Assembly: GCF_012317585.1 (NCBI RefSeq)
Contig: NZ_CP042909.1
Location: 434,001-498,000 of the forward strand
Source: Thermosulfurimonas marina
GTDB taxonomy: Bacteria > Desulfobacterota > Thermodesulfobacteria > Thermodesulfobacteriales > Thermodesulfobacteriaceae
Direction: 5' to 3'
DNA length: 64,000 bases
Part shown: one piece after another, positions 1-64,000 of the stretch
Layout: every line of letters begins with the position of its first letter
Numbering within the stretch: the stretch's first letter is position 1
Program-made: the position numbers and the translations under genes
The notes under the pieces: model-generated
What the model saw: only the letters and a program-made list of their open reading frames with translations
Database searches by the model: none
What the model was told of the DNA's origin: nothing

Positions 1-1508
1 TACTTCTCCAGCTTTCCGTGCTCCTTGGCCAGCTTGAGGACCTCGGGCAGGTACTTGTAGTAGAAGTGCCTGGCTATCTCGTAGAGACCGTGCCAGTGGG
101 TGTAGTCCGGCCCCAGCATAGCCGCACCATGACGGGCGCGACGCCCCTCATGGTGCCAGATCTCGAACCAGATCCAGCCCGCTTTGGACATGAAGGGCGA
201 CTTGGGCACCAGCCCGTCCTTGACCAGCTCCTCGAAGAGGCGCTTGGCCGGCTTGGCGAACTTCTCATTGTAGGTCACCACCAGGGCATCGAACTGCTCG
301 TAGAAGTTTTCTACCTGCTGCATCCCGTGGCAGCTCTTACAGACCTCCTTCATGGCCTCCCGGCGCTGTTTCCAGCTCATGACCTCCTTTACCTGCTTCT
401 TGGTGCGTACCTTGACCATCTTGTCCCCTTTGCGCACATAGTCATAGACCTCCACAAACTGTCCGGGAAGCGGCGGAATGTCCCCGGGGACGTCATAGAC
501 CTTTCCGTCCGTAGTGATCACCCGATTGAGATGGACGGAAATAGGGGGACGTAGGTTCCAGGAGATGCGATCCCCCACGTTGTGGGTATTCCGGGCGATG
601 GAGCCGTTGGGCTTCACGTAAGCCCCCATGTGACAGGTGGAACAGGTGGGGGCGAAATAGTAGTCCTTGCCCAGGACCCAGGCCCCGGTCTTCAGGATGT
701 TCATCCCCATGAGCCCGTACTGCCGCACCGCAGAGAGATAGGCGATTCCGTGTTTGGACTCTTCGTACACCTCCTTCTGGGGGTGGTCCGGGCCCAGGTG
801 GCACTTTCCACAGGCAAAGGGCTGCCGGGCTACGCTGGCCCGAAAGGCGTGCTTCGAATGACAGGCGTTACAGGCCCCCTTGGTCCCGTCGGGATTAATC
901 CGCCCCATACCGCTGTTGGGCCAGGTGGAGGGATCAAACCGCGGGGCCCCCTCCTTGGTGCGGATGATATTCCCCTTGGAGTCCTTCAGGACCTTGACCA
1001 CCGAGCCGTGACACTGCCAGCAGGCGTTCTGGGCGTCGGCCTTGGCCGCATAAGCCGGAAGCCCCCACTTCTTCACCGCCTCGGCCGGGGCACTGCAGAC
1101 CACCTCCCCCAGGAGGTTGTCCAGCGAGGCCATGATCTGTCCGGCGGTAGCGTGGTGGGAATTTTCGAATTCGGTGTACTCACGCTGGTGACAGTAAGAA
1201 CAGTCCTTAGGCGTGATGAGGGTCTTGATGAAGGCCCCCTCGTGGGTGTAGCCCAGAGGGTCCCCGGGGTCGGCCGCATGGCAGGTGTAACAGCCCACCG
1301 GCCCCTCTTTGGCCGCGGCATGCGGCGACTCCTGCCACTGAAAGACCAGGGACTTATTCTCTTTCAAATGGCACATCATACACTTCTTGTTCAGTTCCCG
1401 GACCTTCGGGTTGGTCACATCCTTAGAAAGCTGGGTGACTGACCACCCCGAGGTCCCTCCCAGGAAAAGGACCGCTAACCAAAACAACCAAAAACCTTTC
1501 CATTTCAT
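1..1508 (-). CDS. Octahaem cytochrome c, hydroxylamine oxidoreductase-like (C-terminus outside window)
   Basis: The frame opens at ATG 1508-1506 (MKWKGFWLFWLAVLF) with a signal peptide of about 23 residues and runs off the left edge; about 502 residues are visible. Eight CxxCH motifs start at residues 43, 73, 103, 163, 213, 233, 289 and 390 (CMMCH, CYTCH, CSYCH, CWQCH, CNACH, CGKCH, CSTCH, CKSCH). Haem number and spacing, plus a C-terminal block HHEGRRARHG...GPDYTHWHG, point to the HAO-like octahaem family, which is periplasmic and either oxidises hydroxylamine or, in some anaerobes, is proposed to reduce nitrite or hydroxylamine. It is last in an operon with a tetrahaem cytochrome, an NrfC-like protein and an NrfD-like protein, which favours a reductive role fed by quinol. 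Whether the GPDY tyrosine is the cross-linking residue of catalytic haem P460 needs an alignment. Confidence 0.88.
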   Translation of the reverse strand, partial: MKWKGFWLFWLAVLFLGGTSGWSVTQLSKDVTNPKVRELNKKCMMCHLKENKSLVFQWQESPHAAAKEGPVGCYTCHAADPGDPLGYTHEGAFIKTLITPKDCSYCHQREYTEFENSHHATAGQIMASLDNLLGEVVCSAPAEAVKKWGLPAYAAKADAQNACWQCHGSVVKVLKDSKGNIIRTKEGAPRFDPSTWPNSGMGRINPDGTKGACNACHSKHAFRASVARQPFACGKCHLGPDHPQKEVYEESKHGIAYLSAVRQYGLMGMNILKTGAWVLGKDYYFAPTCSTCHMGAYVKPNGSIARNTHNVGDRISWNLRPPISVHLNRVITTDGKVYDVPGDIPPLPGQFVEVYDYVRKGDKMVKVRTKKQVKEVMSWKQRREAMKEVCKSCHGMQQVENFYEQFDALVVTYNEKFAKPAKRLFEELVKDGLVPKSPFMSKAGWIWFEIWHHEGRRARHGAAMLGPDYTHWHGLYEIARHFYYKYLPEVLKLAKEHGKLEK

Positions 1509-1520
1509 CCTCTACACCTC

Positions 1521-2705
1521 CTAATTGAAATTTTTTATGGGTTGAGGATTTTGCCCCTCCTCGGTCATCCAGAGAGGAAAAACCTTGGCCAGGAAGAAAA
1601 GGATAATTACCGGGGCCAGGAGGATGAGAATGGTAGGGAGAATGCCCTCCTTTTCGAAAAAGCCCGGATGATAGAAGGTGTAGCCCCGGCCACTCTTGGA
1701 GACCATCTGCCCCCCGATAACCACGTTCCAGCGCATGCAGTAGACCTGGATAAGGAGCATTACCGCCGAGAGGGTGGCCAGAATTTGCAAGGCCTTCCCG
1801 CGCACATTGGCCAGGGTAAGCACCCCCAGGATCACCAGAGGAATGAAAGAAAAGATGAGGATCTGCATCACGATAAAGCTGGTAAAGAGGGGGCCGGAGA
1901 TGAGGTGCTCCAGGACGTGCCAGCTTTCCACCCGCAGGTAAGCGTGCACCCCGAGGTCGAGCAATTCCAGAACCACATCCAGGATGAGAAATCCCCAGAG
2001 ATACTTGACCAGAGTGGAGAGACATTCCTCATCCACCGGACGCCTTTTCCACCACTGGACCAGAAGATAACCCAGGATGATCCCCGCAATCCCCGAGACA
2101 CAGGCCGAAAGGAGAAAGATCACCGGCATAAGGGGGGTGAGCCACCAGTGTACGGCCTTGACCCCCCCGAAAATAAACCCTACATAACCGTGAAGTACAC
2201 AGGCCATAGGGATCCCGATGAGGGCCAGCCAGCTGGTGACCTTGTGGTCGAACCTGAGGGTGGCCGGAGAAAGATCCGTGTTTCCGAAGGTAAGGGCCCG
2301 ATAAAGGGTGGCCTTAAAACCCGTGGTCTGGGGAAGAAGACGGGCAAAGACCGCCCGATAGATGAAAAGGATCTCGAGAAGGAGGATGATCATATAGGTG
2401 CTGTAAACGTAACCGAAGCCCGCCATGGCCGAGGTGGGATGCGGGGTAAGCATAATGTTGAAGCAGCGCTCGGGATGCCCCAGGTGGTTGAGGAGGGGCC
2501 AAGTACAGCAGATACCAAAGGAGAGGGCGAAGATCAGGGCAAAACGGGAAACCGGCTTTAAAGCCTTCACGTGAAAGACATGATAAAGAGAGGAAACGAT
2601 AAAGGCTCCGGCAATAATTCCCGTAATATAGGGATAAGTGACGATCATCAAACTCCAGTGAATGTGATGCTCGTTGGGGAAGACATAACCCACTACATCA
2701 GCCAT
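1521..2705 (-). CDS. NrfD/PsrC-like integral membrane quinone-interacting subunit
   Basis: A 394-residue polytopic protein with roughly 8-10 hydrophobic segments. The first, near residues 20-45 (YPYITGIIAGAFIVSSL), and the conserved GHPERCFNIML stretch near residue 75 are typical of NrfD/PsrC subunits, which bind menaquinol in the membrane and pass electrons to a periplasmic 4Fe-4S partner. Its ATG overlaps the stop of the upstream 4Fe-4S gene at 2705 and the octahaem gene follows 12 bases downstream, so the subunits are probably translationally coupled in one respiratory complex. The family is clear. The direction of electron flow is inferred from the neighbours. Confidence 0.9.
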   Translation of the reverse strand: MADVVGYVFPNEHHIHWSLMIVTYPYITGIIAGAFIVSSLYHVFHVKALKPVSRFALIFALSFGICCTWPLLNHLGHPERCFNIMLTPHPTSAMAGFGYVYSTYMIILLLEILFIYRAVFARLLPQTTGFKATLYRALTFGNTDLSPATLRFDHKVTSWLALIGIPMACVLHGYVGFIFGGVKAVHWWLTPLMPVIFLLSACVSGIAGIILGYLLVQWWKRRPVDEECLSTLVKYLWGFLILDVVLELLDLGVHAYLRVESWHVLEHLISGPLFTSFIVMQILIFSFIPLVILGVLTLANVRGKALQILATLSAVMLLIQVYCMRWNVVIGGQMVSKSGRGYTFYHPGFFEKEGILPTILILLAPVIILFFLAKVFPLWMTEEGQNPQPIKNFN

Positions 2706-3472
2706 TAAATGACCTCCTGTCTCAGATGGAGGTATTTGAGCCGGGGGAAGGTCCCCATATCCGGCTTGAGGACGAAGAGGGGTTCGCTGGACCGGAGGAT
2801 CTTAGAGACCTCCGAGTCCGGATCCCGGAGATCTCCAAACTTACGGGCCCCGGTGGGACAGGCATTCACGCAAGCCGGAAGGAGCCCTCGCCGCACCCGG
2901 TGATAGCACCAGGTACACTTGTCCGCAGTGCGTTTCTTTTTGTGGATATAACGCACCCCATAGGGACAGGCCTGCACACAGTAAGCACAACCGATACAGC
3001 GCTTGTAATCGATAAGGACGAACCCGTCGTCGGTCTTAAAGGTGGCTCCTACCGGGCAGACCTGGACACAGGCCGGCTCCTCGCACATATTGCAGAGCTT
3101 GGGCACAAAAAAGGCGTCCCGCACGGGCTTTTCCACCTTGCGAGGCTCGGGATAGCCCTCCAAGGCCCCCTTAGGGGAATCCACGAAGACCTCTCCGTCC
3201 ACGGTGATAAGATATCTTTCCACCCAGGTGCGATACTGACCGTCGGGCACCTGATACTCGCGCTTGTCGGCTACGCAGCAAGAGCCACATCCAATACAAC
3301 GGTTGATATCCACCATAAAAACAAACTCATGGGCCTCGGGATCATATTTTTCTTCCTCCCCCAGACCGGGAATCTGCAGAGGAACCTTGATGGGCAGAGG
3401 AAGCATCCAGTAGAGGGACCCTGCCGTACCCTTGAGGAGATATCCCAGAAACTTCCGACGCCCTTTATTCAC
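2705..3472 (-). CDS. NrfC-like periplasmic 4Fe-4S electron-transfer subunit, one cluster ligand replaced by Asp
   Basis: A 255-residue protein with an N-terminal twin-arginine segment (RRKFLGYLLKG) followed by four cysteine motifs: CIGCGSCCVAD, CNMCEEPACVQVC, CIGCAYCVQACP and CTWCYHRVRRGLLPACVNAC. This is the NrfC/PsrB/HybA layout that carries electrons between an NrfD partner and a cytochrome or molybdoenzyme. In the first motif the expected fourth cysteine (CxxCxxCxxxC) is Asp, with an extra Cys directly after the third ligand; the DNA at about 3265-3300 supports this reading. It overlaps the upstream tetrahaem gene by 8 bases and abuts the NrfD gene. Tat export would put it on the same side as both cytochromes. 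Confidence 0.9.
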   Translation of the reverse strand: MNKGRRKFLGYLLKGTAGSLYWMLPLPIKVPLQIPGLGEEEKYDPEAHEFVFMVDINRCIGCGSCCVADKREYQVPDGQYRTWVERYLITVDGEVFVDSPKGALEGYPEPRKVEKPVRDAFFVPKLCNMCEEPACVQVCPVGATFKTDDGFVLIDYKRCIGCAYCVQACPYGVRYIHKKKRTADKCTWCYHRVRRGLLPACVNACPTGARKFGDLRDPDSEVSKILRSSEPLFVLKPDMGTFPRLKYLHLRQEVI

Positions 3473-4040
3473 CGGTGGCCCCCTTGAGGAGATTCTGCCA
3501 GATGGCCTTCATCTGATTGATGTAATAAAGCGGCGCGTGCACCAGATGGCACTGATCGCAGGCGTGGTCTTCTCTTACGTGCTTTTGGCGCAAATGGTCC
3601 GGCAGAAGTACGGTCTTGATGACCTTGGGGTCTCGAGGACGGGCCCGGATAGCCCTATTGTGACACCGCAGACAGAGGGCTTTAATGGCCTGCTTGTCCG
3701 TGGGATTGGGAAGGGCCCCGATCACCTGCCCCTGGGCGTTCACGTGATCGGCCCAGGGACCATGACAGAATTCACAGGAAAGGGTTCGGTGCTTGCTGTG
3801 GCTCTGCAACTGATATTCCCAGGGGTGACAACTCTCACAGGAGGCATTGGTCAGATGCCGGGGACTGCGGGAAAGCTCGTCCTGAATGGCCCCTTTGCGA
3901 TAAAACTTGTAAAAGAGGCTCCCGTGATTTCCGAAATCGTCAGGGACCAGAAGGCTCCGGACTACCGCTCCCAACACGATCAAGAGGATCAACCCCAGGA
4001 CTATACGCTTGGCGTGCGTGCGATTGGGTCTCTCTGACAT
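3465..4040 (-). CDS. Membrane-anchored tetrahaem cytochrome c
   Basis: A 191-residue protein with an uncleaved-looking N-terminal membrane segment (RIVLGLILLIVLGAVVRSLL) and four CxxCH motifs (CESCH, CEFCH, CLRCH, CDQCH). The layout resembles small NrfH/NapC-type or c3-like anchors that pass electrons to a larger multihaem enzyme. It is the first gene of the operon tetrahaem-NrfC-NrfD-octahaem and overlaps the next gene by 8 bases. With two possible quinol routes (NrfD and this protein) the electron path is unclear; it may serve as the conduit between the iron-sulfur subunit and the octahaem enzyme. Confidence 0.85.
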   Translation of the reverse strand: MSERPNRTHAKRIVLGLILLIVLGAVVRSLLVPDDFGNHGSLFYKFYRKGAIQDELSRSPRHLTNASCESCHPWEYQLQSHSKHRTLSCEFCHGPWADHVNAQGQVIGALPNPTDKQAIKALCLRCHNRAIRARPRDPKVIKTVLLPDHLRQKHVREDHACDQCHLVHAPLYYINQMKAIWQNLLKGATGE

Positions 4041-4140
4041 AACCCGTCCCGCAAAAGCCCGTTTTCTTTCGGGATATCAAGAGGCAAGGGCAAAAACAAG
4101 ACAAATCCGGCTTTAATTTGTTAATTTCTAGCAACAAAAG
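4041..4140 (-). promoter_or_regulatory. AT-rich spacer upstream of the multihaem operon
   Basis: This 100-base gap between the nrdG stop and the tetrahaem gene is much more AT-rich than the genes around it, so it is the likely promoter region of the respiratory operon. No convincing -35/-10 pair or FNR/NsrR palindrome could be identified by eye. A weak CCCG...CGGG hairpin lies just before the tetrahaem start. Confidence 0.35.
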
Positions 4141-4839
4141 TTAAAAACGGGTTAAAATTTCGGTGGAGGGGAGATTCTGGCGAAAGATCTCCTTGAGGGA
4201 GAGCAATTCTTCCCGAGAGTAGGGTTGGGAAGGGAAGTCCGGATCTAGAAGCTCCACTTCCCCCACGAATTTCTGGAGGGCGAGACGGGGAAGCCCCTGA
4301 AGGTAGGGAAGCATCTCTTCTATCTCTTTGGGGCCCACCAGGGCAGGGGCCAGGGTAATCCGCACCTCGGCCCGCCCATTGAGACCCTTCAGGATCTCCA
4401 GGGTCTCGGCCACCGGGGCAAAATCCGCCGAAAGTTCGGGGTAGCGGGAGGGGGCGGTCTTGAAATCTAAGGCCACGTAGTCCACCAGGGCCCCGGAAAG
4501 GAGCTCGGCCAACAATCCCGGATGTGATCCGTTGGTGTCCAGCTTGATGGAAAGGGAAAAAGCCTCCCGAATCCGGGCACAAAGATCGATCAAACGGCGC
4601 CCCCAGAGGGTGGGCTCCCCTCCGGTAAGGACCACCCCCCGAATAAATCCCTCCCGCCGTCGAAGTTCGGAAAGGAGCTCTTTTTCGGAAAGGTCCGGAA
4701 GCCGGCGGAGGCGCTCCGGGAGCACCAGGTCCACGTTGTAACAGTAAGGACAGCGAAAATTACATCCTCCCAAGAAGACCACCGCGGCTATCTTCCCGGG
4801 ATAGTCCACCAGACTGGTGCCCCGGAGCCCTTTAATCAT
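4141..4839 (-). CDS. nrdG: Anaerobic ribonucleoside-triphosphate reductase activating protein
   Basis: A 232-residue radical SAM protein. The CxxxCxxC signature is CNFRCPYC at about residues 26-33, preceded by DYPGKIAAVVFLGG as in NrdG-type activases, and TGGEPTLW follows the SAM-binding glycine motif. It would use a 4Fe-4S cluster and S-adenosylmethionine to put the glycyl radical on NrdD in the cytoplasm. Its ATG lies directly after the stop of the 56-residue glycyl-radical ORF, which itself overlaps nrdD, so the three form one translationally linked unit. At 232 residues it matches the longer NrdG2-like activases. Confidence 0.92.
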   Translation of the reverse strand: MIKGLRGTSLVDYPGKIAAVVFLGGCNFRCPYCYNVDLVLPERLRRLPDLSEKELLSELRRREGFIRGVVLTGGEPTLWGRRLIDLCARIREAFSLSIKLDTNGSHPGLLAELLSGALVDYVALDFKTAPSRYPELSADFAPVAETLEILKGLNGRAEVRITLAPALVGPKEIEEMLPYLQGLPRLALQKFVGEVELLDPDFPSQPYSREELLSLKEIFRQNLPSTEILTRF

Positions 4840-5010
4840 CTAGCAACCGCAGCTGCGCCGAGCGAATTCCCGGAAGGATTCGATCCGCACCGTCTTGCGC
4901 TCGGAAAATTCCTGCTGCTTTCCGGCATTCCAGTTCTGCACCGGCCGGAAATAGCCCACCACCCGGCTATAAATCTCGCAGGGCACCGCCTTAACCTTAC
5001 ACCTTTTCAT
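4840..5010 (-). CDS. nrdD: Detached C-terminal glycyl-radical domain of class III ribonucleotide reductase
   Basis: A 56-residue ORF (start MKRCKVKAVPCEIY) containing SRVVGYFRPVQNWNAGK, the glycyl-radical motif found at the C-terminus of NrdD; Gly19 is the predicted radical residue. The large nrdD ORF stops 14 bases inside this ORF and lacks the motif, so both products are needed for an active reductase. A strong AGGAGGTG lies four bases upstream of the ATG, supporting independent initiation. Two cysteines near the start and CGC at the end may add metal ligands. Short stand-alone NrdD C-terminal proteins are, to my knowledge, annotated in some anaerobes, so this may be a stable split and not damage. 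Confidence 0.88.
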   Translation of the reverse strand: MKRCKVKAVPCEIYSRVVGYFRPVQNWNAGKQQEFSERKTVRIESFREFARRSCGC

Positions 5011-8000
5011 ACTGCACCTCCTCGGTTCGATTTTCGGACTCCCCGGAGGGCTCTACCAGCCGGTAGGCCTCCGGAGGGAGCCCGCGTAGGGCCTCCAGAG
5101 CGAGTTCCAACTCCCGCCCGTAGCGGGCCAGTTCCTCCTCGCTGTGGGGATAGGGGCAAATCTCGTGTTTTCCCGGAAGGTAGCCGTGCACCGGGCAGAC
5201 GGAAAAAGTGGGGGTAATGGAAAAGTAGGGGAGACGGAAGTGGGTGACCACCGCCCGCACCAACTCCTTGACCATGCGCGTGTCCGGGATCTCCTCCCCC
5301 ACAAAAAGATGCACCACCGTGCCTCCGGTAAAGAGTACCTGGAGGTCGTCCTGGTGAGAGAGGATCTCAAAGATGTCGTCGGTGTATCCCACCGGAAGAT
5401 GGACGGAATTGGTGTAATAAGGCACCTCGGGAGTGCCGGCGGTCTTGATCCGCGGAAATTTCTTCTTGTCCAGCCGGGCCAGCCGATAACTGGCCCCTTC
5501 GGCAGGCGTGGCCTCGAGATTGTAAAGATTGCCTGTTTCTTCCTGAAAATCGGCGAGCTTTTCCCGCATGAACTTCAAGACCTTGATGGCCCATTCCTTG
5601 CCCTCCGGATGATAGATGGGCACCCCCAGGAAGTTGAGACAGGCCTCGTTCATCCCCAGGATACCGATGGTGGAGAAGTGGTTGCGCCAGTACTGGCCGG
5701 TACATTCTTTGACCGGCTGGAGATAGACCCGGGAGTAAGGGTAAAGGCCCCGGGCGGTGAAGTCCTCGATGACCTTGCGTTTGATCTCCAGAGAGGTCTT
5801 GGCCAGTTCCATGAGCTCCGTGAGCCTTTCGAAAAACTCCTCCTCACAGGTGGAAAGATAGGCCAGTCGGGGCAGATTGATGGTGACCACCCCGATGGAG
5901 CCTGTAAGCGGTGAGGCCCCGAAAAGCCCTCCGCCCCGGCGTTCGAGCTCCCGGTTGTCTAGCCGCAGGCGGCAGCACATGGAGCGGGCGTCTTCAGGCC
6001 GCATGTCCGAATTCACGAAGTTGGCAAAGTAAGGAATGCCGTACTTGCGGGTCATCTCCCAAAGGGGCTCAAGCTCCGGATTTTCGTAATCGAAATCCCG
6101 GGTGATATTGTAAGTGGGTATAGGGAAGGTAAAGATCCGGCCCCGGGCGTCTCCGGCGAGCATCAGCTCACAAAAGGCCCGGTTGATGAGGTTCATCTCT
6201 TCCTGAAACTCGGCGTAAGTCTCTTCTCTCTCCTTCCCCCCGAGGAGCACCTTGTAGTTCCGCAGGGTCTCCGGACACTTGAGGTCAAAGGTGAGGTTGG
6301 TGAAGGGGGTGTTGTGGAAAAGGAGCCCTCCCAGTCCCCCCACAAAGTTTTCCGTCTCGCAGTCCACGGAAAGATCGTATTCCCATTCGTGGGGATAATC
6401 CTCTTCGGTAATTTCATAGACCGGTACCGCCACAAAGTCTCCCTTTTGAGGCCAGGGCTTCCGGGGCTCGGGATAGTAAAAGAGCCCGTAAACCCCGGTG
6501 CGGGGGTCTTTACGGGAAAGAACGAAGTGGTAGCCCAGACTGGCCAGCAGGAGCCCCACCCCGGCCAGGAGCCTCTTTGAGCGGGTGAAAAACCCGAATC
6601 GCCGATGTCCGGGATCGTAATATCCGTCTCCTTCTATCAAGGCCCCTAAAAACTTCTCCTTCAGCGAAGGGGCCAGATCGAAAACCCAGGAGGGCAGACG
6701 CTTGTCTTGGGAGGAAAAGCCCGCGGTATGCTTCATGAGAAAAGAAAGGAGGCCCCGAATACGCAGGACCTTGACGCGGGTCTCGGTCTTTTGTCCGGTC
6801 TTGGAGGACCAGCCCTGCTCCTCGGTCTCTCCGCTCAGTATTCCTAAAACCTCGGCCGCCTGCCTGAGGGGCTCCGCAAAGGCCTCCGCCTGAGACAGGC
6901 ATACGTTGGATCCGGAGGCCTTGCCCTCGGTGATATAGAAGGCCAGAAGGGTCAGGAAGGCCTCCAGACGGGCCCCGGATAGCTTCCGGGGTTCGCGGGC
7001 TTCCGGATAGTTGCGAAGGCTGAAGGAGACCTCCGGGTCCTCCAGATCCCCGTGACGCCACCAGAAATTGAAGGGCACACACCGCTTCCTCCGCCATTCA
7101 TAGTACCGGGTGCGATCCCGAAAGCCCAGCTCATAGACGGCCTGTTTCAAGGAAAGGCCCTTGGCCCGGAGACGTTCCTCCAGGCGCCGAAACCCCTCCT
7201 CGGTAAGATGGACATAGACGCGAGAGCGGGCCTCGCAGGGAAGATCGGCGATGATCTCGGCCAGATCCAGTTCGGTAAGGTTGCGAAAAACCTCCGAGGG
7301 GACTCTGGCCAGGGCCACCACGTGATTTCCCCTTCCGAGGCGGGCGTTGGGACCGGTGGGACGGAGCTCCGCAGGCTTTACCGGGCGAATCCCCCCTTGG
7401 TCACTAAAGGCAAAGAGGGAATGGGCCGGAGAAATGAGGGTCTCGCCGCGGCCGGTGCGCACCCGCACAAAGCGCCCGTGGGGCACCCGATGACGCACCA
7501 GACCTTTGACTTTAAGCCAGGTAGCCCGCCCCTCCTTCCAGCCCAAAACCTCCAGATCTCCGTCTCCCGGCACCAGAAAGGAATCCCGGGAGGGCCGCCC
7601 GTAGCCGTCCACATTGGGAACCACCTGATGGGGGCGCTCCCGAAAGGCCTCGTCCACCAGCTCCCCGATGGGCAGGACCTCTATCTTCCCCCGCCGACGC
7701 ACGACCACCGGCTCCTCCCAGGCCAGAGACTGGAAGCCCACCCGGGTGGGCACATTGACATTGAAGATGAATTCCTGCAGGCACTGCTTGACCTCTTCGT
7801 AGGAGAGCCTATCGTAGCGCACAAAGGGGGCCAGCAGGGTGTCGAAGTTAGAGAAGGCCTGGGCCCCGGCGGCCTCCCCCTGCAGGGTGTAAAAGAAGTT
7901 TACGATCTGGCCCAAGGCGCTCCGAAAATGCTTGGGCGGGGCGCTTTCCACCTTTCCGGGCACCCCTCCGAAACCCCGCCGCAGGAGATCATAAAGATCC

Positions 8001-9799
8001 CACCCCACGCAGTTGTGGTTCCACATTCCGTTCACCACCAGGGTGCCGCTTTCCGTAGTAAGATCGTAGATAAACTCATCGGGAATCTCCACCGGATCGT
8101 TGTTTAGGACCTGGTGCCACTCATCCCTTCCCTCATCGTGCCAGGCCCGGGAGGAGGGCTGCGCCGCACGATATTTTTCCGAGGGAAGATCCAGGCCTTC
8201 CACCTTCCGGAAAGAGAGTCCATAGAGGGGGTACCTCTGGATTACCGTACGGCCCTCTATCTCCCGCCTCTGCCCCTGCCCTTCCAGGGCCCGATCCCGG
8301 GGAGTAAATCCCAGAAGGGAAAGCACCACCGCCACCTCCTCCAGCAAAGAACGGGAGGCCAGGCGCAGGGAAAGGGAGGTCCCGGAGGAGTCGACGCTTC
8401 CGTCTCCATCAAGGAGACCCCCCAGCACCCCTTTCACAAACTCCAGACTGTAGGTGAGGATCTCCCGGGGAAGCCCTTTGTGTCTGGCCCCGGGACGGAT
8501 TCCGAAGACCCGCTCAAAGACGAACCGCAGGAAGGGATTGCGCACCCGAAGTTCGAAAAACTTCCCTTTAGGGACGATGCACCCCCAGAAGCCCCGCTCC
8601 CGAAGGATACCGTTCAGACGCTCGAGAATCTCCGGCTCGCTCTGGACTACGGAAAGACAGCGGGGATGATCTTCTTCATAGCTGAGATAGCCTTCCGCAA
8701 GGACCATGCCCACGAAATAGCCGAAATCTGCATCCAGGGGCAAAAACCGAGGGGCAGAGAAACTCAGGGTGTGGATCAGCCCGTCTTCTTCCACCGGGAT
8801 TTCTAGATCCTCCAGAGGATAGCCATTGAAGTAAAGCCTTTCCCGATGGGGCCAGCCCAGCCGAAGGATCTCGGAAAGGAGATCCAACCTCTCCTTGGAA
8901 AAGAGCCTTTCCCCGGAGAGAAGACGGGAAAAATCCACCGTAAAAAGGGAATCCTCTTCGGAGACCTCGGAGGCTGGTTTTTCTCCCTTCTGGGTAATCA
9001 TGGGATGGTCGTCGGTGACCACCACGCTGCGGCCGCCCCGGTTTTTGAGAAAGCGCATAGGGCGGTGCCTCTTCTTTTTCACCACCCGGGTGACCCGGGT
9101 CCATCCTTCCCGGTCGAGCACCCAGAGATCCTCGGGCCTCTTGGCCCAGGCCTCATCCCGGGCCGAAAGGAGATATTCCTCCTCCGGAAGGAGATCATAG
9201 AGATCCTCCAGGGAGACCAGAAGAAGCCTCCCCCGGTAACGGGCCACCACCACCTCTTTCCCGTAATAAGTGTAAGGCCCAAGGATGCCCAGATCGTGGA
9301 TATGAAAGTCGCCCTCAAAGTGGGCCTCGCCCACCCGGGTCGGGTAAAGCTTGTTCAGCCAGTAGCGGGCCACCACCGAGGAAGAAATGTGGAAATTGAG
9401 CCCCTGGAGACTGTAATTCATGTTGGAGTTTTCCTGGACCCGCCAGTCCTGCCGGCCGAGATACTCCTCAATGAGATTCACTCCGTCGAGAAGGGCCTGG
9501 CCCAGCTCCCGTGCCTGACGGCGCTTTTCCCGGTAGAGGATGTAGGCCTTGGCCGCCTCGGAAAGCCCCTGTTCCATAAGGGTCTTTTCCACCAGGTCCT
9601 GGATCTGCTCCACATGGGGCACCCCTCCGTGCTTGAAAAACTGGCGGTAAAGCTGGACCGCTACCGCGTCCGCCACCCTTTCCGCCGCGGCCCGATCCTT
9701 CTGCCCCACGGCCCTCAGGGCCTTAAAGACCGCCCGCACAATCCGCCGGCGATCAAAGGGCTGAAACTTTCCATCCCTCTTACGAACCAGGGGCTCCAT
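4997..9799 (-). CDS. nrdD: Class III anaerobic ribonucleoside-triphosphate reductase, large part, with two inteins
   Basis: A 1600-residue precursor. Residues 1-90 form an ATP-cone allosteric domain, then come N-extein 1-176, intein 1 (177-596), middle extein 597-690, intein 2 (691-1163) and C-extein 1164-1600. Spliced length would be 707 residues, normal for NrdD apart from the missing tail. Conserved extein blocks are FHIHDLGILGPY/CVGWDL, NVPTRVGFQ/TPFTNLTFDL, SMCCRLRL and SIGVVTINLPRLAYLS. Cys597, directly after intein 1, corresponds to one of the active-site cysteines. A zinc-ribbon-like CPVHGYLPGKHEICP lies near the end, but the ORF stops at ...EEVQYEKV before the glycyl-radical motif, which the overlapping ORF at 4840-5010 supplies. 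A near-consensus promoter precedes it. Confidence 0.95.
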   Translation of the reverse strand: MEPLVRKRDGKFQPFDRRRIVRAVFKALRAVGQKDRAAAERVADAVAVQLYRQFFKHGGVPHVEQIQDLVEKTLMEQGLSEAAKAYILYREKRRQARELGQALLDGVNLIEEYLGRQDWRVQENSNMNYSLQGLNFHISSSVVARYWLNKLYPTRVGEAHFEGDFHIHDLGILGPYTYYGKEVVVARYRGRLLLVSLEDLYDLLPEEEYLLSARDEAWAKRPEDLWVLDREGWTRVTRVVKKKRHRPMRFLKNRGGRSVVVTDDHPMITQKGEKPASEVSEEDSLFTVDFSRLLSGERLFSKERLDLLSEILRLGWPHRERLYFNGYPLEDLEIPVEEDGLIHTLSFSAPRFLPLDADFGYFVGMVLAEGYLSYEEDHPRCLSVVQSEPEILERLNGILRERGFWGCIVPKGKFFELRVRNPFLRFVFERVFGIRPGARHKGLPREILTYSLEFVKGVLGGLLDGDGSVDSSGTSLSLRLASRSLLEEVAVVLSLLGFTPRDRALEGQGQRREIEGRTVIQRYPLYGLSFRKVEGLDLPSEKYRAAQPSSRAWHDEGRDEWHQVLNNDPVEIPDEFIYDLTTESGTLVVNGMWNHNCVGWDLYDLLRRGFGGVPGKVESAPPKHFRSALGQIVNFFYTLQGEAAGAQAFSNFDTLLAPFVRYDRLSYEEVKQCLQEFIFNVNVPTRVGFQSLAWEEPVVVRRRGKIEVLPIGELVDEAFRERPHQVVPNVDGYGRPSRDSFLVPGDGDLEVLGWKEGRATWLKVKGLVRHRVPHGRFVRVRTGRGETLISPAHSLFAFSDQGGIRPVKPAELRPTGPNARLGRGNHVVALARVPSEVFRNLTELDLAEIIADLPCEARSRVYVHLTEEGFRRLEERLRAKGLSLKQAVYELGFRDRTRYYEWRRKRCVPFNFWWRHGDLEDPEVSFSLRNYPEAREPRKLSGARLEAFLTLLAFYITEGKASGSNVCLSQAEAFAEPLRQAAEVLGILSGETEEQGWSSKTGQKTETRVKVLRIRGLLSFLMKHTAGFSSQDKRLPSWVFDLAPSLKEKFLGALIEGDGYYDPGHRRFGFFTRSKRLLAGVGLLLASLGYHFVLSRKDPRTGVYGLFYYPEPRKPWPQKGDFVAVPVYEITEEDYPHEWEYDLSVDCETENFVGGLGGLLFHNTPFTNLTFDLKCPETLRNYKVLLGGKEREETYAEFQEEMNLINRAFCELMLAGDARGRIFTFPIPTYNITRDFDYENPELEPLWEMTRKYGIPYFANFVNSDMRPEDARSMCCRLRLDNRELERRGGGLFGASPLTGSIGVVTINLPRLAYLSTCEEEFFERLTELMELAKTSLEIKRKVIEDFTARGLYPYSRVYLQPVKECTGQYWRNHFSTIGILGMNEACLNFLGVPIYHPEGKEWAIKVLKFMREKLADFQEETGNLYNLEATPAEGASYRLARLDKKKFPRIKTAGTPEVPYYTNSVHLPVGYTDDIFEILSHQDDLQVLFTGGTVVHLFVGEEIPDTRMVKELVRAVVTHFRLPYFSITPTFSVCPVHGYLPGKHEICPYPHSEEELARYGRELELALEALRGLPPEAYRLVEPSGESENRTEEVQYEKV
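5015..5022 (-). promoter_or_regulatory. Shine-Dalgarno inside nrdD 3' end
   Basis: AGGAGGTG lies four bases upstream of the ATG of the 56-residue glycyl-radical ORF, within the last codons of the large nrdD ORF. It decides the start of that ORF and argues for initiation or re-initiation over a ribosomal frameshift. Confidence 0.75.
6311..7729 (-). mobile_element. Intein 2 in NrdD with LAGLIDADG homing endonuclease
   Basis: A 473-residue insertion that splits the conserved RVGFQ/[ST]PFTN block. It begins with Ser (SLAWEEPVVVRRRGKIEVL), contains block B LISPAHSLF, endonuclease motifs LLAFYITEGKAS and FLGALIEGDGYYD, block F YDLSVDCETENFVGG, and ends LLFHN before Thr+1. This is a standard class 1 layout (Ser1, His-Asn, Thr+1). 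Both endonuclease acidic residues (Glu and Asp) are present, so homing activity is possible. It differs in sequence from intein 1, so the two were probably acquired separately. Confidence 0.9.
8012..9271 (-). mobile_element. Intein 1 in NrdD with LAGLIDADG homing endonuclease
   Basis: A 420-residue in-frame insertion between Tyr176 and catalytic Cys597 of NrdD. Splicing blocks are visible: B is VVVTDDHPMI (T..H), F is FIYDLTTESGTLVVNG, and the end is MWNHN followed by Cys+1. Two dodecapeptide endonuclease motifs, YFVGMVLAEGYLS and VLGGLLDGDGSVD, mark an active-looking DOD/LAGLIDADG enzyme. By family alignment the intein begins with Thr (TYYGKEVVVAR), not the usual Cys or Ser. Block F has Asp where class 3 inteins have Cys, so it is not class 3. 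Confidence 0.9.
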
Positions 9800-9826
9800 T
9801 CCTTCCTCCTCCCGGTTTTTCCCTCC

Positions 9827-9854
9827 ATTATATGCCCAGGATAATGGGTGTCAA
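9827..9854 (-). promoter_or_regulatory. Sigma70-type promoter of nrdD
   Basis: On the minus strand TTGACA (9854-9849) and TATAAT (9832-9827) are separated by 16 bases, about 28 bases ahead of the nrdD ATG. A GGAGGAAGG ribosome binding site (9809-9801) sits between. Both hexamers match the consensus exactly. Confidence 0.8.
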
Positions 9855-9865
9855 GCGTGAATAAG

Positions 9866-9881
9866 GCACAATATATAGGGG
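9866..9881 (-). promoter_or_regulatory. Possible NrdR box
   Basis: GCACAATATATAGGGG just upstream of the nrdD -35 element resembles half of an NrdR-type operator (ACA-AT-rich-TGT core). NrdR boxes normally come in pairs and no convincing second box was found, so this is weak. Confidence 0.25.
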
Positions 9882-9897
9882 AGTTAAGATTTCCAAA

Positions 9898-9932
9898 TAA
9901 AAAGGGCGGGGCTTGCGCCCCGCCCGAAAAAT
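9898..9932 (-). terminator. Intrinsic terminator of the molybdoenzyme operon
   Basis: A 9-bp GC stem, GGGCGGGGC / GCCCCGCCC with a TTGC loop (9904-9925), lies 25 bases past the stop of the 4Fe-4S subunit gene. Runs of A flank it on both sides in the plus strand, giving a U-tract on the minus transcript; it may act in both directions. Confidence 0.85.
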
Positions 9933-9949
9933 TCAGGCTGAAGGGAGAA

Positions 9950-10780
9950 TCAACCCAGATGGGGCAGCTTGCGGAGGGCCATCTTGAGGACCCCGCGGCG
10001 GGTGCGGGCCCGGACCTCCACCTCCTCCCAGGTGCGCTTGCGCGGGGCGAAGTGTTTGAAAAGGAGCTCGAGATTCTTCTCCTTCCCCATGAAATAGACG
10101 TTGGGGCCGATTTTGACCATTTCGGACTCCAGGCGCCGGGCCTTACCGCTGCGCACCAGCTTGGAGACCTCGGAGTTGGGGTCGGCCAGATCGCCAAAGA
10201 TCCGGGCGTCGGCGATACAAGTCTTCACACAGGCCGGGATCTCGCCGTGGACAATGCGCTCGTAGCAGAAGGTACACTTGTCGGCCTTGGGCTCGTCCAG
10301 GGTGTCGTTGAGGTAGCGGGCCCGGTAGGGACAGGCGGCCACACAGTTTCCGCAGCCGATACAGCGCTCCTTGTCGATAAGGACCGCCCCGTAGAAGGGC
10401 TCTTTATAGGTGGCCTTAATCTGCATGGTGGTCTTTTTCCCGGTCTTAAAGTCCACGAATTCGCGCTCTTCCGGATCCACAGGGCAGACATCCACACAGA
10501 CCGGCTGATCGCAGTGATTGCAGAGCCCGGGGAAGAAGGTGAAGGCGATCTCCCCCTTGCTGGTGCGCTCCGGGCCCAGGCGCAGGACCCAGTTGCGCCG
10601 ATAGTCTCCCCCTCCCTCCGGGGAGACCACTTCCAGCCACTGATCATAATCCTTGATGAAGGAATACCCATCATAGTCGTGATTTACCGGGACCTGCCAC
10701 TCCGCCCGGCAGGCCACCGCACAGGCGTGGCAGCCCACGCACCGGTCAAGATCTATGACCATGGCCCATTGGTGTCTCAT
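9950..10780 (-). CDS. 4Fe-4S electron-transfer subunit of a molybdopterin oxidoreductase
   Basis: A 276-residue DMSO reductase-type B subunit with four cysteine motifs: CVGCHACAVAC (residues 14-24), CNHCDQPVCVDVC, CIGCGNCVAACP and CTFCYERIVHGEIPACVKTC. All expected ligands are present, unlike the NrfC-like protein at 2705. It has no signal sequence and would be exported by hitchhiking on the Tat signal of the catalytic subunit encoded 25 bases upstream. The family includes PhsB, PsrB and TtrB. The C-terminal 80 residues (from about 195) are a basic extension after the last cluster. No NrfD/PsrC-type anchor gene follows; a terminator does. Confidence 0.9.
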   Translation of the reverse strand: MRHQWAMVIDLDRCVGCHACAVACRAEWQVPVNHDYDGYSFIKDYDQWLEVVSPEGGGDYRRNWVLRLGPERTSKGEIAFTFFPGLCNHCDQPVCVDVCPVDPEEREFVDFKTGKKTTMQIKATYKEPFYGAVLIDKERCIGCGNCVAACPYRARYLNDTLDEPKADKCTFCYERIVHGEIPACVKTCIADARIFGDLADPNSEVSKLVRSGKARRLESEMVKIGPNVYFMGKEKNLELLFKHFAPRKRTWEEVEVRARTRRGVLKMALRKLPHLG

Positions 10781-10805
10781 TTTTAAACCTCCTTAAGCAA
10801 TCTTT

Positions 10806-13193
10806 TTAACAACCCTCGATGGCGTGAGTTTTCTTGTGCCGGCGCTTCTTGTGCTTGAGGTGTTTTTCAATCCGGCACCCGGCCGCCGAGCCCGCCGCAA
10901 GCTCAAAGCGGGGAATCTCCGGAGGCACCGGACGCAACTCGGGAATATCCAGCACCTTTCCATCCTTGACAATGCGCACAAAGCTGGTCCGGTGGCTCGA
11001 GGACCCCATGAAGGGATCCTGCACATAGTGGGTGATGAGGAATTGGTCGCTGGCCCCCTTCTTGTAGGCCCGGGAAAGCTTGGGCGAACGGCTTCCGAAA
11101 CCGTGGGGGAGATAAATGCAGTCCGGACGGATTCCAGGAGTGACCTTGGCCTTCACCGGGAAAGAGCGCTTTCCGTCCTGATTCTCCAGGACGATCTCGT
11201 CTCCGTCCCGAATCCCCAGCTTGGTGGCCACCTCGTCGTTGATCCAGGCGTGGTTTTCGGGCCACTCGTGATGGAGCCATTCGTTGTTCATGGTCCGGCT
11301 GAAGGTGTGGACCGGCACCCGTCCATAGATGAGGCGGGCAAAACCCTTGGGAGGAGCCGGAGTGGGTTCAAAGACCGGGACCGGAGAGAAATCTTCGTCT
11401 TCGAAATCCTCAATGGCTAGCTTCACCTTGAGCCCCTTCTCACCAAAGAGGTTCTTGAAGTTTTCGCGATCATAGGCTCCCTTGGCCGGAAGGACCACCA
11501 GTCCTCCTTCCTTTTGAAGTTCCTCGAAGGTAAGGTTGAGCCCCCGAAGCTTGTCATTAATAATGTCTAGCTCGCTTTCGGTGAAAAAGATCTCGAATCC
11601 CAGGCGACGGGCCAACTCTTTGGCCACCCAGAGGGGAGACTTGGCTTCGCCCAAGGGTTCCACCGCGGGCTGACGCGCGGTCACATAGCACTGAGGCAGG
11701 CCATCGTAGACATAGACGTCATCGTAGCGTTCCAGATAGACCGTATCGGGAAGGACAATGTCAGACCAGATAGCGGTCTCCGTGGGCAAGATTTCGAAGG
11801 AAAAGATAAAATCGAGCTTCTTGATGGCCTCCATGGTCTGATAAGGATTAGGAATGGTCTGCAGGATGTTCACCCCGCAGACCCCCCAGGCCTTAATAGG
11901 ATACGGCTTTCCGGTAAGAGTAGCCTGGATAATTTCGTTAGTCGGACTACCAGGGAAGGGTCCGCTGAAGGGGTACTTTTCCTTAAGCGGAGTGGCCGAG
12001 GGCTGGGGATTGATTTCCTTGACACGGCCCAGATGGCCTAAGGGGATATGGGTGGGAAAGTAAAGGCCTCCCGGGGTGCCGATCCCGCCGAAAAGGGCGG
12101 CCAGAACGGCCAGGGCCTGATGCCGATAGACATCCCCTTTGCCGTACCAGGTAGAATGCCGCCCTGGGTGGATGCATACATGCGGCCGCGCCGAGGCCAG
12201 GATCTTGATGGCCTCTTCCATCTTGTCCTTGGGAAGATCGCAGATCCGGGCCGCCCGCTCCAGGGTCCAGTCTTTTACCGCCTTTTTCACGGCCTCAAAG
12301 CCCTCACAGTACTTGGAGACGAACTCGCGGTCGTAAAGGCCGTGTTCGATCACGTAGTTAATCCAGGCCAAAAGAAGGGCCGTATCTGTCCCGGGGCGGA
12401 TGGGGAGCCAGATGTCGGCCTTAGCCGCAGCCACGGAAAACCGGGGATCCACTACCACCAACTTAGCCCCTTTAGAAAGGCCCTCCACAAAATCCATCAC
12501 GTGAGAGACGTGGACGTTTTCTCCCACGTGGGAGCCCACCAAGAGGATGGCCTTAGCGTTGGCCATGTCCGTATACTGCATGGTCCCGGAAGCGAGGTAG
12601 CCCATGGCGTTAATATAGGCCACGGCCACCGGCCCTACACACTGGAAAAAGGCCGGCTCGTTAGAATAGTTCTCCGTACCCAGCCCCTTAAAGACCTCGC
12701 GCAGGGCTTCGGCCGAGGCCCCATGATCAAAATAGGCGATGGCGTGCGGTCCGTATTTATCTCGCACCCTTTTGAGATTTTCGGCCACTTCGTCTAAGGC
12801 TTCGTCCCAGGAAATCTTCACAAACTTACCCTCACCGCGTTCCCCCACTCTCTTCAAAGGATGCAACACCCGGTCCGGGTCGTAGAGAAGCTTTATCCCG
12901 GAGTTGCCCCGGGCACAGACCCGGGCCTTGTCCCCGCGGCCGTTGGTCGGGCTCTTGGGATTGCCTTCGATCTTGACCACCTTGCCGCCCTTGACCTTGG
13001 CCACGATGGGACAGCGCCAGAAGCACATCTCGCAGACCGAGGGAACTTCTTTGGCCCCCAGGCTCCCGGGGAGATCCTGGGCGCTTTGACACTGGGCGTG
13101 GGCCTTCCGAAAAAGCCCCTCGGAGCGGAGCTTAAGCCCCGCCAGAGCCAAAGAGGCGCCGGCCGAAAGTTTAAGAAAATCGCGTCTTCTCAT
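10806..13193 (-). CDS. Tat-exported molybdopterin oxidoreductase, thiosulfate/polysulfide/tetrathionate reductase-like
   Basis: A 795-residue DMSO reductase-family catalytic subunit. It starts with a Tat signal (MRRRDFLKLSAGASLALAG), then a 4Fe-4S motif CEMCFWRCPI...RVCARG (about residues 53-95), the bis-MGD binding domains and a probable Mo-ligand region at FFQCVGPVAVAYINAMGYL. The closest recognisable group by motif is PhsA/PsrA/SrrA-type sulfur-compound enzymes; the exact substrate cannot be told. The C-terminus ends in a Lys/His-rich tail (EKHLKHKKRRHKKTHAIEGC) not expected in the family. It overlaps the upstream chaperone gene by 23 bases. It may work in thiosulfate, sulfur or tetrathionate turnover in the periplasm. 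Confidence 0.88.
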   Translation of the reverse strand: MRRRDFLKLSAGASLALAGLKLRSEGLFRKAHAQCQSAQDLPGSLGAKEVPSVCEMCFWRCPIVAKVKGGKVVKIEGNPKSPTNGRGDKARVCARGNSGIKLLYDPDRVLHPLKRVGERGEGKFVKISWDEALDEVAENLKRVRDKYGPHAIAYFDHGASAEALREVFKGLGTENYSNEPAFFQCVGPVAVAYINAMGYLASGTMQYTDMANAKAILLVGSHVGENVHVSHVMDFVEGLSKGAKLVVVDPRFSVAAAKADIWLPIRPGTDTALLLAWINYVIEHGLYDREFVSKYCEGFEAVKKAVKDWTLERAARICDLPKDKMEEAIKILASARPHVCIHPGRHSTWYGKGDVYRHQALAVLAALFGGIGTPGGLYFPTHIPLGHLGRVKEINPQPSATPLKEKYPFSGPFPGSPTNEIIQATLTGKPYPIKAWGVCGVNILQTIPNPYQTMEAIKKLDFIFSFEILPTETAIWSDIVLPDTVYLERYDDVYVYDGLPQCYVTARQPAVEPLGEAKSPLWVAKELARRLGFEIFFTESELDIINDKLRGLNLTFEELQKEGGLVVLPAKGAYDRENFKNLFGEKGLKVKLAIEDFEDEDFSPVPVFEPTPAPPKGFARLIYGRVPVHTFSRTMNNEWLHHEWPENHAWINDEVATKLGIRDGDEIVLENQDGKRSFPVKAKVTPGIRPDCIYLPHGFGSRSPKLSRAYKKGASDQFLITHYVQDPFMGSSSHRTSFVRIVKDGKVLDIPELRPVPPEIPRFELAAGSAAGCRIEKHLKHKKRRHKKTHAIEGC

Positions 13194-13728
13194 GAGATAC
13201 CTCCTCCCGCAATCTATTGGTGATAGCCAGTACCAGATCCCCTAAAGCCCGGTAAAAGGGCTGGGGATCGGCTTGCTTCAGGGCCACCAGGAATCGGGGA
13301 TACCAAAGAAGAAAATGTTCGGAAAGAAAGCGCTCCAGGAGATCGAGCCTTCCTTCCTCCAGGAGAAGGGCCATAAAAGAAAGCTCATAGGCCACGTGGT
13401 CGGCCAGTTCCCCCTCCTCCACCGGTTCCAGACCGGCCTCCCGATAGAAGGCTAAGGCCTGATCATAACCTTCCCCTTTGAGGCGCCGATCGGAGGAAAG
13501 ATAGACCGAGGCATAGGGCGGGGCCGGAGTACGATAGGGGGAAGTAACAAAAAGCCGGGTGTATTCCACCTTGAGTTCTTCGAGATCCTTGACCTGAAAA
13601 TCCCCGTTGAGATTGAGCCCCAGGGAGCGGGCCAGATGGGTCAGATAGGAAACAATTCCTAGAAAAGAGGGATCCTCAGGGTAAAGAAAGGCCTCCGCCA
13701 CTGCCCGTAGATCCTTACTTTGCACCAT
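13171..13728 (-). CDS. TorD/DmsD-family molybdoenzyme maturation chaperone
   Basis: A 185-residue all-helical cytoplasmic protein with the family signature ELADHVAYELSFMALLL (about residues 103-120). Such chaperones bind the Tat signal and apo-form of a molybdoenzyme until the cofactor is inserted. It is first in the operon and overlaps the catalytic subunit gene by 23 bases, so it almost certainly serves that enzyme. The start ATG 13728 has no strong Shine-Dalgarno. Confidence 0.85.
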   Translation of the reverse strand: MVQSKDLRAVAEAFLYPEDPSFLGIVSYLTHLARSLGLNLNGDFQVKDLEELKVEYTRLFVTSPYRTPAPPYASVYLSSDRRLKGEGYDQALAFYREAGLEPVEEGELADHVAYELSFMALLLEEGRLDLLERFLSEHFLLWYPRFLVALKQADPQPFYRALGDLVLAITNRLREEVSHEKTRFS

Positions 13729-13969
13729 GGTGAATCACTTTTTACAATGGAAGCCTTTCTTTGGCAAATCTAATGTCTTCCGATAAAAGTGGATTATAAA
13801 ATTTTGGAGGATTCCTTGAAGGGTTTGGGGCCGAAATTAGAGAATTTATGATTTATAAGATAAGAGCTATGGTGGAAATAATTTTTTCTATTTTTTTTGG
13901 AAATGCTATTACCTAAAGAGTAACCCCCGAAGGTTGTAAAGGTGTAATTTTTCTGGTTTGTATAGCGAA
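13729..13969. promoter_or_regulatory. AT-rich divergent spacer between torD-like and livG genes
   Basis: These 241 bases are much more AT-rich than the surroundings. On the minus strand TATAAT (13798-13793) with a poor TTCAAG at -35 (16-base spacing) could drive the chaperone operon. On the plus side no clear promoter or Shine-Dalgarno is seen before livG. A 22-codon ORF at 13847 has no ribosome binding site and is not called. There is no trace of the permease or binding-protein genes that normally precede livG. Confidence 0.4.
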
Positions 13970-14737
13970 ATGGGGCGCATCCTGGAAGTTCGAAATCTCT
14001 CCAAACGCTTCGGGGCCCTGTGGGCGGTGCGGGATCTTTCCTTCTCCGTGGAACGCGGCTCCCTCACCGCCCTCATCGGACCCAACGGCTCCGGAAAAAG
14101 CACCACTTTCAACCTCATCTGCGGATTTCTGTCTCCGGACCAAGGCGAGGTCCTCTTTGAGGGACATCCCCTCTCGGCTCTGCCCCCGGAAAACATTGCC
14201 CGCCTAGGTATAGCCCGCACCTTTCAGACCCCGCAAATCTTTGGACACCTCAGCGTGCTCGAAAACGTACTTCTGGCCATCTACCAGCGCCGCCGACCGG
14301 GGCTCTGGGCCTCGCTGGCTCGAACTCCGGGCTTTTTCCGGGAAGAAAAAAGGGCCCGGGAGGAGGCCTTCGGTTATCTTGAAAAATGTTCCCTGGCCGA
14401 GGAAGCCCGGAAATCGGCCCGGGATCTTCCCTTAGGAAAACTCCGTTATCTGGAATTGGCCCGGGCCCTGGCCCTGAGGCCCAAACTCCTGCTTCTAGAC
14501 GAGGTGGCTTCCGGACTCTCCCCCCGGGAAAAGGAAGATCTGGCCGCGACCTTAAAGGGCCTTCCCGCGGAAGGCATAACCCTTTTCTGGGTGGAACACG
14601 ATCTTCATCTCCTCATGGGCCTTGCCGAAAGGGTCATTGTGCTCCACCAGGGCACCAAAATCGCCGAAGGGGACCCGCACGCCATTCAACGGCATCCGGA
14701 GGTCATTCGGGTATACTTGGGGGAGGAGCTATGCTAG
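13970..14737 (+). CDS. livG: Branched-chain amino acid-type ABC transporter ATPase, LivG-like
   Basis: About 255 residues from ATG 13970 (MGRILEVRNLSKRFG); a TTG at 13958 is an alternative start. Walker A is GPNGSGKST, the signature region is LPLGKLRYLELARAL and Walker B is LLLLDEVASGLSP, as in the LivG subgroup with its degenerate signature. It would power import of branched-chain amino acids or related substrates such as amides or aromatic acids together with LivF. The livF start overlaps its stop (ATGCTAG). The usual livK, livH and livM partners are not upstream, where torD runs the other way, and not downstream either. Confidence 0.87.
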   Translation: MGRILEVRNLSKRFGALWAVRDLSFSVERGSLTALIGPNGSGKSTTFNLICGFLSPDQGEVLFEGHPLSALPPENIARLGIARTFQTPQIFGHLSVLENVLLAIYQRRRPGLWASLARTPGFFREEKRAREEAFGYLEKCSLAEEARKSARDLPLGKLRYLELARALALRPKLLLLDEVASGLSPREKEDLAATLKGLPAEGITLFWVEHDLHLLMGLAERVIVLHQGTKIAEGDPHAIQRHPEVIRVYLGEELC

Positions 14738-15465
14738 AGATCCGCAACCTCCACCTCTCCTACGGCAAGCTGGTGGTCCTGCGGGGGATCTCGCTCCATG
14801 TGGCCCCGGGAGAAATCGTCTGTCTTCTGGGAAGCAACGGAGCCGGAAAGACCAGCCTCCTCCTTACCATCATGGGGCTTAACCGGCCCTTAAAGGGGCA
14901 GATCCTCTTTGAGGGAGAGGATATCACCGGGGCCTCGCCCCAGTACCTGGTCCGAAAGGGGGTGGCCCTGGTCCCTGAGGGGCGCCAGATCTTCTATCCC
15001 CTCACCGTGGAAGAAAACCTAGAGCTCGGGGCCTATCATCGCTGGCGCCAGGAGGGGCGCAGGGCCGTTCAGGCCGATCTCGAAAGGGTCTATGCGCTCT
15101 TTCCCCGCCTCAAGGAGCGGCGCCGACAGAAGGCCGGAACCCTTTCCGGAGGGGAACAGCAGATGCTGGCCCTGGCCCGGGCCTTCATGGCCCGCCCCCG
15201 TCTTCTCCTCCTCGATGAACCCTCCCTGGGACTGGCCCCCAAGATTGTGGACCTCATCATGCGCACCATCGTGAGGCTCAACCAGGAGGGGCTTACGGTC
15301 CTTCTGGTAGAACAGAACGCCCGCAAGGCCCTGGAGATCGCCCACCGGGCCTATGTGCTTGAGACCGGACGCATCGTGCTTGAGGGTCCGGCCCGGGAGC
15401 TTCTTCACGACGAAGAGGTCAAACGGGCCTATTTGGGCAAGGACTACCGCGAATTCACCGCCTGA
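14731..15465 (+). CDS. livF: Branched-chain amino acid-type ABC transporter ATPase, LivF-like
   Basis: A 244-residue ATPase starting at ATG 14731 behind GGGAGGAG. Walker A is GSNGAGKTS, the signature is LSGGEQQMLALARAFM and Walker B is LLLLDEPSLGLAP, followed by the typical LivF region KIVDLIMRTIVRLNQEG and LLVEQNARKAL. It pairs with LivG, whose gene it overlaps by 7 bases, and is followed 9 bases later by a PaaK-like gene. In Proteobacteria such a cluster often serves uptake plus CoA activation of an organic acid, but here the permeases are missing from the window. Confidence 0.9.
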   Translation: MLEIRNLHLSYGKLVVLRGISLHVAPGEIVCLLGSNGAGKTSLLLTIMGLNRPLKGQILFEGEDITGASPQYLVRKGVALVPEGRQIFYPLTVEENLELGAYHRWRQEGRRAVQADLERVYALFPRLKERRRQKAGTLSGGEQQMLALARAFMARPRLLLLDEPSLGLAPKIVDLIMRTIVRLNQEGLTVLLVEQNARKALEIAHRAYVLETGRIVLEGPARELLHDEEVKRAYLGKDYREFTA

Positions 15466-15474
15466 GGTGAGGCC

Positions 15475-16695
15475 ATGGAACAGAAGGATCTGGAATATCT
15501 CTCCTTGGAAGACTGGAGACAGTGGCATATCGAGCTCCTTCAGGCCACACTAACCCGTCTTTACCAGCGAGTGCCCTTTTACCGGGAGAGCCTGGAGGCC
15601 GCCGGACTTCTTCCAGAAGACCTCGCCGTACCCGAGGATCTCTCGCGCTTTCCCCCCACCACCCGAAAAGACCTTGCCGAACATTACCCCTATGAACTCT
15701 TTGCCGTGCCCCTGAGAGAGATCGTGCGCCTACATGTTTTTCCCTGGCATCCTAATCCCATCGTCAAGGGCTATACCCGTCAGGATCTGGAGGCCCTGAG
15801 GGGGCTTACCGTGCGCTTTCTTTCGGCGGCGGGTCTCCGAAGCGACGATATCCTTTATATCGCCCTGGAGCCGGGGATGGCGGTCTGGATCGAGGACCTC
15901 AAGGAGGGGGCCGAGGTCCTGGGGGCCACGGTCATCCCCCCTTCGCCCCGCCGACCGGAGACCGACCTCCGGATCATGAAAGATTTTCGGGCCTCGGTCC
16001 TGGCCACCACCCCCTCTCTGGCCCGGAGATTTCTCCGGGTTTCGGAAAGGTTAGGACTGCCCCTTCCCCGGAGTCTGCGTCTTCTCCTTCTCCTGGGAGA
16101 GCCCGTCTCCCCTCGGGACCGCGCCCTTCTGGAGGAGGTCTTCGGGGTCCAAACCCTTGTGGCCTACGGAATTGCCGAAATTCTAGGGCCGGGGATGGCC
16201 TATGAATGTGAGAGGCGTCAGGGGTTGCATCTGGCCGCAGACCACCTCTATCCCGAAGTGGTGGACCCGGAGACCGGAAGGACCGCCCCGGAAGGGGAGC
16301 TCCTCCTCACCACCCTCCGGGTAAGGGCCAATCCCCTGCTGCGTTTCCGCACCGGGGACCGCGTGCGCCTCTTGCGGGAAAAATGCCCCTGCGGGCGCAC
16401 CACCCCGCGGCTGGAGATCCTTGAGCCGGGCTATGAAGAACGCTGGTCCTTCCGCGGAGTCAAGATCTACCGCCAGGCCCTGGAGGGTCTCCTCCGGGAG
16501 ACCTACGGACATTTACCGGAGTACCGCTTTCGGACGGCCGAAGATCCGGAGGAAGAGCCCCTGCTGGAAATCCGGATGAACGAAGACCTTTTCCGGCCGA
16601 GCATCGTGGCCCTTCATGAGGAGGCCCATCGCTTTGAACGGGCCTTTCGGGAATTCTTTGGGCTGCCCTGCCGGGTGAAGTGGGTAGAAGCCTAA
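15475..16695 (+). CDS. Phenylacetate-CoA ligase (PaaK)-like protein lacking the ATP-binding P-loop
   Basis: A 406-residue member of the PaaK group of adenylate-forming enzymes. Recognisable blocks are FPPTTRKDLAEHYPYELFAVP, YGIAEILGPGMAYEC, GLHLAADHLYPEVVDPETG, NPLLRFRTGDRV and CPCGRTTPRLEILEP. Where PaaK has the phosphate-binding SSGTTGKPT just before GYTR, this protein reads HVFPWHPNPIVKGYTR, and the later GR.DDM motif is also altered (EPGYEERWSFRG). The DNA at 15731-15780 supports this. It may therefore not adenylate anything. It follows livF by 9 bases with GAGGTGAG as binding site. Confidence 0.8.
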   Translation: MEQKDLEYLSLEDWRQWHIELLQATLTRLYQRVPFYRESLEAAGLLPEDLAVPEDLSRFPPTTRKDLAEHYPYELFAVPLREIVRLHVFPWHPNPIVKGYTRQDLEALRGLTVRFLSAAGLRSDDILYIALEPGMAVWIEDLKEGAEVLGATVIPPSPRRPETDLRIMKDFRASVLATTPSLARRFLRVSERLGLPLPRSLRLLLLLGEPVSPRDRALLEEVFGVQTLVAYGIAEILGPGMAYECERRQGLHLAADHLYPEVVDPETGRTAPEGELLLTTLRVRANPLLRFRTGDRVRLLREKCPCGRTTPRLEILEPGYEERWSFRGVKIYRQALEGLLRETYGHLPEYRFRTAEDPEEEPLLEIRMNEDLFRPSIVALHEEAHRFERAFREFFGLPCRVKWVEA

Positions 16696-18038
16696 GGCAG
16701 GGCCGAAAGGGGGCCCAGGATCCGGACCCTCACCCAGTGAGGGTCTAGCCACTCCAGCGGCTGAACAAAGACCCCCTGGACCAGGACCGAAAAATGTAAG
16801 TGATCTCCACCGGCCAGTCCCGTGGTGTCCGTATGGCCGATGGTCTGCCCGGCCTCCACCTCCTGGCCCACGGAGACCTCAATTCCTGCAAGATGGGCGT
16901 AAACGGTGTAGAGCCCCAGACCGTGGTCCAGGATTACCGTGTTGCCGTAAATGCCCAGATAGCCCGCAAAGACCACCTTTCCGGCGGCCGCCGCCGGCAC
17001 CTCCGCCCCGGCCACCGAGGCCAGGTCCAGCCCCAGATGCCAGGACTCGGAGACCTTGCGCCCCTTGTAGTAGTAGAGGCGATATTCCCCGAAATCCGAG
17101 CGCTTGGCTGCCCGCGGAAGGGCCCTAAGGGCCCCCTTAATGCGGAAGGGCTCCTGCGAGACCTGAGAAGTGATCTCGGCAATCTTTTGGTTGTTCCGCT
17201 GCCGCAGGGTCTCGTTCACCCAGACAAAGGTCTCAAGAAGGCTTCCCTTCTGGGCCTCGGGATAACGGCTCAAAAATTCGGGCATCTTGCGGGAAAGAAA
17301 GGCCTCACTTATCCGCAGGCGATAGACCGGATACTTCCGGCGCTGGTAGAAATAATTTACCGGGATCTCCAGACGGTTTCCGGCCTCGTCCTGGGCCAGG
17401 ACCACAAAGCGGGAAATACCCTTTTCGGTCACCGGAAGTCCCACCAGGGCCGCGTAGAGGTGATCCTTGACCGGATAGCCCCGGAAAAAGTGCTCGTTCA
17501 GGTAGACCCCGGTCCGGGCCACGGGTTCTCCCACCCGATAAAGCACCAGGGCCGAGCCCCCTCGGGCCAGATAGACCCGGGCCGAAAGGAGGGCCACCGC
17601 CGGCGGGGTAAGATCGAGCCGGGCCTTAAGGACCTTCTGCCGAAGATTTCCCCTAAAGGCCTGCTGCCAGGACCCATCCCGGGCCTGGACCACCAGCTCC
17701 ACCGGCCCTTCGGAAAGACCGACCTCAAGGGGCCTTACCGCAAACTCATAGACCTTTTCTTTTACCGGCGAGCCCTTCAAAAAAGAAACCGGGAAGGTCT
17801 CCTCCCTGAGGACCGCCGCGCGGTCCTTTTGTCTTAAAGCGATCCTTACCGAGCGCAGACCGGAACGGGGATCCCGCACCTCCACCCGGACTTTGAATTC
17901 CCGGCCGAGGAGTTCGGAAATACCGGAGATTTTCACCTCCGGAGGGCTGCTTTCGTAGCGATAAAAGAAGAGCCCTCCTCCGGCCAGCAACCCTCCCAGA
18001 AGCAGTAGCCAAAGCAAGGTCTTGAAGAATTTGCCCAT
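16692..18038 (-). CDS. M23 family metallopeptidase (peptidoglycan hydrolase), membrane-anchored
   Basis: A 448-residue protein with an N-terminal membrane helix (FKTLLWLLLLGGLLAGGGLFFY), about 280 residues of beta-rich immunoglobulin-like extracytoplasmic sequence, and a C-terminal LytM/M23 domain. The zinc motif is intact: HLGLD near residue 334, HGLGLYTVYAHL and GDHLHF near residue 417. It would cut peptidoglycan peptide cross-links in the periplasm; the long N-terminal part may regulate or localise it. Its 3' end overlaps the convergent PaaK-like gene by 4 bases. Confidence 0.9.
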   Translation of the reverse strand: MGKFFKTLLWLLLLGGLLAGGGLFFYRYESSPPEVKISGISELLGREFKVRVEVRDPRSGLRSVRIALRQKDRAAVLREETFPVSFLKGSPVKEKVYEFAVRPLEVGLSEGPVELVVQARDGSWQQAFRGNLRQKVLKARLDLTPPAVALLSARVYLARGGSALVLYRVGEPVARTGVYLNEHFFRGYPVKDHLYAALVGLPVTEKGISRFVVLAQDEAGNRLEIPVNYFYQRRKYPVYRLRISEAFLSRKMPEFLSRYPEAQKGSLLETFVWVNETLRQRNNQKIAEITSQVSQEPFRIKGALRALPRAAKRSDFGEYRLYYYKGRKVSESWHLGLDLASVAGAEVPAAAAGKVVFAGYLGIYGNTVILDHGLGLYTVYAHLAGIEVSVGQEVEAGQTIGHTDTTGLAGGDHLHFSVLVQGVFVQPLEWLDPHWVRVRILGPLSALP

Positions 18039-18087
18039 CTTTGAGGACCCCTACCACAGGTTTGAATTTTTTACTATAACAGGACTC

Positions 18088-18660
18088 ATGAAGATTCCCA
18101 AAGGGCCCCGGAGACCTCTCCTTCTGGCTCTAGCGGCCGTTTTGGTCCTGGGTTTTAGCTGGCCTAAGCTTGAACTTTCTCCCTATGCGCGCTATCAACT
18201 CTCCAAACTTCCCCTTCTCGGACGTTTCATCACTCCCCCCACCCCTCCGGAAAAGGCCTATTTGGAAACCGAAAAGCTGGTCAAGGAGCTTTACGAGGCC
18301 CGGGCCGATCTCTACGCCCCTGATCTCTACGCGGAGATCCAGAAAAAGTGGGAAAGGGCTCGTTCTTTTTACCAGAGCGGCCATTACGACTGGGCCGAAG
18401 AATATTTCCGGAAGATTCAGGAGCTGGCCCAGGAGGCCCTGAAGCAGGCCCAAAAGGTCCGCCAGGAAAGAAAGGCCAGGGCTTACCAGAAACTGCGCAA
18501 ACTGCGTCGGCGTCTCCAGGCCCGCAAGAAGGACCTTCCTCTGGAGAAACGGGTTCGCCTCTCTTTGGCTCTATGGCGCCTGGAACTTCTAATCGAACTC
18601 GAACGTTTTGAAGAATTTGAAAGAGAGATCAAGGCCTTCGAGAAGAACTATCCCCTCTGA
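18088..18660 (+). CDS. Membrane-anchored helical protein of unknown function
   Basis: About 190 residues if it starts at ATG 18088 (MKIPKGPRRPLLLALAAVLVL); an earlier in-frame start at 18022 would overlap the divergent peptidase gene and is less likely. One N-terminal membrane segment is followed by a highly charged all-alpha region (about residues 55-190) of TPR-like or coiled-coil helices with many Glu, Lys and Arg residues. A TATAAC seven bases before the ATG suggests a very short leader. No family was recognised. The 3' end overlaps selB by 13 bases in convergent orientation. Confidence 0.7.
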   Translation: MKIPKGPRRPLLLALAAVLVLGFSWPKLELSPYARYQLSKLPLLGRFITPPTPPEKAYLETEKLVKELYEARADLYAPDLYAEIQKKWERARSFYQSGHYDWAEEYFRKIQELAQEALKQAQKVRQERKARAYQKLRKLRRRLQARKKDLPLEKRVRLSLALWRLELLIELERFEEFEREIKAFEKNYPL

Positions 18661-20576
18661 GGACGCAGTCCCTTCCGGAGGACCCGCTTGTCCCCCACTC
18701 GGAGGGTGATCTTTTCCCGATCCAGATACTCCAATAGGGGAATGAGGTATTTCCGGGAGGCCCCTCCGGTCATCTCCCGAAAATCGGCCACCGAAAGTTC
18801 GGGATGAGTCTCGAAATGTTTCCGGACCAATTCCTTGGCCCGCTCCAGGATCTTCCGGTGGAAGTAAAGTTTTTCTGAAAGCCGCACCAGGGTCCCCTCC
18901 TGGACCAGAACCTGAAACATATCGAGCGCCAGACGGGGCTTTTCCCGAAAGCGGGAAAGGGCCTCGTCCGGCTCCGGCGGGGTGAACCCTCCTTTCAGGA
19001 ATATCTTTTCGATCTCTCTTTTTAAGGCCTCGGCCTCTTCCGGAAGGACCGGACGGTGTTCGGCAAGCCGCAGATACTCTTTTTCGGCCACCACTCGGCC
19101 CTCGGAAAGGAGATCGGAGAGGGCCAATTCAAAGGTCCGGGGATGGGCGGAGGAAGAGACCCGGGCCCGGAGCTCCTCCCGGCCAAGTCCGGGCTTAAGG
19201 GGGAAGCGCTCGTGGAATTTTCTCAGCGCGGTCAAAATTTCTTCCTTGAAGGCCTCGAATCTCTCACGCAGGAGCCAGAGGTCTTCTCCCTCTCCGGGGA
19301 CCCGGACTAGCGCGGAAGAAAATTTCCGCACCAAGGCCTCCCATTGCGGACCATAGGCCGGGAGGCGGGGGCGCAGGGTAGAGGTCTTGAGGCCGGAAAT
19401 TCCGGCCCTCTGAAGGTGGTAACGCAGAGTTTCTTCCGGCCCGGCCGCCGCCAGGCCTTCCAGTTCCTCCCGCTCCCAGGGCTTGGTCCGCTTGCGGCGG
19501 TGGGCCAGGGGGTTGAGCACTCGCCCGCCTCCCACGGTGACCAGAGGGGAGCCCGCCCGGATGACAAAACGATCTCCCCGCAGGCAGACCACCGGCTCCG
19601 CGAGGCGCAGCTGGGCCACATCCCTTCTTCCCGGCTCCAGCTTATCCTTACCAAAGAGGACCACCTCGGCCATGAGTTCGGCGGTGCCCAGATGGAAATG
19701 GACTTTTTCTAAGTTTTTGAGAGGGCGCGGAGCGCTCGAGAGATACTGCAGTTCCACGTCCAGGATCCGGGAGGGTTTGAGGGTCCCGGGTTCAAAGACC
19801 ACCGCTCCCCGGGAAAGGGCCTCCTTTTCCACCCCCTGGAGATTTAGGGCCGTGCGCATCCCGGCCAGGGCCTCCTCTCGATCCTCTCCGTGACTCTGGA
19901 TGCGCCGCACCCGGGCCGTGAGCCCTCCGGGATGGATCTCCACCTCTTCCCCCACCCGGAGGCGCCCCGAAAGGGCGGTCCCGGTTACCACGGTGCCAAA
20001 ACCCTTGACGGTAAAGACCCGGTCTACCGGAAGCCGGAAGGGGCCCTCCACCGAGCGGTCGGGGACCTTCTGCACCAACTCATCCAGCACCCGCACCAGC
20101 TCGGCCAGGCCCTCCCCGGTGACCGCAGAGACGGCTACCAGGGGCGCCCCCTCCAAAAAGCTTCCCCGCAGGGCCTCCCGCACCTCCTCGGCCACCAGCT
20201 CCAGCCATTCTTCATCCACCAGATCCTTCTTGGTGAGGACCACCAGACCGGATTTCACTCCCAGAAGTTCACAGATCTCAAGGTGTTCCCGGGTCTGGGG
20301 GCGCACCCCCTCGTCGGCAGCCACCACCAGGGCCACCAGATCGATCCCCGCGGCCCCGGCCACCATGGTGCGCACAAAACGCTCGTGCCCCGGGACATCC
20401 ACGATCCCCACCCGGGCCCCGGAGGGAAGATCCAGCCGGGCAAAGCCTAACTCGATGGTGATTCCCCGCTCCTTTTCTTCTTTGAGACGGTCCGTATCCA
20501 CCCCGGTCAGGGCCTTGACCAGGGTGGTCTTCCCGTGATCTACATGCCCCGCGGTCCCCAGGATGACCCGTTTCAT
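18648..20576 (-). CDS. selB: Selenocysteine-specific elongation factor SelB
   Basis: A 642-residue GTPase with G1 [27 protein letters not shown] and TKKD in the first 140 residues, beta-barrel domains II and III to about residue 350, and C-terminal winged-helix repeats that bind the SECIS hairpin in mRNA. It delivers Sec-tRNA to the ribosome at UGA codons. Its presence shows that the organism makes selenoproteins, probably formate dehydrogenase, hydrogenase or similar; none was identified in this window, and selA, selC and selD are not here. murI lies directly upstream with a 4-base overlap. Confidence 0.96.
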
Positions 20577-21364
20577 ACCGGAGCGTCCTCGGCCTTGAGG
20601 AGTTTTACCCGGCGTCCCAGGAAAAGACGGGCCACCTCCTCAAAGGCCGGAGTGAAGTCGGAAACGAAAATAAGGGGTTCCCCGTCCTTTTCAAGAGGGG
20701 GCGGGGCATTCTCCTCCACGTAGGCCCGCACCCTTTCGGCCACCTCTTCTGCAGGGTCCACCATGGTGACCCGGCGTCCGGCCTTGGCGGCGATGACCTT
20801 TCTCAGGACCGGATAATGGGTGCAGCCCAAAATAAGGGTATCTATTCCGCGCATCTTGAGGGGAAGAAGGCACTTTTTCACGATCATGCGGGTCTCGGGT
20901 TTGTTAAGCCAGCCCTCCTCCACCAGGGGGACCAGGAGGGGACAGGCCCGGCCATAGACCTTCACCCCCGGGTCTCTTTCGGTAAGGAGTCTTTCGTAAA
21001 CACGGCTTTCGATGGTGGCTCGGGTCCCGATAACCCCGATCACCTTGCGTCGGGTAACGGCCAGGGCCCTTTCCACCGAGGGAGTAACCACCTCAAAGAT
21101 GGGAATCTCCGGAAAATGGGCCTTCAGGGCCTCGGTGGCCACGGAGGAGGCCGAATGGCAGGCCACCACGATCACCCGGGCCCCGTGGCGCAGGAGAAAC
21201 TCCGTATCCTCTAAGGCATAACGGATAATGGTCTCGGGGCTCTTGGTCCCGTAAGGAGTGCGGGCCGTGTCCCCAAAATAGATAAAACGGTAGCCGGGCA
21301 AACGCCGCAACAACTCCTTAAGGACCGTCAGCCCCCCAATTCCGGAATCGAAAACCCCGATCAA
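20573..21364 (-). CDS. murI: Glutamate racemase
   Basis: About 263 residues from TTG 21364, whose TTGA overlaps the stop of the upstream gene; a GTG at 21421 is an alternative start giving 282 residues. The order of motifs is that of MurI: LIGVFDSGIGGLTVLKEL, YFGDTARTPYG, the first catalytic cysteine in VVACHSASSVA and the second in LILGCTHYPVL. It interconverts L- and D-glutamate for peptidoglycan. The residue after the first cysteine is His where many MurI enzymes have Asn (ACNTAS). Confidence 0.92.
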   Translation of the reverse strand: MIGVFDSGIGGLTVLKELLRRLPGYRFIYFGDTARTPYGTKSPETIIRYALEDTEFLLRHGARVIVVACHSASSVATEALKAHFPEIPIFEVVTPSVERALAVTRRKVIGVIGTRATIESRVYERLLTERDPGVKVYGRACPLLVPLVEEGWLNKPETRMIVKKCLLPLKMRGIDTLILGCTHYPVLRKVIAAKAGRRVTMVDPAEEVAERVRAYVEENAPPPLEKDGEPLIFVSDFTPAFEEVARLFLGRRVKLLKAEDAPV

Positions 21365-21915
21365 GCGAGCCCTCGAAGCTCTCCACGCAGGACCTGAAGG
21401 AGCCTGAGCCGCATACGACACTCTGGACAGAACTCCGGACCCTTAAGGTCCAATTCCATAAGGGAGGAGGGAGGATGCATTACGCAACGGGGATTGGGGC
21501 AGGGACCGAGGCCCAAAAGATGCCCCAGGGCCCGGACGGCCTCCTTATGCAAACGCTCCACAAAGACCCTCTCCGGTTCAGGGCCGAAGAGAAACTCCTG
21601 GAGCTGGCGGGCGGAAATCAGGGCCGACCGGGAGGAAAAACTCACCTCGGTGAAGACCACCGGAGCCCGAGGGGAGTAAAGCTCCTCCCCACAGACCCCG
21701 AGGACAAAATCCACCTCTCGCGAAAGGGTCCGCAGATATTCCACCAGGTAAGGGGCAAAAAATTTGCGCAGACGGGGATGAAAGGCCGCCGGCGGAGGAG
21801 TGACCGGATGGGCCAGTTCCAGCTGAGCCTGCCAGAAATTGGAAAGGTCTTGTAGGAACCTTTCCAACCAGGGCCCAAAGACCCTCCCTATGGGCACCAC
21901 CAGAACCCGTCGCAT
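21361..21915 (-). CDS. Archaemetzincin-like protein with degenerate zinc site
   Basis: About 184 residues from ATG 21915 (MRRVLVVPIG). The overall layout is that of archaemetzincin (AmzA): VLGVCGEELYSP, VVFTEVSFSSR, then the metzincin region and the structural-zinc cysteines CPNPRCVM...FCPEC. The catalytic signature HExxHxxGxxHC is instead RALGHLLGLGPC: the first His, the catalytic Glu and the third His are all replaced, leaving one His. The DNA at 21481-21560 supports the reading. Proteolysis is therefore unlikely; a binding or structural role via the retained Cys4 zinc site is possible. It overlaps murI by 4 bases. Confidence 0.8.
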   Translation of the reverse strand: MRRVLVVPIGRVFGPWLERFLQDLSNFWQAQLELAHPVTPPPAAFHPRLRKFFAPYLVEYLRTLSREVDFVLGVCGEELYSPRAPVVFTEVSFSSRSALISARQLQEFLFGPEPERVFVERLHKEAVRALGHLLGLGPCPNPRCVMHPPSSLMELDLKGPEFCPECRMRLRLLQVLRGELRGLA

Positions 21916-21923
21916 CTTCCACC

Positions 21924-22028
21924 CTAAGAAGGTTTGCTTTCGGGACGATGAGAGAGCCAAAGCCAAGCGATAATTAAAAGCAGCACCAAACTAGAAAGAG
22001 CTATAAAGTAAGCCTCAACGGCATCCAT
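21924..22028 (-). CDS. Possible small single-span membrane protein
   Basis: A 34-residue ORF (MDAVEAYFIALSSLVLLLIIAW...) with one transmembrane helix and a strong GGGGAGGGG ribosome binding site 4-5 bases before the ATG. It lies 8 bases ahead of the archaemetzincin-like gene. Its codons are AT-ending, unlike all neighbours, so it could be foreign or a chance ORF in an AT-rich patch. No family was recognised with confidence. Confidence 0.45.
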   Translation of the reverse strand: MDAVEAYFIALSSLVLLLIIAWLWLSHRPESKPS

Positions 22029-22217
22029 CTTTCCCCTCCCCTCTTTTAAAACAATAAAGCGAAAGACAAAAGGCCACAACCATACCACGCCACCCAGGAT
22101 CAATTCTGGCCGCGGACGATCCATCAAAAGCGGCTGAAGGACCAAAGACCCAAAAAATTACCAAGGTTGCGTGTAAGAAAAATTTGCCTACTTCATACCA
22201 GATCATTACCAAACAAT
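22029..22217. other. AT-rich gap between cobS and a small membrane ORF
   Basis: This 190-base stretch has lower GC than its surroundings. A 65-codon minus ORF (22015-22212) with two hydrophobic patches spans it and overlaps the 34-residue ORF in another frame, but it has no good ribosome binding site. No terminator or promoter is clear. Confidence 0.3.
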
Positions 22218-22937
22218 CTATCGCAGGAGGCTTAACAGGAAAAGGGCCTCCCCCAGTTCACAGAGGGCCCCGAGGTGATCCCCGGTAAGCCCTCCGAAGA
22301 CCCGCTCCAGGAATTTGGTTATTCCGTAGGCCAAAAACCAGAGGACTACGGTCTCCCAGGGGTAGAACCAGAAGAGGAAAAGGCTCAAAGGAACCAGGGC
22401 CAGGCCGGCCCGAAAGAGGGCCCTTTTGCCGAAAAAGAGGGCCCCCAGGCCCTCCTCTTTGGCGGGTCTTCCGAAAATCAGACCCCAGAGGATAAACCAT
22501 CGGCCCAAGAGGGGCTTAAAAAAGACCGGTCCCAGGCCGCGGACCAGGAGGGCCTTCAGGGCCAGAAATTGCCCCAGGAGGTGAAAAAAACCGAAAAGGA
22601 AGCCTAGGGCCCCGATCTCCGGCCCTTTGAGGATCTCCAGGCGCCGCCTCCGGTCCCCTTGGGCGGCCAGGGCGTCCAGGGTGTCCAGCAAACCGTCGAA
22701 GTGAAAATAGTTGGCCAGGAAGTACTGAACCAAGAGGAGACCGAAGGCCAGGGCCTCCGGTCCGTAAGGGGAAAGGAGGGTCTTTCCTAAAAGGAAATTG
22801 ACCCCGCCGAGAAAGGCTCCCACCAGAGGGAGATAGAGCACGAAGCGGTCCGGAGAAAAAGCCAGGGGGCGCAGGGGAAGGCGCGTAAAAAAGGAAAAGG
22901 CCCCCCAGAGGGCGGACCATTCCTCTTTAAGAGGCAA
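22218..22937 (-). CDS. cobS: Adenosylcobinamide-GDP ribazoletransferase (cobalamin synthase)
   Basis: About 239 residues from TTG 22937, placed right after GGGAGGGAA; a longer frame exists but would overlap cobT by over 100 bases. A polytopic membrane protein with the family motif FHFDGLLDTLDALAAQGDR and a C-terminal GGLTGDHLGALCELGE. It joins activated cobinamide to alpha-ribazole in the last steps of cobalamin synthesis. It overlaps cobT by 11 bases, so synthesis of both lower-ligand assembly enzymes is coupled. Vitamin B12 is required, for example, for the Wood-Ljungdahl corrinoid protein and methionine synthase. Confidence 0.92.
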   Translation of the reverse strand: MPLKEEWSALWGAFSFFTRLPLRPLAFSPDRFVLYLPLVGAFLGGVNFLLGKTLLSPYGPEALAFGLLLVQYFLANYFHFDGLLDTLDALAAQGDRRRRLEILKGPEIGALGFLFGFFHLLGQFLALKALLVRGLGPVFFKPLLGRWFILWGLIFGRPAKEEGLGALFFGKRALFRAGLALVPLSLFLFWFYPWETVVLWFLAYGITKFLERVFGGLTGDHLGALCELGEALFLLSLLR

Positions 22938-23970
22938 ATTCCCTCCCTTTGGAGACCCCGGCAGACTCGAAGGTGGCCATCTCCCGGTAGATACGCAGGG
23001 CGGTCTCAATGATCTGGCTGGCCAGCGCCGCCCCGGTCCCTTCTCCAAGACGCATATCCAGGTCCAGGATGGGCCTTAGGCCCAGCTTTTGAAAGGCCGG
23101 CCGGGCCCCGTTTTCCGCAGAGACGTGTCCACAGAAGATATAATTCTCCAGGCCTGGAGCCAGGGCCCGGGCCACCAAAAAGCCAGCCAGGGAAATGAAG
23201 CCGTCCATGACCACCGGGATACGATTCCGGGCCCCACCTAGAAAGAGCCCGGCAATGGCCCCGATCTCCGCCCCGCCGAAGGCCGCCAGAGCCGAAAGCG
23301 GATCCGTAGGCTGGTGAAGCTCTAGGGCCCGCCGCACCACCTCGATCTTTCGCTTCAGGCCTTCTTCGTCCACCCCGGTGCCCCGGCCTACGATGCGCTC
23401 CGGAGGCTCTCCCAGAAAATGACAGATGAGACAGGCAGAAGGGGTGGTGTTCCCGATCCCCATATCTCCGGGAATGAGGAGTTGCGCGCCTTCCCGGGCG
23501 GCCTCCTCAGCCAGTTCCATTCCCACCTTCAAGGCGGCCTCGGCCTCCTCCCGGGTCATAGCCGGCTCCCGGGCCAGATTTCGGGTCCCGGAGACCACCT
23601 TGCGCCGGACAAGACCCGGGGCCTCCACCTCTCCGGCCACCCCCACATCCACCACAAAGACCTCCGCCCCCGCGGCCCGGGCGATAACATTGATCCCCGC
23701 CCCACCGGAAAGAAAGTTATAGATCATCTGCCGGGTGACCTCCTGGGGATAGGTGCTCACCCCTTCCTCCACCACCCCGTGGTCTCCGGCAAAGACGTAA
23801 ACCCTCTTTTTGAGAGGGAGTTCCGGCTCCAGATTCCCGGTGATGGTCACGAAGCGCCGGGCGATCTCCTCAAGATAACCCAGGCTCCCCCGGGGTTTGG
23901 TCTTGTTGTCGAGCCTTCGGGTAGCCTCCTCGTAGAGCCCGCTATCCAGTTCGGGAAGTTTATATTCCAT
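22927..23970 (-). CDS. cobT: Nicotinate-nucleotide-dimethylbenzimidazole phosphoribosyltransferase
   Basis: About 347 residues from ATG 23970 behind GGAGG (a GTG at 23976 is also in frame). Family motifs are KPRGSLGYLEEIA near the N-terminus, FAGDHGVVEEGVSTYPQEVT, LIPGDMGIGNTTPSA and the C-terminal LDLDMRLGEGTGAALA, which contains the catalytic Glu region. It makes alpha-ribazole phosphate, the lower-ligand precursor of cobalamin. It is followed by cobS. No cobalamin riboswitch was recognised upstream, where only 30 bases separate it from maf. Confidence 0.95.
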   Translation of the reverse strand: MEYKLPELDSGLYEEATRRLDNKTKPRGSLGYLEEIARRFVTITGNLEPELPLKKRVYVFAGDHGVVEEGVSTYPQEVTRQMIYNFLSGGAGINVIARAAGAEVFVVDVGVAGEVEAPGLVRRKVVSGTRNLAREPAMTREEAEAALKVGMELAEEAAREGAQLLIPGDMGIGNTTPSACLICHFLGEPPERIVGRGTGVDEEGLKRKIEVVRRALELHQPTDPLSALAAFGGAEIGAIAGLFLGGARNRIPVVMDGFISLAGFLVARALAPGLENYIFCGHVSAENGARPAFQKLGLRPILDLDMRLGEGTGAALASQIIETALRIYREMATFESAGVSKGREFAS

Positions 23971-24000
23971 CTCCACCTCCGAGACCGGTTTTAGATATTT

Positions 24001-24642
24001 TTATGCCCCGTCTTTAAATCCTTCACAAGGGGTGGGCTCTATTAAGGCCTCCTCCAGGAGGAGCTTCAGGGTTTCGGCCAGGGGAAGCCCCACCACCCCG
24101 GTGACCGAGCCCTGCACCTCGACCACAAAGGCCGCCGCCAATCCTTGAATGGCGTAGGCTCCGGCCTTGCCCAGAGGCTCTCCGGTGGCCAGATAGGCTT
24201 CGATCTCCTCCGGAAGCAGGTCCCGGAAGCGCACCCGGGTGCAGGTGAAAAAGACCTTCTCCTTTTGCCGAAAGGCCAGGGCCACCCCGGTAAAGACCTC
24301 GTGCCAGGCGCCGGAAAGGGACTTGAGCATCCTGCGGGCCTCGGCCAGATCCCGGGGCTTTCCCAGGAAACGTCCCGCCTGGACCACCAGGGTGTCTGCG
24401 GCCAGGACCGCGGCCTCCGACCCCGCCCTTTGGGCCACCGCTTGCGCCTTACGCCGGGCAAGCCCCTTTACTGCCTCCTCCGGAGAAACCCCCGGGGGAA
24501 GACTTTCGTCCACTTCCGCCGGGAAGACTTCAAAGGAAAGCCCCACCGAGGAAAGAAGCTCCCTTCTCCGAGGGCTTTTAGAGGCCAGGACTAGCGGGAC
24601 CCGATTCCGAAAAAGCGCCGGGCGTTTTCCGTGGTCTGCCAT
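24001..24642 (-). CDS. maf: Maf-like nucleoside triphosphate pyrophosphatase
   Basis: About 213 residues from ATG 24642, five bases after GGTGGAGGAG. It contains LVLASKSPRRRELL near the N-terminus, VLAADTLVVQAGRFLGKP and the later AGAYAIQGLAAAFV stretch, all characteristic of Maf/YhdE enzymes that hydrolyse dTTP, UTP or modified nucleotides as housecleaning. Its start lies inside the 3' end of tatD (about 50 bases of overlap). Confidence 0.9.
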   Translation of the reverse strand: MADHGKRPALFRNRVPLVLASKSPRRRELLSSVGLSFEVFPAEVDESLPPGVSPEEAVKGLARRKAQAVAQRAGSEAAVLAADTLVVQAGRFLGKPRDLAEARRMLKSLSGAWHEVFTGVALAFRQKEKVFFTCTRVRFRDLLPEEIEAYLATGEPLGKAGAYAIQGLAAAFVVEVQGSVTGVVGLPLAETLKLLLEEALIEPTPCEGFKDGA

Positions 24643-25358
24643 GCGCACTCCTCCACCGGAATTCCCTTCACCTCCGCCACCTTTTCACAGACATAACGGA
24701 CATAGGCCGGCTCGTTGCGCTTTCCCCGATAAGGGACCGGGGCAAGAAAGGGACAGTCGGTCTCGAGAAGCAGGCGTTCCAGGGGCACGAAGCGCACCAC
24801 CTCCCGAATATTTTCCGCCTTAGGAAAGGTCACTATCCCGGTCACGGAGATATAGGCCCCGAGGTCGAGGGCCTTGCAAGCCTCGGGGATCCCTCCGGCA
24901 AAGCAGTGAAAGACCGCCGGGAGGGGAAGGTATTTCCGGAGGATCTCCAGGGCCTCCGCATAGGCCTCACGCACATGGAGGACTACCGGAAGTCCCAGGC
25001 TCTTGGCCAGGGCCAGCTGTCTTTCGAAGTGTTCTTGTTGAAGCTTGCGGGGCGAATACTCCTTGGCGTAGTCTAGCCCGATCTCCCCCAGGGCCACGGC
25101 CCGGGAGGCCAGGGCCTCCAGTTCCCGATAAGCCTCCTCGGTGAGTTTGCGCACCTCGTGGGGATGTACCCCGGCGGTGGGATAGATAAACCCCGGATAG
25201 GTCTCGGCCAGGGAAAGGGCCTCCCGGGAGGTCTTGAGGTCGATTCCCACCACCACGATGGCCGAAAGGCCGGTCTTTCGGGCCCTCTGCACCACCTCGG
25301 GAAGGTCCCGATAACTTTCCCGGAGGTTTAGGTGGGCGTGGGTGTCCACCAGTTCCAT
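24591..25358 (-). CDS. tatD: TatD family metal-dependent hydrolase (DNase)
   Basis: A 255-residue TIM-barrel hydrolase. Metal ligands are visible in DTHAHL (residues 5-10), GVHPHE, ALGEIGLDY, VLHVREA, HCFAGG and ETDCPFLAP. The family acts as a 3'-5' exonuclease or deoxyribonuclease in the cytoplasm. It lies between the metal-transporter genes and maf, all on the same strand with short or negative spacing. Confidence 0.94.
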   Translation of the reverse strand: MELVDTHAHLNLRESYRDLPEVVQRARKTGLSAIVVVGIDLKTSREALSLAETYPGFIYPTAGVHPHEVRKLTEEAYRELEALASRAVALGEIGLDYAKEYSPRKLQQEHFERQLALAKSLGLPVVLHVREAYAEALEILRKYLPLPAVFHCFAGGIPEACKALDLGAYISVTGIVTFPKAENIREVVRFVPLERLLLETDCPFLAPVPYRGKRNEPAYVRYVCEKVAEVKGIPVEECAWQTTENARRFFGIGSR

Positions 25359-25364
25359 GGCGGA

Positions 25365-26165
25365 CTATTTTAATCTTCGGGCGCCGAAACTCAAAAGGAA
25401 AAGTCCTCCGGAAAAGAGGACGATGGCCCCGGAAGGAGGGAGGTTGAAAAGCACGGCCGCCGCCAGCCCTCCCAACACCGAAAGGGCCCCGAAAAGGGCC
25501 GAAAGGAGGTAGCACTGGCGCAGACCCCGGGCGACCTCCAGGGCGGCGGCCCCGGGAATAACCATGAGGGCCGAGACCAGAAGGAGCCCCACCATGCGCA
25601 TGCCCAGAACTACCAGGGCCGCCACCAGGGCCGCAAGCCAGAATTTGAGGGCCCTTACCGGAAGACCACAGGTGGCTGCAGACTCCTCGTCGAAGGCCAC
25701 GAAAAAAAAGGCCTCCCCCCGGAAGGCCACCACCCCCACCACCAGAAGGGCCAGACCCCCGGCCAGCAGGGCCTCGGAGGTCGAAAGGGCCAGAATATTC
25801 CCGAAAAGGTAGCTCAGGAGGCGCACATCGTAACTTCCGGCCAAGGAGGCCAGCACCAGGGCCAGGGCCATCCCCAGACCGGCCAGGATCCCCACCGCGG
25901 TATCCTCGTAGATGCCGGCCCGCTCCCGGATCTCGAGCACCACAAAGGCCGCCAGGACCGTAACCCCCAGGGCCCAGAGGAGGGGCCAGCGGGCTGTAAG
26001 AAAACCCAGGGCCACCCCCACAAAGGCCACGTGGGTTAAGGCGTGAGGAAGAAGGCTGTCGCGCCGGATAATGAGGAAAAGCCCCACCAGGGCCCCGGCC
26101 ACGGCCAGGGCCAGCCCCCCTAAGAGGGCGGGCCACAAAAAGGCGTACTCGGCCAACCAGGTCAA
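25365..26165 (-). CDS. znuB: Metal ABC transporter permease, ZnuB/MntB type
   Basis: About 266 residues from TTG 26165, whose TTGA overlaps the stop of the ATPase gene. It has about eight hydrophobic segments and the family signature HALTHVAFVGVALGF and LGMRMVGLLLVSALMVIPGAAA. It forms the membrane channel for zinc or manganese import with the ATPase encoded just upstream. The high-affinity binding protein (ZnuA) is not in the window. Confidence 0.92.
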   Translation of the reverse strand: MTWLAEYAFLWPALLGGLALAVAGALVGLFLIIRRDSLLPHALTHVAFVGVALGFLTARWPLLWALGVTVLAAFVVLEIRERAGIYEDTAVGILAGLGMALALVLASLAGSYDVRLLSYLFGNILALSTSEALLAGGLALLVVGVVAFRGEAFFFVAFDEESAATCGLPVRALKFWLAALVAALVVLGMRMVGLLLVSALMVIPGAAALEVARGLRQCYLLSALFGALSVLGGLAAAVLFNLPPSGAIVLFSGGLFLLSFGARRLK

Positions 26166-26899
26166 TGGCGATGCCCCACCAGGTGGTGTCCGGCCCCGGT
26201 GAAACCGCAGACCTCCGGATGCCGGCAAAACTCCAGGTGATCCCCGTGGAAGACCAGGCGCCGGTTGAGACAGGCCACCTGCTTGACGTGCCGGTCCACC
26301 ACTCCGATGTCGTGGGTTACGATGAGGATGGTTATTCCCTCACGGTTGAGATTTCCCAAAAGCTCGTAAAACCTCTCCTGAGAGGCGAAATCCACCCCGG
26401 TGGTGGGCTCGTCCAGGAGGAGAAGCTCCGGCTCTCCCACCAGGGCCCGAGCCAGAAAGACCCGCTGCTGCTGTCCCCCGGAAAGTTCCCGAAGAAGACG
26501 GCCCTCCATCCCCGAAAGCCCTACCCTTTCCAGGGCCCGGGCGACCCGCAACCGGCGTTCCTTCGCGGAAAGTCCCCTGCGGGCTACCAGCCCCAGGGCC
26601 ACGGCCTCCGCCACCGTAAGGGGAAGCACCCGGTCCACCAGGGCGGTGACCTTCTGGGGCACATAGCCCACCCGGTGCCATTCCCGGAATTCTTCCAGAT
26701 CCTTTCCGAAAAGGCGCACCCGCCCCTCCTGAGGCCGAAGGAGCCCCACCAGGATCTTGAGAAGGGTGGACTTTCCCGAACCGTTGGGCCCGATCAGGGC
26801 ACAGAAGTCCCCAAGAAAGAGCTTAAGGGTGACCTCCTCGAGCACCGGCTCTCCGTCATAGGCGAAGCTGACCTTCTCCGCTTCCACCACCGGGGTCAT
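26162..26899 (-). CDS. znuC: Metal ABC transporter ATPase, ZnuC type
   Basis: A 245-residue ATPase with Walker A GPNGSGKST, signature LSGGQQQRVFLARAL and Walker B LLLLDEPTTGVD. The last 25 residues are rich in His and Cys (FCRHPEVCGFTGAGHHLVG), as in several ZnuC proteins, and may sense or bind the metal. It overlaps both mazG upstream and znuB downstream by 4 bases. Substrate zinc is more likely than manganese, judged from the His-rich tail. Confidence 0.92.
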   Translation of the reverse strand: MTPVVEAEKVSFAYDGEPVLEEVTLKLFLGDFCALIGPNGSGKSTLLKILVGLLRPQEGRVRLFGKDLEEFREWHRVGYVPQKVTALVDRVLPLTVAEAVALGLVARRGLSAKERRLRVARALERVGLSGMEGRLLRELSGGQQQRVFLARALVGEPELLLLDEPTTGVDFASQERFYELLGNLNREGITILIVTHDIGVVDRHVKQVACLNRRLVFHGDHLEFCRHPEVCGFTGAGHHLVGHRH

Positions 26900-27681
26900 C
26901 TTTTTTTCAATTCCTCCCAGAGGGCGTCCATTTCCGAAAGAGGGACCTCGGCCAATTCCCGGCCTTGCTCCCGGAAGCTCCTTTCCATGGTCCGAAAGCG
27001 ACTCTCGAACTTGATAAGGGTCTTTTTAAGGGCTTCTTCCGGATTCACTCCCAGCTTGCGAGCCAGGTTGGCCACGGTAAAGAGGAGGTCCCCGATCTCT
27101 TCGGCTATCCGCTCCCGGTGGCCCTCCCGCAGGGCCTCCTCCAACTCCCGCCGCTCCTCCTCCAGTTTGGGGAGGACCTCCTCGGCCGAAGCCCAGTCGA
27201 AACCCACCCGGGAAGCCCGCTCTCCCAGGCGATAGGCCCTCTGGAGGGCCGGAAGGCTTCGGGGAAGGTTGCCGAGCACGCTGTGCTCCTCGGCCTTCTC
27301 CCGGGCCTCCCGGGCCTTTACCGCCTGCCAGCGCGCCAGCACCTCCTCCGCATCCCGGGCCCGCTCTTCCCCAAAGACATGAGGGTGCCGGCGAATCATC
27401 TTTTCCGCACAGAGCTCCAACATCTCCGCCACCCGAAAGAGACCCTTTTCCTGATAGATGTAGGCCACCATCAAGATAAGGAAGAGAAGATCTCCCAGCT
27501 CCTCGCGCACCTCCTCCGGTCGCCCTTCCCCTACGGCCTCGTAAGCCTCATAGGCCTCTTCCACCAGATATTTCCGCAGGCTCTCCGGGGTCTGCTGGCG
27601 ATCCCAGGGACAGCCCTCGGGACCCCGCAGGCGGGCCACAATCTGAAGCAGGCTTTCAAAAAGTTCCCCCTCCTTTCCCAT
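26896..27681 (-). CDS. mazG: Nucleoside triphosphate pyrophosphohydrolase MazG
   Basis: A 261-residue protein with two MazG domains: CPWDRQQTPESLRKYLVEEAYEAYEA and EELGDLLFLILM in the first half, GFDWASAEEVLPKLEEE and EEIGDLLFTVANLAR in the second. The EExxE and ExxD metal sites are intact in both. It hydrolyses non-canonical NTPs, or ppGpp-related pools in some bacteria. It overlaps znuC by 4 bases and follows cvpA by one base. Confidence 0.95.
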   Translation of the reverse strand: MGKEGELFESLLQIVARLRGPEGCPWDRQQTPESLRKYLVEEAYEAYEAVGEGRPEEVREELGDLLFLILMVAYIYQEKGLFRVAEMLELCAEKMIRRHPHVFGEERARDAEEVLARWQAVKAREAREKAEEHSVLGNLPRSLPALQRAYRLGERASRVGFDWASAEEVLPKLEEERRELEEALREGHRERIAEEIGDLLFTVANLARKLGVNPEEALKKTLIKFESRFRTMERSFREQGRELAEVPLSEMDALWEELKKR

Positions 27682-27682
27682 C

Positions 27683-28216
27683 TCAGGTCTCCCGGGAAGG
27701 GGCCCCGAAATAGCGCCGCCACTGGTAGTTGAAGCGGTGCTTGATCTCCGGAGGGACGAATTCGATGAGCATCCGGGTGGTGCGAAAGATCAGGGGAGCC
27801 ACGCGGGAGCGGTTGACCCAGTCCCGAGAGCCCGGGAAAAAGGTTACCAGGAAGAACAAAAAGACCGAAAGAAAGACGCAGGCCTTGACAAAGCCCAGAA
27901 GGGCCCCCAGGAGGCGATTCAGGGCCGAAAGCTGAGCGGCCTCAAAGATACGGGTAAAGACCTCCGCCAGGATGAAAACCGCAAGGAAGATCAAAATGAA
28001 GGAAATCAACCAGGATACCGGCTCAAACCAGGCATAACCCCGGAACCAGGGGGCCAGGATGTTTCTCACATGAGGCTCCAGGTCCCCGGCGGTAAAAAAG
28101 GCCAAAAGAAGGCCTACCAGGGAGGAAAGACCCCGAAAGAAGCCGATCCAGGCCGTGCGCACCACAAACCAGGCCATCACCGCCAGAGCCACCAGATCAA
28201 ACCAGGGAAGCTTCAT
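27683..28216 (-). CDS. cvpA: CvpA family membrane protein
   Basis: About 177 residues from ATG 28216, whose ATGA overlaps the cysS stop. It has four hydrophobic segments in the first 130 residues, with FDLVALAVMAWFVVRTAWIGFFRG at the start as in the colicin V production family, followed by a hydrophilic tail. The role in cell-envelope or biofilm physiology is not well defined. Confidence 0.82.
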   Translation of the reverse strand: MKLPWFDLVALAVMAWFVVRTAWIGFFRGLSSLVGLLLAFFTAGDLEPHVRNILAPWFRGYAWFEPVSWLISFILIFLAVFILAEVFTRIFEAAQLSALNRLLGALLGFVKACVFLSVFLFFLVTFFPGSRDWVNRSRVAPLIFRTTRMLIEFVPPEIKHRFNYQWRRYFGAPSRET

Positions 28217-29679
28217 AGGACCATCCAAAAGGGCCCCCAGGGGGTATCCCGCACCTCTACCCCTAGGGCCAAAAGTTCCTCCCGCAGGGCATCTGCCCGG
28301 GCAAAATCCTTGGCTCGCCGGGCCTCCTCTCGGGCCGAAAGACGCTCCTCCACCTCCCGGGGATCCAGGCCTTTGAGTTCTAGTTTACGTCTTCTTTCCT
28401 TCTCCACAAAGTCTTCCGGCTCACTTCCGCCCAGGCCCAGGATTTCTCCGGAAAGATCCCTGACCGTGGCCAGCACCTCCTCGGCCAGCCGGACCTCTTC
28501 CCCGGTGGCCCTGCGGGCCCCGGGCAGAAAGCGGTTGACCTCGGAAAGAAGTCTAAAAAGCGCCCCGATGGCCTCGGCAGTGTTGAGGTCGTCGGCCAGG
28601 GCCGCTACAAATTCTTCCCGAAAGCGGGAAAGGGCCTCGGCGAGCCTCCGAGCCGCCTTACGCAGCCCCCCCTCTTCCACCGGCTCGGCCTTCTTCAGGA
28701 AGTAAAGGCTTCCGTAAAGCCCGTAAAGGGCCTTTTCGGCCTCGCTCAGGGCCTGTTCGGTGTAGTCCAAAGGGCTCCGATAGTGTTTGGTAAGGAGAAA
28801 GAGGCGGATGACCTCCGGATGATAGCGGGAAAGCAGGCTTTTCAGACTCACATAGTTGCCCAGGCTCTTGGCCATCTTTTCCCCGTTTACGGTGATGAGG
28901 CCGTTGTGCACGAAGTAGCGCACGAAGGGTTTTCCGGTAGCGGCCTCGCTCTGGGCGATCTCATTTTCGTGATGGGGAAAGATGAGGTCCAGCCCTCCTC
29001 CGTGAAGGTCCAGGGTCTCTCCGCAGTACTTGAGGCTCATGGCCGAACATTCCAGGTGCCAGCCCGGCCGCCCCGGCCCCCAGGGACTCTCCCAGAAGGG
29101 TTCCCCGGGCTTGGCCGCCTTCCAGAGGGCAAAGTCCAGGGGGTTGCGTTTCTTCTCCGAGACCTCCACCCGGGCCCCGGCCAGCATGTCTTCTAACCTG
29201 CGTCCGGAAAGCTTTCCGTAGCCCGGAAATTTCTCCACCGCAAAGTAGACCTCTCCGTCGACCACATAGGCCACCCCTCGCGCAAGGAGCTTTTTTACCA
29301 GGGCAATCATTTCCGGGATGTGCTCCGTGGCCCGGGGCTCGTAAGTGGGAGGCCGCACCCCTAGGGCCGCGGTCTCCTCCTGATACTCCCGGATATATTG
29401 TTCGGCGATCTCATACCAGGGACGCCCCTCCCTGAAGGCCCGGTTGATGATTTTGTCGTCGATATCCGTGTAGTTACGCACGTAGGTCACCTGATAGCCC
29501 AGGTACTGCAGGAAGCGATAGAGCACGTCAAAGATCACCGCTGCCCGAGCGTGTCCCAGATGGGCCTCATCGTAGGCCGTAATTCCACACACATACATGG
29601 TCACCCGGGGAGGATTGAGGGGCTCGAAGTCCTCCTTCCTCCGGGTAAGGGTGTTATAGATCCGGAAAACCCTGGGCAA
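28213..29679 (-). CDS. cysS: Cysteinyl-tRNA synthetase
   Basis: About 488 residues from TTG 29679, five bases after AAAGGAGG; a longer frame to 29706 exists. The HIGH-like motif is AHLGHAR within [17 protein letters not shown], zinc ligands lie in the VCG, LECSAMS and HHENE segments, and the KMSKS loop is KMAKSLGN. It charges tRNA-Cys in the cytoplasm. The cvpA start overlaps its stop. Confidence 0.96.
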
Positions 29680-29708
29680 GGACGCCTCCTTTCCCCAAGA
29701 CCACACCG

Positions 29709-29735
29709 GGGCCCAGGCCTTAAAGGCCCGGGCCC
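29709..29735. repeat. Near-perfect 27-base inverted repeat between fbp and cysS
   Basis: Two 13-base arms with one A/C mismatch (GGGCCCAGGCCTT and its partner) flank a single base. No U-tract follows on the minus strand, so it is not a standard terminator. It could slow polymerase, stabilise the fbp mRNA or bind a protein. Confidence 0.6.
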
Positions 29736-29748
29736 GAACAATCGGTCA

Positions 29749-30894
29749 TTATTCGTGGATCTCGCCCTCTCCGGAGCCCGGGGCCTTGGCCTTGGGTTCT
29801 CCGATATCCCTAAAGCGGTCCTTGAGTTTTTCGAGCACCTTGGGCAGGGTGGTGTACTCCATCTCCTCCGGGGGCAGTCGGTGCGGCTCAAAGATCCCCT
29901 GACGGCGCAGGAAGTTGGCCAGATGCGCCGCCCGTTCCCGGGCCACATCAAAGGCCGGATCATCAAAAAGATCGTTAGGTCCGATAAGGCGCCCTTCACA
30001 GATCTGATACCCGGCGGCGATAACCCGTGGTGGCCCGTCAAAGCGGGTGGGCTTGGCCTGGGCAAAGGAGACCGGCATAAGAGGTCCGGTGTGGGAGCCC
30101 CGCATCCAGCCCTCCACCAACCAGGGCCGACCGAAGGGCTCGAGGATTTCTCCCACCGCAGGGAATCCGCTCTGGGCCCGGACGATAAGGACCGGATCGT
30201 CTTTGCCCACATAACGGCCGGCCATAAGGGAAAGTTTCTGGGTGGAGGCCGTCGCAGCGATCTCTCCGTCAGAATTCCGGTAAACCGCCCTTACCACGTA
30301 ACGGCTGGTGGCCCCGATGAAGACCAGAAGATCGTAAAGTTCGGCCGGAGTCTTAAGGCGGATGGCCTTTCCGGAATAGACATCCATGACCTCGAAGGTA
30401 AAACCATCGTGCATGGAGGGATCGATAACCAGACCCGCGGTATTCATGGGGTCGGCGAACATCTCGTAAAGGGGTAGATTCCAAGCACTGGGGGCGGTCT
30501 TGTCGGCAAAGAAGACGATTACCGGCTCGCTCTTGCGCTCCTCAAATTCCATCTCCGCCACCCCGGGGCCCATACCCTTAACGTTCCCGGAAAAGGCGTC
30601 CGAGAGGAGATCCTGCCCGGCGCCATAAAGCTTGAGCTTGCGGGCTACCTCTGTCCCGGCCAGGAAGGCCTCCCAGGCCAGCTTGTGCACCGGCTCGGCG
30701 TCCACCCCGTGGGTGTGGGTCATAACCATAGCGATATCGTCCCCACAGGTAATGACGGAGACGTCCAGAATGGTCCCCTTTTCCTTTCCCGCCTCCGCCA
30801 CCTCTCTTACCTTGGCCACTACTTCGGGATGCGTGGAGGAATGTCCCACATAACCCCCGATGTCGGCCTTGATTACCGAAAGCGTAATTTTCAT
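29749..30894 (-). CDS. fbp: Archaeal-type fructose-1,6-bisphosphate aldolase/phosphatase
   Basis: A 381-residue class V enzyme that both condenses triose phosphates and dephosphorylates fructose 1,6-bisphosphate, driving gluconeogenesis one way. Recognisable blocks are MKITLSVIKADIGGYVGHSS at the start, GDDIAMVMTHTHG, GAGQDLLSDAFSGNVKGMGPG, FFADKTAPSAWN and the C-terminal EYTTLPKVLEKL. The family is typical of thermophilic archaea and deeply branching autotrophic bacteria. It has its own GGAGGGAGG binding site and a divergent AT-rich upstream region, and is transcribed toward cysS. Confidence 0.96.
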   Translation of the reverse strand: MKITLSVIKADIGGYVGHSSTHPEVVAKVREVAEAGKEKGTILDVSVITCGDDIAMVMTHTHGVDAEPVHKLAWEAFLAGTEVARKLKLYGAGQDLLSDAFSGNVKGMGPGVAEMEFEERKSEPVIVFFADKTAPSAWNLPLYEMFADPMNTAGLVIDPSMHDGFTFEVMDVYSGKAIRLKTPAELYDLLVFIGATSRYVVRAVYRNSDGEIAATASTQKLSLMAGRYVGKDDPVLIVRAQSGFPAVGEILEPFGRPWLVEGWMRGSHTGPLMPVSFAQAKPTRFDGPPRVIAAGYQICEGRLIGPNDLFDDPAFDVARERAAHLANFLRRQGIFEPHRLPPEEMEYTTLPKVLEKLKDRFRDIGEPKAKAPGSGEGEIHE

Positions 30895-30981
30895 CCTGCA
30901 CCTCCCTCCTTTTGGTTATTTTACTAGATAGCCCAGATTGCCGAAAAAGTCTAACATAAAAGATAAAAAGACTCGACCGAG

Positions 30982-31284
30982 ATGCCAGAGGAAGAAAAGC
31001 GGGCGGTGGCCCTGAAATACGAGCCGGAGGAGGACCGGGCCCCCCGGGTGGTGGCCAAGGGACGGGGCTATCTGGCCGAGCTTATCCTGGAGGTGGCCCG
31101 GGAGCACGGGATTCCCATCCGGAGGGATACCGAACTCTTGGAAAAACTCTATCACCTGGAGATCGAGGCCGAAATTCCTCCGGAGCTTTACGAGGCCGTG
31201 GCGGTCATTCTGGCCTGGGCCTATCGCCTAAACCGCAAGGCCTCCTCTCCGAGCGGCCCGCGGGCCGGAGGAAGAAAAGACTAA
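30982..31284 (+). CDS. FlhB C-terminal domain-like small protein
   Basis: A 100-residue cytoplasmic protein homologous to the tail of the flagellar/type III export switch FlhB/YscU: AVALKYEPEEDRAPRVVAKGRG, LAELILEVAREHGIPIRRD and IPPELYEAVAVILAWAYRLN. It lacks the membrane domain and the autocleaving NPTH loop. Such orphan proteins (FhlP or FlhX types) can replace the cleaved FlhB tail in substrate switching. No flagellar gene is nearby in the window. Confidence 0.85.
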   Translation: MPEEEKRAVALKYEPEEDRAPRVVAKGRGYLAELILEVAREHGIPIRRDTELLEKLYHLEIEAEIPPELYEAVAVILAWAYRLNRKASSPSGPRAGGRKD

Positions 31285-31291
31285 CCCCGTC

Positions 31292-31319
31292 TTGTCAGTT
31301 AAAAAAAGGACTTTATAAT
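31292..31319 (+). promoter_or_regulatory. Promoter of tRNA-Ser
   Basis: TTGTCA (31292-31297) and TATAAT (31314-31319) are spaced by 16 bases and end 9 bases before the mature 5' end of the tRNA. Confidence 0.8.
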
Positions 31320-31328
31320 TCAGGGCTA

Positions 31329-31422
31329 GGAGGGGTGCCCGAGTGGTCGAAGGGGGCCGACTCGAAATCGGCTGTGCGGGTAAAAGCCCGCACCGGGGGT
31401 TCGAATCCCTCCCCCTCCGCCA
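31329..31422 (+). tRNA. tRNA-Ser (anticodon CGA)
   Basis: A 94-base class II tRNA. The acceptor stem GGAGGGG pairs with CCCCTCC, the anticodon stem GCCGA/TCGGC encloses the loop CTCGAAA (anticodon CGA), a long variable arm GTGCGGG...CCCGCAC follows, and the T arm carries GGTTCGAATCC. The discriminator is G and the terminal CCA is encoded. It reads UCG codons. Confidence 0.97.
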
Positions 31423-31442
31423 GTAAGAACCCACCTTTAAAC

Positions 31443-31467
31443 AAAAAAGGCAATCCTTAAGAGGATT
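31443..31467 (-). terminator. Intrinsic terminator of the ribosomal operon, overlapping the rplQ stop
   Basis: On the minus strand AATCCT and AGGATT pair around a 4-base loop (31452-31467), with GCC then six U after it. The rplQ stop codon lies inside the hairpin. Confidence 0.8.
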
Positions 31468-32086
31468 TTTCTTCGGGTGGACTCTCCGAAGGGGGCTCTT
31501 TTTCCTCCGCGGCTTCAGGGCCCCCTGCAGAAGAGACCTCCTGAGCCTCAACCTCCCCTGAAGCCTCCTGGGCCGGAGGGCTCTCCGGACCTTCCGCAAC
31601 CCCGGAGGCCTCTCCTTCTCCGGAGGTCGAAACCTCCTCGGCCTCCTTCCCACGGCCCAGGGCCCTTTCTATCTCTTTTTCGGCCTTTCTTTCCGCCTCG
31701 ATCTTCCTGCGGGAGCGCTTGTGCTGGAGCTTTTCTTCCACCAGCTCCACGATGGCCATCATGGCCGCATCCCCCCGCCGAGGACCGATCTTCACGATCC
31801 GGGTGTAGCCCCCGGGCCGATCCATATACTTCTCCCGCAATTCGGTAAAGAGTTTGCGCACCACAGCCTTGTCCCGGATAAAGGCCAGGGCCCGGCGCCG
31901 AGAGGCCAAGTCCCCCCGCTTGGCCAGGGTGATCATCCGGTCCGCCACCCGACGCAGCTCCTTGGCCTTGGCCAGGGTGGTGGTGATGCGCCCGTGGCGC
32001 AGAAGATCTGTAACTTGATTGCGCATGAGAGAAACCCTATGCTCCCACTTGGTGACCAGCCGACGGCTCCTTTTCCGGTGTCTCAT
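31457..32086 (-). CDS. rplQ: Ribosomal protein L17 with long acidic C-terminal tail
   Basis: A 209-residue protein. Residues 1-120 are a normal L17 ([24 protein letters not shown]...), as found near the exit tunnel of the 50S subunit. About 85 extra residues follow: a charged helix to about residue 145, then a low-complexity Glu/Ala/Pro/Ser/Gly tail ending ESPPEEKSS. Typical bacterial L17 is about 115-130 residues. It is the last gene of the merged ribosomal operon. Confidence 0.95.
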
Positions 32087-32105
32087 GGCTCTACTCCTTT
32101 GACCT

Positions 32106-33092
32106 CTAAGATTGCGGAGGCTGCCACTCTACGCTCATGCCGAAATCGAGGCCCAACTCCCGAAGCCGGGCCCGTACCTCCTCCAAGGACTTCTTGCCGA
32201 AGTTCTTGAGTCGGAGCATCTCCGGCTCGCTCCGCACCACCAGATCTCCCACATACTTAAGACCGGCGCTGAGAAGGCAATTGAGGGTCCGGGAGGATAT
32301 GTCCAACTCCTCAAGACTCTTGTTGAGGACCCCGGCGAGATCCCCCCCTTTCTTTTCCTCCTCCGAGGCCTCAAGCGCTAGAGGTTCGCTTCCAAAGACT
32401 ACCAGCTGGTCCCGGAGGATCCCCGCGGCATAGAGCATAGCCTCTTCGGGATCGATGGTCCCATCGGTCCAGATCTCGAGCACCAGACGATCGAATTCGC
32501 TGCTTTTGCCCACCCGGGTCTGGGTCACGGAGAAATTGACCCGGGTAATGGGAGAGAAGACCGCGTCTACAGGAATGACCCCGATCTGGTGTGCTTCCTT
32601 AGAAAACTCTGCCGGCACATACCCTCGACCTCTTTCCACCTGAAGTTCCATCACCAGCTGCCCGTCTTTGGTGAGGGTGGCGATATGATGTTCGGGATTG
32701 GCCACCTTCGCCTGCCCCTGGGTGTCGATATCCCCGGCCTTGACCTCGCCTTCGCCCCGTCTTTCCAGACGAAAAATATAGGGACCGTCTCCCTGAAGGC
32801 GAAACCGCACCCCTTTGAGATTGAGGATAATGTCCGTCACGTCCTCCAGGACCCCGGGAAGACTGGTAAATTCATGCGGGGCCCCCTCAATCCTCACCGC
32901 GGTAATGGCCGCCCCTGGGATGGAGGAGAGTAAAATTCGCCGCAGGGCATTGCCAATGGTCACCCCGAAGCCTCGCTCGAAAGGTTCGATCACAAACTTG
33001 CCGTAGTAGGGCGGTCGGGAATCCTTGTGGGTCCGGATGCCTTCCGGCCGAATGAGATTTACATTACCAACCCGCGGTCTAAGCATTTCCAT
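32106..33092 (-). CDS. rpoA: RNA polymerase alpha subunit
   Basis: 328 residues from ATG 33092, four bases after GTGGAG; the open frame continues upstream but overlaps rpsD and is not used. The N-terminal assembly domain shows [28 protein letters not shown], the linker lies near residues 240-255 and the C-terminal domain shows [20 protein letters not shown] and [12 protein letters not shown], which contact DNA and activators. It is placed between rpsD and rplQ, the normal alpha-operon order. Confidence 0.97.
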
Positions 33093-33120
33093 TTTCTCCA
33101 CCCCGCTTTTGGAAATAGGT

Positions 33121-33753
33121 TTAACGGGAGTAGAACTCCACGATGAGGCTCTCCTGGATAGGCATGGTAATATCCTCCCGCGTGGGCAGGGCCTTGACCG
33201 TCCCGCGGAAGTTTTCCGCATCCAGTTCCAGCCACTGCGGAACTCCCCGCCGCACCACGGCCTCAAGGTTTTCCTGAATCTGAGGATTGTTCCGGTACTT
33301 CTCCTTAAGTTCAATGACCTCCCCCGGATCCACGAGATAGGAGGGAATGTCCACCGTGCGCCCGTTGACCTTGAACCATCCGTGGGCCACCATCTGCCGG
33401 GCCTGCGAACGGGAGGCCGCAAAACCTAACCGATAGACCACATTGTCCAGACGACGCTCGAGGAGCTGGAGGAGGTTGTGTCCGGCCTGTCCCTTCATGC
33501 GGGTGGCCCTTTCAAAATAGCGCCGGAACTGCTTCTCGGAGACCCCATAGATCCGTTTGACCTTCTGCTTCTCGCGCAGACGGATACCGTAGTCCGAAAG
33601 CTTCACCCGAAGCTGGGCCTGACCGTGCTGGCCCGGAGGATAGCTCCGACGCTCAAAGGCACACTTGTCCGTATAACAGCGCTCCCCCTTGAGGAAGAGC
33701 TTCATCCCTTCCCGGCGACACAAACGACATCTGGGTCCGGTATATCTGGCCAA
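33121..33753 (-). CDS. rpsD: Ribosomal protein S4
   Basis: A 210-residue zinc-type S4: the N-terminus has [18 protein letters not shown]...C, the four-cysteine form, followed by the S4 RNA-binding domain ([26 protein letters not shown]). It nucleates 30S assembly and in other bacteria represses the alpha operon. Confidence 0.97.
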
Positions 33754-33776
33754 GGCTTATCCCTCCCGAAAGGTTT

Positions 33777-34163
33777 TTATACCCGGCGCCGCTTGGGTGG
33801 GCGGCAACCGTCGTGGGGAATGGGGGTCACATCCCGAATAAAGGTGATCTTGAGGCCCGAGGCCTGAAGGGCCCGCAGGGCGGCCTCCCGCCCCGGACCA
33901 GGTCCCTTGATATAGACCCAGACCTTCTTCATCCCCTGGTCCATGGCCTTCTTGGCCGCGTCCTGAGCCGCAAGCTGGGCGGCATAGGGAGTGCCCTTAC
34001 GGGTACCCTTAAAACCCACCGTCCCCCCGCTGGCCCAGGCAATGGTATTGCCCTGCCGATCGGTAATGGTCACGATGGTGTTATTAAAAGTAGCGTGAAT
34101 GTGGGCAATGCCCTCAGGAACGTTCTTTTTAACCTTTTTCTTTCTACGAGCCTTGCGCGCCAT
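33777..34163 (-). CDS. rpsK: Ribosomal protein S11
   Basis: 128 residues; contains [20 protein letters not shown] and the C-terminal [17 protein letters not shown] typical of S11, a platform protein of the 30S subunit. It lies between rpsM and rpsD with short spacing. Confidence 0.97.
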
Positions 34164-34176
34164 CTTGCCTCACCCC

Positions 34177-34551
34177 TTACTTTTTCTTGCGCCCCCGCAA
34201 CGAGGACGGACGAGGACCCTTACGGGTGCGGGCATTGGAACGGGTGCGCTGCCCCCGTACGGGAAGCCCCATCTTGTGGCGCAGCCCCCGGTAACATCCG
34301 ATATCCATGAGCCGCCGAATGTTCTGGGCCACCTCGCGCCGCAGATCACCCTCTACCTTGTACTCCTTCTCGATGATCTGTCGGATGCGGGTAAGCTCCT
34401 CCTCCGTAAGATCCCGCGTCTTCTTGAACCAGTCCACCCCGGCCTTGACCAGGATCTTTTGGGCCGAGGTCCGCCCGATCCCGTAAATATAAGTCAGGGC
34501 GATCTCGATGGGTTTGTGATCCGGAATCTCTACACCGGCTACGCGCGCCAC
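34177..34551 (-). CDS. rpsM: Ribosomal protein S13
   Basis: 124 residues; starts [20 protein letters not shown] and ends [13 protein letters not shown], with the [20 protein letters not shown] block that contacts 16S rRNA and the P-site tRNA in the 30S head. Confidence 0.97.
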
Positions 34552-34562
34552 CTTCTCACCTC

Positions 34563-34676
34563 CTAACCCTGACGCTGTTTGTGGCGGGGATTTTCACAGA
34601 TCACCCGCACTACACCCTTGCGCCGAATAATGCGACACTTCCGACAACGACGCTTCACCGAAGCCGAAACCTTCAT
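34563..34676 (-). CDS. rpmJ: Ribosomal protein L36
   Basis: A 37-residue protein ([20 protein letters not shown]...) with the zinc ligands CRKC and C....H near the end ([13 protein letters not shown]). Its ATG overlaps the infA stop by 4 bases. The zinc-ligand form is intact. Confidence 0.97.
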
Positions 34677-34915
34677 GACCGGCCTCCTCGATCTTTTTTA
34701 GATCCCCGATAGACAATTCTGCCCCGGGTGAGATCGTAAGGCGAAAGCTCCACCACCACCTTATCCCCGGGAAGAATGCGGATATAGTGCATGCGCATCT
34801 TACCCGAAACATGGGCCAACACCTTGTGCCCGGTCTCCAGTTCCACCCGAAACATGGCGTTGGGCAGGGCCTCTACCACCGTGCCCTCGACCTCGATATG
34901 ATCCTCCTTGGGCAT
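34673..34915 (-). CDS. infA: Translation initiation factor IF-1
   Basis: 80 residues with the S1/OB-fold sequence [20 protein letters not shown] and [24 protein letters not shown]. It binds the A site during initiation. It sits between map and rpmJ, the usual place. Confidence 0.97.
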
Positions 34916-34927
34916 AAGACCTCCTCG

Positions 34928-35716
34928 CTACAGCCTCGAAAGAATCTCTGGCCCCCGCGCCGTAATGGCTACCGAGTGTTCAAAGTGGGCCGCCAGTCCT
35001 CCATCTTCCGCTACCGCCGTCCAGCCGTCCTCTAGGACCTTCACCCGGGGACTCCCGGAAACCACCATGGGCTCTATGGCCAACACCATCCCTGCCTGAA
35101 GGCGCGGCCCCTTGCCCGGACGCCCGAAATTGGGCACCTCCGGGGGCTCGTGTAAACTCCGCCCCACCCCGTGCCCCACAAAGTCCCGCACCACAGAAAA
35201 GCCGTGGGCCTCTACGTGTTGCTGAATGGCCGCGGAGATGTCCCCCACCCGGTTTCCCACCCGGGCCTTTTCAATCCCCCGATAAAGGGCTTCCTCCGTG
35301 ACCTTCATCAGTCTTTCGGCAAGCTCCGAGACCTGCCCCACCCCTACGGTCAACGCCGCATCTCCGATGTAACCTTCGTATTCCACCCCGAAATCAAAAC
35401 TCACCAGGTCCCCTTCCTGGAGGACCTTGTCCTCCCGAGGCATCCCGTGAATGATCTCCTCATTCACCGAGATACAGAGGGCGTAGGGGTACCCCCTATA
35501 GCCCTTGAAGGCCGGCCGGCCCCCGCGTCGCCGGCAGAGGCTTTCGGCCAGCACCTCCAGGTCCCAGGTGGAGACCCCGGGCTTAGCCTCCTCGGCCAAA
35601 CGCAAAAGTACCTCCATAACAATAGCATTGGCCCGCCTGAGAAGCTCTATCTCCCAGGGGGCCTTGATTTTTATTTTCGGCGAAGTCGAACGGCCTACTC
35701 TACGCACTAAAATCAA
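34928..35716 (-). CDS. map: Type I methionine aminopeptidase
   Basis: 262 residues from TTG 35716, three bases after the adk stop. Metal ligands are visible in SFDFGVEYEGYIGDAALTV, VGHGVGRSLHEPPEV and LAIEPMVV, with a final Glu in HFEHSVAIT. It removes the initiator methionine. The first 17 residues (VGRSTSPKIKIK) are an unusual basic lead; a later start cannot be excluded. Confidence 0.95.
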   Translation of the reverse strand: MILVRRVGRSTSPKIKIKAPWEIELLRRANAIVMEVLLRLAEEAKPGVSTWDLEVLAESLCRRRGGRPAFKGYRGYPYALCISVNEEIIHGMPREDKVLQEGDLVSFDFGVEYEGYIGDAALTVGVGQVSELAERLMKVTEEALYRGIEKARVGNRVGDISAAIQQHVEAHGFSVVRDFVGHGVGRSLHEPPEVPNFGRPGKGPRLQAGMVLAIEPMVVSGSPRVKVLEDGWTAVAEDGGLAAHFEHSVAITARGPEILSRL

Positions 35717-36358
35717 CTACCCCAGGATCTTTACGATCCGCTCAAAAATCTCGTCTATGCTCCCCAGGCCGTCCACCCGATGAAGGACGCCCTTCTTCTC
35801 ATAGTAGTCCAGCAGGGGAGCTGTAGACTCATGATATACCTTGAGGCGGTTGCGTACCGTCTCCTCGTTGTCGTCCGGGCGCTGATAAAGCTCGCCTCCA
35901 CAGGCGTCGCACTTGCCCTCCACCTTGGGGGGCTTGAAAATCACATGATACATCATGCCGCAGTTTTTGCAAGTGCGCCGTCCGGTAAGCCGCTTGACCA
36001 ACTCCTCGTCCGGGACCTCGATGGCGATGGCATAATCGATCTTCTTTCCCCAACGGGCAAGCATCTCGTCTAGGGCCTCGGCCTGGGGCACCGTCCGCGG
36101 AAAACCGTCGAGAATAAAACCCTTCTCACAATCGGGCTGCTTGAGGCGCTCCTCCACCATGGAGAGCACAATCTCGTCTGGCACCAGTTGCCCCTTTTCC
36201 ATATACTCTTTGGCCTTCTTGCCCAGCTCCGTGCCCTTGGAAAGGTGCTCCCGAAACATGTCCCCCGTAGAAATCTGGGGAATGCCGTACCTTTCGGTAA
36301 TGCGCTTGGCCTGCGTCCCCTTGCCTGCCCCTGGCGGTCCTAAAAAGACGATGTTCAT
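35717..36358 (-). CDS. adk: Adenylate kinase
   Basis: 213 residues; P-loop GPPGAGKGTQA, GYGIPQISTGDM region, FPRTVPQAEAL, and a lid domain with zinc ligands CKNCG and CDACG. The Cys4 lid is common in thermophiles and Gram-positives. It makes ADP from ATP and AMP. Confidence 0.97.
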   Translation of the reverse strand: MNIVFLGPPGAGKGTQAKRITERYGIPQISTGDMFREHLSKGTELGKKAKEYMEKGQLVPDEIVLSMVEERLKQPDCEKGFILDGFPRTVPQAEALDEMLARWGKKIDYAIAIEVPDEELVKRLTGRRTCKNCGMMYHVIFKPPKVEGKCDACGGELYQRPDDNEETVRNRLKVYHESTAPLLDYYEKKGVLHRVDGLGSIDEIFERIVKILG

Positions 36359-36379
36359 GACACCCCCTCCTTTTGGAAA

Positions 36380-37693
36380 TTAACGCCGACGCCTAAGACG
36401 CCCCTCCCGCACCAGACTGTCGTAACGCCTGGTAAGGAGATGGGCCTCCAGTTGGGCCATGGTGTCCATGGCCACCCCAACTACGATCAAAAGGGCTGTA
36501 CCCCCGAAATAAAAGGGCACGTTGAATTTTACAATGAGCAGCGTGGGCAGCACACAAATGGCCGCCACATAAAGGGCTCCGATCAGGGTCACTCGGTTGA
36601 GGACCCGGTCCAGAAACTCCTCCGTGGCCCGGCCCGGCCGAATCCCCGGGATAAAACCCCCCCATTTTTTGAGGTTCTCCGCCACATCCTTGGGATCGAA
36701 GATAATGGCCGTATAGAAGTAGCAGAAAAAAATGATCAAAATCACATAAAGGATCTCGTAAAGCCAGTGCCCCGGACGCAGATAGGTGGAAAGGGTCTGG
36801 AAGAAGGCCAAGGGCACAAAGGTGGAAATGGTGGCCGGGAACATGAGGACCGAAGAGGCGAAGATGGGTGGAATCACCCCGGCGGTGTTCACCTTGATGG
36901 GCAGATAGGTGCTCTGGCCGCCCACCATCTGGCGGCCCACCATACGCCGGGCGTAATGCACCGGGATGCGCCGCTGGGCCATCTCCATGAAACAGGTAAA
37001 GGCGAAGACCGCCACCACCAGAACCAGAATAAAAAGAAGCACCGCCCCGGAAAGCTCCCCGGTCTTTACAAAGCGGAAGGTGTTGATGAGGGCCGAGGGG
37101 AGTCGGGCCACGATTCCCGCAAAGATGAGAATAGAAATCCCGTTTCCGATCCCGTGCTCCGTAATTTGCTCTCCCAGCCATACCAGAAACATGGACCCGG
37201 TGGTCAGGGTGAGCATGGTAAGGAAGCGAAAGCCCCACCCCGGAAACATGACCACGGGATCGCCGTTGGGCGCGGTCATCCTCTCCAGGCCCACCGCAAT
37301 CCCGAAACCCTGGATAAGGCAGATGGCCACCGTGAGATAACGGGTGTAGTAAGCCATCTTGCGCCGCCCTTCCGGGCCCTCCTTCCGTAACTCCTTGAGC
37401 GAGGGATAGACCACGGTAAGGAGCTCCAGGATAATGGAGGCACTAATGTAGGGCATCACCCCCAGGGCACAGACCGAAAGGCGCCGCAGGGCCCCTCCGG
37501 AGAACATGTCAATAAAACCGAAAATGGTCCCCCCGGCCCGGTTGAAAAGGGCCACCAGGGCCTCGGCATTGATCCCCGGGGTGGGAATGTGGACCGCGAT
37601 CCGGTAGATGGCCAGCGCCGCTAGCAAAAAGAAAATCCGGCGCCTAAGCTCCGGAATATTGGCCAGGCTCTCTACCCCTGAGGCGCGCAGCAT
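36380..37693 (-). CDS. secY: Preprotein translocase subunit SecY
   Basis: 437 residues with ten transmembrane segments. Typical blocks are IPTPGINAEALVALFNRAGG, GVMPYISASIILELL, LPIKVNTAGVIPPIFASSVL and a basic C-terminus (GRLRRRR). It forms the protein-conducting channel with SecE and SecG. It follows rplO by 3 bases. Confidence 0.97.
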   Translation of the reverse strand: MLRASGVESLANIPELRRRIFFLLAALAIYRIAVHIPTPGINAEALVALFNRAGGTIFGFIDMFSGGALRRLSVCALGVMPYISASIILELLTVVYPSLKELRKEGPEGRRKMAYYTRYLTVAICLIQGFGIAVGLERMTAPNGDPVVMFPGWGFRFLTMLTLTTGSMFLVWLGEQITEHGIGNGISILIFAGIVARLPSALINTFRFVKTGELSGAVLLFILVLVVAVFAFTCFMEMAQRRIPVHYARRMVGRQMVGGQSTYLPIKVNTAGVIPPIFASSVLMFPATISTFVPLAFFQTLSTYLRPGHWLYEILYVILIIFFCYFYTAIIFDPKDVAENLKKWGGFIPGIRPGRATEEFLDRVLNRVTLIGALYVAAICVLPTLLIVKFNVPFYFGGTALLIVVGVAMDTMAQLEAHLLTRRYDSLVREGRLRRRR

Positions 37694-37696
37694 CCC

Positions 37697-38161
37697 TTAG
37701 GCCTCGACGATCTCCACCGAGCCCCCGGCCCGTTCGATCTTCTCCCGAGCACTTTTCGAGGCGGCGTGCACCCGCACGGTCACCGCAAAGTCGATCTCCC
37801 CGTCACCGAGAAGTTTCACCCGCACCGCACGGCCCTTGACCAGACCGGCCTGGCGCAGGGCCTCCACATCTATGACCGCCCCCGCGGAAAACCGCCGGGC
37901 GAGATCCCGCACATTGACCACCGCGTACTCTACACGGAAGGGGTTCTTAAATCCCCGCTTGGGAAGCCGCCGAATGAGGGGCATCTGCCCGCCCTCGAAC
38001 CAGGGCGGCACCCCGCCTCCGCTGCGGGACCGCTGCCCCTTCTGTCCCCGACAGGAGGTCTTACCGTGGCCGGAGCCCGGCCCTCGACCTACACGCTTTT
38101 CCCTGTGCTTGGAGCCCGCAAAAGGCTTGAGATTGGAAAGGGTAATCAGCCCCTCACTCAT
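37697..38161 (-). CDS. rplO: Ribosomal protein L15
   Basis: 154 residues; contains [20 protein letters not shown] and [15 protein letters not shown], the extended N-terminal arm of L15. It overlaps rpmD by 8 bases. Confidence 0.97.
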
Positions 38162-38342
38162 CGATTTCCTCCACCCTTACCAGGTGTTTGACCTTCTCCA
38201 CCATCCCTCGGATGCAAGGATTGTCCGGGCGCACCACTGTGTGCCCGATCTTGCGCAGGCCCAGTCCCGCGATGGTAGCCCGCTGCTTCTTGGACCAGCC
38301 GTATTTGCTTCTTACCAGAGTGATCTTAAGCTTTCTGCCCAT
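38154..38342 (-). CDS. rpmD: Ribosomal protein L30
   Basis: 62 residues ([20 protein letters not shown]...) with [20 protein letters not shown]. It overlaps both rpsE (17 bases) and rplO. Confidence 0.96.
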
Positions 38343-38847
38343 GGCCCATCCTCTCCATCAGTTCTTCCAGACTAAATCCCCGCTTTTTAGCCACATATTC
38401 CGGGCTCTGGAGGCTCTCCAGGGCCTTGAAGGTGGCCTTGACTACGTTGTGGGGATTGGTGCTTCCGATACACTTGGTCACCACGTCCCGGATGCCCGCG
38501 GCATCCATAATGGCCCGGATGGTGGAGCCGGCGATCACTCCGGTTCCCGGACGACCCGGCTTAAGGAGCACCTTGGCCGCCCCGAAATCCACCGTGATCT
38601 CGTGGGGGATGGTCCCGTTGATCACCGGAACCTGGATCATGTTGCGGCGGGCCTTGTCCAGGGCCTTGCGGATGGCCTCCGGCACCTCCGGGGCCTTGCC
38701 CAGGCCGTAGCCCACCCGGCCCTGGCCGTCGCCCACCACCACAATGGCCGAGAACCGGAAACGCCGCCCCCCCTTGTGGACCTTGGCCACCCGATTGATG
38801 AAAATAATCTTTTCGATAAGTTCCTCGCCTGGCTTCGCCGTGGCCAC
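38326..38847 (-). CDS. rpsE: Ribosomal protein S5
   Basis: 173 residues; the double-stranded RNA-binding part is [20 protein letters not shown] and the C-terminal domain has [19 protein letters not shown]. It acts in decoding accuracy at the 30S neck. Confidence 0.97.
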
Positions 38848-38862
38848 CTATGCGCCTCCTAA

Positions 38863-39249
38863 TTAAAATTCTAGGCCCGCGGCCCGGGCCCCTTCGGCCA
38901 GGGCCTTCACCCGACCGTGATATTTGAAACCGCCGCGGTCAAAAACCACCTTCTTGATCCCGGCCTCCACCGCCCGCTTACCCAGAAGCTCTCCTACCGC
39001 CCGCGCCACCGCCGTCTTGCCCCCTTCCTTTTTGAGCTCCTCCCAGCGCGCCCGAATCTCCGGAGAAAGGGAAGAGGCCGCCACCAGGGTATGTCCCCGA
39101 GTATCGTCAATAATCTGGGCGTAGATGTGCTTCACACTCCGGTAAACGGAAAGCCGCGGACGCTCCGGGGTGCCGAAGACCTTTTTGCGCACCCGCCTCT
39201 TGCGCCGCAGGCGCCTTTCCAACTTCTTGAGCCTTTCCCTCCGCAACAT
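38863..39249 (-). CDS. rplR: Ribosomal protein L18
   Basis: 128 residues with a basic N-terminus ([17 protein letters not shown]), [20 protein letters not shown] and the C-terminal [20 protein letters not shown]. It binds 5S rRNA. Confidence 0.97.
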
Positions 39250-39292
39250 GTCCTTTCCTCCTTCGGGGAGGTCCTATTCCCCCCGACGCGTT

Positions 39293-39877
39293 TTATTTCT
39301 TGCCGGCCTTTCCGGCCTTGCCCGCCTTGCGAATGATCTGCTCACCCGTATAGCGAATACCCTTGCCCTTGTAAGGCTCGGGCGGACGCAAACGGCGAAT
39401 GCGGGCCGCGGTCTCCCCCAGGAGCTCCTTGTCGATCCCTTCCAGGATTACCCGGGCCTGAACGTCTCCAGAGCCCTTTTCCACCTTGGCCTTTATGCCC
39501 TCGGGGAGTCTAAAAAGAATGGGATGAGAGTAGCCCAGGTGAAACTCGATGGCCTCCCCTTTAAGCTCCGCCCGATAACCCAGCCCCACAATGTCCAGCG
39601 ACCGGGTAAATCCCTGGCTCACCCCCAGGACCATGTTGTTGATCAGGGACCGCGCCAGCCCCTGAAAGGCCTTGGCCTTGCGCTGGAGCTTCTTGCGCAC
39701 CTCCTGGGGCTTGACCCTCACGGCCTCGCCCTCAATAACTACGTCCACCATGGGCGGAAGGGGCTTTTCCAGGCGCCCCTTGGGACCCTCCACCACGATC
39801 CGTCCATCCTTTATCTCCACCTTTACCCCCTTGGGCAGGGGCACCGGTCTTCTGCCGATGCGGGACTCCGTTGCCAT
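39293..39877 (-). CDS. rplF: Ribosomal protein L6
   Basis: 194 residues with both L6 repeats: KDGRIVVEGPKGRLEKPLPP and the C-terminal RRLRPPEPYKGKGIRYTGEQ. A short Lys/Ala/Gly tail (AGKAGKAGKK) extends past the usual end. Confidence 0.97.
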   Translation of the reverse strand: MATESRIGRRPVPLPKGVKVEIKDGRIVVEGPKGRLEKPLPPMVDVVIEGEAVRVKPQEVRKKLQRKAKAFQGLARSLINNMVLGVSQGFTRSLDIVGLGYRAELKGEAIEFHLGYSHPILFRLPEGIKAKVEKGSGDVQARVILEGIDKELLGETAARIRRLRPPEPYKGKGIRYTGEQIIRKAGKAGKAGKK

Positions 39878-39890
39878 GGCCTCTCACCCC

Positions 39891-40286
39891 TTACCAGACT
39901 TCACAGAGGATCTCTCCGCCCACGCCCCGACGCCGGGCCTCGTGGTCGGTCATGATCCCCTGTGAAGTAGAAATGATAGCAATCCCGAGCCCACCCAGGA
40001 CCCGGGGAAGCTTCTTCGCTCCGGCATAGACCCTCCGGCCGGGCTTGCTTACCCGCTTGAGCCCGGAAATCACCGGCCGGCGGCCCTCGTCATACTTTAA
40101 GGTGATGACGATCTTGCCCTGGGGCCCTTCGGCCACCCACTCATAGTCCTCGATATAGCCCTCTTCCTTGAGGATGCGCGCAATCTCCCGCTTCATACGG
40201 GAGGCCGGAATCTCCACCGTCTTGTGTCTGGCCATGAGCGCGTTGCGAATACGGGCCAGCATATCCGCAATGGGATCGGTCATCAT
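39891..40286 (-). CDS. rpsH: Ribosomal protein S8
   Basis: 131 residues from ATG 40286 (or the adjacent ATG 40283) after GAGGCGAGAGGAG; a longer open frame overlaps rpsN and is not used. It has [20 protein letters not shown] and the C-terminal [17 protein letters not shown]8 binds 16S rRNA and represses the spc operon in E. coli. Confidence 0.96.
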
Positions 40287-40299
40287 CTCCTCTCGCCTC

Positions 40300-40476
40300 C
40301 TACCAGCTGGCTTTCCTGACCCCGGGGATCTTTCCCTCCGAGGCCAGCTTCCGGAAACACATCCGGCAGAGTCCGAAACGCCGGATATAGCCCCGCGGCC
40401 TTCCACAGACGGAACAACGGTTCCGATGGCGCACCCTGAACTTGGGCTTTTTGAAAAGTTGCGCTTTCCGCGGCAT
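40300..40476 (-). CDS. rpsN: Ribosomal protein S14, zinc-binding type Z
   Basis: 58 residues. Zinc ligands are CSVC and CRMC in [18 protein letters not shown] and [10 protein letters not shown]; it ends IPGVRKASW as in short S14 proteins. It lies 2 bases after rplE. Confidence 0.97.
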
Positions 40477-40478
40477 CC

Positions 40479-41018
40479 CTACCTCCTAAAAGGCACTCCC
40501 AAGAGTTTCAAAAGCTCGTAGGCCTCTTCGTCGGTCTCCGCCGAGGTCACAATGGTAATATTCATCCCCTTGACCCGTCCCACCTCGTTGGGATCGAGCT
40601 CGGGAAAGATGGTGTGATCCTCAAGTCCTATGGTGTAATTACCCCGGCCGTCAAAACCCCGAGGGGGAAGACCCCGGAAGTCCCGTACTCGGGGGAGAGC
40701 CACATGAATCAGTCGGGCCAGAAAATCGTACATGCGGTCCTTGCGCAGGGTAACCATCACCCCGATGGGCATCCCGGCCCGCAATTTAAAGGCCGCAATG
40801 GATTTGCGGGCCCGGCAGACCTTGGGCTTCTGTCCGGTGATGATGGCCAGCTCCTTCAAAGCCTCGTCAATCAACTTAGGCTCCTGGGTGGCCGCCCCCA
40901 GACCCATGTTCACACAGATCTTCTCCAGGCGCGGCACTTCAAAGGGATTCCGATAACCGAATTTCTCTTTGAGTTTGGGCACCACCGTCTCCTGATAGTA
41001 TTCCTTGAGCCAGGCCAT
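40479..41018 (-). CDS. rplE: Ribosomal protein L5
   Basis: 179 residues; contains [39 protein letters not shown] and the C-terminal [18 protein letters not shown]. It binds 5S rRNA in the central protuberance. Confidence 0.97.
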
Positions 41019-41022
41019 AGCC

Positions 41023-41391
41023 CTACTCCTCAGCCTCTATGATCTCACCGCACTTTTTGCAAACGCGGACCTTGGTCCCATCTTCCAAAAACTTGCGTCC
41101 GATACGCACACCCCGGTTACACTTGGGACAGAAGAGCATGAGATTGGACACGTGGATGGGGGCGGGCTTTTCCACAATACCCCCTTCGCTATAAGGGGTG
41201 GGACGCAGGTGCCTCTTGACAATATTCACCCCCTCCACGATGGCCCGCTGCCGGCGGGGAAAGACCTGCAGGACCTTGCCGATCTTGCCCCGGTCTCTGC
41301 CGGCAATCACCACCACCTTGTCCCCTTTGCGGATATGGCACTTGGCCTCGTGGGGCTTGGGGAGTTTTCTCTTGGCCCTCTTAAAGAACAT
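41023..41391 (-). CDS. rplX: Ribosomal protein L24
   Basis: 122 residues; the KOW motif is [20 protein letters not shown] and the C-terminal part has a zinc ribbon (LFCPKC...VCKKCGE). It starts assembly of the 50S subunit. Confidence 0.97.
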
Positions 41392-41403
41392 GGCTCCTCT
41401 CCC

Positions 41404-41772
41404 TTAAAGGACTTCCGGCGCCAGTGAAATGATCTTCATGAAATTCCTGGCCCGTAGCTCCCGGCCCACCGGGCCGAAGATTCGCGTCCCAATGGGCTCT
41501 CCGTACTGGTTGATGAGCACCGCCGCATTCTCTTCAAAACGGATGGTGGTGCCGTCCGGGCGGGGCTGCTCCTTCCGGGTACGCACCACCACCGCCCGCA
41601 CCACGTCTCCTTCCTTGACCTTGGAGTTGGGAAGGGCCTCCTTCACCGAGGCCACGATCACGTCCCCGATCCGGGCATAGCGCCTTCCCGAACCTCCCAG
41701 CACCCGGATGCACATGATCCGCTTGGCCCCGGAATTGTCAGCCACATTGAGCATGGTCTCCTGCTGAATCAT
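41404..41772 (-). CDS. rplN: Ribosomal protein L14
   Basis: 122 residues ([20 protein letters not shown]) with [20 protein letters not shown], highly typical of L14. Confidence 0.98.
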
Positions 41773-41774
41773 GG

Positions 41775-42065
41775 CTAGCTAACCTCCCCCGAGGAGGTTT
41801 CCTCGGCCACCACCTCAAGCTTGGGAGCCCTCTCCAGGATCTTTTTCACCCGCCAGCGCTTGTGCCGGGAAAGGGGACGGGTCTCCTCAATCAGGACCCG
41901 GTCCCCGATCTCGCATTCGTTGCGCTCGTCATGGGCCATGAACTTCTTGCGCCGCCGGATGTATTTCTTATAAAGCGGATGCTGCACCAGGCGCTCCACC
42001 ACCACGACCACCGTTTTGTCCATCTTGTTGCTCACCACCGTGCCGATGTATTCCTTTCTCCTGCC
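41775..42065 (-). CDS. rpsQ: Ribosomal protein S17
   Basis: 96 residues from ATG 42065 ([19 protein letters not shown]); an earlier in-frame codon lies in the rpmC overlap. The OB-fold sequence includes [20 protein letters not shown]. It stops 2 bases before rplN. Confidence 0.96.
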
Positions 42066-42081
42066 CATGGCTCCCAACCCT

Positions 42082-42279
42082 TTAACCAATATGGAGTTCT
42101 TTCTCCCGGATGACCGTAAGCACCCGCGCGATGTCCCGCTTCACCTGCCGGATGCGCATGGGATTCTCCAGCTGGTGAATGGTCTTCTGAAAGCGGAGGT
42201 TAAAAAGCTCCTCCCGCAACTCCCGCAGCTTCTCCTTGAGCTCCGGGAGGGAGAGCTCGCGCAGTTCACGGGCCTTCAT
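42082..42279 (-). CDS. rpmC: Ribosomal protein L29
   Basis: 65 residues from ATG 42279 ([20 protein letters not shown]), overlapping the rplP stop by 4 bases. It is a two-helix protein ending [15 protein letters not shown] near the exit tunnel. Confidence 0.96.
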
Positions 42280-42695
42280 AGCCGGTCCTCCCGGGAGACG
42301 ATTTTGCACTTAAAGGGCAACTTGTCCGCCGCAAGCCTCAGGGCCTCGCGCGCCACCTCCTCCGGCACCCCCTCGATCTCGTAAATGATCCGTCCCGGTT
42401 TTATCACCGCCACCCAGCCTTCCACCGAACCCTTTCCCTTACCCATACGGGTCTCGGCCGGCTTCTTGGTTATGGGCTTGTCCGGGAAGACCCGGATCCA
42501 GATCTTGGCCCCTTTGCGGGCGCACCGGACGATGGCCACTCGCCCGGCCTCAATCTGCTGGGAAGTAAGCCACCCGCCCTCCAGGGCCTTGAGCCCAAAC
42601 TCCCCGAACTCCACCGCACAACCCCGGGTGGCCTTACCCCGCACCCGGCCCTTCTGCATCTTCCGGTGTTTGACCTTTCGCGGCTGCAAAAGCAT
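42276..42695 (-). CDS. rplP: Ribosomal protein L16
   Basis: 139 residues ([20 protein letters not shown]) with [20 protein letters not shown] and [15 protein letters not shown]-type sequence ([15 protein letters not shown]). It helps position A-site tRNA. Confidence 0.98.
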
Positions 42696-42710
42696 GGCTC
42701 AAACCCCTTT

Positions 42711-43373
42711 TTAAATAGTTAAGGCCTCGGCCCCGCCCTTTTCCGGCAGGACCTCACCCTTGAAGATCCACACCTTGACCCCGATAACCCCATATTTGGT
42801 CAGGGCCTCGGCAAAGCCATAGTCGATGTCCGCCCGCAGGGTGTGGAGAGGCACCCGCCCCTCCCGGTACCACTCCTTGCGGGCGATCTCCGCTCCTCCC
42901 AGACGGCCTTTACATTGTACCCGAATTCCCTGGGCCCCGAAACGCAGGGCCAGGGCCACGGCGCGTTTCATGGCCCGCCGGAAACTCACCCGACGCTCAA
43001 GCTGTACGGCAATATTTTCCGCCACCAGCTGGGCCTCAAGCTCCGGCCGCCGCACCTCCTGAATGTCGATGGCAATCTCTTTCTGCCCCACGATCCGGGA
43101 AAGTTCCTGTTTCAAGCGCTCGATCTCCGCCCCTTTCTTCCCGATGACGATCCCCGGCCGGGCGGCGTGAATGATGATCCGCACCCGCCCCGGGGCCCTT
43201 TCGATCTCTATGCGGGGGATCCCCGCGTGCTTCAGCCGCTCTTTGATGTGGCGGCGGATCTCATAGTCTTCCTTAACCGCCTCCGCAAACTCTTTACCCT
43301 TGCCAAACCAGCGGGAATCCCAGGTACGGGTGATCCCGATCCTAAGCCCTATGGGATTTACCTTCTGACCCAA
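42711..43373 (-). CDS. rpsC: Ribosomal protein S3
   Basis: 220 residues from TTG 43373 ([20 protein letters not shown] follows the start), with AAAGGAGGGGAGG as binding site. The KH domain is [19 protein letters not shown]. The open frame extends upstream into rplV but homology begins at the TTG. It lines the mRNA entry. Confidence 0.96.
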
Positions 43374-43386
43374 GGCCTCCCCTCCT

Positions 43387-43722
43387 TTAAGACTTTTCCT
43401 CCACCACCACCGTGATGTGGCTGGTACGCTTGAGGATCCGGCTGGCTCTTCCCCAGGCCCGCGGCCAGATCCTCTTCCAACGGGGCCCCTCATCCACATA
43501 GGCCCGCTTCACATAAAGTCGATCCGGATCCATGTTGTAGTTGTGCTCCGCGTTGGCAATGGCGCTCTCGAGCACCTTTTTGATGATGCGCGCCGCCTTT
43601 TTGGGAGTAAATTCCAGGATCTGTAAGGCCTCCTGCACCGGCTTTCCCCGAATGAGATCGATCACCGGCCGCGCCTTGTAGGGCGAAATCCGCACGTATC
43701 TGGCCGTGGCCCTCGCCTCCAT
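43387..43722 (-). CDS. rplV: Ribosomal protein L22
   Basis: 111 residues; contains [20 protein letters not shown] and [20 protein letters not shown], the tunnel-lining loop where macrolide-resistance changes occur in other species. Confidence 0.97.
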
Positions 43723-43735
43723 AGCTCAAACCCCT

Positions 43736-44023
43736 CTACTTTTTCTTGCCCTTAACCTTGCCCTTGTCTCCGGCGTGCCCCCGATAGGTCCGGGTGGGGG
43801 CAAACTCTCCCAACTTGTGGCCCACCATGTTCTCGGTCACATAGACCGGAATGAACTTATGTCCATTGTGCACGGCAAAGGTAAGCCCCACCATCTCCGG
43901 CACAATTGTAGAGCGCCGGCTCCAAGTCTTGATGGGTTTTTTATCTCCGGTCTCCTTGGCCTTGAGCACCTTTTTCAGGAGGTGCTCATCTACAAAGGGT
44001 CCTTTCTTCTTGGATCTGGGCAT
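43736..44023 (-). CDS. rpsS: Ribosomal protein S19
   Basis: 95 residues ([19 protein letters not shown]) with [19 protein letters not shown] and [16 protein letters not shown]. Confidence 0.97.
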
Positions 44024-44037
44024 CTCCGCCTCACCCC

Positions 44038-44862
44038 CTAGCCTTTACGCCGCCGAATGATGAATTTGTCCGAGGGTTTCTTGCCTCGGGTCTTAAGCCC
44101 CTTGGCCAACTGTCCCCAGGGCGAGCAGGGGTGCCGCCCACCGTGGGTGCGCCCCTCTCCACCGCCCATGGGATGATCCACGGGGTTCATGGCCACCCCA
44201 CGCACCCGGGGCCGGCGCCCCAGCCAGCGCTTCCGTCCGGCCTTGCCCCAGGTGATGTTCTCCCAGTCCAGGTTGCCCACCTGACCGATGGTGGCCCGGC
44301 AACGCTCGTGCACCATACGGATCTCCCCCGAAGGCAGCCGCAGATGCACATAATGTCCATCCTTTCCCAGGACCTGGGCAAAGGCCCCGGCGGCCCGGGC
44401 CAACTGCCCTCCCTTGCCCGGACGCAACTCCACGTTATGGACCACCGTGCCCACGGGAATATTCTTGAGGGGCATGCAGTTGCCCACCTTAACCTCTACA
44501 CTTTCCCCGCTCATGACCACATCGCCCACCTTGAGGCCTTCCGGGGCCAGGATGTAACGTTTCTCTCCGTCAGCATACTGAAGGAGGGCAATGTTGGCCG
44601 AACGATTGGGGTCATATTCCAGGGCCACCACCTTGGCCGGGACCCCGTCTTTGTCCCGCTTGAAATCGATGATCCGGTAAAGGCGCTTGTGACCGCCTCC
44701 CCGGTGCCGCACGGTAATCCGTCCGTAACAGTTGCGGCCCCCGGTCTTTTTAAGGGGCTCCACCAGCGACTTTTCCGGCTCCTTGTCCGAAAGCTCCGGG
44801 TTGACCAGATAGGTCTGAAACCGCCTTCCCGGAGAAGTAGGTTTACAGGTCTTAATCGGCAT
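44038..44862 (-). CDS. rplB: Ribosomal protein L2
   Basis: 274 residues; contains [20 protein letters not shown] and the peptidyl-transferase proximal [20 protein letters not shown] with the conserved histidine. It follows rplW in the S10 order. Confidence 0.98.
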
Positions 44863-44872
44863 GGCTCACCCC

Positions 44873-45166
44873 TTATACCGTCTCGAAAAATTCTATGCTG
44901 TGCCCCGGGGCCAGCCGCACAATGGCCTTTTTGCGGAGCGATCTCCGCCCCTCGCGCGGCCAACGCCCCTTGGGCTTACCCTTCACCCTTACGGTCTGCA
45001 CCTTCTCCACCTTCACCTTAAAAAGATCTTCCACCGCCTTGCGGATCTCGATCTTGTTGGCCTCCGGATGTACCCAGAAGGTCACCTGATTGTACTTTTC
45101 TTTAAGCCACATAGACTTTTCCGTAATCACCGGGGCCAGAATGATTTCCCGAGGATCCTTGCTCAT
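44873..45166 (-). CDS. rplW: Ribosomal protein L23
   Basis: 97 residues with [20 protein letters not shown] and [16 protein letters not shown]. It forms the docking site for SRP and trigger factor. It overlaps rplD by 4 bases. Confidence 0.97.
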
Positions 45167-45795
45167 CGCGTTCTCCTCAGTCTTTCTTCAATTTTGGGAA
45201 GGGCGTCCTGTCGAAGGATCAAGTATTCGTGATCCAGAATATCGTAAACGTTGAGCCCCTCCACCGCCAGCACCTTCACCTTGGGAAGATTGCGGGCACT
45301 GGCCTCGGCCACCAGATCCCTCTCCGGGACCACCAGAAGGGCGTTCTGCGTCCCGAAGCGTTCCAGAAAGGCCAGCATGTCCTTGGTGCGCGGCCTTTCC
45401 TGAAGTCCGAAGTCGGTAACCACAAAACAGTGTCCCACAGAGACCCGGTTAGAAAGGGCCATCTTCAGGGCCAGACGACGCACCTTCTTGTTGAGCTTGA
45501 ATTCATAGCTCCGGGGTTTGGGACCAAAGACCGTCCCGCCCCCCACCCAGTGCGGGGCCCGAATGGATCCCTGCCGGGCCCGACCGGTGTGCTTCTGGGG
45601 CCAGGGTTTGCGCCCTCCGCCCCGAACCTCTCCCCGGGTCTTGGTGCAGGCCGTACCCGCCCGCCAGCGTGCCCTCTGCCAGCGTACCACCTCGTGCAAC
45701 AGGCCCACCTTCACCGGCACAGCATAGAGGTCGTCCGGAAGCTCCACCTCGCCCACCTTTTCTCTCTGACTGTTATAAAGGTCCACCACCGGCAT
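45163..45795 (-). CDS. rplD: Ribosomal protein L4
   Basis: 210 residues; contains [39 protein letters not shown] and the extended tunnel loop. In E. coli L4 also autoregulates the S10 operon. Confidence 0.97.
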
Positions 45796-45808
45796 GGCTC
45801 CTTACCTC

Positions 45809-46444
45809 TTACTTGAAATACACCATCACCCAGCCGTTGGGCCAGCCCGGAACGGCCCCCTTGACCAGGAGGAGATTCTTTTCCGGGACCACTTCGGCCA
45901 CCAAGAGATTCTTCACGGTCACCGTCTCATTCCCGTAGTGGCCAGGCATCTTTTTGCCCTTAATGACCCGCCCCGGAAAGGTGCTGGCCCCGGAGGATCC
46001 GGGCTTGCGGTGTACTTGTTTGGCTCCGTGGCTCATGGGCTGGCGGCTGAAACCCCAGCGCTTGATGGCTCCCGTAAAGCCGCGCCCCTTGCTCTTTCCC
46101 GTAACATCTACCCGAAGGCCCTTCTCCACCCCCAGGCTCTCCAGGGTCAGGACCTGCCCGGGATGAAACTGCGAAGGATCCTCCACCCGAAACTCCCGCA
46201 GGATATAAAAGCCGTGATCAAGGCCCGCCCTGAGGAAGTGGCCCCGCATGGGCTTGTTAAACTTGGTGAGTTTTTTCGGGGCAAAGCCCAGCTGCACCGC
46301 GTTGTAGCCGTCGGTCTCCACCGTCTTTACCTGAACCACGGTACACGGCCCCACCTCCAGCACCGTCACCGGCACCACCTCGCCGGCCTCGTTAAAGATC
46401 CGGGTCATGCCCAACTTTCTTCCGATGAGACCTTCCACCATCAT
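45809..46444 (-). CDS. rplC: Ribosomal protein L3
   Basis: 211 residues (MMVEGLIGRKLGMTRIFNEA) with GFTGAIKRWGFSRQPMSHGA. Either of the two initial ATGs could be used. Confidence 0.97.
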   Translation of the reverse strand: MMVEGLIGRKLGMTRIFNEAGEVVPVTVLEVGPCTVVQVKTVETDGYNAVQLGFAPKKLTKFNKPMRGHFLRAGLDHGFYILREFRVEDPSQFHPGQVLTLESLGVEKGLRVDVTGKSKGRGFTGAIKRWGFSRQPMSHGAKQVHRKPGSSGASTFPGRVIKGKKMPGHYGNETVTVKNLLVAEVVPEKNLLLVKGAVPGWPNGWVMVYFK

Positions 46445-46456
46445 GGCTCGAACTCC

Positions 46457-46768
46457 TTAAAGCTTGATCTCCACTTCCACCCCGGCCGGAAGCTCGAGCT
46501 GCATCAGGGCGTCGATGGTCTGTTGGGTGGGCTCGAGGATGTCGAGCAACCGCTTGTGCGTGCGGATCTCGAACTGTTCCCGGGAATTCTTGTCAATGTG
46601 GGGCGAACGCAACACGGTCCACCGGCTGATCTTGGTGGGAAGGGGAATGGGCCCCACCACCCGGGCCCCGGTATCCCGAGCCGTCCGCACGATCTCCGCC
46701 ACCGAGCGATCCAGAACCTTATGATCATAAGCCTTAAGCTTTATGCGTATCTTTTGCGCTGGTACCAT
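46457..46768 (-). CDS. rpsJ: Ribosomal protein S10
   Basis: 103 residues with [20 protein letters not shown] and [20 protein letters not shown]. In other bacteria it also partners NusB in antitermination. It follows tuf by 31 bases. Confidence 0.98.
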
Positions 46769-46799
46769 GGTTTGCCTCGCCCACCCTCAATAACTTTAT

Positions 46800-47999
<1,200 letters not shown>

Positions 48000-48010
48000 C
48001 TCCTACCTCC

Positions 48011-50095
48011 TTACATTCCCTTGGCTTTCTTTATGATCTCTTCGGCCAAATGGGCCGGCACCTTCTCGTAATGCGAAAACTGCATAGTGAAATTGGCCCG
48101 TCCCTGCGTGAGGGACCGCAACTGTGTAGCATATCCAAACATTTCCGCAAGGGGGACGAAGGCCCGAATGACCTTCACACTCCCTCGGGTATCCATGCCC
48201 TCCACCTTGCCCCGCCGGGAGGAAATATCTCCCAGGACATCCCCCAGGTATTCTTCAGGGGTGACTACCTCGAGCCGCATGATGGGCTCGAGAAGCACCG
48301 GATTGGCCTTTTTGGCCGCCTCCTTAAAGCCCAGAGAGCCGGCAATGGCAAAGGCCAGCTCCGAGGAGTCCACCTCGTGATAACTTCCATCCACCAGCCG
48401 CACCTTTACGTCGATCATCGGATAGCCCGCCAGCACCCCCTGCTCCATGGCCTCCCGGACCCCTTTTTCCACCGCCGGGATAAACTCCTTGGGAATGGCT
48501 CCCCCTACAATCTCGGAGACGAACTCAAAGCCCTTGCCCGGGGCAGGCTCCAGCACCAGTTTCACGTGTCCGTACTGCCCGCGACCGCCGGTCTGCTTGA
48601 TGTATTTCCCCTCGGCCTCGGCCACCGTGGTAATGGTCTCCTTGTAAGCCACCTCCGGACGGCCTACATTCACCCCTACCTTAAATTCCCGCACCAGCCG
48701 GTCCACGATGATCTCCAGATGAAGTTCCCCCATACCCCAGATAAGGGTCTGGCCGGTCTCCGGATCGGTCTGCACCCGGAAGGAGGGGTCTTCCAGGGCG
48801 ATCTTCTGCAGAGCATTGGCCAGCTTTTCCTGATCAGCCTTGGTCTTGGGCTCTACAGCCACGGAGATCACCGGCTCGGGGATCTCCAGCTTTTCGAGCT
48901 CGATGGGCTTGGTCTCGTCACAGAGGGTATCTCCGGTAGTGGTCACCCGCAGACCCAGGGCGGCCACGATGTCTCCGGCCTCGGCACTGGTGATCTCCTC
49001 CCGGTGCTTGGCGTGCATGCGCACCAGGCGCCCGATCCGCTCCCGCTTGCGCTTGGTGGAATTATATACGGTCATTCCGGACTCAATCCTTCCGGAATAG
49101 ATACGCAGAAAGGTGAGGGTACCCACGTAGGGATCGGTCATGATCTTGAAGGCCAGGGCCGCCAGCGGACCTTCGGGATCGGTAGTCCGCTCCTCCACCT
49201 CCCCGGTCTCGGGATTGTAGCCCTTGACCGGAGGAATATCCAGAGGAGAGGGAAGATAATCCACGATGGCGTCGAGAAGGGGTTGCACCCCTTTGTTCTT
49301 GAAGGCCGAACCACAGAGCACCGGCACAATTTTAAAGGCCAGGGTGCCTTCCCGGACGGCCCTTTTGATCTCCTCCGGGGAGATCTCCTCTCCCTCGAGG
49401 TACTTTTCCATAATTTCATCGTTGATGTCCGCCAGGGTCTCCAGGAGGTTGGTCCGGTATTCCTCGGCCTTGTCCCGGAGGTCAGCCGGGATCTCCTCGA
49501 AATGGTACTTGGCCCCCAGGGTTTCCTCTTCCCAGACGATGGCCTTCATGTCGATAAGGTCCACCACCCCCACAAAACTGTCCTCGGCCCCAATGGGGAT
49601 CTGGAGAGGAAGCGGGGTGGCCCCCAGGCGGGTCTTGATCTCCTCCACCACCCGCTCGAAGTTGGCCCCCAGACGATCCATCTTGTTCACAAAGGCTATC
49701 CGGGGAACCTTATACTTGTTGGCCTGACGCCAGACGGTCTCCGACTGGGGCTCCACTCCCCCCACCGCGCAGAAGATGACCACCGCCCCATCAAGCACCC
49801 TCAGGGCCCGCTCCACTTCGATGGTGAAGTCCACGTGCCCCGGGGTATCGATGATGTTGATCTTATGTCCCTTCCAGAAGCAGGTGGTGGCCGCCGAAGT
49901 GATGGTAATGCCTCGTTCCTGCTCCTGGGGCAGGAAGTCCATGGTGGCCGTCCCCTCGTGCACCTCACCGATCTTATGGGTCCGGCCGGTGTAGTAAAGG
50001 ACGCGCTCGGTGGTGGTGGTCTTTCCGGCGTCGATGTGGGCGACGAACCCTATATTTCGCGTGAGCTTCAAAGTTTTCAGAGATTCCGCATCCAT
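48011..50095 (-). CDS. fusA: Elongation factor G
   Basis: 694 residues. G motifs are [22 protein letters not shown] and [25 protein letters not shown] marks switch I. Domains II-V follow with the tRNA-mimic region. It drives translocation. The large plus-strand ORF opposite it is a shadow. Confidence 0.98.
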
Positions 50096-50133
50096 AACGC
50101 CTTCCCGCCTCCTTTTTCAAACATCAAAATAAA

Positions 50134-50160
50134 GGCCCCCTTCCATCTTATGAGGGGGCT
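50134..50160 (-). terminator. Hairpin with U-rich tail between rpsG and fusA
   Basis: On the minus strand GCCCCC (50159-50154) pairs with GGGGGC (50140-50135) around a 13-base loop, followed by CTTTATTTT. It could be an attenuator or processing site setting the ratio of S7 to EF-G; S7 binds this intercistronic region in E. coli. Confidence 0.55.
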
Positions 50161-50182
50161 GATTATCCGAATCCGCCGGGTC

Positions 50183-50659
<477 letters not shown>

Positions 50660-50679
50660 TCACCCGCTCCTTTATTCCT

Positions 50680-51051
50680 TTATTTAGGTCTGGGAGCCCC
50701 GTATTTGGAACGAGACTTCCGCCGATCCTGCACCCCGGCCGCATCCAGGGCCCCACGGATGATCTTGTAACGCACTCCCGGAAGATCCTTTACTCGTCCT
50801 CCCCGCACCAGGACCACGGAGTGTTCCTGAAGATTATGCCCAATCCCGGGAATATAAGCCGTGACCTCAATCCCGTTAGTAAGCCGCACGCGAGCCACCT
50901 TTCGCAGGGCGGAATTGGGCTTCTTGGGAGTCGTGGTGTAAACCCGCACACACACCCCCCGCTTTTGGGGACACCCCTCCAGCGCCGGGGACTTGGATTT
51001 GCTTTTTCGCTTTTTACGCCCGTACCTTACTAACTGATTAAAAGTCGGCAT
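50680..51051 (-). CDS. rpsL: Ribosomal protein S12
   Basis: 123 residues from ATG 51051 ([20 protein letters not shown]); a start 5 codons upstream is less likely. The streptomycin-site loop is [19 protein letters not shown] and [17 protein letters not shown], both wild-type-like. It is first in the merged operon. Confidence 0.97.
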
Positions 51052-51117
51052 CTCCGCCTCGCTCACTCAAAGTCTAAAAGACCCCCTTCGGGAAAGCTTC
51101 CCGCAGGGACGGGCTTT

Positions 51118-51146
51118 TATATAACGGCCCTTCCGGGCCTTGTCAA
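51118..51146 (-). promoter_or_regulatory. Promoter of the str-S10-spc-alpha operon
   Basis: TTGACA (51146-51141) and TATATA (51123-51118) are separated by exactly 17 bases on the minus strand, about 70 bases ahead of rpsL. The spacer contains the hairpin GGCCC-GGAA-GGGCC, which directly follows the stop of the upstream CBS-domain gene and may also end that transcript. Confidence 0.85.
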
Positions 51147-51149
51147 GCG

Positions 51150-51551
51150 CTAAAGGCTGGCGGCGCGCACCAGGTCCGTGGCCGAAAGGACCCCTACGGG
51201 AATGAACTTCCCTCCGTGGGAGGTGACCACCAGAAGGCGGTGCACTCTATGGGCGATCATCTTGGCCGCCGCCTCCTTGAGGGTGGCTTCGGCCTCGATG
51301 GTATAGGGCTTGGGACACATAAGATCCTCGGCCTTCATCTCAAAGATGCGGGGGCCGTGCTTGGCCAGGGCTTCAATAATATCCGAATGGCTCACCACCC
51401 CCATGAACTCTCCGCCAGGCCCGCTTACCAAAACGGCGTGGATGCGATGCTCCAGGAGCTCCCGCAGAATCTCCTCCAGGCTAGCCTCTAGAGGAACCCG
51501 AAAGACCTCCCGGCTCATGACCTCTCTTACTTTGGTCTGGGTAAAATCCAT
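51150..51551 (-). CDS. Two-CBS-domain protein
   Basis: 133 residues made of two CBS repeats: VREVMSREVFRVPLEASLEE...GVVSHSDIIEAL and AEDLMCPKPYTIEAEATLKE...GVLSATDLVRAA. Such proteins bind adenine nucleotides (AMP, ATP or SAM) and regulate partners, but the partner is unknown. It is followed by the ribosomal operon promoter and faces away from the NSS transporter gene. Confidence 0.88.
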   Translation of the reverse strand: MDFTQTKVREVMSREVFRVPLEASLEEILRELLEHRIHAVLVSGPGGEFMGVVSHSDIIEALAKHGPRIFEMKAEDLMCPKPYTIEAEATLKEAAAKMIAHRVHRLLVVTSHGGKFIPVGVLSATDLVRAASL

Positions 51552-51625
51552 AAGAGGCCTCCTTTCGTGCTTGCGAAGATTATAGCTCTTTAATATAAAA
51601 ATGGAAACACCTTCCGGAGGGGTTT

Positions 51626-53149
51626 ATGGCTCAGCGAGAGCACTGGGGCACCCGCATCGGGCTCATCCTGGCCATGGCCGGAAACGCGGTAGGACTGGGG
51701 AACTTTTTGCGCTTCCCTACCCAGGCCGCCCAAAACGGAGGCGGGGTCTTCATGATCCCTTACATGATCTCCCTTCTTCTTATCGCCATTCCCCTCATGT
51801 GGGTGGAATGGGGGATCGGCCGCTACGGAGGAGTGCGCGGACACGGGACCACCCCGGCCATCTTTGGCCTCCTTTGGCGCCATCCCCTCTCCCGCTATGT
51901 GGGAGTGCTGGGACTTTTCGTGCCCTTCGTGGTGGCCTGCTACTATGTCTATATCGAGAGCTGGACCCTGGGCTACGCCCTCTTTGCCCTTTTCGGAAAA
52001 CTCCCTCAGGTAAAGGCCACCGCCGGAACCTCTCCCGAGGAATACCTGCGTCCTTTTCGGGATTTTCTCACCCACTATACGGGTATGGGTGGGGGGGCCC
52101 TCTACCGGCCCTCCCTTGCGGCCTATCTCTTTTTCCTCCTTACCATGGTCCTCAATTATCTCATCCTGGTGCGGGGCATTTCCGGAGGAATCGAGCGCTT
52201 CGCCAAGGTGGCCATGCCCATCCTTTTCGGGCTGGCCATCCTCCTTATGATGCGGGTCATGACCCTGGAGACTCCCTACGGGTCGGCGGTGGCCGGGCTC
52301 AACTTCCTCTGGGAGCCCAAGTGGCATGAACTGGGCAATCCCAGGGTGTGGCTGGCGGCAGCGGGGCAGGTCTTTTTTACCCTGAGTCTGGGCTTTGGGG
52401 CCATCATCACCTACGCCTCCTATCTCCGGCGCAACGACGATATTACCCTTTCGGCCCTTACCGCTTCTTCCCTCAATGAATTTGCCGAGGTGGTCCTGGG
52501 AGGCTCCATCGCCATTCCCGCGGCCGCAGCCTTTTTCGGGGTAGCGGCCGCCCAAGTAATCGCCGCCAGCGGGGCCTTCAATCTGGCCTTCGTGAGTCTC
52601 CCGGCCATCTTCGCCAACCTTCCTTTCGGGCACCTTTTGGGCTTTGCCTGGTTCATCCTCCTCTTTTTTGCCGGGATCACCTCCTCGGTGGCCATCACCC
52701 AGCCGGTGATCGCCTTCCTGGAGGACGAATTCGGCCTTTCCCGGCCCCGGGCGGTCACGGCCACCATGCTGGCCCTCTTTATGGCGGCCCATCTGCCCAT
52801 CTTTCTTCCCAAGGCCCTGGACGAGATGGACTTCTGGGCCGGGACCTTTCTGGTAGTGGTCTTTGCCCTCGGGGAGGTCCTCATCTTTTTCTGGGGGTTT
52901 AATCCTTCGGCGGCCTGGAGGGAGATCAACCGCGGGGGGCTGATCAAACTTCCCCGGGTCTTTTTCTTCATTATGCGCTATGTGACCCCCTTTTTCCTGG
53001 CCCTTATCATGGGCTGGTGGTTCTTCCAGGAACTTCCGAGTTATCTCCGACAGACGGCCTTTAATGTCTGGATCACCCGGGGAGTCCTGATCTTGATCTT
53101 TCTGGCCCTTTGCCTTTTGGTCTATCTCAGTGGAAGGAGGAACCGATGA
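51626..53149 (+). CDS. Sodium-dependent neurotransmitter:sodium symporter (NSS/SNF) family transporter
   Basis: 507 residues with 12 hydrophobic segments. The sodium and substrate site of helix 1 is [20 protein letters not shown] with the [13 protein letters not shown] continuation, as in LeuT/MetP. It probably imports an amino acid (methionine or alanine in characterised relatives). It starts at ATG 51626 after CCGGAGGGG. Its stop overlaps the start of a MetS-like small gene, supporting a two-component MetPS-type transporter. Confidence 0.93.
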
Positions 53150-53274
53150 AAGGCAGCGCCCTCCTTTTTATGCTCATCTCCTGGAATATCATCACCGGGC
53201 TCTGCACCTTCTGTTTCACCCGCATGTTTGCCGCCGGTCCAAAGAACGCACCCAAATCCCGCCGCCGGAGGTAG
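53146..53274 (+). CDS. MetS-like small subunit of the NSS transporter
   Basis: A 42-residue single-span membrane protein ([20 protein letters not shown]...) with a basic C-terminus (KSRRRR). The ATGA overlap with the transporter gene, a GGAAGGAGG site and the small size match the MetS family, which is needed for methionine uptake by MetP in Corynebacterium. Confidence 0.85.
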
Positions 53275-53353
53275 CCCCGACTCGAACCAATCCTTAGCGA
53301 AGGGGGCCCAGGGTTATGGTAAAATAGCTTTAAGGAAACGTCCGGAGGTGGTC

Positions 53354-53630
53354 ATGAAAAAACTCCTGCTCTTTTTGCTCCTTTTAGGGACCCTGGTGGG
53401 AAGGGGCTGGGGAATGACCCCGGCAGAGGAAAAAAGGCTCTTCGAGATCCTGGGAGAAATCAAAGGAAAGCTCCAACAGATGGACAAACGCTTTGAACAG
53501 CTTTATACCTTCCTCTGGATCATCACCGGAATTCACCTCCCTTGTCGCGGTGGTGATCGGGTTCGCCCTGTGGGACCGGCGGACCATCATCCGGCGGGCC
53601 CGGGTCCTGCGCTCCTTCGGATTGCTTTAA
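53354..53630 (+). pseudogene. Small secreted/membrane protein gene with an apparent frameshift
   Basis: Starts at ATG 53354 after GGAGGTGG with a clear signal peptide (MKKLLLFLLLLGTLVGRGWG), then a short charged helix (EEKRLFEILGEIKGKLQQMD) and FLWIITG. At about 53531 the frame changes: the next frame reads FTSLVAVVIGFALWDRRTII, an obvious membrane segment with a basic tail, and stops at 53630, whereas the original frame gives Pro/Arg/His-rich nonsense to 53650. A two-base loss or one-base gain would explain it. It may be a broken gene, a sequencing error or, less likely, programmed frameshifting. The family is a small secreted coiled-coil plus membrane-tail protein of unknown role. Confidence 0.7.
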
Positions 53631-53652
53631 AATCTCCCTGCCGGAGGTAGCC

Positions 53653-54957
53653 CTGCCCGGACTCTTTGCTCCCCGTCCACCGCTGGCCGAAAGACTGAGG
53701 CCCCGCAACTTCTCCGAATTCTTGGGCCAGGAGCACCTCCTAGGAGAGGGAAGGCTCCTGCGGCGCATGCTGGAAAGCCGCAAGCTCTCCTCCCTCATCC
53801 TCTGGGGACCTCCGGGCTGCGGCAAGACCACCCTGGCCCGGCTTCTAGCCCAGGAGACCGGGGCCCGGCTGGTAACCCTTTCGGCAGTGGACTCCGGGGT
53901 CAAAGATCTGCGGCAAGTGGTGGAGGAGGCCCGCCGGGCCCGAAAGCAGGGTCAAAGGACCGTCCTTTTTATTGACGAGATCCATCGCTTTAACAAGGCC
54001 CAGCAGGACTTCCTCCTTCCCTATGTGGAAGACGGTACGGTCACCCTCATCGGGGCCACTACGGAAAACCCCTCCTTTTCGGTCATCGCCCCCCTTCTTT
54101 CCCGCTGTAAGACCCTAGTCCTGAAACCCCTTTCGGCCGAAGATCTTCGGCGTCTTCTGGAGCGGGCCCTTACGGACCCCGAAAGGGGCTATGGCCGGGA
54201 GGCCCTGGAAGTGGAGCCCGAAGTGCTTGCGGCCCTTGCCGAGGCCGCCGAAGGGGACGCCCGGGTGGCCTTAAATCTCCTGGAGACGCTGGTAGAAAGT
54301 GCTTCCCCAGGGGCCCACGGAAAAAGGCATCTGGGCCTTAAAGATCTGGAGCGGGTCCTTCTCGAAAGACCCCTGCGACACGACCGGGACGGGGAGGAGC
54401 ACTACAACCTCCTTTCGGCCTTTCATAAGAGCCTGCGGGGAAGCGATCCGGACGCGGCCCTTTACTGGCTGGCCCGGCTCCTTGAGGCCGGGGAGGACCC
54501 GCGGGTCATCCTTCGTCGCCTTATAGCCGCAGCCTCGGAAGATGTGGGAAACGCCGATCCTCTGGCCCTCCTCGTGGCGGTGGCCGCCAAAGAGGCCTAT
54601 GAATTTCTGGGACTTCCGGAGGGAGAACTGGCCCTGGCGCAGGCCACGGTCTACATAGCCTGCGCCCCTAAGAGTAACGCTGCTTATCGGGGACTTTCGG
54701 CGGCCAAAGAGGATGTACGGCGCCACGGATCCCTCCCCGTGCCCCTTCATCTGCGCAATCCGGTGACCACCCTGATGCGGGCCCTGGGCTACGGCCAGGG
54801 CTACAAATACGCCCATGATTATCCCGGGGGCTTTGTAGAGCAGCAATATCTTCCCGACCAGCTCCGGGACCGCCGCTACTATCGCCCTACGGACCGCGGC
54901 CTCGAGTCCACCCTCCGGGAAAGGCTCCTTAAGTGGTGGCGGGGGAAGAAGGGGTGA
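53653..54957 (+). CDS. rarA: Replication-associated recombination protein A (RarA/MgsA), probable CTG start
   Basis: About 434 residues. Homology begins at LAERLRPRNFSEFLGQEHLL, upstream of the first in-frame ATG/GTG/TTG (TTG 53722), so the true start is probably CTG 53653, six bases after CCGGAGGT. Walker A is GPPGCGKTT, Walker B is LFIDEIHRFN and sensor 1 is IGATTENPSF. It is an AAA+ clamp-loader relative that acts at stalled forks. The dus start overlaps its stop. Confidence 0.92.
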   Translation: MPGLFAPRPPLAERLRPRNFSEFLGQEHLLGEGRLLRRMLESRKLSSLILWGPPGCGKTTLARLLAQETGARLVTLSAVDSGVKDLRQVVEEARRARKQGQRTVLFIDEIHRFNKAQQDFLLPYVEDGTVTLIGATTENPSFSVIAPLLSRCKTLVLKPLSAEDLRRLLERALTDPERGYGREALEVEPEVLAALAEAAEGDARVALNLLETLVESASPGAHGKRHLGLKDLERVLLERPLRHDRDGEEHYNLLSAFHKSLRGSDPDAALYWLARLLEAGEDPRVILRRLIAAASEDVGNADPLALLVAVAAKEAYEFLGLPEGELALAQATVYIACAPKSNAAYRGLSAAKEDVRRHGSLPVPLHLRNPVTTLMRALGYGQGYKYAHDYPGGFVEQQYLPDQLRDRRYYRPTDRGLESTLRERLLKWWRGKKG

Positions 54958-55919
54958 TTCTCCTCGCCCCTATGGACGGGCTCACGCATGTGGCCTTCCG
55001 AAGGGTGGTGGCCCGTTATGGGCCGCCGGATCTCTTTTACACGGAGATGGTCAGTGTGCGGGCGGTAGTCTTTCAGCCCCCGGAGCGTGACCCCTACCTC
55101 TGGCACACCGATCTCGACCGACCTTTGGTGGTCCAGCTGGCCGGCCGCGAACCGGATCTCTTCGAGGAGGCCCTAAGGCGCCTGGAGGAGCGCTTCAATT
55201 TTTACGGCTACGATCTCAATCTCGGCTGCACCCGGGGAAGGGCCCGGCGCCAGGGCTGGGGAGCGGCCCTCCTTTTGGAGCCCGATCTGGTGCGGGCCAT
55301 TGCCCGGGCCGCCCGCAGGGCCACGGCCAAACCCCTCTCGGCCAAGCTGCGCTCACCCCCGGGACATGACCGGCGAAAACTTTTTCGCTTGGCGGAAATC
55401 CTTCTGGAAGAAGGGGTGGACACCCTAATCCTTCACCCTCGGGCCCCGGAGGAGGGCTTCCGGAGGCCACCCCGCTGGGAAGAGGTCCGGGAACTCAAAG
55501 AGAAAACCGGGGCGCGGGTCATCGGAAACGGAGATATCTTCTCGCCGGAGGAGGCCCGCCGCAGGCTGGAAGAGACCGGCTGCGACGGGATCATGCTCGG
55601 CCGGGTCGCCCTCTTGCGTCCCTTTATCTTCCGGGATCTCCGGGCCTTCCTGGAAGGCCGGGGAATACCAGAGCCTCCCCCACCACTTGAACCGCCCCGG
55701 CTCTTCGCGGAGGAGTTAAAGCTTCTTCCCGAAGGTTTACAGGAAAAGCGCCTCGAACTCTGGCTTTTCTGGTATCTCCAGAACTTCCCTTACGGCCTTT
55801 ACTATTTCGGAAAGGTAAAGAAGATCTCCGGTCTCTCAGCCAAGCTCAAGACCCTCTCTGCACTCCTTTCCTCGGAGGCCTTCCCCCCTTATCCGGCTCA
55901 CCCCCGCCTTCACCGTTAG
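54954..55919 (+). CDS. dus: tRNA-dihydrouridine synthase
   Basis: About 321 residues from GTG 54954, overlapping the rarA stop (GTGA). FMN-binding TIM barrel: LLAPMDGLTHVAFRRVV at the start, catalytic Cys in YDLNLGCTRGRARRQGWGAA, Lys in LSAKLRSP and VIGNGDIFSPEEA. The usual GCP is GCT here. It reduces uridine in the D-loop of tRNA. Confidence 0.93.
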   Translation: MILLAPMDGLTHVAFRRVVARYGPPDLFYTEMVSVRAVVFQPPERDPYLWHTDLDRPLVVQLAGREPDLFEEALRRLEERFNFYGYDLNLGCTRGRARRQGWGAALLLEPDLVRAIARAARRATAKPLSAKLRSPPGHDRRKLFRLAEILLEEGVDTLILHPRAPEEGFRRPPRWEEVRELKEKTGARVIGNGDIFSPEEARRRLEETGCDGIMLGRVALLRPFIFRDLRAFLEGRGIPEPPPPLEPPRLFAEELKLLPEGLQEKRLELWLFWYLQNFPYGLYYFGKVKKISGLSAKLKTLSALLSSEAFPPYPAHPRLHR

Positions 55920-56125
55920 TCTTTCGTCGTATGACACACGAAACAGCCGCACTTGGGGTTCTCGCCCCCTCCGGCCACACAAGTCCTATAGTCCCAGCGC
56001 AACATGTCCGGATAGGGACCCGCATGGGCATAGTGACAGGAAAGACACATCACCGCGTCGCTTCCCGGGGTCACCGAACCATACCCTTGATCCCTTCATA
56101 ACCCTTCACTTCCTCTAAAAACTGA
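55916..56125 (-). pseudogene. Remnant of a doubled-CxxCH multihaem cytochrome c
   Basis: The minus strand encodes only the C-terminus of a c-type cytochrome: VTPGSDAVMCLSCHYAHAGP, PDMLRWDYRTCVAG and CGCFVCHTTKD before the stop at 55916. Two haem motifs (CLSCH, CFVCH) are intact. About 56083 the frame breaks: a one-base loss separates this from the upstream frame FLEEVKGYEGIKG, which itself ends in a stop about 45 bases further up. No start codon or ribosome binding site fits. It is a decayed 3' fragment of a gene family common in metal- and sulfur-respiring bacteria. Confidence 0.75.
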
Positions 56126-56259
56126 TTTTAAATCCGGCCCTCCTTCTTCCCTTCCGGGAGACCCCTTTTAACTAAAAATCAAACCTTTGACAAATTTCTG
56201 TCAAGGGCTCTGTTTCCGGAAAAGGGCAGAGCCCGGGCCAAAATCCGAAAATAGACCTT
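56126..56259. other. Spacer between cytochrome remnant and ftsH
   Basis: No gene, promoter or convincing terminator was seen in these 134 bases downstream of ftsH. A weak GACAAATTTCTGTC inverted repeat lies near 56190. Confidence 0.3.
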
Positions 56260-58137
56260 TTAATTACCATCTTGGCCTGCCGAGGTATAAAGGAGCCTCT
56301 CCAGTTCTTCGCCTTCGAGGACCTCCCTTTCGAGGAGGAGTTCGGCGATCTCCGAGACCCTTTCCCGGTTCCTTTCCAAGATCTCCTGAGCCCGGCGGTA
56401 GGCCTCCCGCAGGAGCCGGGAGACCTCCTCGTCGATGGCCCGGGCCGTCTCTTCAGAAAGAAGTTCCCTCTCCCGGAAAGGGACCTCCAGGAAAAGATGC
56501 TCCCGGCGGCGGAAGGTCTGAGGCCCCAGGCGCTCGCTCATCCCGTAGTCCATGACCATGGCCCGGGCGATCTCCGTGGCCTTCTCCAGGTCGTTCTGGG
56601 CCCCGGTGGAGATCTCTCCGAAGATGAGCTCCTCTGCGGCCCGCCCTCCCAGAAGGACCGCCAGACGATCCAGGAGCTCGCTCCGGGTGAGAAGGTAGCG
56701 ATCCTCGGTGGGAAGTTGTAGGGTGTAGCCCAGGGCTCCGATGCCCCGGGGAATGATGGAAATGCGATGGACCTTGTCCGCCCCGGGGACCGAGGCCGCC
56801 ACCAGGGCGTGACCGGTCTCATGGTAGGCCACCCGCCGCTTTTCCTCCGCCGAAAGATAGCGGTTCTTGCGCTCTAGCCCGGCGATCACCCGGTCCACCG
56901 CCTCCTCAAAGTCCTCCATCTCCACCTGATTCTTCCCCTTGCGGGCCGCCAAGAGACAGGCCTCATTCACAATGTTGGCCAGATCCGCCCCCACCATCCC
57001 CGGAGTGCGGGCGGCAATGACTTTAAGGTCTACATCCGGGGCCAGTTTCACGTTCCGGGTATGGACCCGGAGGATGGCCTCCCGGCCTTTGAGATCCGGG
57101 CGATCCACCACAATGTGCCGGTCGAAACGGCCGGGACGCAGGAGGGCCGGATCCAGGATCTCCGGCCGGTTGGTGGCCGCAATGATGATGATCCCCTTTT
57201 TGGGATCAAAACCGTCCATCTCCGTAAGGAGCTGGGTCAGGGTCTGCTCGCGCTCGTCCACCCCGGCCATGGGGGAGACTCCGCGGACCTTGCCCAGGGC
57301 ATCTATTTCGTCGATGAAGATAATACAGGGGGCCTTGCTTTCGGCCGTGGCAAAGAGATCCCGCACCCGGGCCGCCCCCACCCCCACGAACATCTCCACA
57401 AATGAGGAGCCGGAAATGGAGATGAAAGGCACTCCAGCCTCCCCGGCCACCGCCCGGGCCAGCAGGGTCTTACCGGTGCCCGGAGGGCCCACCAGGAGGA
57501 CCCCCTTGGGGATCTTTCCGCCCAGGGCGGTAAAACGCTGGGGATTTTTAAGAAATTCAATGATCTCCTTGAGCTCCTCCACGGCCTCCTCTACCCCGGC
57601 CACATCCTTGAAGGTAACCCCCACTTCCTCCTGGACGTAAATGCGGGCCTTGCTCTTGGCAATGCCCATAATGCCCCCTTCCGGAGGACCGAAGCGCCGG
57701 AAAAAGAGCATCCAGAGTCCTAGAAGGAGGAAAAAGGGAAGCATCCAGGAAAGGAGGGAGGAGAACCAGCCGGCCTCGGGACGGGCCTTAAAACGGATTC
57801 CCTGCTCTTCCAGGATCTTTACCAGTTCAGGATCCTCCACCTTTCCGGTGCGGAAGTATTTTTCCGGCTTCTGAGGGGCACCCCGCAGACGGGAAAGGAC
57901 CTCCGCCGCCCCGGGCTTGAACTCCCCCTCGATATAGTCGCGGCCGATAAGGAGATTGTCCACCAGTCCCTGACGGGCTAGGGCCTTGAATTCGCTATAG
58001 GCCAACTCGAAACGGGGATAGGAAAAAAGGAAGGGCCAGAGGAAGAAGATTAAAAGAAGGCCCCCCAGGAGAAGCCAGGGAAGATACCGGTTATTCTTTT
58101 CTTCGAAAAGGGGTTTCGGTTTTCTGGGCTGCGCCAT
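56260..58137 (-). CDS. ftsH: ATP-dependent zinc metalloprotease FtsH
   Basis: 625 residues. Two membrane helices (residues 19-40 and about 122-145) flank a periplasmic segment. The AAA+ domain has [20 protein letters not shown] and the second region of homology [20 protein letters not shown]; the protease site is HETGH near residue 412. It degrades membrane and short-lived cytoplasmic proteins. It is a single-gene unit whose upstream spacer carries one copy of the GGATC palindrome. Confidence 0.97.
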
Positions 58138-58209
58138 CTTCTAGAAATTAGTCTCTTTTCAAAACCCGGTCAACAATCCCTCCCCCAACCATACCATCCC
58201 CCATAAAAT

Positions 58210-58222
58210 AGGATCTGATCCT
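58210..58222. promoter_or_regulatory. Palindromic site 1, AGGATC-T-GATCCT
   Basis: Six-base arms around a central T, about 75 bases upstream of the ftsH start. The same core recurs at 58350-58360, suggesting a shared operator. Confidence 0.5.
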
Positions 58223-58343
58223 TATAATTTTGAAAATTTTTACGATAATATCAATAGTTATGCTACAAAACCTCTTTAAAAGCTAGACCATAGAAAGGTT
58301 TAAAATGTCTATTCCTTTTGATTTTCAAGGGATCAAAGGAATA

Positions 58344-58366
58344 AAAATAGGATCGGATCCTATTTT
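58344..58366. promoter_or_regulatory. Palindromic site 2, 11-base arms around G
   Basis: A perfect inverted repeat: AAAATAGGATC, central G, then its exact complement, 37 bases upstream of the fumarase start. Position, length and the second copy near ftsH fit a dimeric repressor or activator site. Confidence 0.6.
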
Positions 58367-58403
58367 GGGAGAAGGGGGATTTTGTGGTTTAATAGTTTGA
58401 AGG

Positions 58404-59237
58404 ATGAGGGAGATCCGGCGGGAAGATTTAGTGGAGGCCGTGGCCCGGGGGCTGGCCCAAGCGGTGCGGGAGCTGGCCCCGGGGGTGGAGGAGGCCCTGG
58501 CTCGGGCCCGGGAAGAGGAGACCGAACCCCTGGCCCGGACGGCCCTTTCTGTCCTCCTAGAAAACGCCCGCCTAGCCCGGGAAACCGGACTGCCTCTGTG
58601 TCAGGATACCGGAATCCCGGTGGTCTTTGTGCGCTTGGGAGAGGAGGTCCGGGTGTGCGACCTTTACGGGGCCCTTGAGGAGGGCTTACGCCGGGGAGCC
58701 CGGGAGGGCTACCTCCGGGCCTCGGTCTGCGAAGTCCTTTCCCGGCGCAACACCGGCACTAACACCCCTGGGGTGATACACCTGGAGATGATCCCTGGAG
58801 ACCGGCTGGAGATCTTCCTCCTCCCCAAGGGGTGTGGGAGTGAAAACATGAGCCGTCTTTCCATGCTTCCCCCTGCAGCGGGGCTTTCCGGACTCAAACG
58901 TTTCGTGGTGGAGACCGTGGAGAGAGCCGGGGCCAATCCCTGCCCCCCGGTGGTGGTGGGCGTAGGCATCGGGGGAGATTTCGAGGCCGCGGCCTATCTG
59001 GCCAAAAAGGCCCTGCTGCGCCCTCTGGGAAACCGGCATCCCCAGCCAGAAGTGGCCTCCCTGGAGGAGGAGTGGCTCGCAGAAATCAACGCCTTGGGAC
59101 TCGGGCCCCTGGGCCTCGGGGGTCGGACTACGGCTCTGGCGGTCCATATCGAGACCCAGCCCTCCCACATCGCCAGTCTCCCGGTGGCCGTCAATCTCCA
59201 GTGTCACGCCCACCGCCTGGTGCACCTACGCCTTTAG
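58404..59237 (+). CDS. Class I fumarate hydratase, alpha subunit
   Basis: 277 residues of the iron-sulfur fumarase/tartrate dehydratase alpha family (FumA N-terminal, TtdA). Cluster cysteines lie in GLPLCQDTGIPV, PKGCGSENMSRL and in ANPCPPVVVGVGIGG. It hydrates fumarate to malate in the (probably reductive) TCA cycle. The beta subunit gene, usually adjacent, is absent: ftsZ converges and overlaps by 4 bases. It probably starts at ATG 58404. The palindrome at 58344 may control it. Confidence 0.92.
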   Translation: MREIRREDLVEAVARGLAQAVRELAPGVEEALARAREEETEPLARTALSVLLENARLARETGLPLCQDTGIPVVFVRLGEEVRVCDLYGALEEGLRRGAREGYLRASVCEVLSRRNTGTNTPGVIHLEMIPGDRLEIFLLPKGCGSENMSRLSMLPPAAGLSGLKRFVVETVERAGANPCPPVVVGVGIGGDFEAAAYLAKKALLRPLGNRHPQPEVASLEEEWLAEINALGLGPLGLGGRTTALAVHIETQPSHIASLPVAVNLQCHAHRLVHLRL

Positions 59238-60364
59238 TCGGCCTTGCGCCGCAGGAAAGTGGGAATCTCAAGCTCCTCCTCGGTAGGCAGACTCTCCAGA
59301 ATGCGGCTTACCCGCCGGCGCGGAGGCTCCTCGGCCTTCTCTTCCTTGGGTTTTTCAAAGGGAAGGACCTTCTGTTCCTTCTTTTCGGGCTTTTTCTCCC
59401 GTTCTTGGCCAATTCCCGTGGCAATGACCGTGACCCGCAATTCGTCTCCCAGATCCTCGTCGAAGACCACCCCCCAGAAGATGCGGGCGTCCTCGTGGGC
59501 CTCCCGGGCCACCCGGTCAGAGATGAGCTGAATCTCTTCCATGGTAAGGGTGTCCTGGTGAGCGGTAATATTGAGGAGCACCCCCCGGGCTCCGGCGATG
59601 GAGATGTCCTCGAGGAGGGGGCTCGAGACCGCGCTCTGGACCGCGGCCTCGGCCCGGTTGTCCCCGCTGGCGATCCCGGTGCCCATGAGGGCCAACCCCC
59701 CCATGTCGGTCATCACCGCCCGCACGTCGGCAAAGTCCAGGTTGATATAGCCCGGAAAGAGGATGAGATCCGAGATACCCCGCACGGCGTAGTAGAGCAC
59801 ATCGTCGGCCTTCTGAAACATCTCGTAGAGTTTGGTCTGGGGAGAGGCCAGGGCCAGAAGACGATCGTTGGGGATGGTGATGATGGTGTCCACATATTTG
59901 CGGAGTTCCTCGAGCCCTTTCATGGCCACAGCCATGCGCTGCCGGCCTTCGAAACGAAAGGGCTTGGTGACCACAGCCACGGTAAGGGCCCCCAGTTCCT
60001 TGGAAATGCGGGCGAAGACCGGGGCCGCCCCGGTACCCGTACCCCCTCCCAGACCGGCGGTGATAAAGACCATGTCCGCCCCGGATAAGGCCCGACGGAT
60101 CTCCTCCTCGGCCTCCAGAGCCGCCTCCCGGCCGATATCCGGATTGCCCCCGGCCCCCAGTCCCTTGGTAAGGTCCTTTCCCAGCTGGATCTTTTCCGGA
60201 GCAGGATTAAGGTCCAGCACCCGGTAGTCGGTATTGGCGGCGATAAATTCCACCCCGCGCAGTCCTTTAAGGATCATGTTGCGCACGGCGTTGCCTCCAC
60301 CACCGCCCACCCCCACCACCTTGATACGGGCCTGATGCTCGTTTTCCACCAGCTCAAAGGTCAT
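59234..60364 (-). CDS. ftsZ: Cell division protein FtsZ
   Basis: 376 residues. The tubulin GTPase signature is GLGGGTGTGAAPVFARI with GVGGGGGNAVRNM at the N-terminus and the T7-loop region ADVRAVMTDMGG. The C-terminal conserved peptide ends LEIPTFLRRKAD, which binds FtsA. It forms the division ring. It lies 2 bases after ftsA. Confidence 0.98.
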   Translation of the reverse strand: MTFELVENEHQARIKVVGVGGGGGNAVRNMILKGLRGVEFIAANTDYRVLDLNPAPEKIQLGKDLTKGLGAGGNPDIGREAALEAEEEIRRALSGADMVFITAGLGGGTGTGAAPVFARISKELGALTVAVVTKPFRFEGRQRMAVAMKGLEELRKYVDTIITIPNDRLLALASPQTKLYEMFQKADDVLYYAVRGISDLILFPGYINLDFADVRAVMTDMGGLALMGTGIASGDNRAEAAVQSAVSSPLLEDISIAGARGVLLNITAHQDTLTMEEIQLISDRVAREAHEDARIFWGVVFDEDLGDELRVTVIATGIGQEREKKPEKKEQKVLPFEKPKEEKAEEPPRRRVSRILESLPTEEELEIPTFLRRKAD

Positions 60365-60366
60365 GG

Positions 60367-61581
60367 CTACCCCCCTAATCCCAGGAATTTTTTGAGTCTC
60401 CGGAGAAGCCCCGCCTCCTCCGAGGGCTCCTCCGGGGGAAGGTCTAGATAGCGAGCGGCATAAAGAAAAAGCCCCACGGCAGTGGCCAGCCGGGGATGAT
60501 TGACCTCCTCGGAAAGGCCGGAAAGCCTCGCGGGATAGCCTACCCGCACCGGAAGCTCCAGGATCTGCTCCGCCAGCTCCGGAAGGCCGGAAAGGAGCGA
60601 AGAGCCCCCGGTAAACACTACGCCCGAAGATAGCCGACGCTTGTAGCCCGAATGTTCCAGGTTGGTATTGATGATTTCCAGGAGTTCCTGGACCCGGGGC
60701 TCCAAAATCTCGGCCAGCACCCTGCGGGAAAGCCGCCGCGGGGCCCGATCCCCAAGAGAGGGGACCTCTATCTCCTCGTCCGGAGAGACCAGCTCCGGAA
60801 GACAGACCCCATATTTTTCTTTAAGGATTTCGGCCTCCCGACGAGGGGTCCGCAGACCCACGGTGAGATCCGTAGTGAGAAGGTCTCCGCCCACCGGGAT
60901 GGAGGAGGTGTAGCGCAGGGACCCTTCCAGAAAGACTGCTAGATCCGTAGTCCCGCCCCCGAAGTCGATAAGGGCCACCCCCAATTCCTTTTCCTCCTCG
61001 GTGAGCACCGCCTCCGCGGAGGCCAACACCTGAAGCACCACCCCGAAAACGGAAAGCCCTGCGGTCTCGATGGTCTTGACCAGGTTCTGCACCGCCGACC
61101 CCGAGGCCTTGACCAGAAGGGCCTTGACCTCAAGCCGTACCCCGGTCATCCCCAAGGGCTGAAGGATCCCGGTCTGATGATCCACACTGTATTCCTGGGG
61201 AAGGACGTGGAGGATGATCCGGTCCGGGGGGAGGGTCACCGCCCGAGCGGCCTCCAGCACCCGCTCCACCTCTTCTTCCCGCACCTCGCCCTCCTTAAGG
61301 GCAATCACCCCGGTGCTGAGCTGGCTTTCGATGTGGGAGCCCGCCACCCCGGTGATCACCCCGGAGACCTCCTCGTAGGCCTGGGCCTCGGCCTCGCGCC
61401 GGGCCTCGCGAATCCCCCGGGCGGCCTCTTCGATGTTCACGATAAGCCCCTTGCGCAAACCTTGGGCGGGAACCATCCCCAACCCCAGGGCCGCAAGCGT
61501 GGAATCCTTCTTCTCTCCCAGGAGAAAACAGATCTTGCTGGTTCCCACATCCAGGGCTCCGATAAGGCGCCGGGTGCTCAT
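60367..61581 (-). CDS. ftsA: Cell division protein FtsA
   Basis: 404 residues, actin fold: GALDVGTSKICFLLGE (phosphate 1), LIDFGGGTTDLAVF (phosphate 2) and VVFTGGSSLLSGLPE (adenosine). The C-terminal membrane-targeting helix is LLRRLKKFLGL. It anchors FtsZ to the membrane. It overlaps ftsQ by 4 bases. Confidence 0.97.
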   Translation of the reverse strand: MSTRRLIGALDVGTSKICFLLGEKKDSTLAALGLGMVPAQGLRKGLIVNIEEAARGIREARREAEAQAYEEVSGVITGVAGSHIESQLSTGVIALKEGEVREEEVERVLEAARAVTLPPDRIILHVLPQEYSVDHQTGILQPLGMTGVRLEVKALLVKASGSAVQNLVKTIETAGLSVFGVVLQVLASAEAVLTEEEKELGVALIDFGGGTTDLAVFLEGSLRYTSSIPVGGDLLTTDLTVGLRTPRREAEILKEKYGVCLPELVSPDEEIEVPSLGDRAPRRLSRRVLAEILEPRVQELLEIINTNLEHSGYKRRLSSGVVFTGGSSLLSGLPELAEQILELPVRVGYPARLSGLSEEVNHPRLATAVGLFLYAARYLDLPPEEPSEEAGLLRRLKKFLGLGG

Positions 61582-62312
61582 TTTCCCTCCCGATAGGCCA
61601 CCAGGGCCCGCCCCTCGGGATAATCCAGGCGCACCAGACGGGCCCGGTGCAGAAGTCTTTCGTCGTAGAGATAGCTCATCACCCGATCGAGCCTGCGGTA
61701 GGCCTCCTTGAGCGAGGAAAAATCCCCGGGCTCAAAACGAATCTTGAGCCCCTCACGGGTGTAGACCAGGATGCGGTCCGGGGCGAGATAGATTTGAGAG
61801 AGACTCTCGTAACAGGGAAGGTAGCGGTCGGTGCGGTCCAACCAGGAAAGGAGCCGGAAAAAGGAGGCCTCTTTCTGGAGAAGCTCCGAAGAGGCGTAAC
61901 TTACCACCGGATAGTGAAAGAGGGCCTCGTTGGGGGCCTCGGCAAAGGCCTCCCCCTTTTCGTTGAGGTAATAAAGCTTTTCCTTGATCTTCGTAAGGGC
62001 CACGGGCCTTTCCTCTCGGATCCTCACCACCAGGGTGTGCGGAAGATCCCGAGAGACCTGGGCCCGGGCCACCCAGGGGTGGGCCTCGAGGGTCCGCCGC
62101 AGGGCCTCAAGATCGAGGACAAAGAGATTCTCCCCCGGGGCAGCCGGAAGGAGGGCTCGCACTTCGGCCTCGGAAAGACGCTTGAGGCCTTCTATACGCA
62201 CCGTCTCCAGCCGGAAGACGGAAAGATGGGGAAGAAGCCGCCAGAGCCCTACCCCGGAAAGCCCCACCGAAATAAGGGCCAGGATCAACATAAAAGCCTT
62301 AAGTCTCGGCAA
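61578..62312 (-). CDS. ftsQ: Cell division protein FtsQ/DivIB
   Basis: 244 residues from TTG 62312 in the murB 3' end. One membrane helix (FMLILALISVGLSGVGLW), then a POTRA domain (FRLETVRIEGLKRLSEAEV) and the beta domain. It links early and late division proteins in the periplasm. Confidence 0.92.
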   Translation of the reverse strand: MPRLKAFMLILALISVGLSGVGLWRLLPHLSVFRLETVRIEGLKRLSEAEVRALLPAAPGENLFVLDLEALRRTLEAHPWVARAQVSRDLPHTLVVRIREERPVALTKIKEKLYYLNEKGEAFAEAPNEALFHYPVVSYASSELLQKEASFFRLLSWLDRTDRYLPCYESLSQIYLAPDRILVYTREGLKIRFEPGDFSSLKEAYRRLDRVMSYLYDERLLHRARLVRLDYPEGRALVAYREGK

Positions 62313-63192
62313 CGATCCTCACCTCCGGCTCGAGTTCCACCCCGAAGCGGGCCTGCACCCGCTCCCGGGCCTCCTCCATGAGGGCCCGGATGTCCTCGGC
62401 CCGGGCCCGACCCAGATTCAGGATGAAGTTGGCGTGTTTGGAGCTGATCATGGCCTCTCCCCGACGGAATCCCTTGAGACCGGCCGCCTCCAGAAGTTCT
62501 CCCGCCGCAGGGCCCTCCGGGGGGTTCTTGAAGGCGCAACCGAAAGAGGGTCTCCCCAAGGGCTGGGTAGCCCGGCGGCGGGCTAGAAAATCCCTCACCC
62601 GGGCCCGCACCTCCTCCGGGTCCCGGGGCCGAAGCCTCAGTCGGGCCGAAAGGACCACCCCCGAAGGCCCCCGAAAGGTCCGGTAGCCGAAAAGGTCCTT
62701 CCCGGAATATTCCCGCAGGCCCTCCGGGGTGAGCATGGTCACGGATTCCACCAGGTCCCCGAACTCCTCTCCGAAGGCCCCGGCGTTCATCATTATGGCC
62801 CCGCCTACCGTGGCCGGGACCCCGGCCAGAAACTCTGTGCCGGAAAAACCCCGTTTAAGCCCGTAGGCCGTAAGCACCGCCACCGGGGTCCCGCACATGA
62901 CCCCCAAGTGCCCGGAAGAAAGCTCCACCACCCCCTTGAGGCCCCGGAGATTGACCACCACCCCTCGAAAACCCGCATCCGCAAAGAGGACCTTGCTCCC
63001 TCCGGAAAGCCAGAAGATCCTTAAGCCTTGGCGCCGGGAAAACTCCCAGAGTTCGAGTACTTCCTCTAGGGTCTCGGGATAGGCCATAAGGTCCGCCGGG
63101 CCTCCCACCCGCACCGTGGTATACCGCCAAAGCGGCTCTTCCAGCCGGACCTTAAGCCCTTTCTTTTTCAGGTCGCGCGAGAGGGCCTTCAT
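62299..63192 (-). CDS. murB: UDP-N-acetylenolpyruvoylglucosamine reductase
   Basis: 297 residues with FAD-binding TTVRVGGPADLMAYP, SGGSKVLFADAGFRGVV and GVPATVGGAIMMNAGAFG. The proton-donor position in SFGCAFKNP is Cys where E. coli has Ser. It makes UDP-MurNAc. It overlaps ftsQ by 14 bases and murC by 4. Confidence 0.96.
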   Translation of the reverse strand: MKALSRDLKKKGLKVRLEEPLWRYTTVRVGGPADLMAYPETLEEVLELWEFSRRQGLRIFWLSGGSKVLFADAGFRGVVVNLRGLKGVVELSSGHLGVMCGTPVAVLTAYGLKRGFSGTEFLAGVPATVGGAIMMNAGAFGEEFGDLVESVTMLTPEGLREYSGKDLFGYRTFRGPSGVVLSARLRLRPRDPEEVRARVRDFLARRRATQPLGRPSFGCAFKNPPEGPAAGELLEAAGLKGFRRGEAMISSKHANFILNLGRARAEDIRALMEEARERVQARFGVELEPEVRIVAET

Positions 63193-64000
63193 CCCACCAC
63201 TTTTTCCTTTCGGGAAGGACTAATTTGGCGGACCAAGGCTTCCCCCAACTGATAGACATCCCCAGCCCCCAGGGTAAGGAGCAGATCCCCGGGAGAGAGA
63301 AAGAATTCCACCTGGGCCCGAAGGGTCTCGAGATCCGGGGCAAAAAGGGTGGGTTTTCCTCCCCGCACCCTCCGGACCGCCTGAAAGAATTTCTCTCCCG
63401 AGACCCCGGGGAGGGGGCTTTCGGCCGCGGGATAGATTTCCGTAAGAAAGAGCACCTCCGGCTCGGCCAGAACCCGGACAAATTCCTGCCAGAGGGCCCG
63501 GGTGCGGCTGTAACGATGGGGCTGGAATACGGCCAGCAGTCGCCTTTCCGGGTGAAGGGCCCTTATCGCCGCCAAAGTGGCCGCAATTTCCCGGGGATGG
63601 TGGGCATAGTCGTCGTAAATAAAGGCCCCGAGGACCTCTCCCTTAAACTCTAACCTCCGGCCCACCCCGGAAAAGCCCGAAAGGGCGGAAAGAATGACCG
63701 CACTCGGGAGCCCCAGCGTAAGCCCTACGGCCACCGCGGCCAGGGCGTTTTCCGCATTGTGTCGGCCCGGAACCCGGAGGGAGAACTCCCCCAGGGCCTG
63801 GCCCCTCCACCAGACCCGCACCCGCGGAAGCGGGGCCTCCGCCAGGATCTCCCCCCGCACCTCGGCCCCCTCGGAAAAGCCGTAGGTCACCAAGCGCCCG
63901 GAAAGCTCGGGCAGAATGGTCCTTACCCCGGGATCGTCCCCACAGACCACCAGGGCCCCCTCCGGAGAGACCCGGCGGGCGAACTTCACAAAGGCCCGCT
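63189..64000 (-). CDS. murC: UDP-N-acetylmuramate-L-alanine ligase (N-terminus outside window)
   Basis: About 270 C-terminal residues are visible; the frame stays open to the right edge. Mur ligase features are RVPGRHNAENALAAVAVGL, EFKGEVLGAFIYDDYAHHP and FQPHRYSRTRALWQEFVRVL. It adds L-alanine to UDP-MurNAc. The apparent start near 63989 is internal. The central ATP-binding loop lies beyond the edge. Confidence 0.96.
   Translation of the reverse strand, partial: RAFVKFARRVSPEGALVVCGDDPGVRTILPELSGRLVTYGFSEGAEVRGEILAEAPLPRVRVWWRGQALGEFSLRVPGRHNAENALAAVAVGLTLGLPSAVILSALSGFSGVGRRLEFKGEVLGAFIYDDYAHHPREIAATLAAIRALHPERRLLAVFQPHRYSRTRALWQEFVRVLAEPEVLFLTEIYPAAESPLPGVSGEKFFQAVRRVRGGKPTLFAPDLETLRAQVEFFLSPGDLLLTLGAGDVYQLGEALVRQISPSRKEKVVG

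Follow-up and report, generated by a model that had tools for sequence, protein, structure and literature searches.

A PaaK homologue without the P-loop and the A10 lysine is linked to LivF and LivG genes in Thermosulfurimonas marina and is a putative partner of a HAAT importer

The ANL enzymes are recognised by a series of named motifs, of which A3 is the ATP-binding P-loop, A4 belongs to the acid pocket, A5 carries the YG..E block, A7 provides the ribose-binding Asp, A8 forms the hinge and A10 bears the catalytic lysine of adenylation. The described proteins closest to the one reported here are the phenylacetate-CoA ligases (PaaK; TIGR02155), represented by PaaK1 and PaaK2 of Burkholderia cenocepacia (2y27, 2y4n and 2y4o). 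These resemble our protein in fold, in length, in the A5 block, in the ribose-binding Asp and in the GPG...GLH blocks, at 26-35% identity in structural alignments. Our protein differs from them in that the P-loop, A4, A8 and the A10 lysine are replaced or missing, and in that its gene is fixed behind LivF. A second point of comparison is the regulatory domains of ABC importers, such as that of MetN, which acts by trans-inhibition and is fused to the ATPase. Domains of this type resemble the role proposed below, namely the cytosolic sensing of an imported substrate that gates the ATPase, whereas our protein is a free-standing protein of ligase fold and its gating is a proposal. The CouPSTU system of Rhodopseudomonas palustris has a LivK-family binding protein related to the LivK of T. 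marina and, in the part of the report available, a link to aryl-CoA metabolism (PMC3610893). The same source gives nanomolar affinities of CouP for coumarate, caffeate and ferulate, and names 4-hydroxyphenylpyruvate as a further ligand. The available part shows no pseudo-ligase subunit, and the ligand residues of CouP differ in part from those of the T. marina LivK. Finally, the GECFINDER biosensors, as far as the accessible portion of their description goes, demonstrate that the ligand-coupled hinge motion of ANL proteins can be used as a sensor (PMC10590383); unlike our protein, they are engineered and their signal accompanies the adenylation reaction.

The window, that is, the whole 64,000-nucleotide stretch of T. 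marina DNA that was analysed, contains a PaaK homologue (hereafter the window gene and the window protein) directly behind genes for two Liv-type ABC ATPases. The features considered are listed below.

13958..14737, + strand: LivG-type ABC ATPase (Pfam ABC_tran and BCA_ABC_TP_C; NCBIfam LivG 239 bits, below the cut-off of 362)
14731..15465, + strand: LivF-type ABC ATPase (Pfam ABC_tran; NCBIfam LivF 269.7 bits, below the cut-off of 441)
15475..16695, + strand: PaaK homologue without the ATP-site elements, the main finding, 9 bases downstream of livF
15532..15558, + strand: codons 20-28, with E20, Q23 and R28, part of the signature of LivF/LivG-linked homologues
15727..15777, + strand: codons 85-101, replaced A3 P-loop, RLHVFPWHPNPIVKGYT, where PaaK1 (2y27) has RIHASSGTTGKPTVVGYT in the alignment
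15865..15897, + strand: codons 131-141, LEPGMAVWIED replacing the canonical PaaK YGYGLFTGGLG
16165..16179, + strand: codons 231-235, YGIAE, the A5 block (YG..E), kept
16348..16359, + strand: codons 292-295, RTGD, with Asp295 kept and Gly294 where PaaK has Arg
16426..16443, + strand: codons 318-323, PGYEER replacing the A8 hinge GRSDDM (GRxDD)
16672..16695, + strand: RVKWVEA and the stop, the C-terminus, which lacks the A10 segment and its catalytic lysine

The window gene starts with ATG, ends with TAA and encodes 406 aa with zero internal stops, in agreement with the intact reading frame of the original prediction. Upstream of it, the livG start was called as TTG, with an in-frame ATG at 13970, and the livF start overlaps the livG end by 7 bases. 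On the other side lies a convergent M23 peptidase gene (16692-18038, - strand), whose end overlaps that of the window gene by 4 bases and which many relatives within the order likewise have next to the orthologue. Elsewhere in the window, a 1600-aa frame (4997-9799, - strand) resembles, by eye, an anaerobic ribonucleotide reductase; the matching frames in two relatives (L042 and L043) are about 710 aa long, and the extra sequence resembles two inteins.

The sequence search returned PaaK1, PaaK2 and 4r1l as the closest solved structures. The PaaK family model TIGR02155 matched residues 7-356 of the window protein (2.8e-69) at 233.7 bits, under its cut-off of 646.3, and a PaaK of the same genome with both loop and lysine likewise stayed under that cut-off at 537.8 bits; the Pfam AMP-binding match of the window protein exceeded the Pfam cut-off. 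The alignment with PaaK1 bore out the predicted replacement of the P-loop at residues 85-101, where RLHVFPWHPNPIVKGYT is one residue shorter than the RIHASSGTTGKPTVVGYT of PaaK1. A reading of the full 406-aa frame revealed no SGTTG-like motif elsewhere, which leaves no functional P-loop at a shifted position visible in the sequence. The change in GR.DDM was also found as predicted, with PGYEER at residues 318-323. The A10 lysine, overlooked in the original prediction, is a second loss. Canonical PaaKs extend beyond the RVKWVEA end of the window protein with SEGKAxRVIDKR, which carries the adenylation lysine (GKAxRV), and the Pfam PaaK C-terminal domain (PF14535) scored 13.9 bits in the window protein against a cut-off of 25, whereas the canonical PaaK of the same genome reached 108.7. 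As read from these alignments, the proposed loss of the ATP-binding P-loop is supported and strengthened, and the losses exceed those first reported. With neither the ATP-phosphate loop nor the A10 lysine left, the window protein has, by the known chemistry of ANL enzymes, probably lost acyl-adenylate formation and with it catalysis.

The blocks flanking the loop had been described as kept, which holds in part. The GPG and GLH blocks and the Asp of RTGD remain, and the A5 Tyr and Glu and the A7 (ribose-binding) Asp are present in the window protein, but RTGD itself is not the usual PaaK form. Position 294 is R in 22 and K in 3 of the 25 PaaKs that were not seen behind LivF or LivG, and G in 56/56 members of the clade of the window protein (RTR to RTG). 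Within this clade, the acid-pocket (A4) motif YGYGLFTGG has become LxPG[ML]xxWxx[DE], with exceptions, and several positions are invariant across 55/55 members.

The AlphaFold model of the window protein, built with 7 sequences, had a moderate mean pLDDT of 75.9, and its best Foldseek match was PaaK1 (2y27, E 1.3e-31). In VIA-align, the top row was BT_0428 (Z 30.1, rmsd 3.8, 335 aligned), and PaaK2 (2y4o) was aligned with Z 29.8 and rmsd 4.0 over 344 residues. The window protein is thus predicted to have the PaaK / ANL fold. Residues 69-99, which include most of the replaced loop, had pLDDT values below 50, and the shape of the loop is unreadable from the model.

Two further PaaK homologues in the T. 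marina genome, at 33-36% identity, both retain loop and lysine; therefore, the losses are specific to the window gene. With E values of 1e-85 or lower, the gene was found in 17 of the 41 genomes of the order (T. marina included); the 16 copies from other genomes are 49-70% identical. In all 17 genomes LivF lies directly upstream and the P-loop is absent, so that the same substitution does recur in relatives with the same Liv context. A sequencing error or local oddity is ruled out by these orthologues. In place of the P-loop, members of the window's own family have FPWxPNP or LPWLPNP, and those of the sister family have FPG-PR-TP or a similar sequence; one copy, in G004, is cut short and has FPWWPNP. 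The 10 relatives in the sister family end in a short C-terminal vestige, G-x-K/R-[IV]-[IVL], with GKK in 4/10; these were scored as having lost the lysine, because they no longer show the G-K-A-x-R-V-I-D pattern and the position following G varies. In another genus of the family (g5; L135-L139), the gene after LivF encodes, in 5/5 genomes, a homologue whose loop is of the SGTTG, TGTTG or AGTTG type; one of these homologues (L137) is without the A10 lysine. The occurrence of intact homologues in the same slot suggests that the LivF slot predates the loss of catalysis.

The survey was extended to the phylum. A total of 395 Desulfobacterota genomes were searched by similarity to the window protein, and 70 matched at E 1e-78 or better. 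The locus or stretch was taken for each of the 91 listed matches, together with relatives and loci from other searches. With shorter copies excluded, this gave 129 distinct homologues of more than 370 aa, of which three without the tail were dropped and 126 were scored; the P-loop pattern was widened to take SGMTG, TGTTG and AGTTG (L177, L136 and L137). The analysis revealed that 101 of the 126 homologues follow LivF (85) or LivG (16, one of which, L125, belongs to the LivF-linked clade), and 75 of these 101 genes lie at most 60 bases from the ATPase gene. Both the P-loop and the A10 lysine were lost in 83 linked homologues and kept in 14, while two had lost the loop only (L161 and L165) and two the lysine only (L137 and L166). 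Under the strict loop pattern, the corresponding counts were 84 with both lost, 12 intact, four with loss of the loop only and one with loss of the lysine only. Loop and lysine were kept in 25/25 homologues that were not seen behind LivF or LivG, two of which (L170 and L129) were available with hardly any upstream sequence. Fifteen loop-less homologues were observed behind LivG (L107, L110, L113, L114, L141-L144, L146, L147, L149-L151, L154 and L059); the order LivF-LivG-PaaK is frequent among the LivG-followers, and several genomes carry both the LivF-linked and the LivG-linked kind. Outside Desulfobacterota, plasmids were searched and judged by identity alone: 116 records matched, all below 60% identity, and none exceeded 38.1% among the 60 matches listed.

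LivF-linked homologues with an intact loop (e.g. L169, L174 and L139) share the slot and a residue signature with the window protein, and differ from it by loops of the GTTG or GVTG type and by an A10 lysine that is kept in 14/16. Linked homologues with an intact P-loop are probably active ligases, as judged from their motifs. The signature is common to linked homologues, dead or intact (n = 101): E20 occurs in 101, Q23 in 100, R28 in 98, Y73 in 101 and R81 in about 96. The corresponding counts in the 25 other PaaKs are 8, 3, 12, 2 and 1. These residues may form a docking surface, or they may mark shared ancestry, since nearly all linked homologues lie on one side of the tree.

The trees were quick trees with SH-aLRT support only, and were built without the loop and tail columns. 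The P-loop state changed four times on the tree (six with the stricter motif), and the lysine state seven times. The tree counts are safer than Fisher p-values, which ignore relatedness, and an independent-pair test had 3 pairs, too few to reach significance. The tree alone cannot tell loss from gain, and the changes are read as losses because loop and lysine are, to our knowledge, general in the ANL superfamily. The window protein falls within a clade of 56 members, all without loop and lysine (SH-aLRT 99). Three more loop-less groups have 24, 3 and 2 members, and intact linked genes share a larger clade with the first and the last of these. Some rows of the group of 24 show a milder loop change (e.g. 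SSGTMANP and SSTGSPGNP), and L161 and L165 keep the A10 lysine, so some members may still bind ATP and the case for lost ATP binding is weaker in this group. These two rows, which have the loop SSGTSVNP and sit beside iorA, represent a possible halfway state.

These comparisons bear on whether the window protein is still a ligase, driven either by ATP, handled by an atypical loop and a different lysine, or by some other activated donor. The kept YG..E block, ribose-binding Asp and fold would fit such an enzyme, as would the linked homologues with intact P-loop and lysine and the two dead-loop rows that keep the lysine. The window's own family, however, has lost the P-loop, A8 and A10 together, and its loops and those of other subclades vary (FPWHPNP, FPGPRTP, LRSGQANP, APGTAGNP and SPGTTEKP) in a way unlike a new catalytic loop. 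We therefore consider continued ligase activity improbable.

Pairwise dN/dS of the gene was 0.025-0.218 in 9/12 pairs, with three saturated, and that of LivF was 0.020-0.099 in 8/10 pairs, with two saturated; these ratios are rough, as several dS values exceed 1. Such values, well below 1, and the uninterrupted frames of the gene in the 17 genomes of the order lead us to reject a pseudogene or debris. The original description of a conserved non-canonical homologue coupled to livF is upheld by the presence in 17/41 genomes of the order, by dN/dS of 0.025-0.22 and by the phylum-wide pattern. The same evidence, along with the invariant positions in 55/55 clade members, makes it highly improbable that the gene is a functionless, decaying passenger of the liv operon, even though catalytic motifs were eroded several times and the highest ratios (0.19-0.22) come from the pairs of the window gene with its closest relatives. 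Across the sequences compared, the gene is thus characterised by the loss of both ATP-site elements, orthology, purifying selection, operon linkage and repeated loss.

When LivF was searched across its own genome, the self match scored 521.9 bits and the next match 145.6 bits, at 39% identity. The single intact set of LivK, LivH and LivM is located at 338-341 kb, some 107 kb from the window gene, and no match to LivG or LivF was found beside it in the 19 kb stretch there. As the window LivF has no other close match and LivKHM has no adjacent LivG/F, the two loci likely make up one transporter. A deeper relative (G030) has LivK-H-M-G-F-PaaKx in a single run, and compared with this order the arrangement in T. 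marina resembles an operon that has been split. A second liv cluster in the T. marina genome (L086, 718-733.5 kb; 7060-9808, - strand) holds an intact LivK frame together with LivG, LivM and LivH as fragments, and is probably a decaying transporter.

A match to the PF02653 permease was present in 17/17 genomes of the order with the gene versus 6/24 without it (Fisher p 7e-7, a value that ignores relatedness). Five of the six gene-less PF02653 genomes belong to genus g5, in which a PaaK homologue with an SGTTG-, TGTTG- or AGTTG-type loop closes the liv operon. By its linkage to LivF/LivG and its co-occurrence with the permease, the gene is a putative accessory of a HAAT (Liv) importer. The protein might instead join a canonical PaaK in a mixed complex, as its dead partner or its activator, given the two paralogues with loop and lysine in its own genome and the 12/102 linked loci at which another PaaK with intact-looking motifs was seen. 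Those paralogues, however, lie hundreds of kilobases away, and the constant neighbour across lineages is LivF or LivG. Furthermore, a PaaK match occurs in 15 of the 18 order genomes without PF02653, and a window-type gene in 0 of them. A PaaK partnership in place of one with the transporter is consequently unlikely.

Hints at the substrate come from the distant locus. LivKHM is divergent from a gene pair matching IorA (above the cut-off) and IorB (just below the cut-off), and CouP is the fourth of 23 solved matches of the T. marina LivK. Of the CouP residues that bind the ring hydroxyl, read by eye, His309 is kept but Gln305 is replaced by Ser, so the case for aryl-acid transport is indirect. 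An iorA/iorB match occurs in the stretch examined at only 7/102 linked loci, though many of the stretches were short. The second PaaK, likewise seen at only 12/102 loci, is upstream of livK in 10/12, several of these loci being cut by the end of the stretch. The combination of IorAB, a CouP-like LivK and linked PaaKs hints at aryl-acid uptake by the transporter, which would feed PaaK and IOR.

The explanation that we favour, with a probability of roughly 0.6, is that the window protein is a pseudoenzyme without ATP loop and A10 lysine, acting as a cytosolic partner that gates LivG/LivF of a HAAT importer, most likely for an aryl acid. We infer the role with the transporter from linkage, co-occurrence and conservation, and the protein is probably a cytosolic sensor or gate. 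In this mechanism, the kept two-domain fold and the altered acid pocket would accommodate the aryl acid brought in by the importer, or a CoA or AMP derivative of it, and ligand binding would shift the relative position of the domains. Contact with LivF/LivG would then restrain or license transport, a feedback gating modelled on what regulatory domains do in other ABC importers. The ligand, the contact with LivF/LivG and the direction of regulation are all proposals. Binding of a CoA-ester or acid as a sensor or carrier, which was part of the original prediction, is plausible in these terms. Such binding would also suit a protein that takes up CoA-esters and carries, hands over or buffers the aryl-CoA product, with no contact to the transporter; the C-terminal domain still aligns over most of its length, and relatives of the same fold bind acyl-adenylates and CoA. 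As a simple hand-over function leaves the lock to LivF/LivG unexplained, we find it quite unlikely.

Regarding the origin of the pseudoenzyme, we offer the tentative scenario, possible yet less probable than its opposite, that activating ligases riding with an aryl-acid importer were turned about four times into dead sensing subunits gating LivGF, while a paralogue took the ligase role; these subunits would then form a widespread and so far undescribed class of transport regulator. Literature searches aimed at the window-type protein or at dead ANL proteins found no description of it.

The finding has consequences for the reading of genomes and for the study of this family. Window-type genes are probably annotated as phenylacetate-CoA ligases or AMP-binding proteins, and with a ligase annotation the activation step may be called present where a window-type copy cannot perform it. 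One operon slot holds a natural series of ligases, some intact and some dead, with which non-catalytic roles of ligases can be probed. The series further raises the question of whether a free-standing cytosolic sensor may gate an ABC importer of the large HAAT family.
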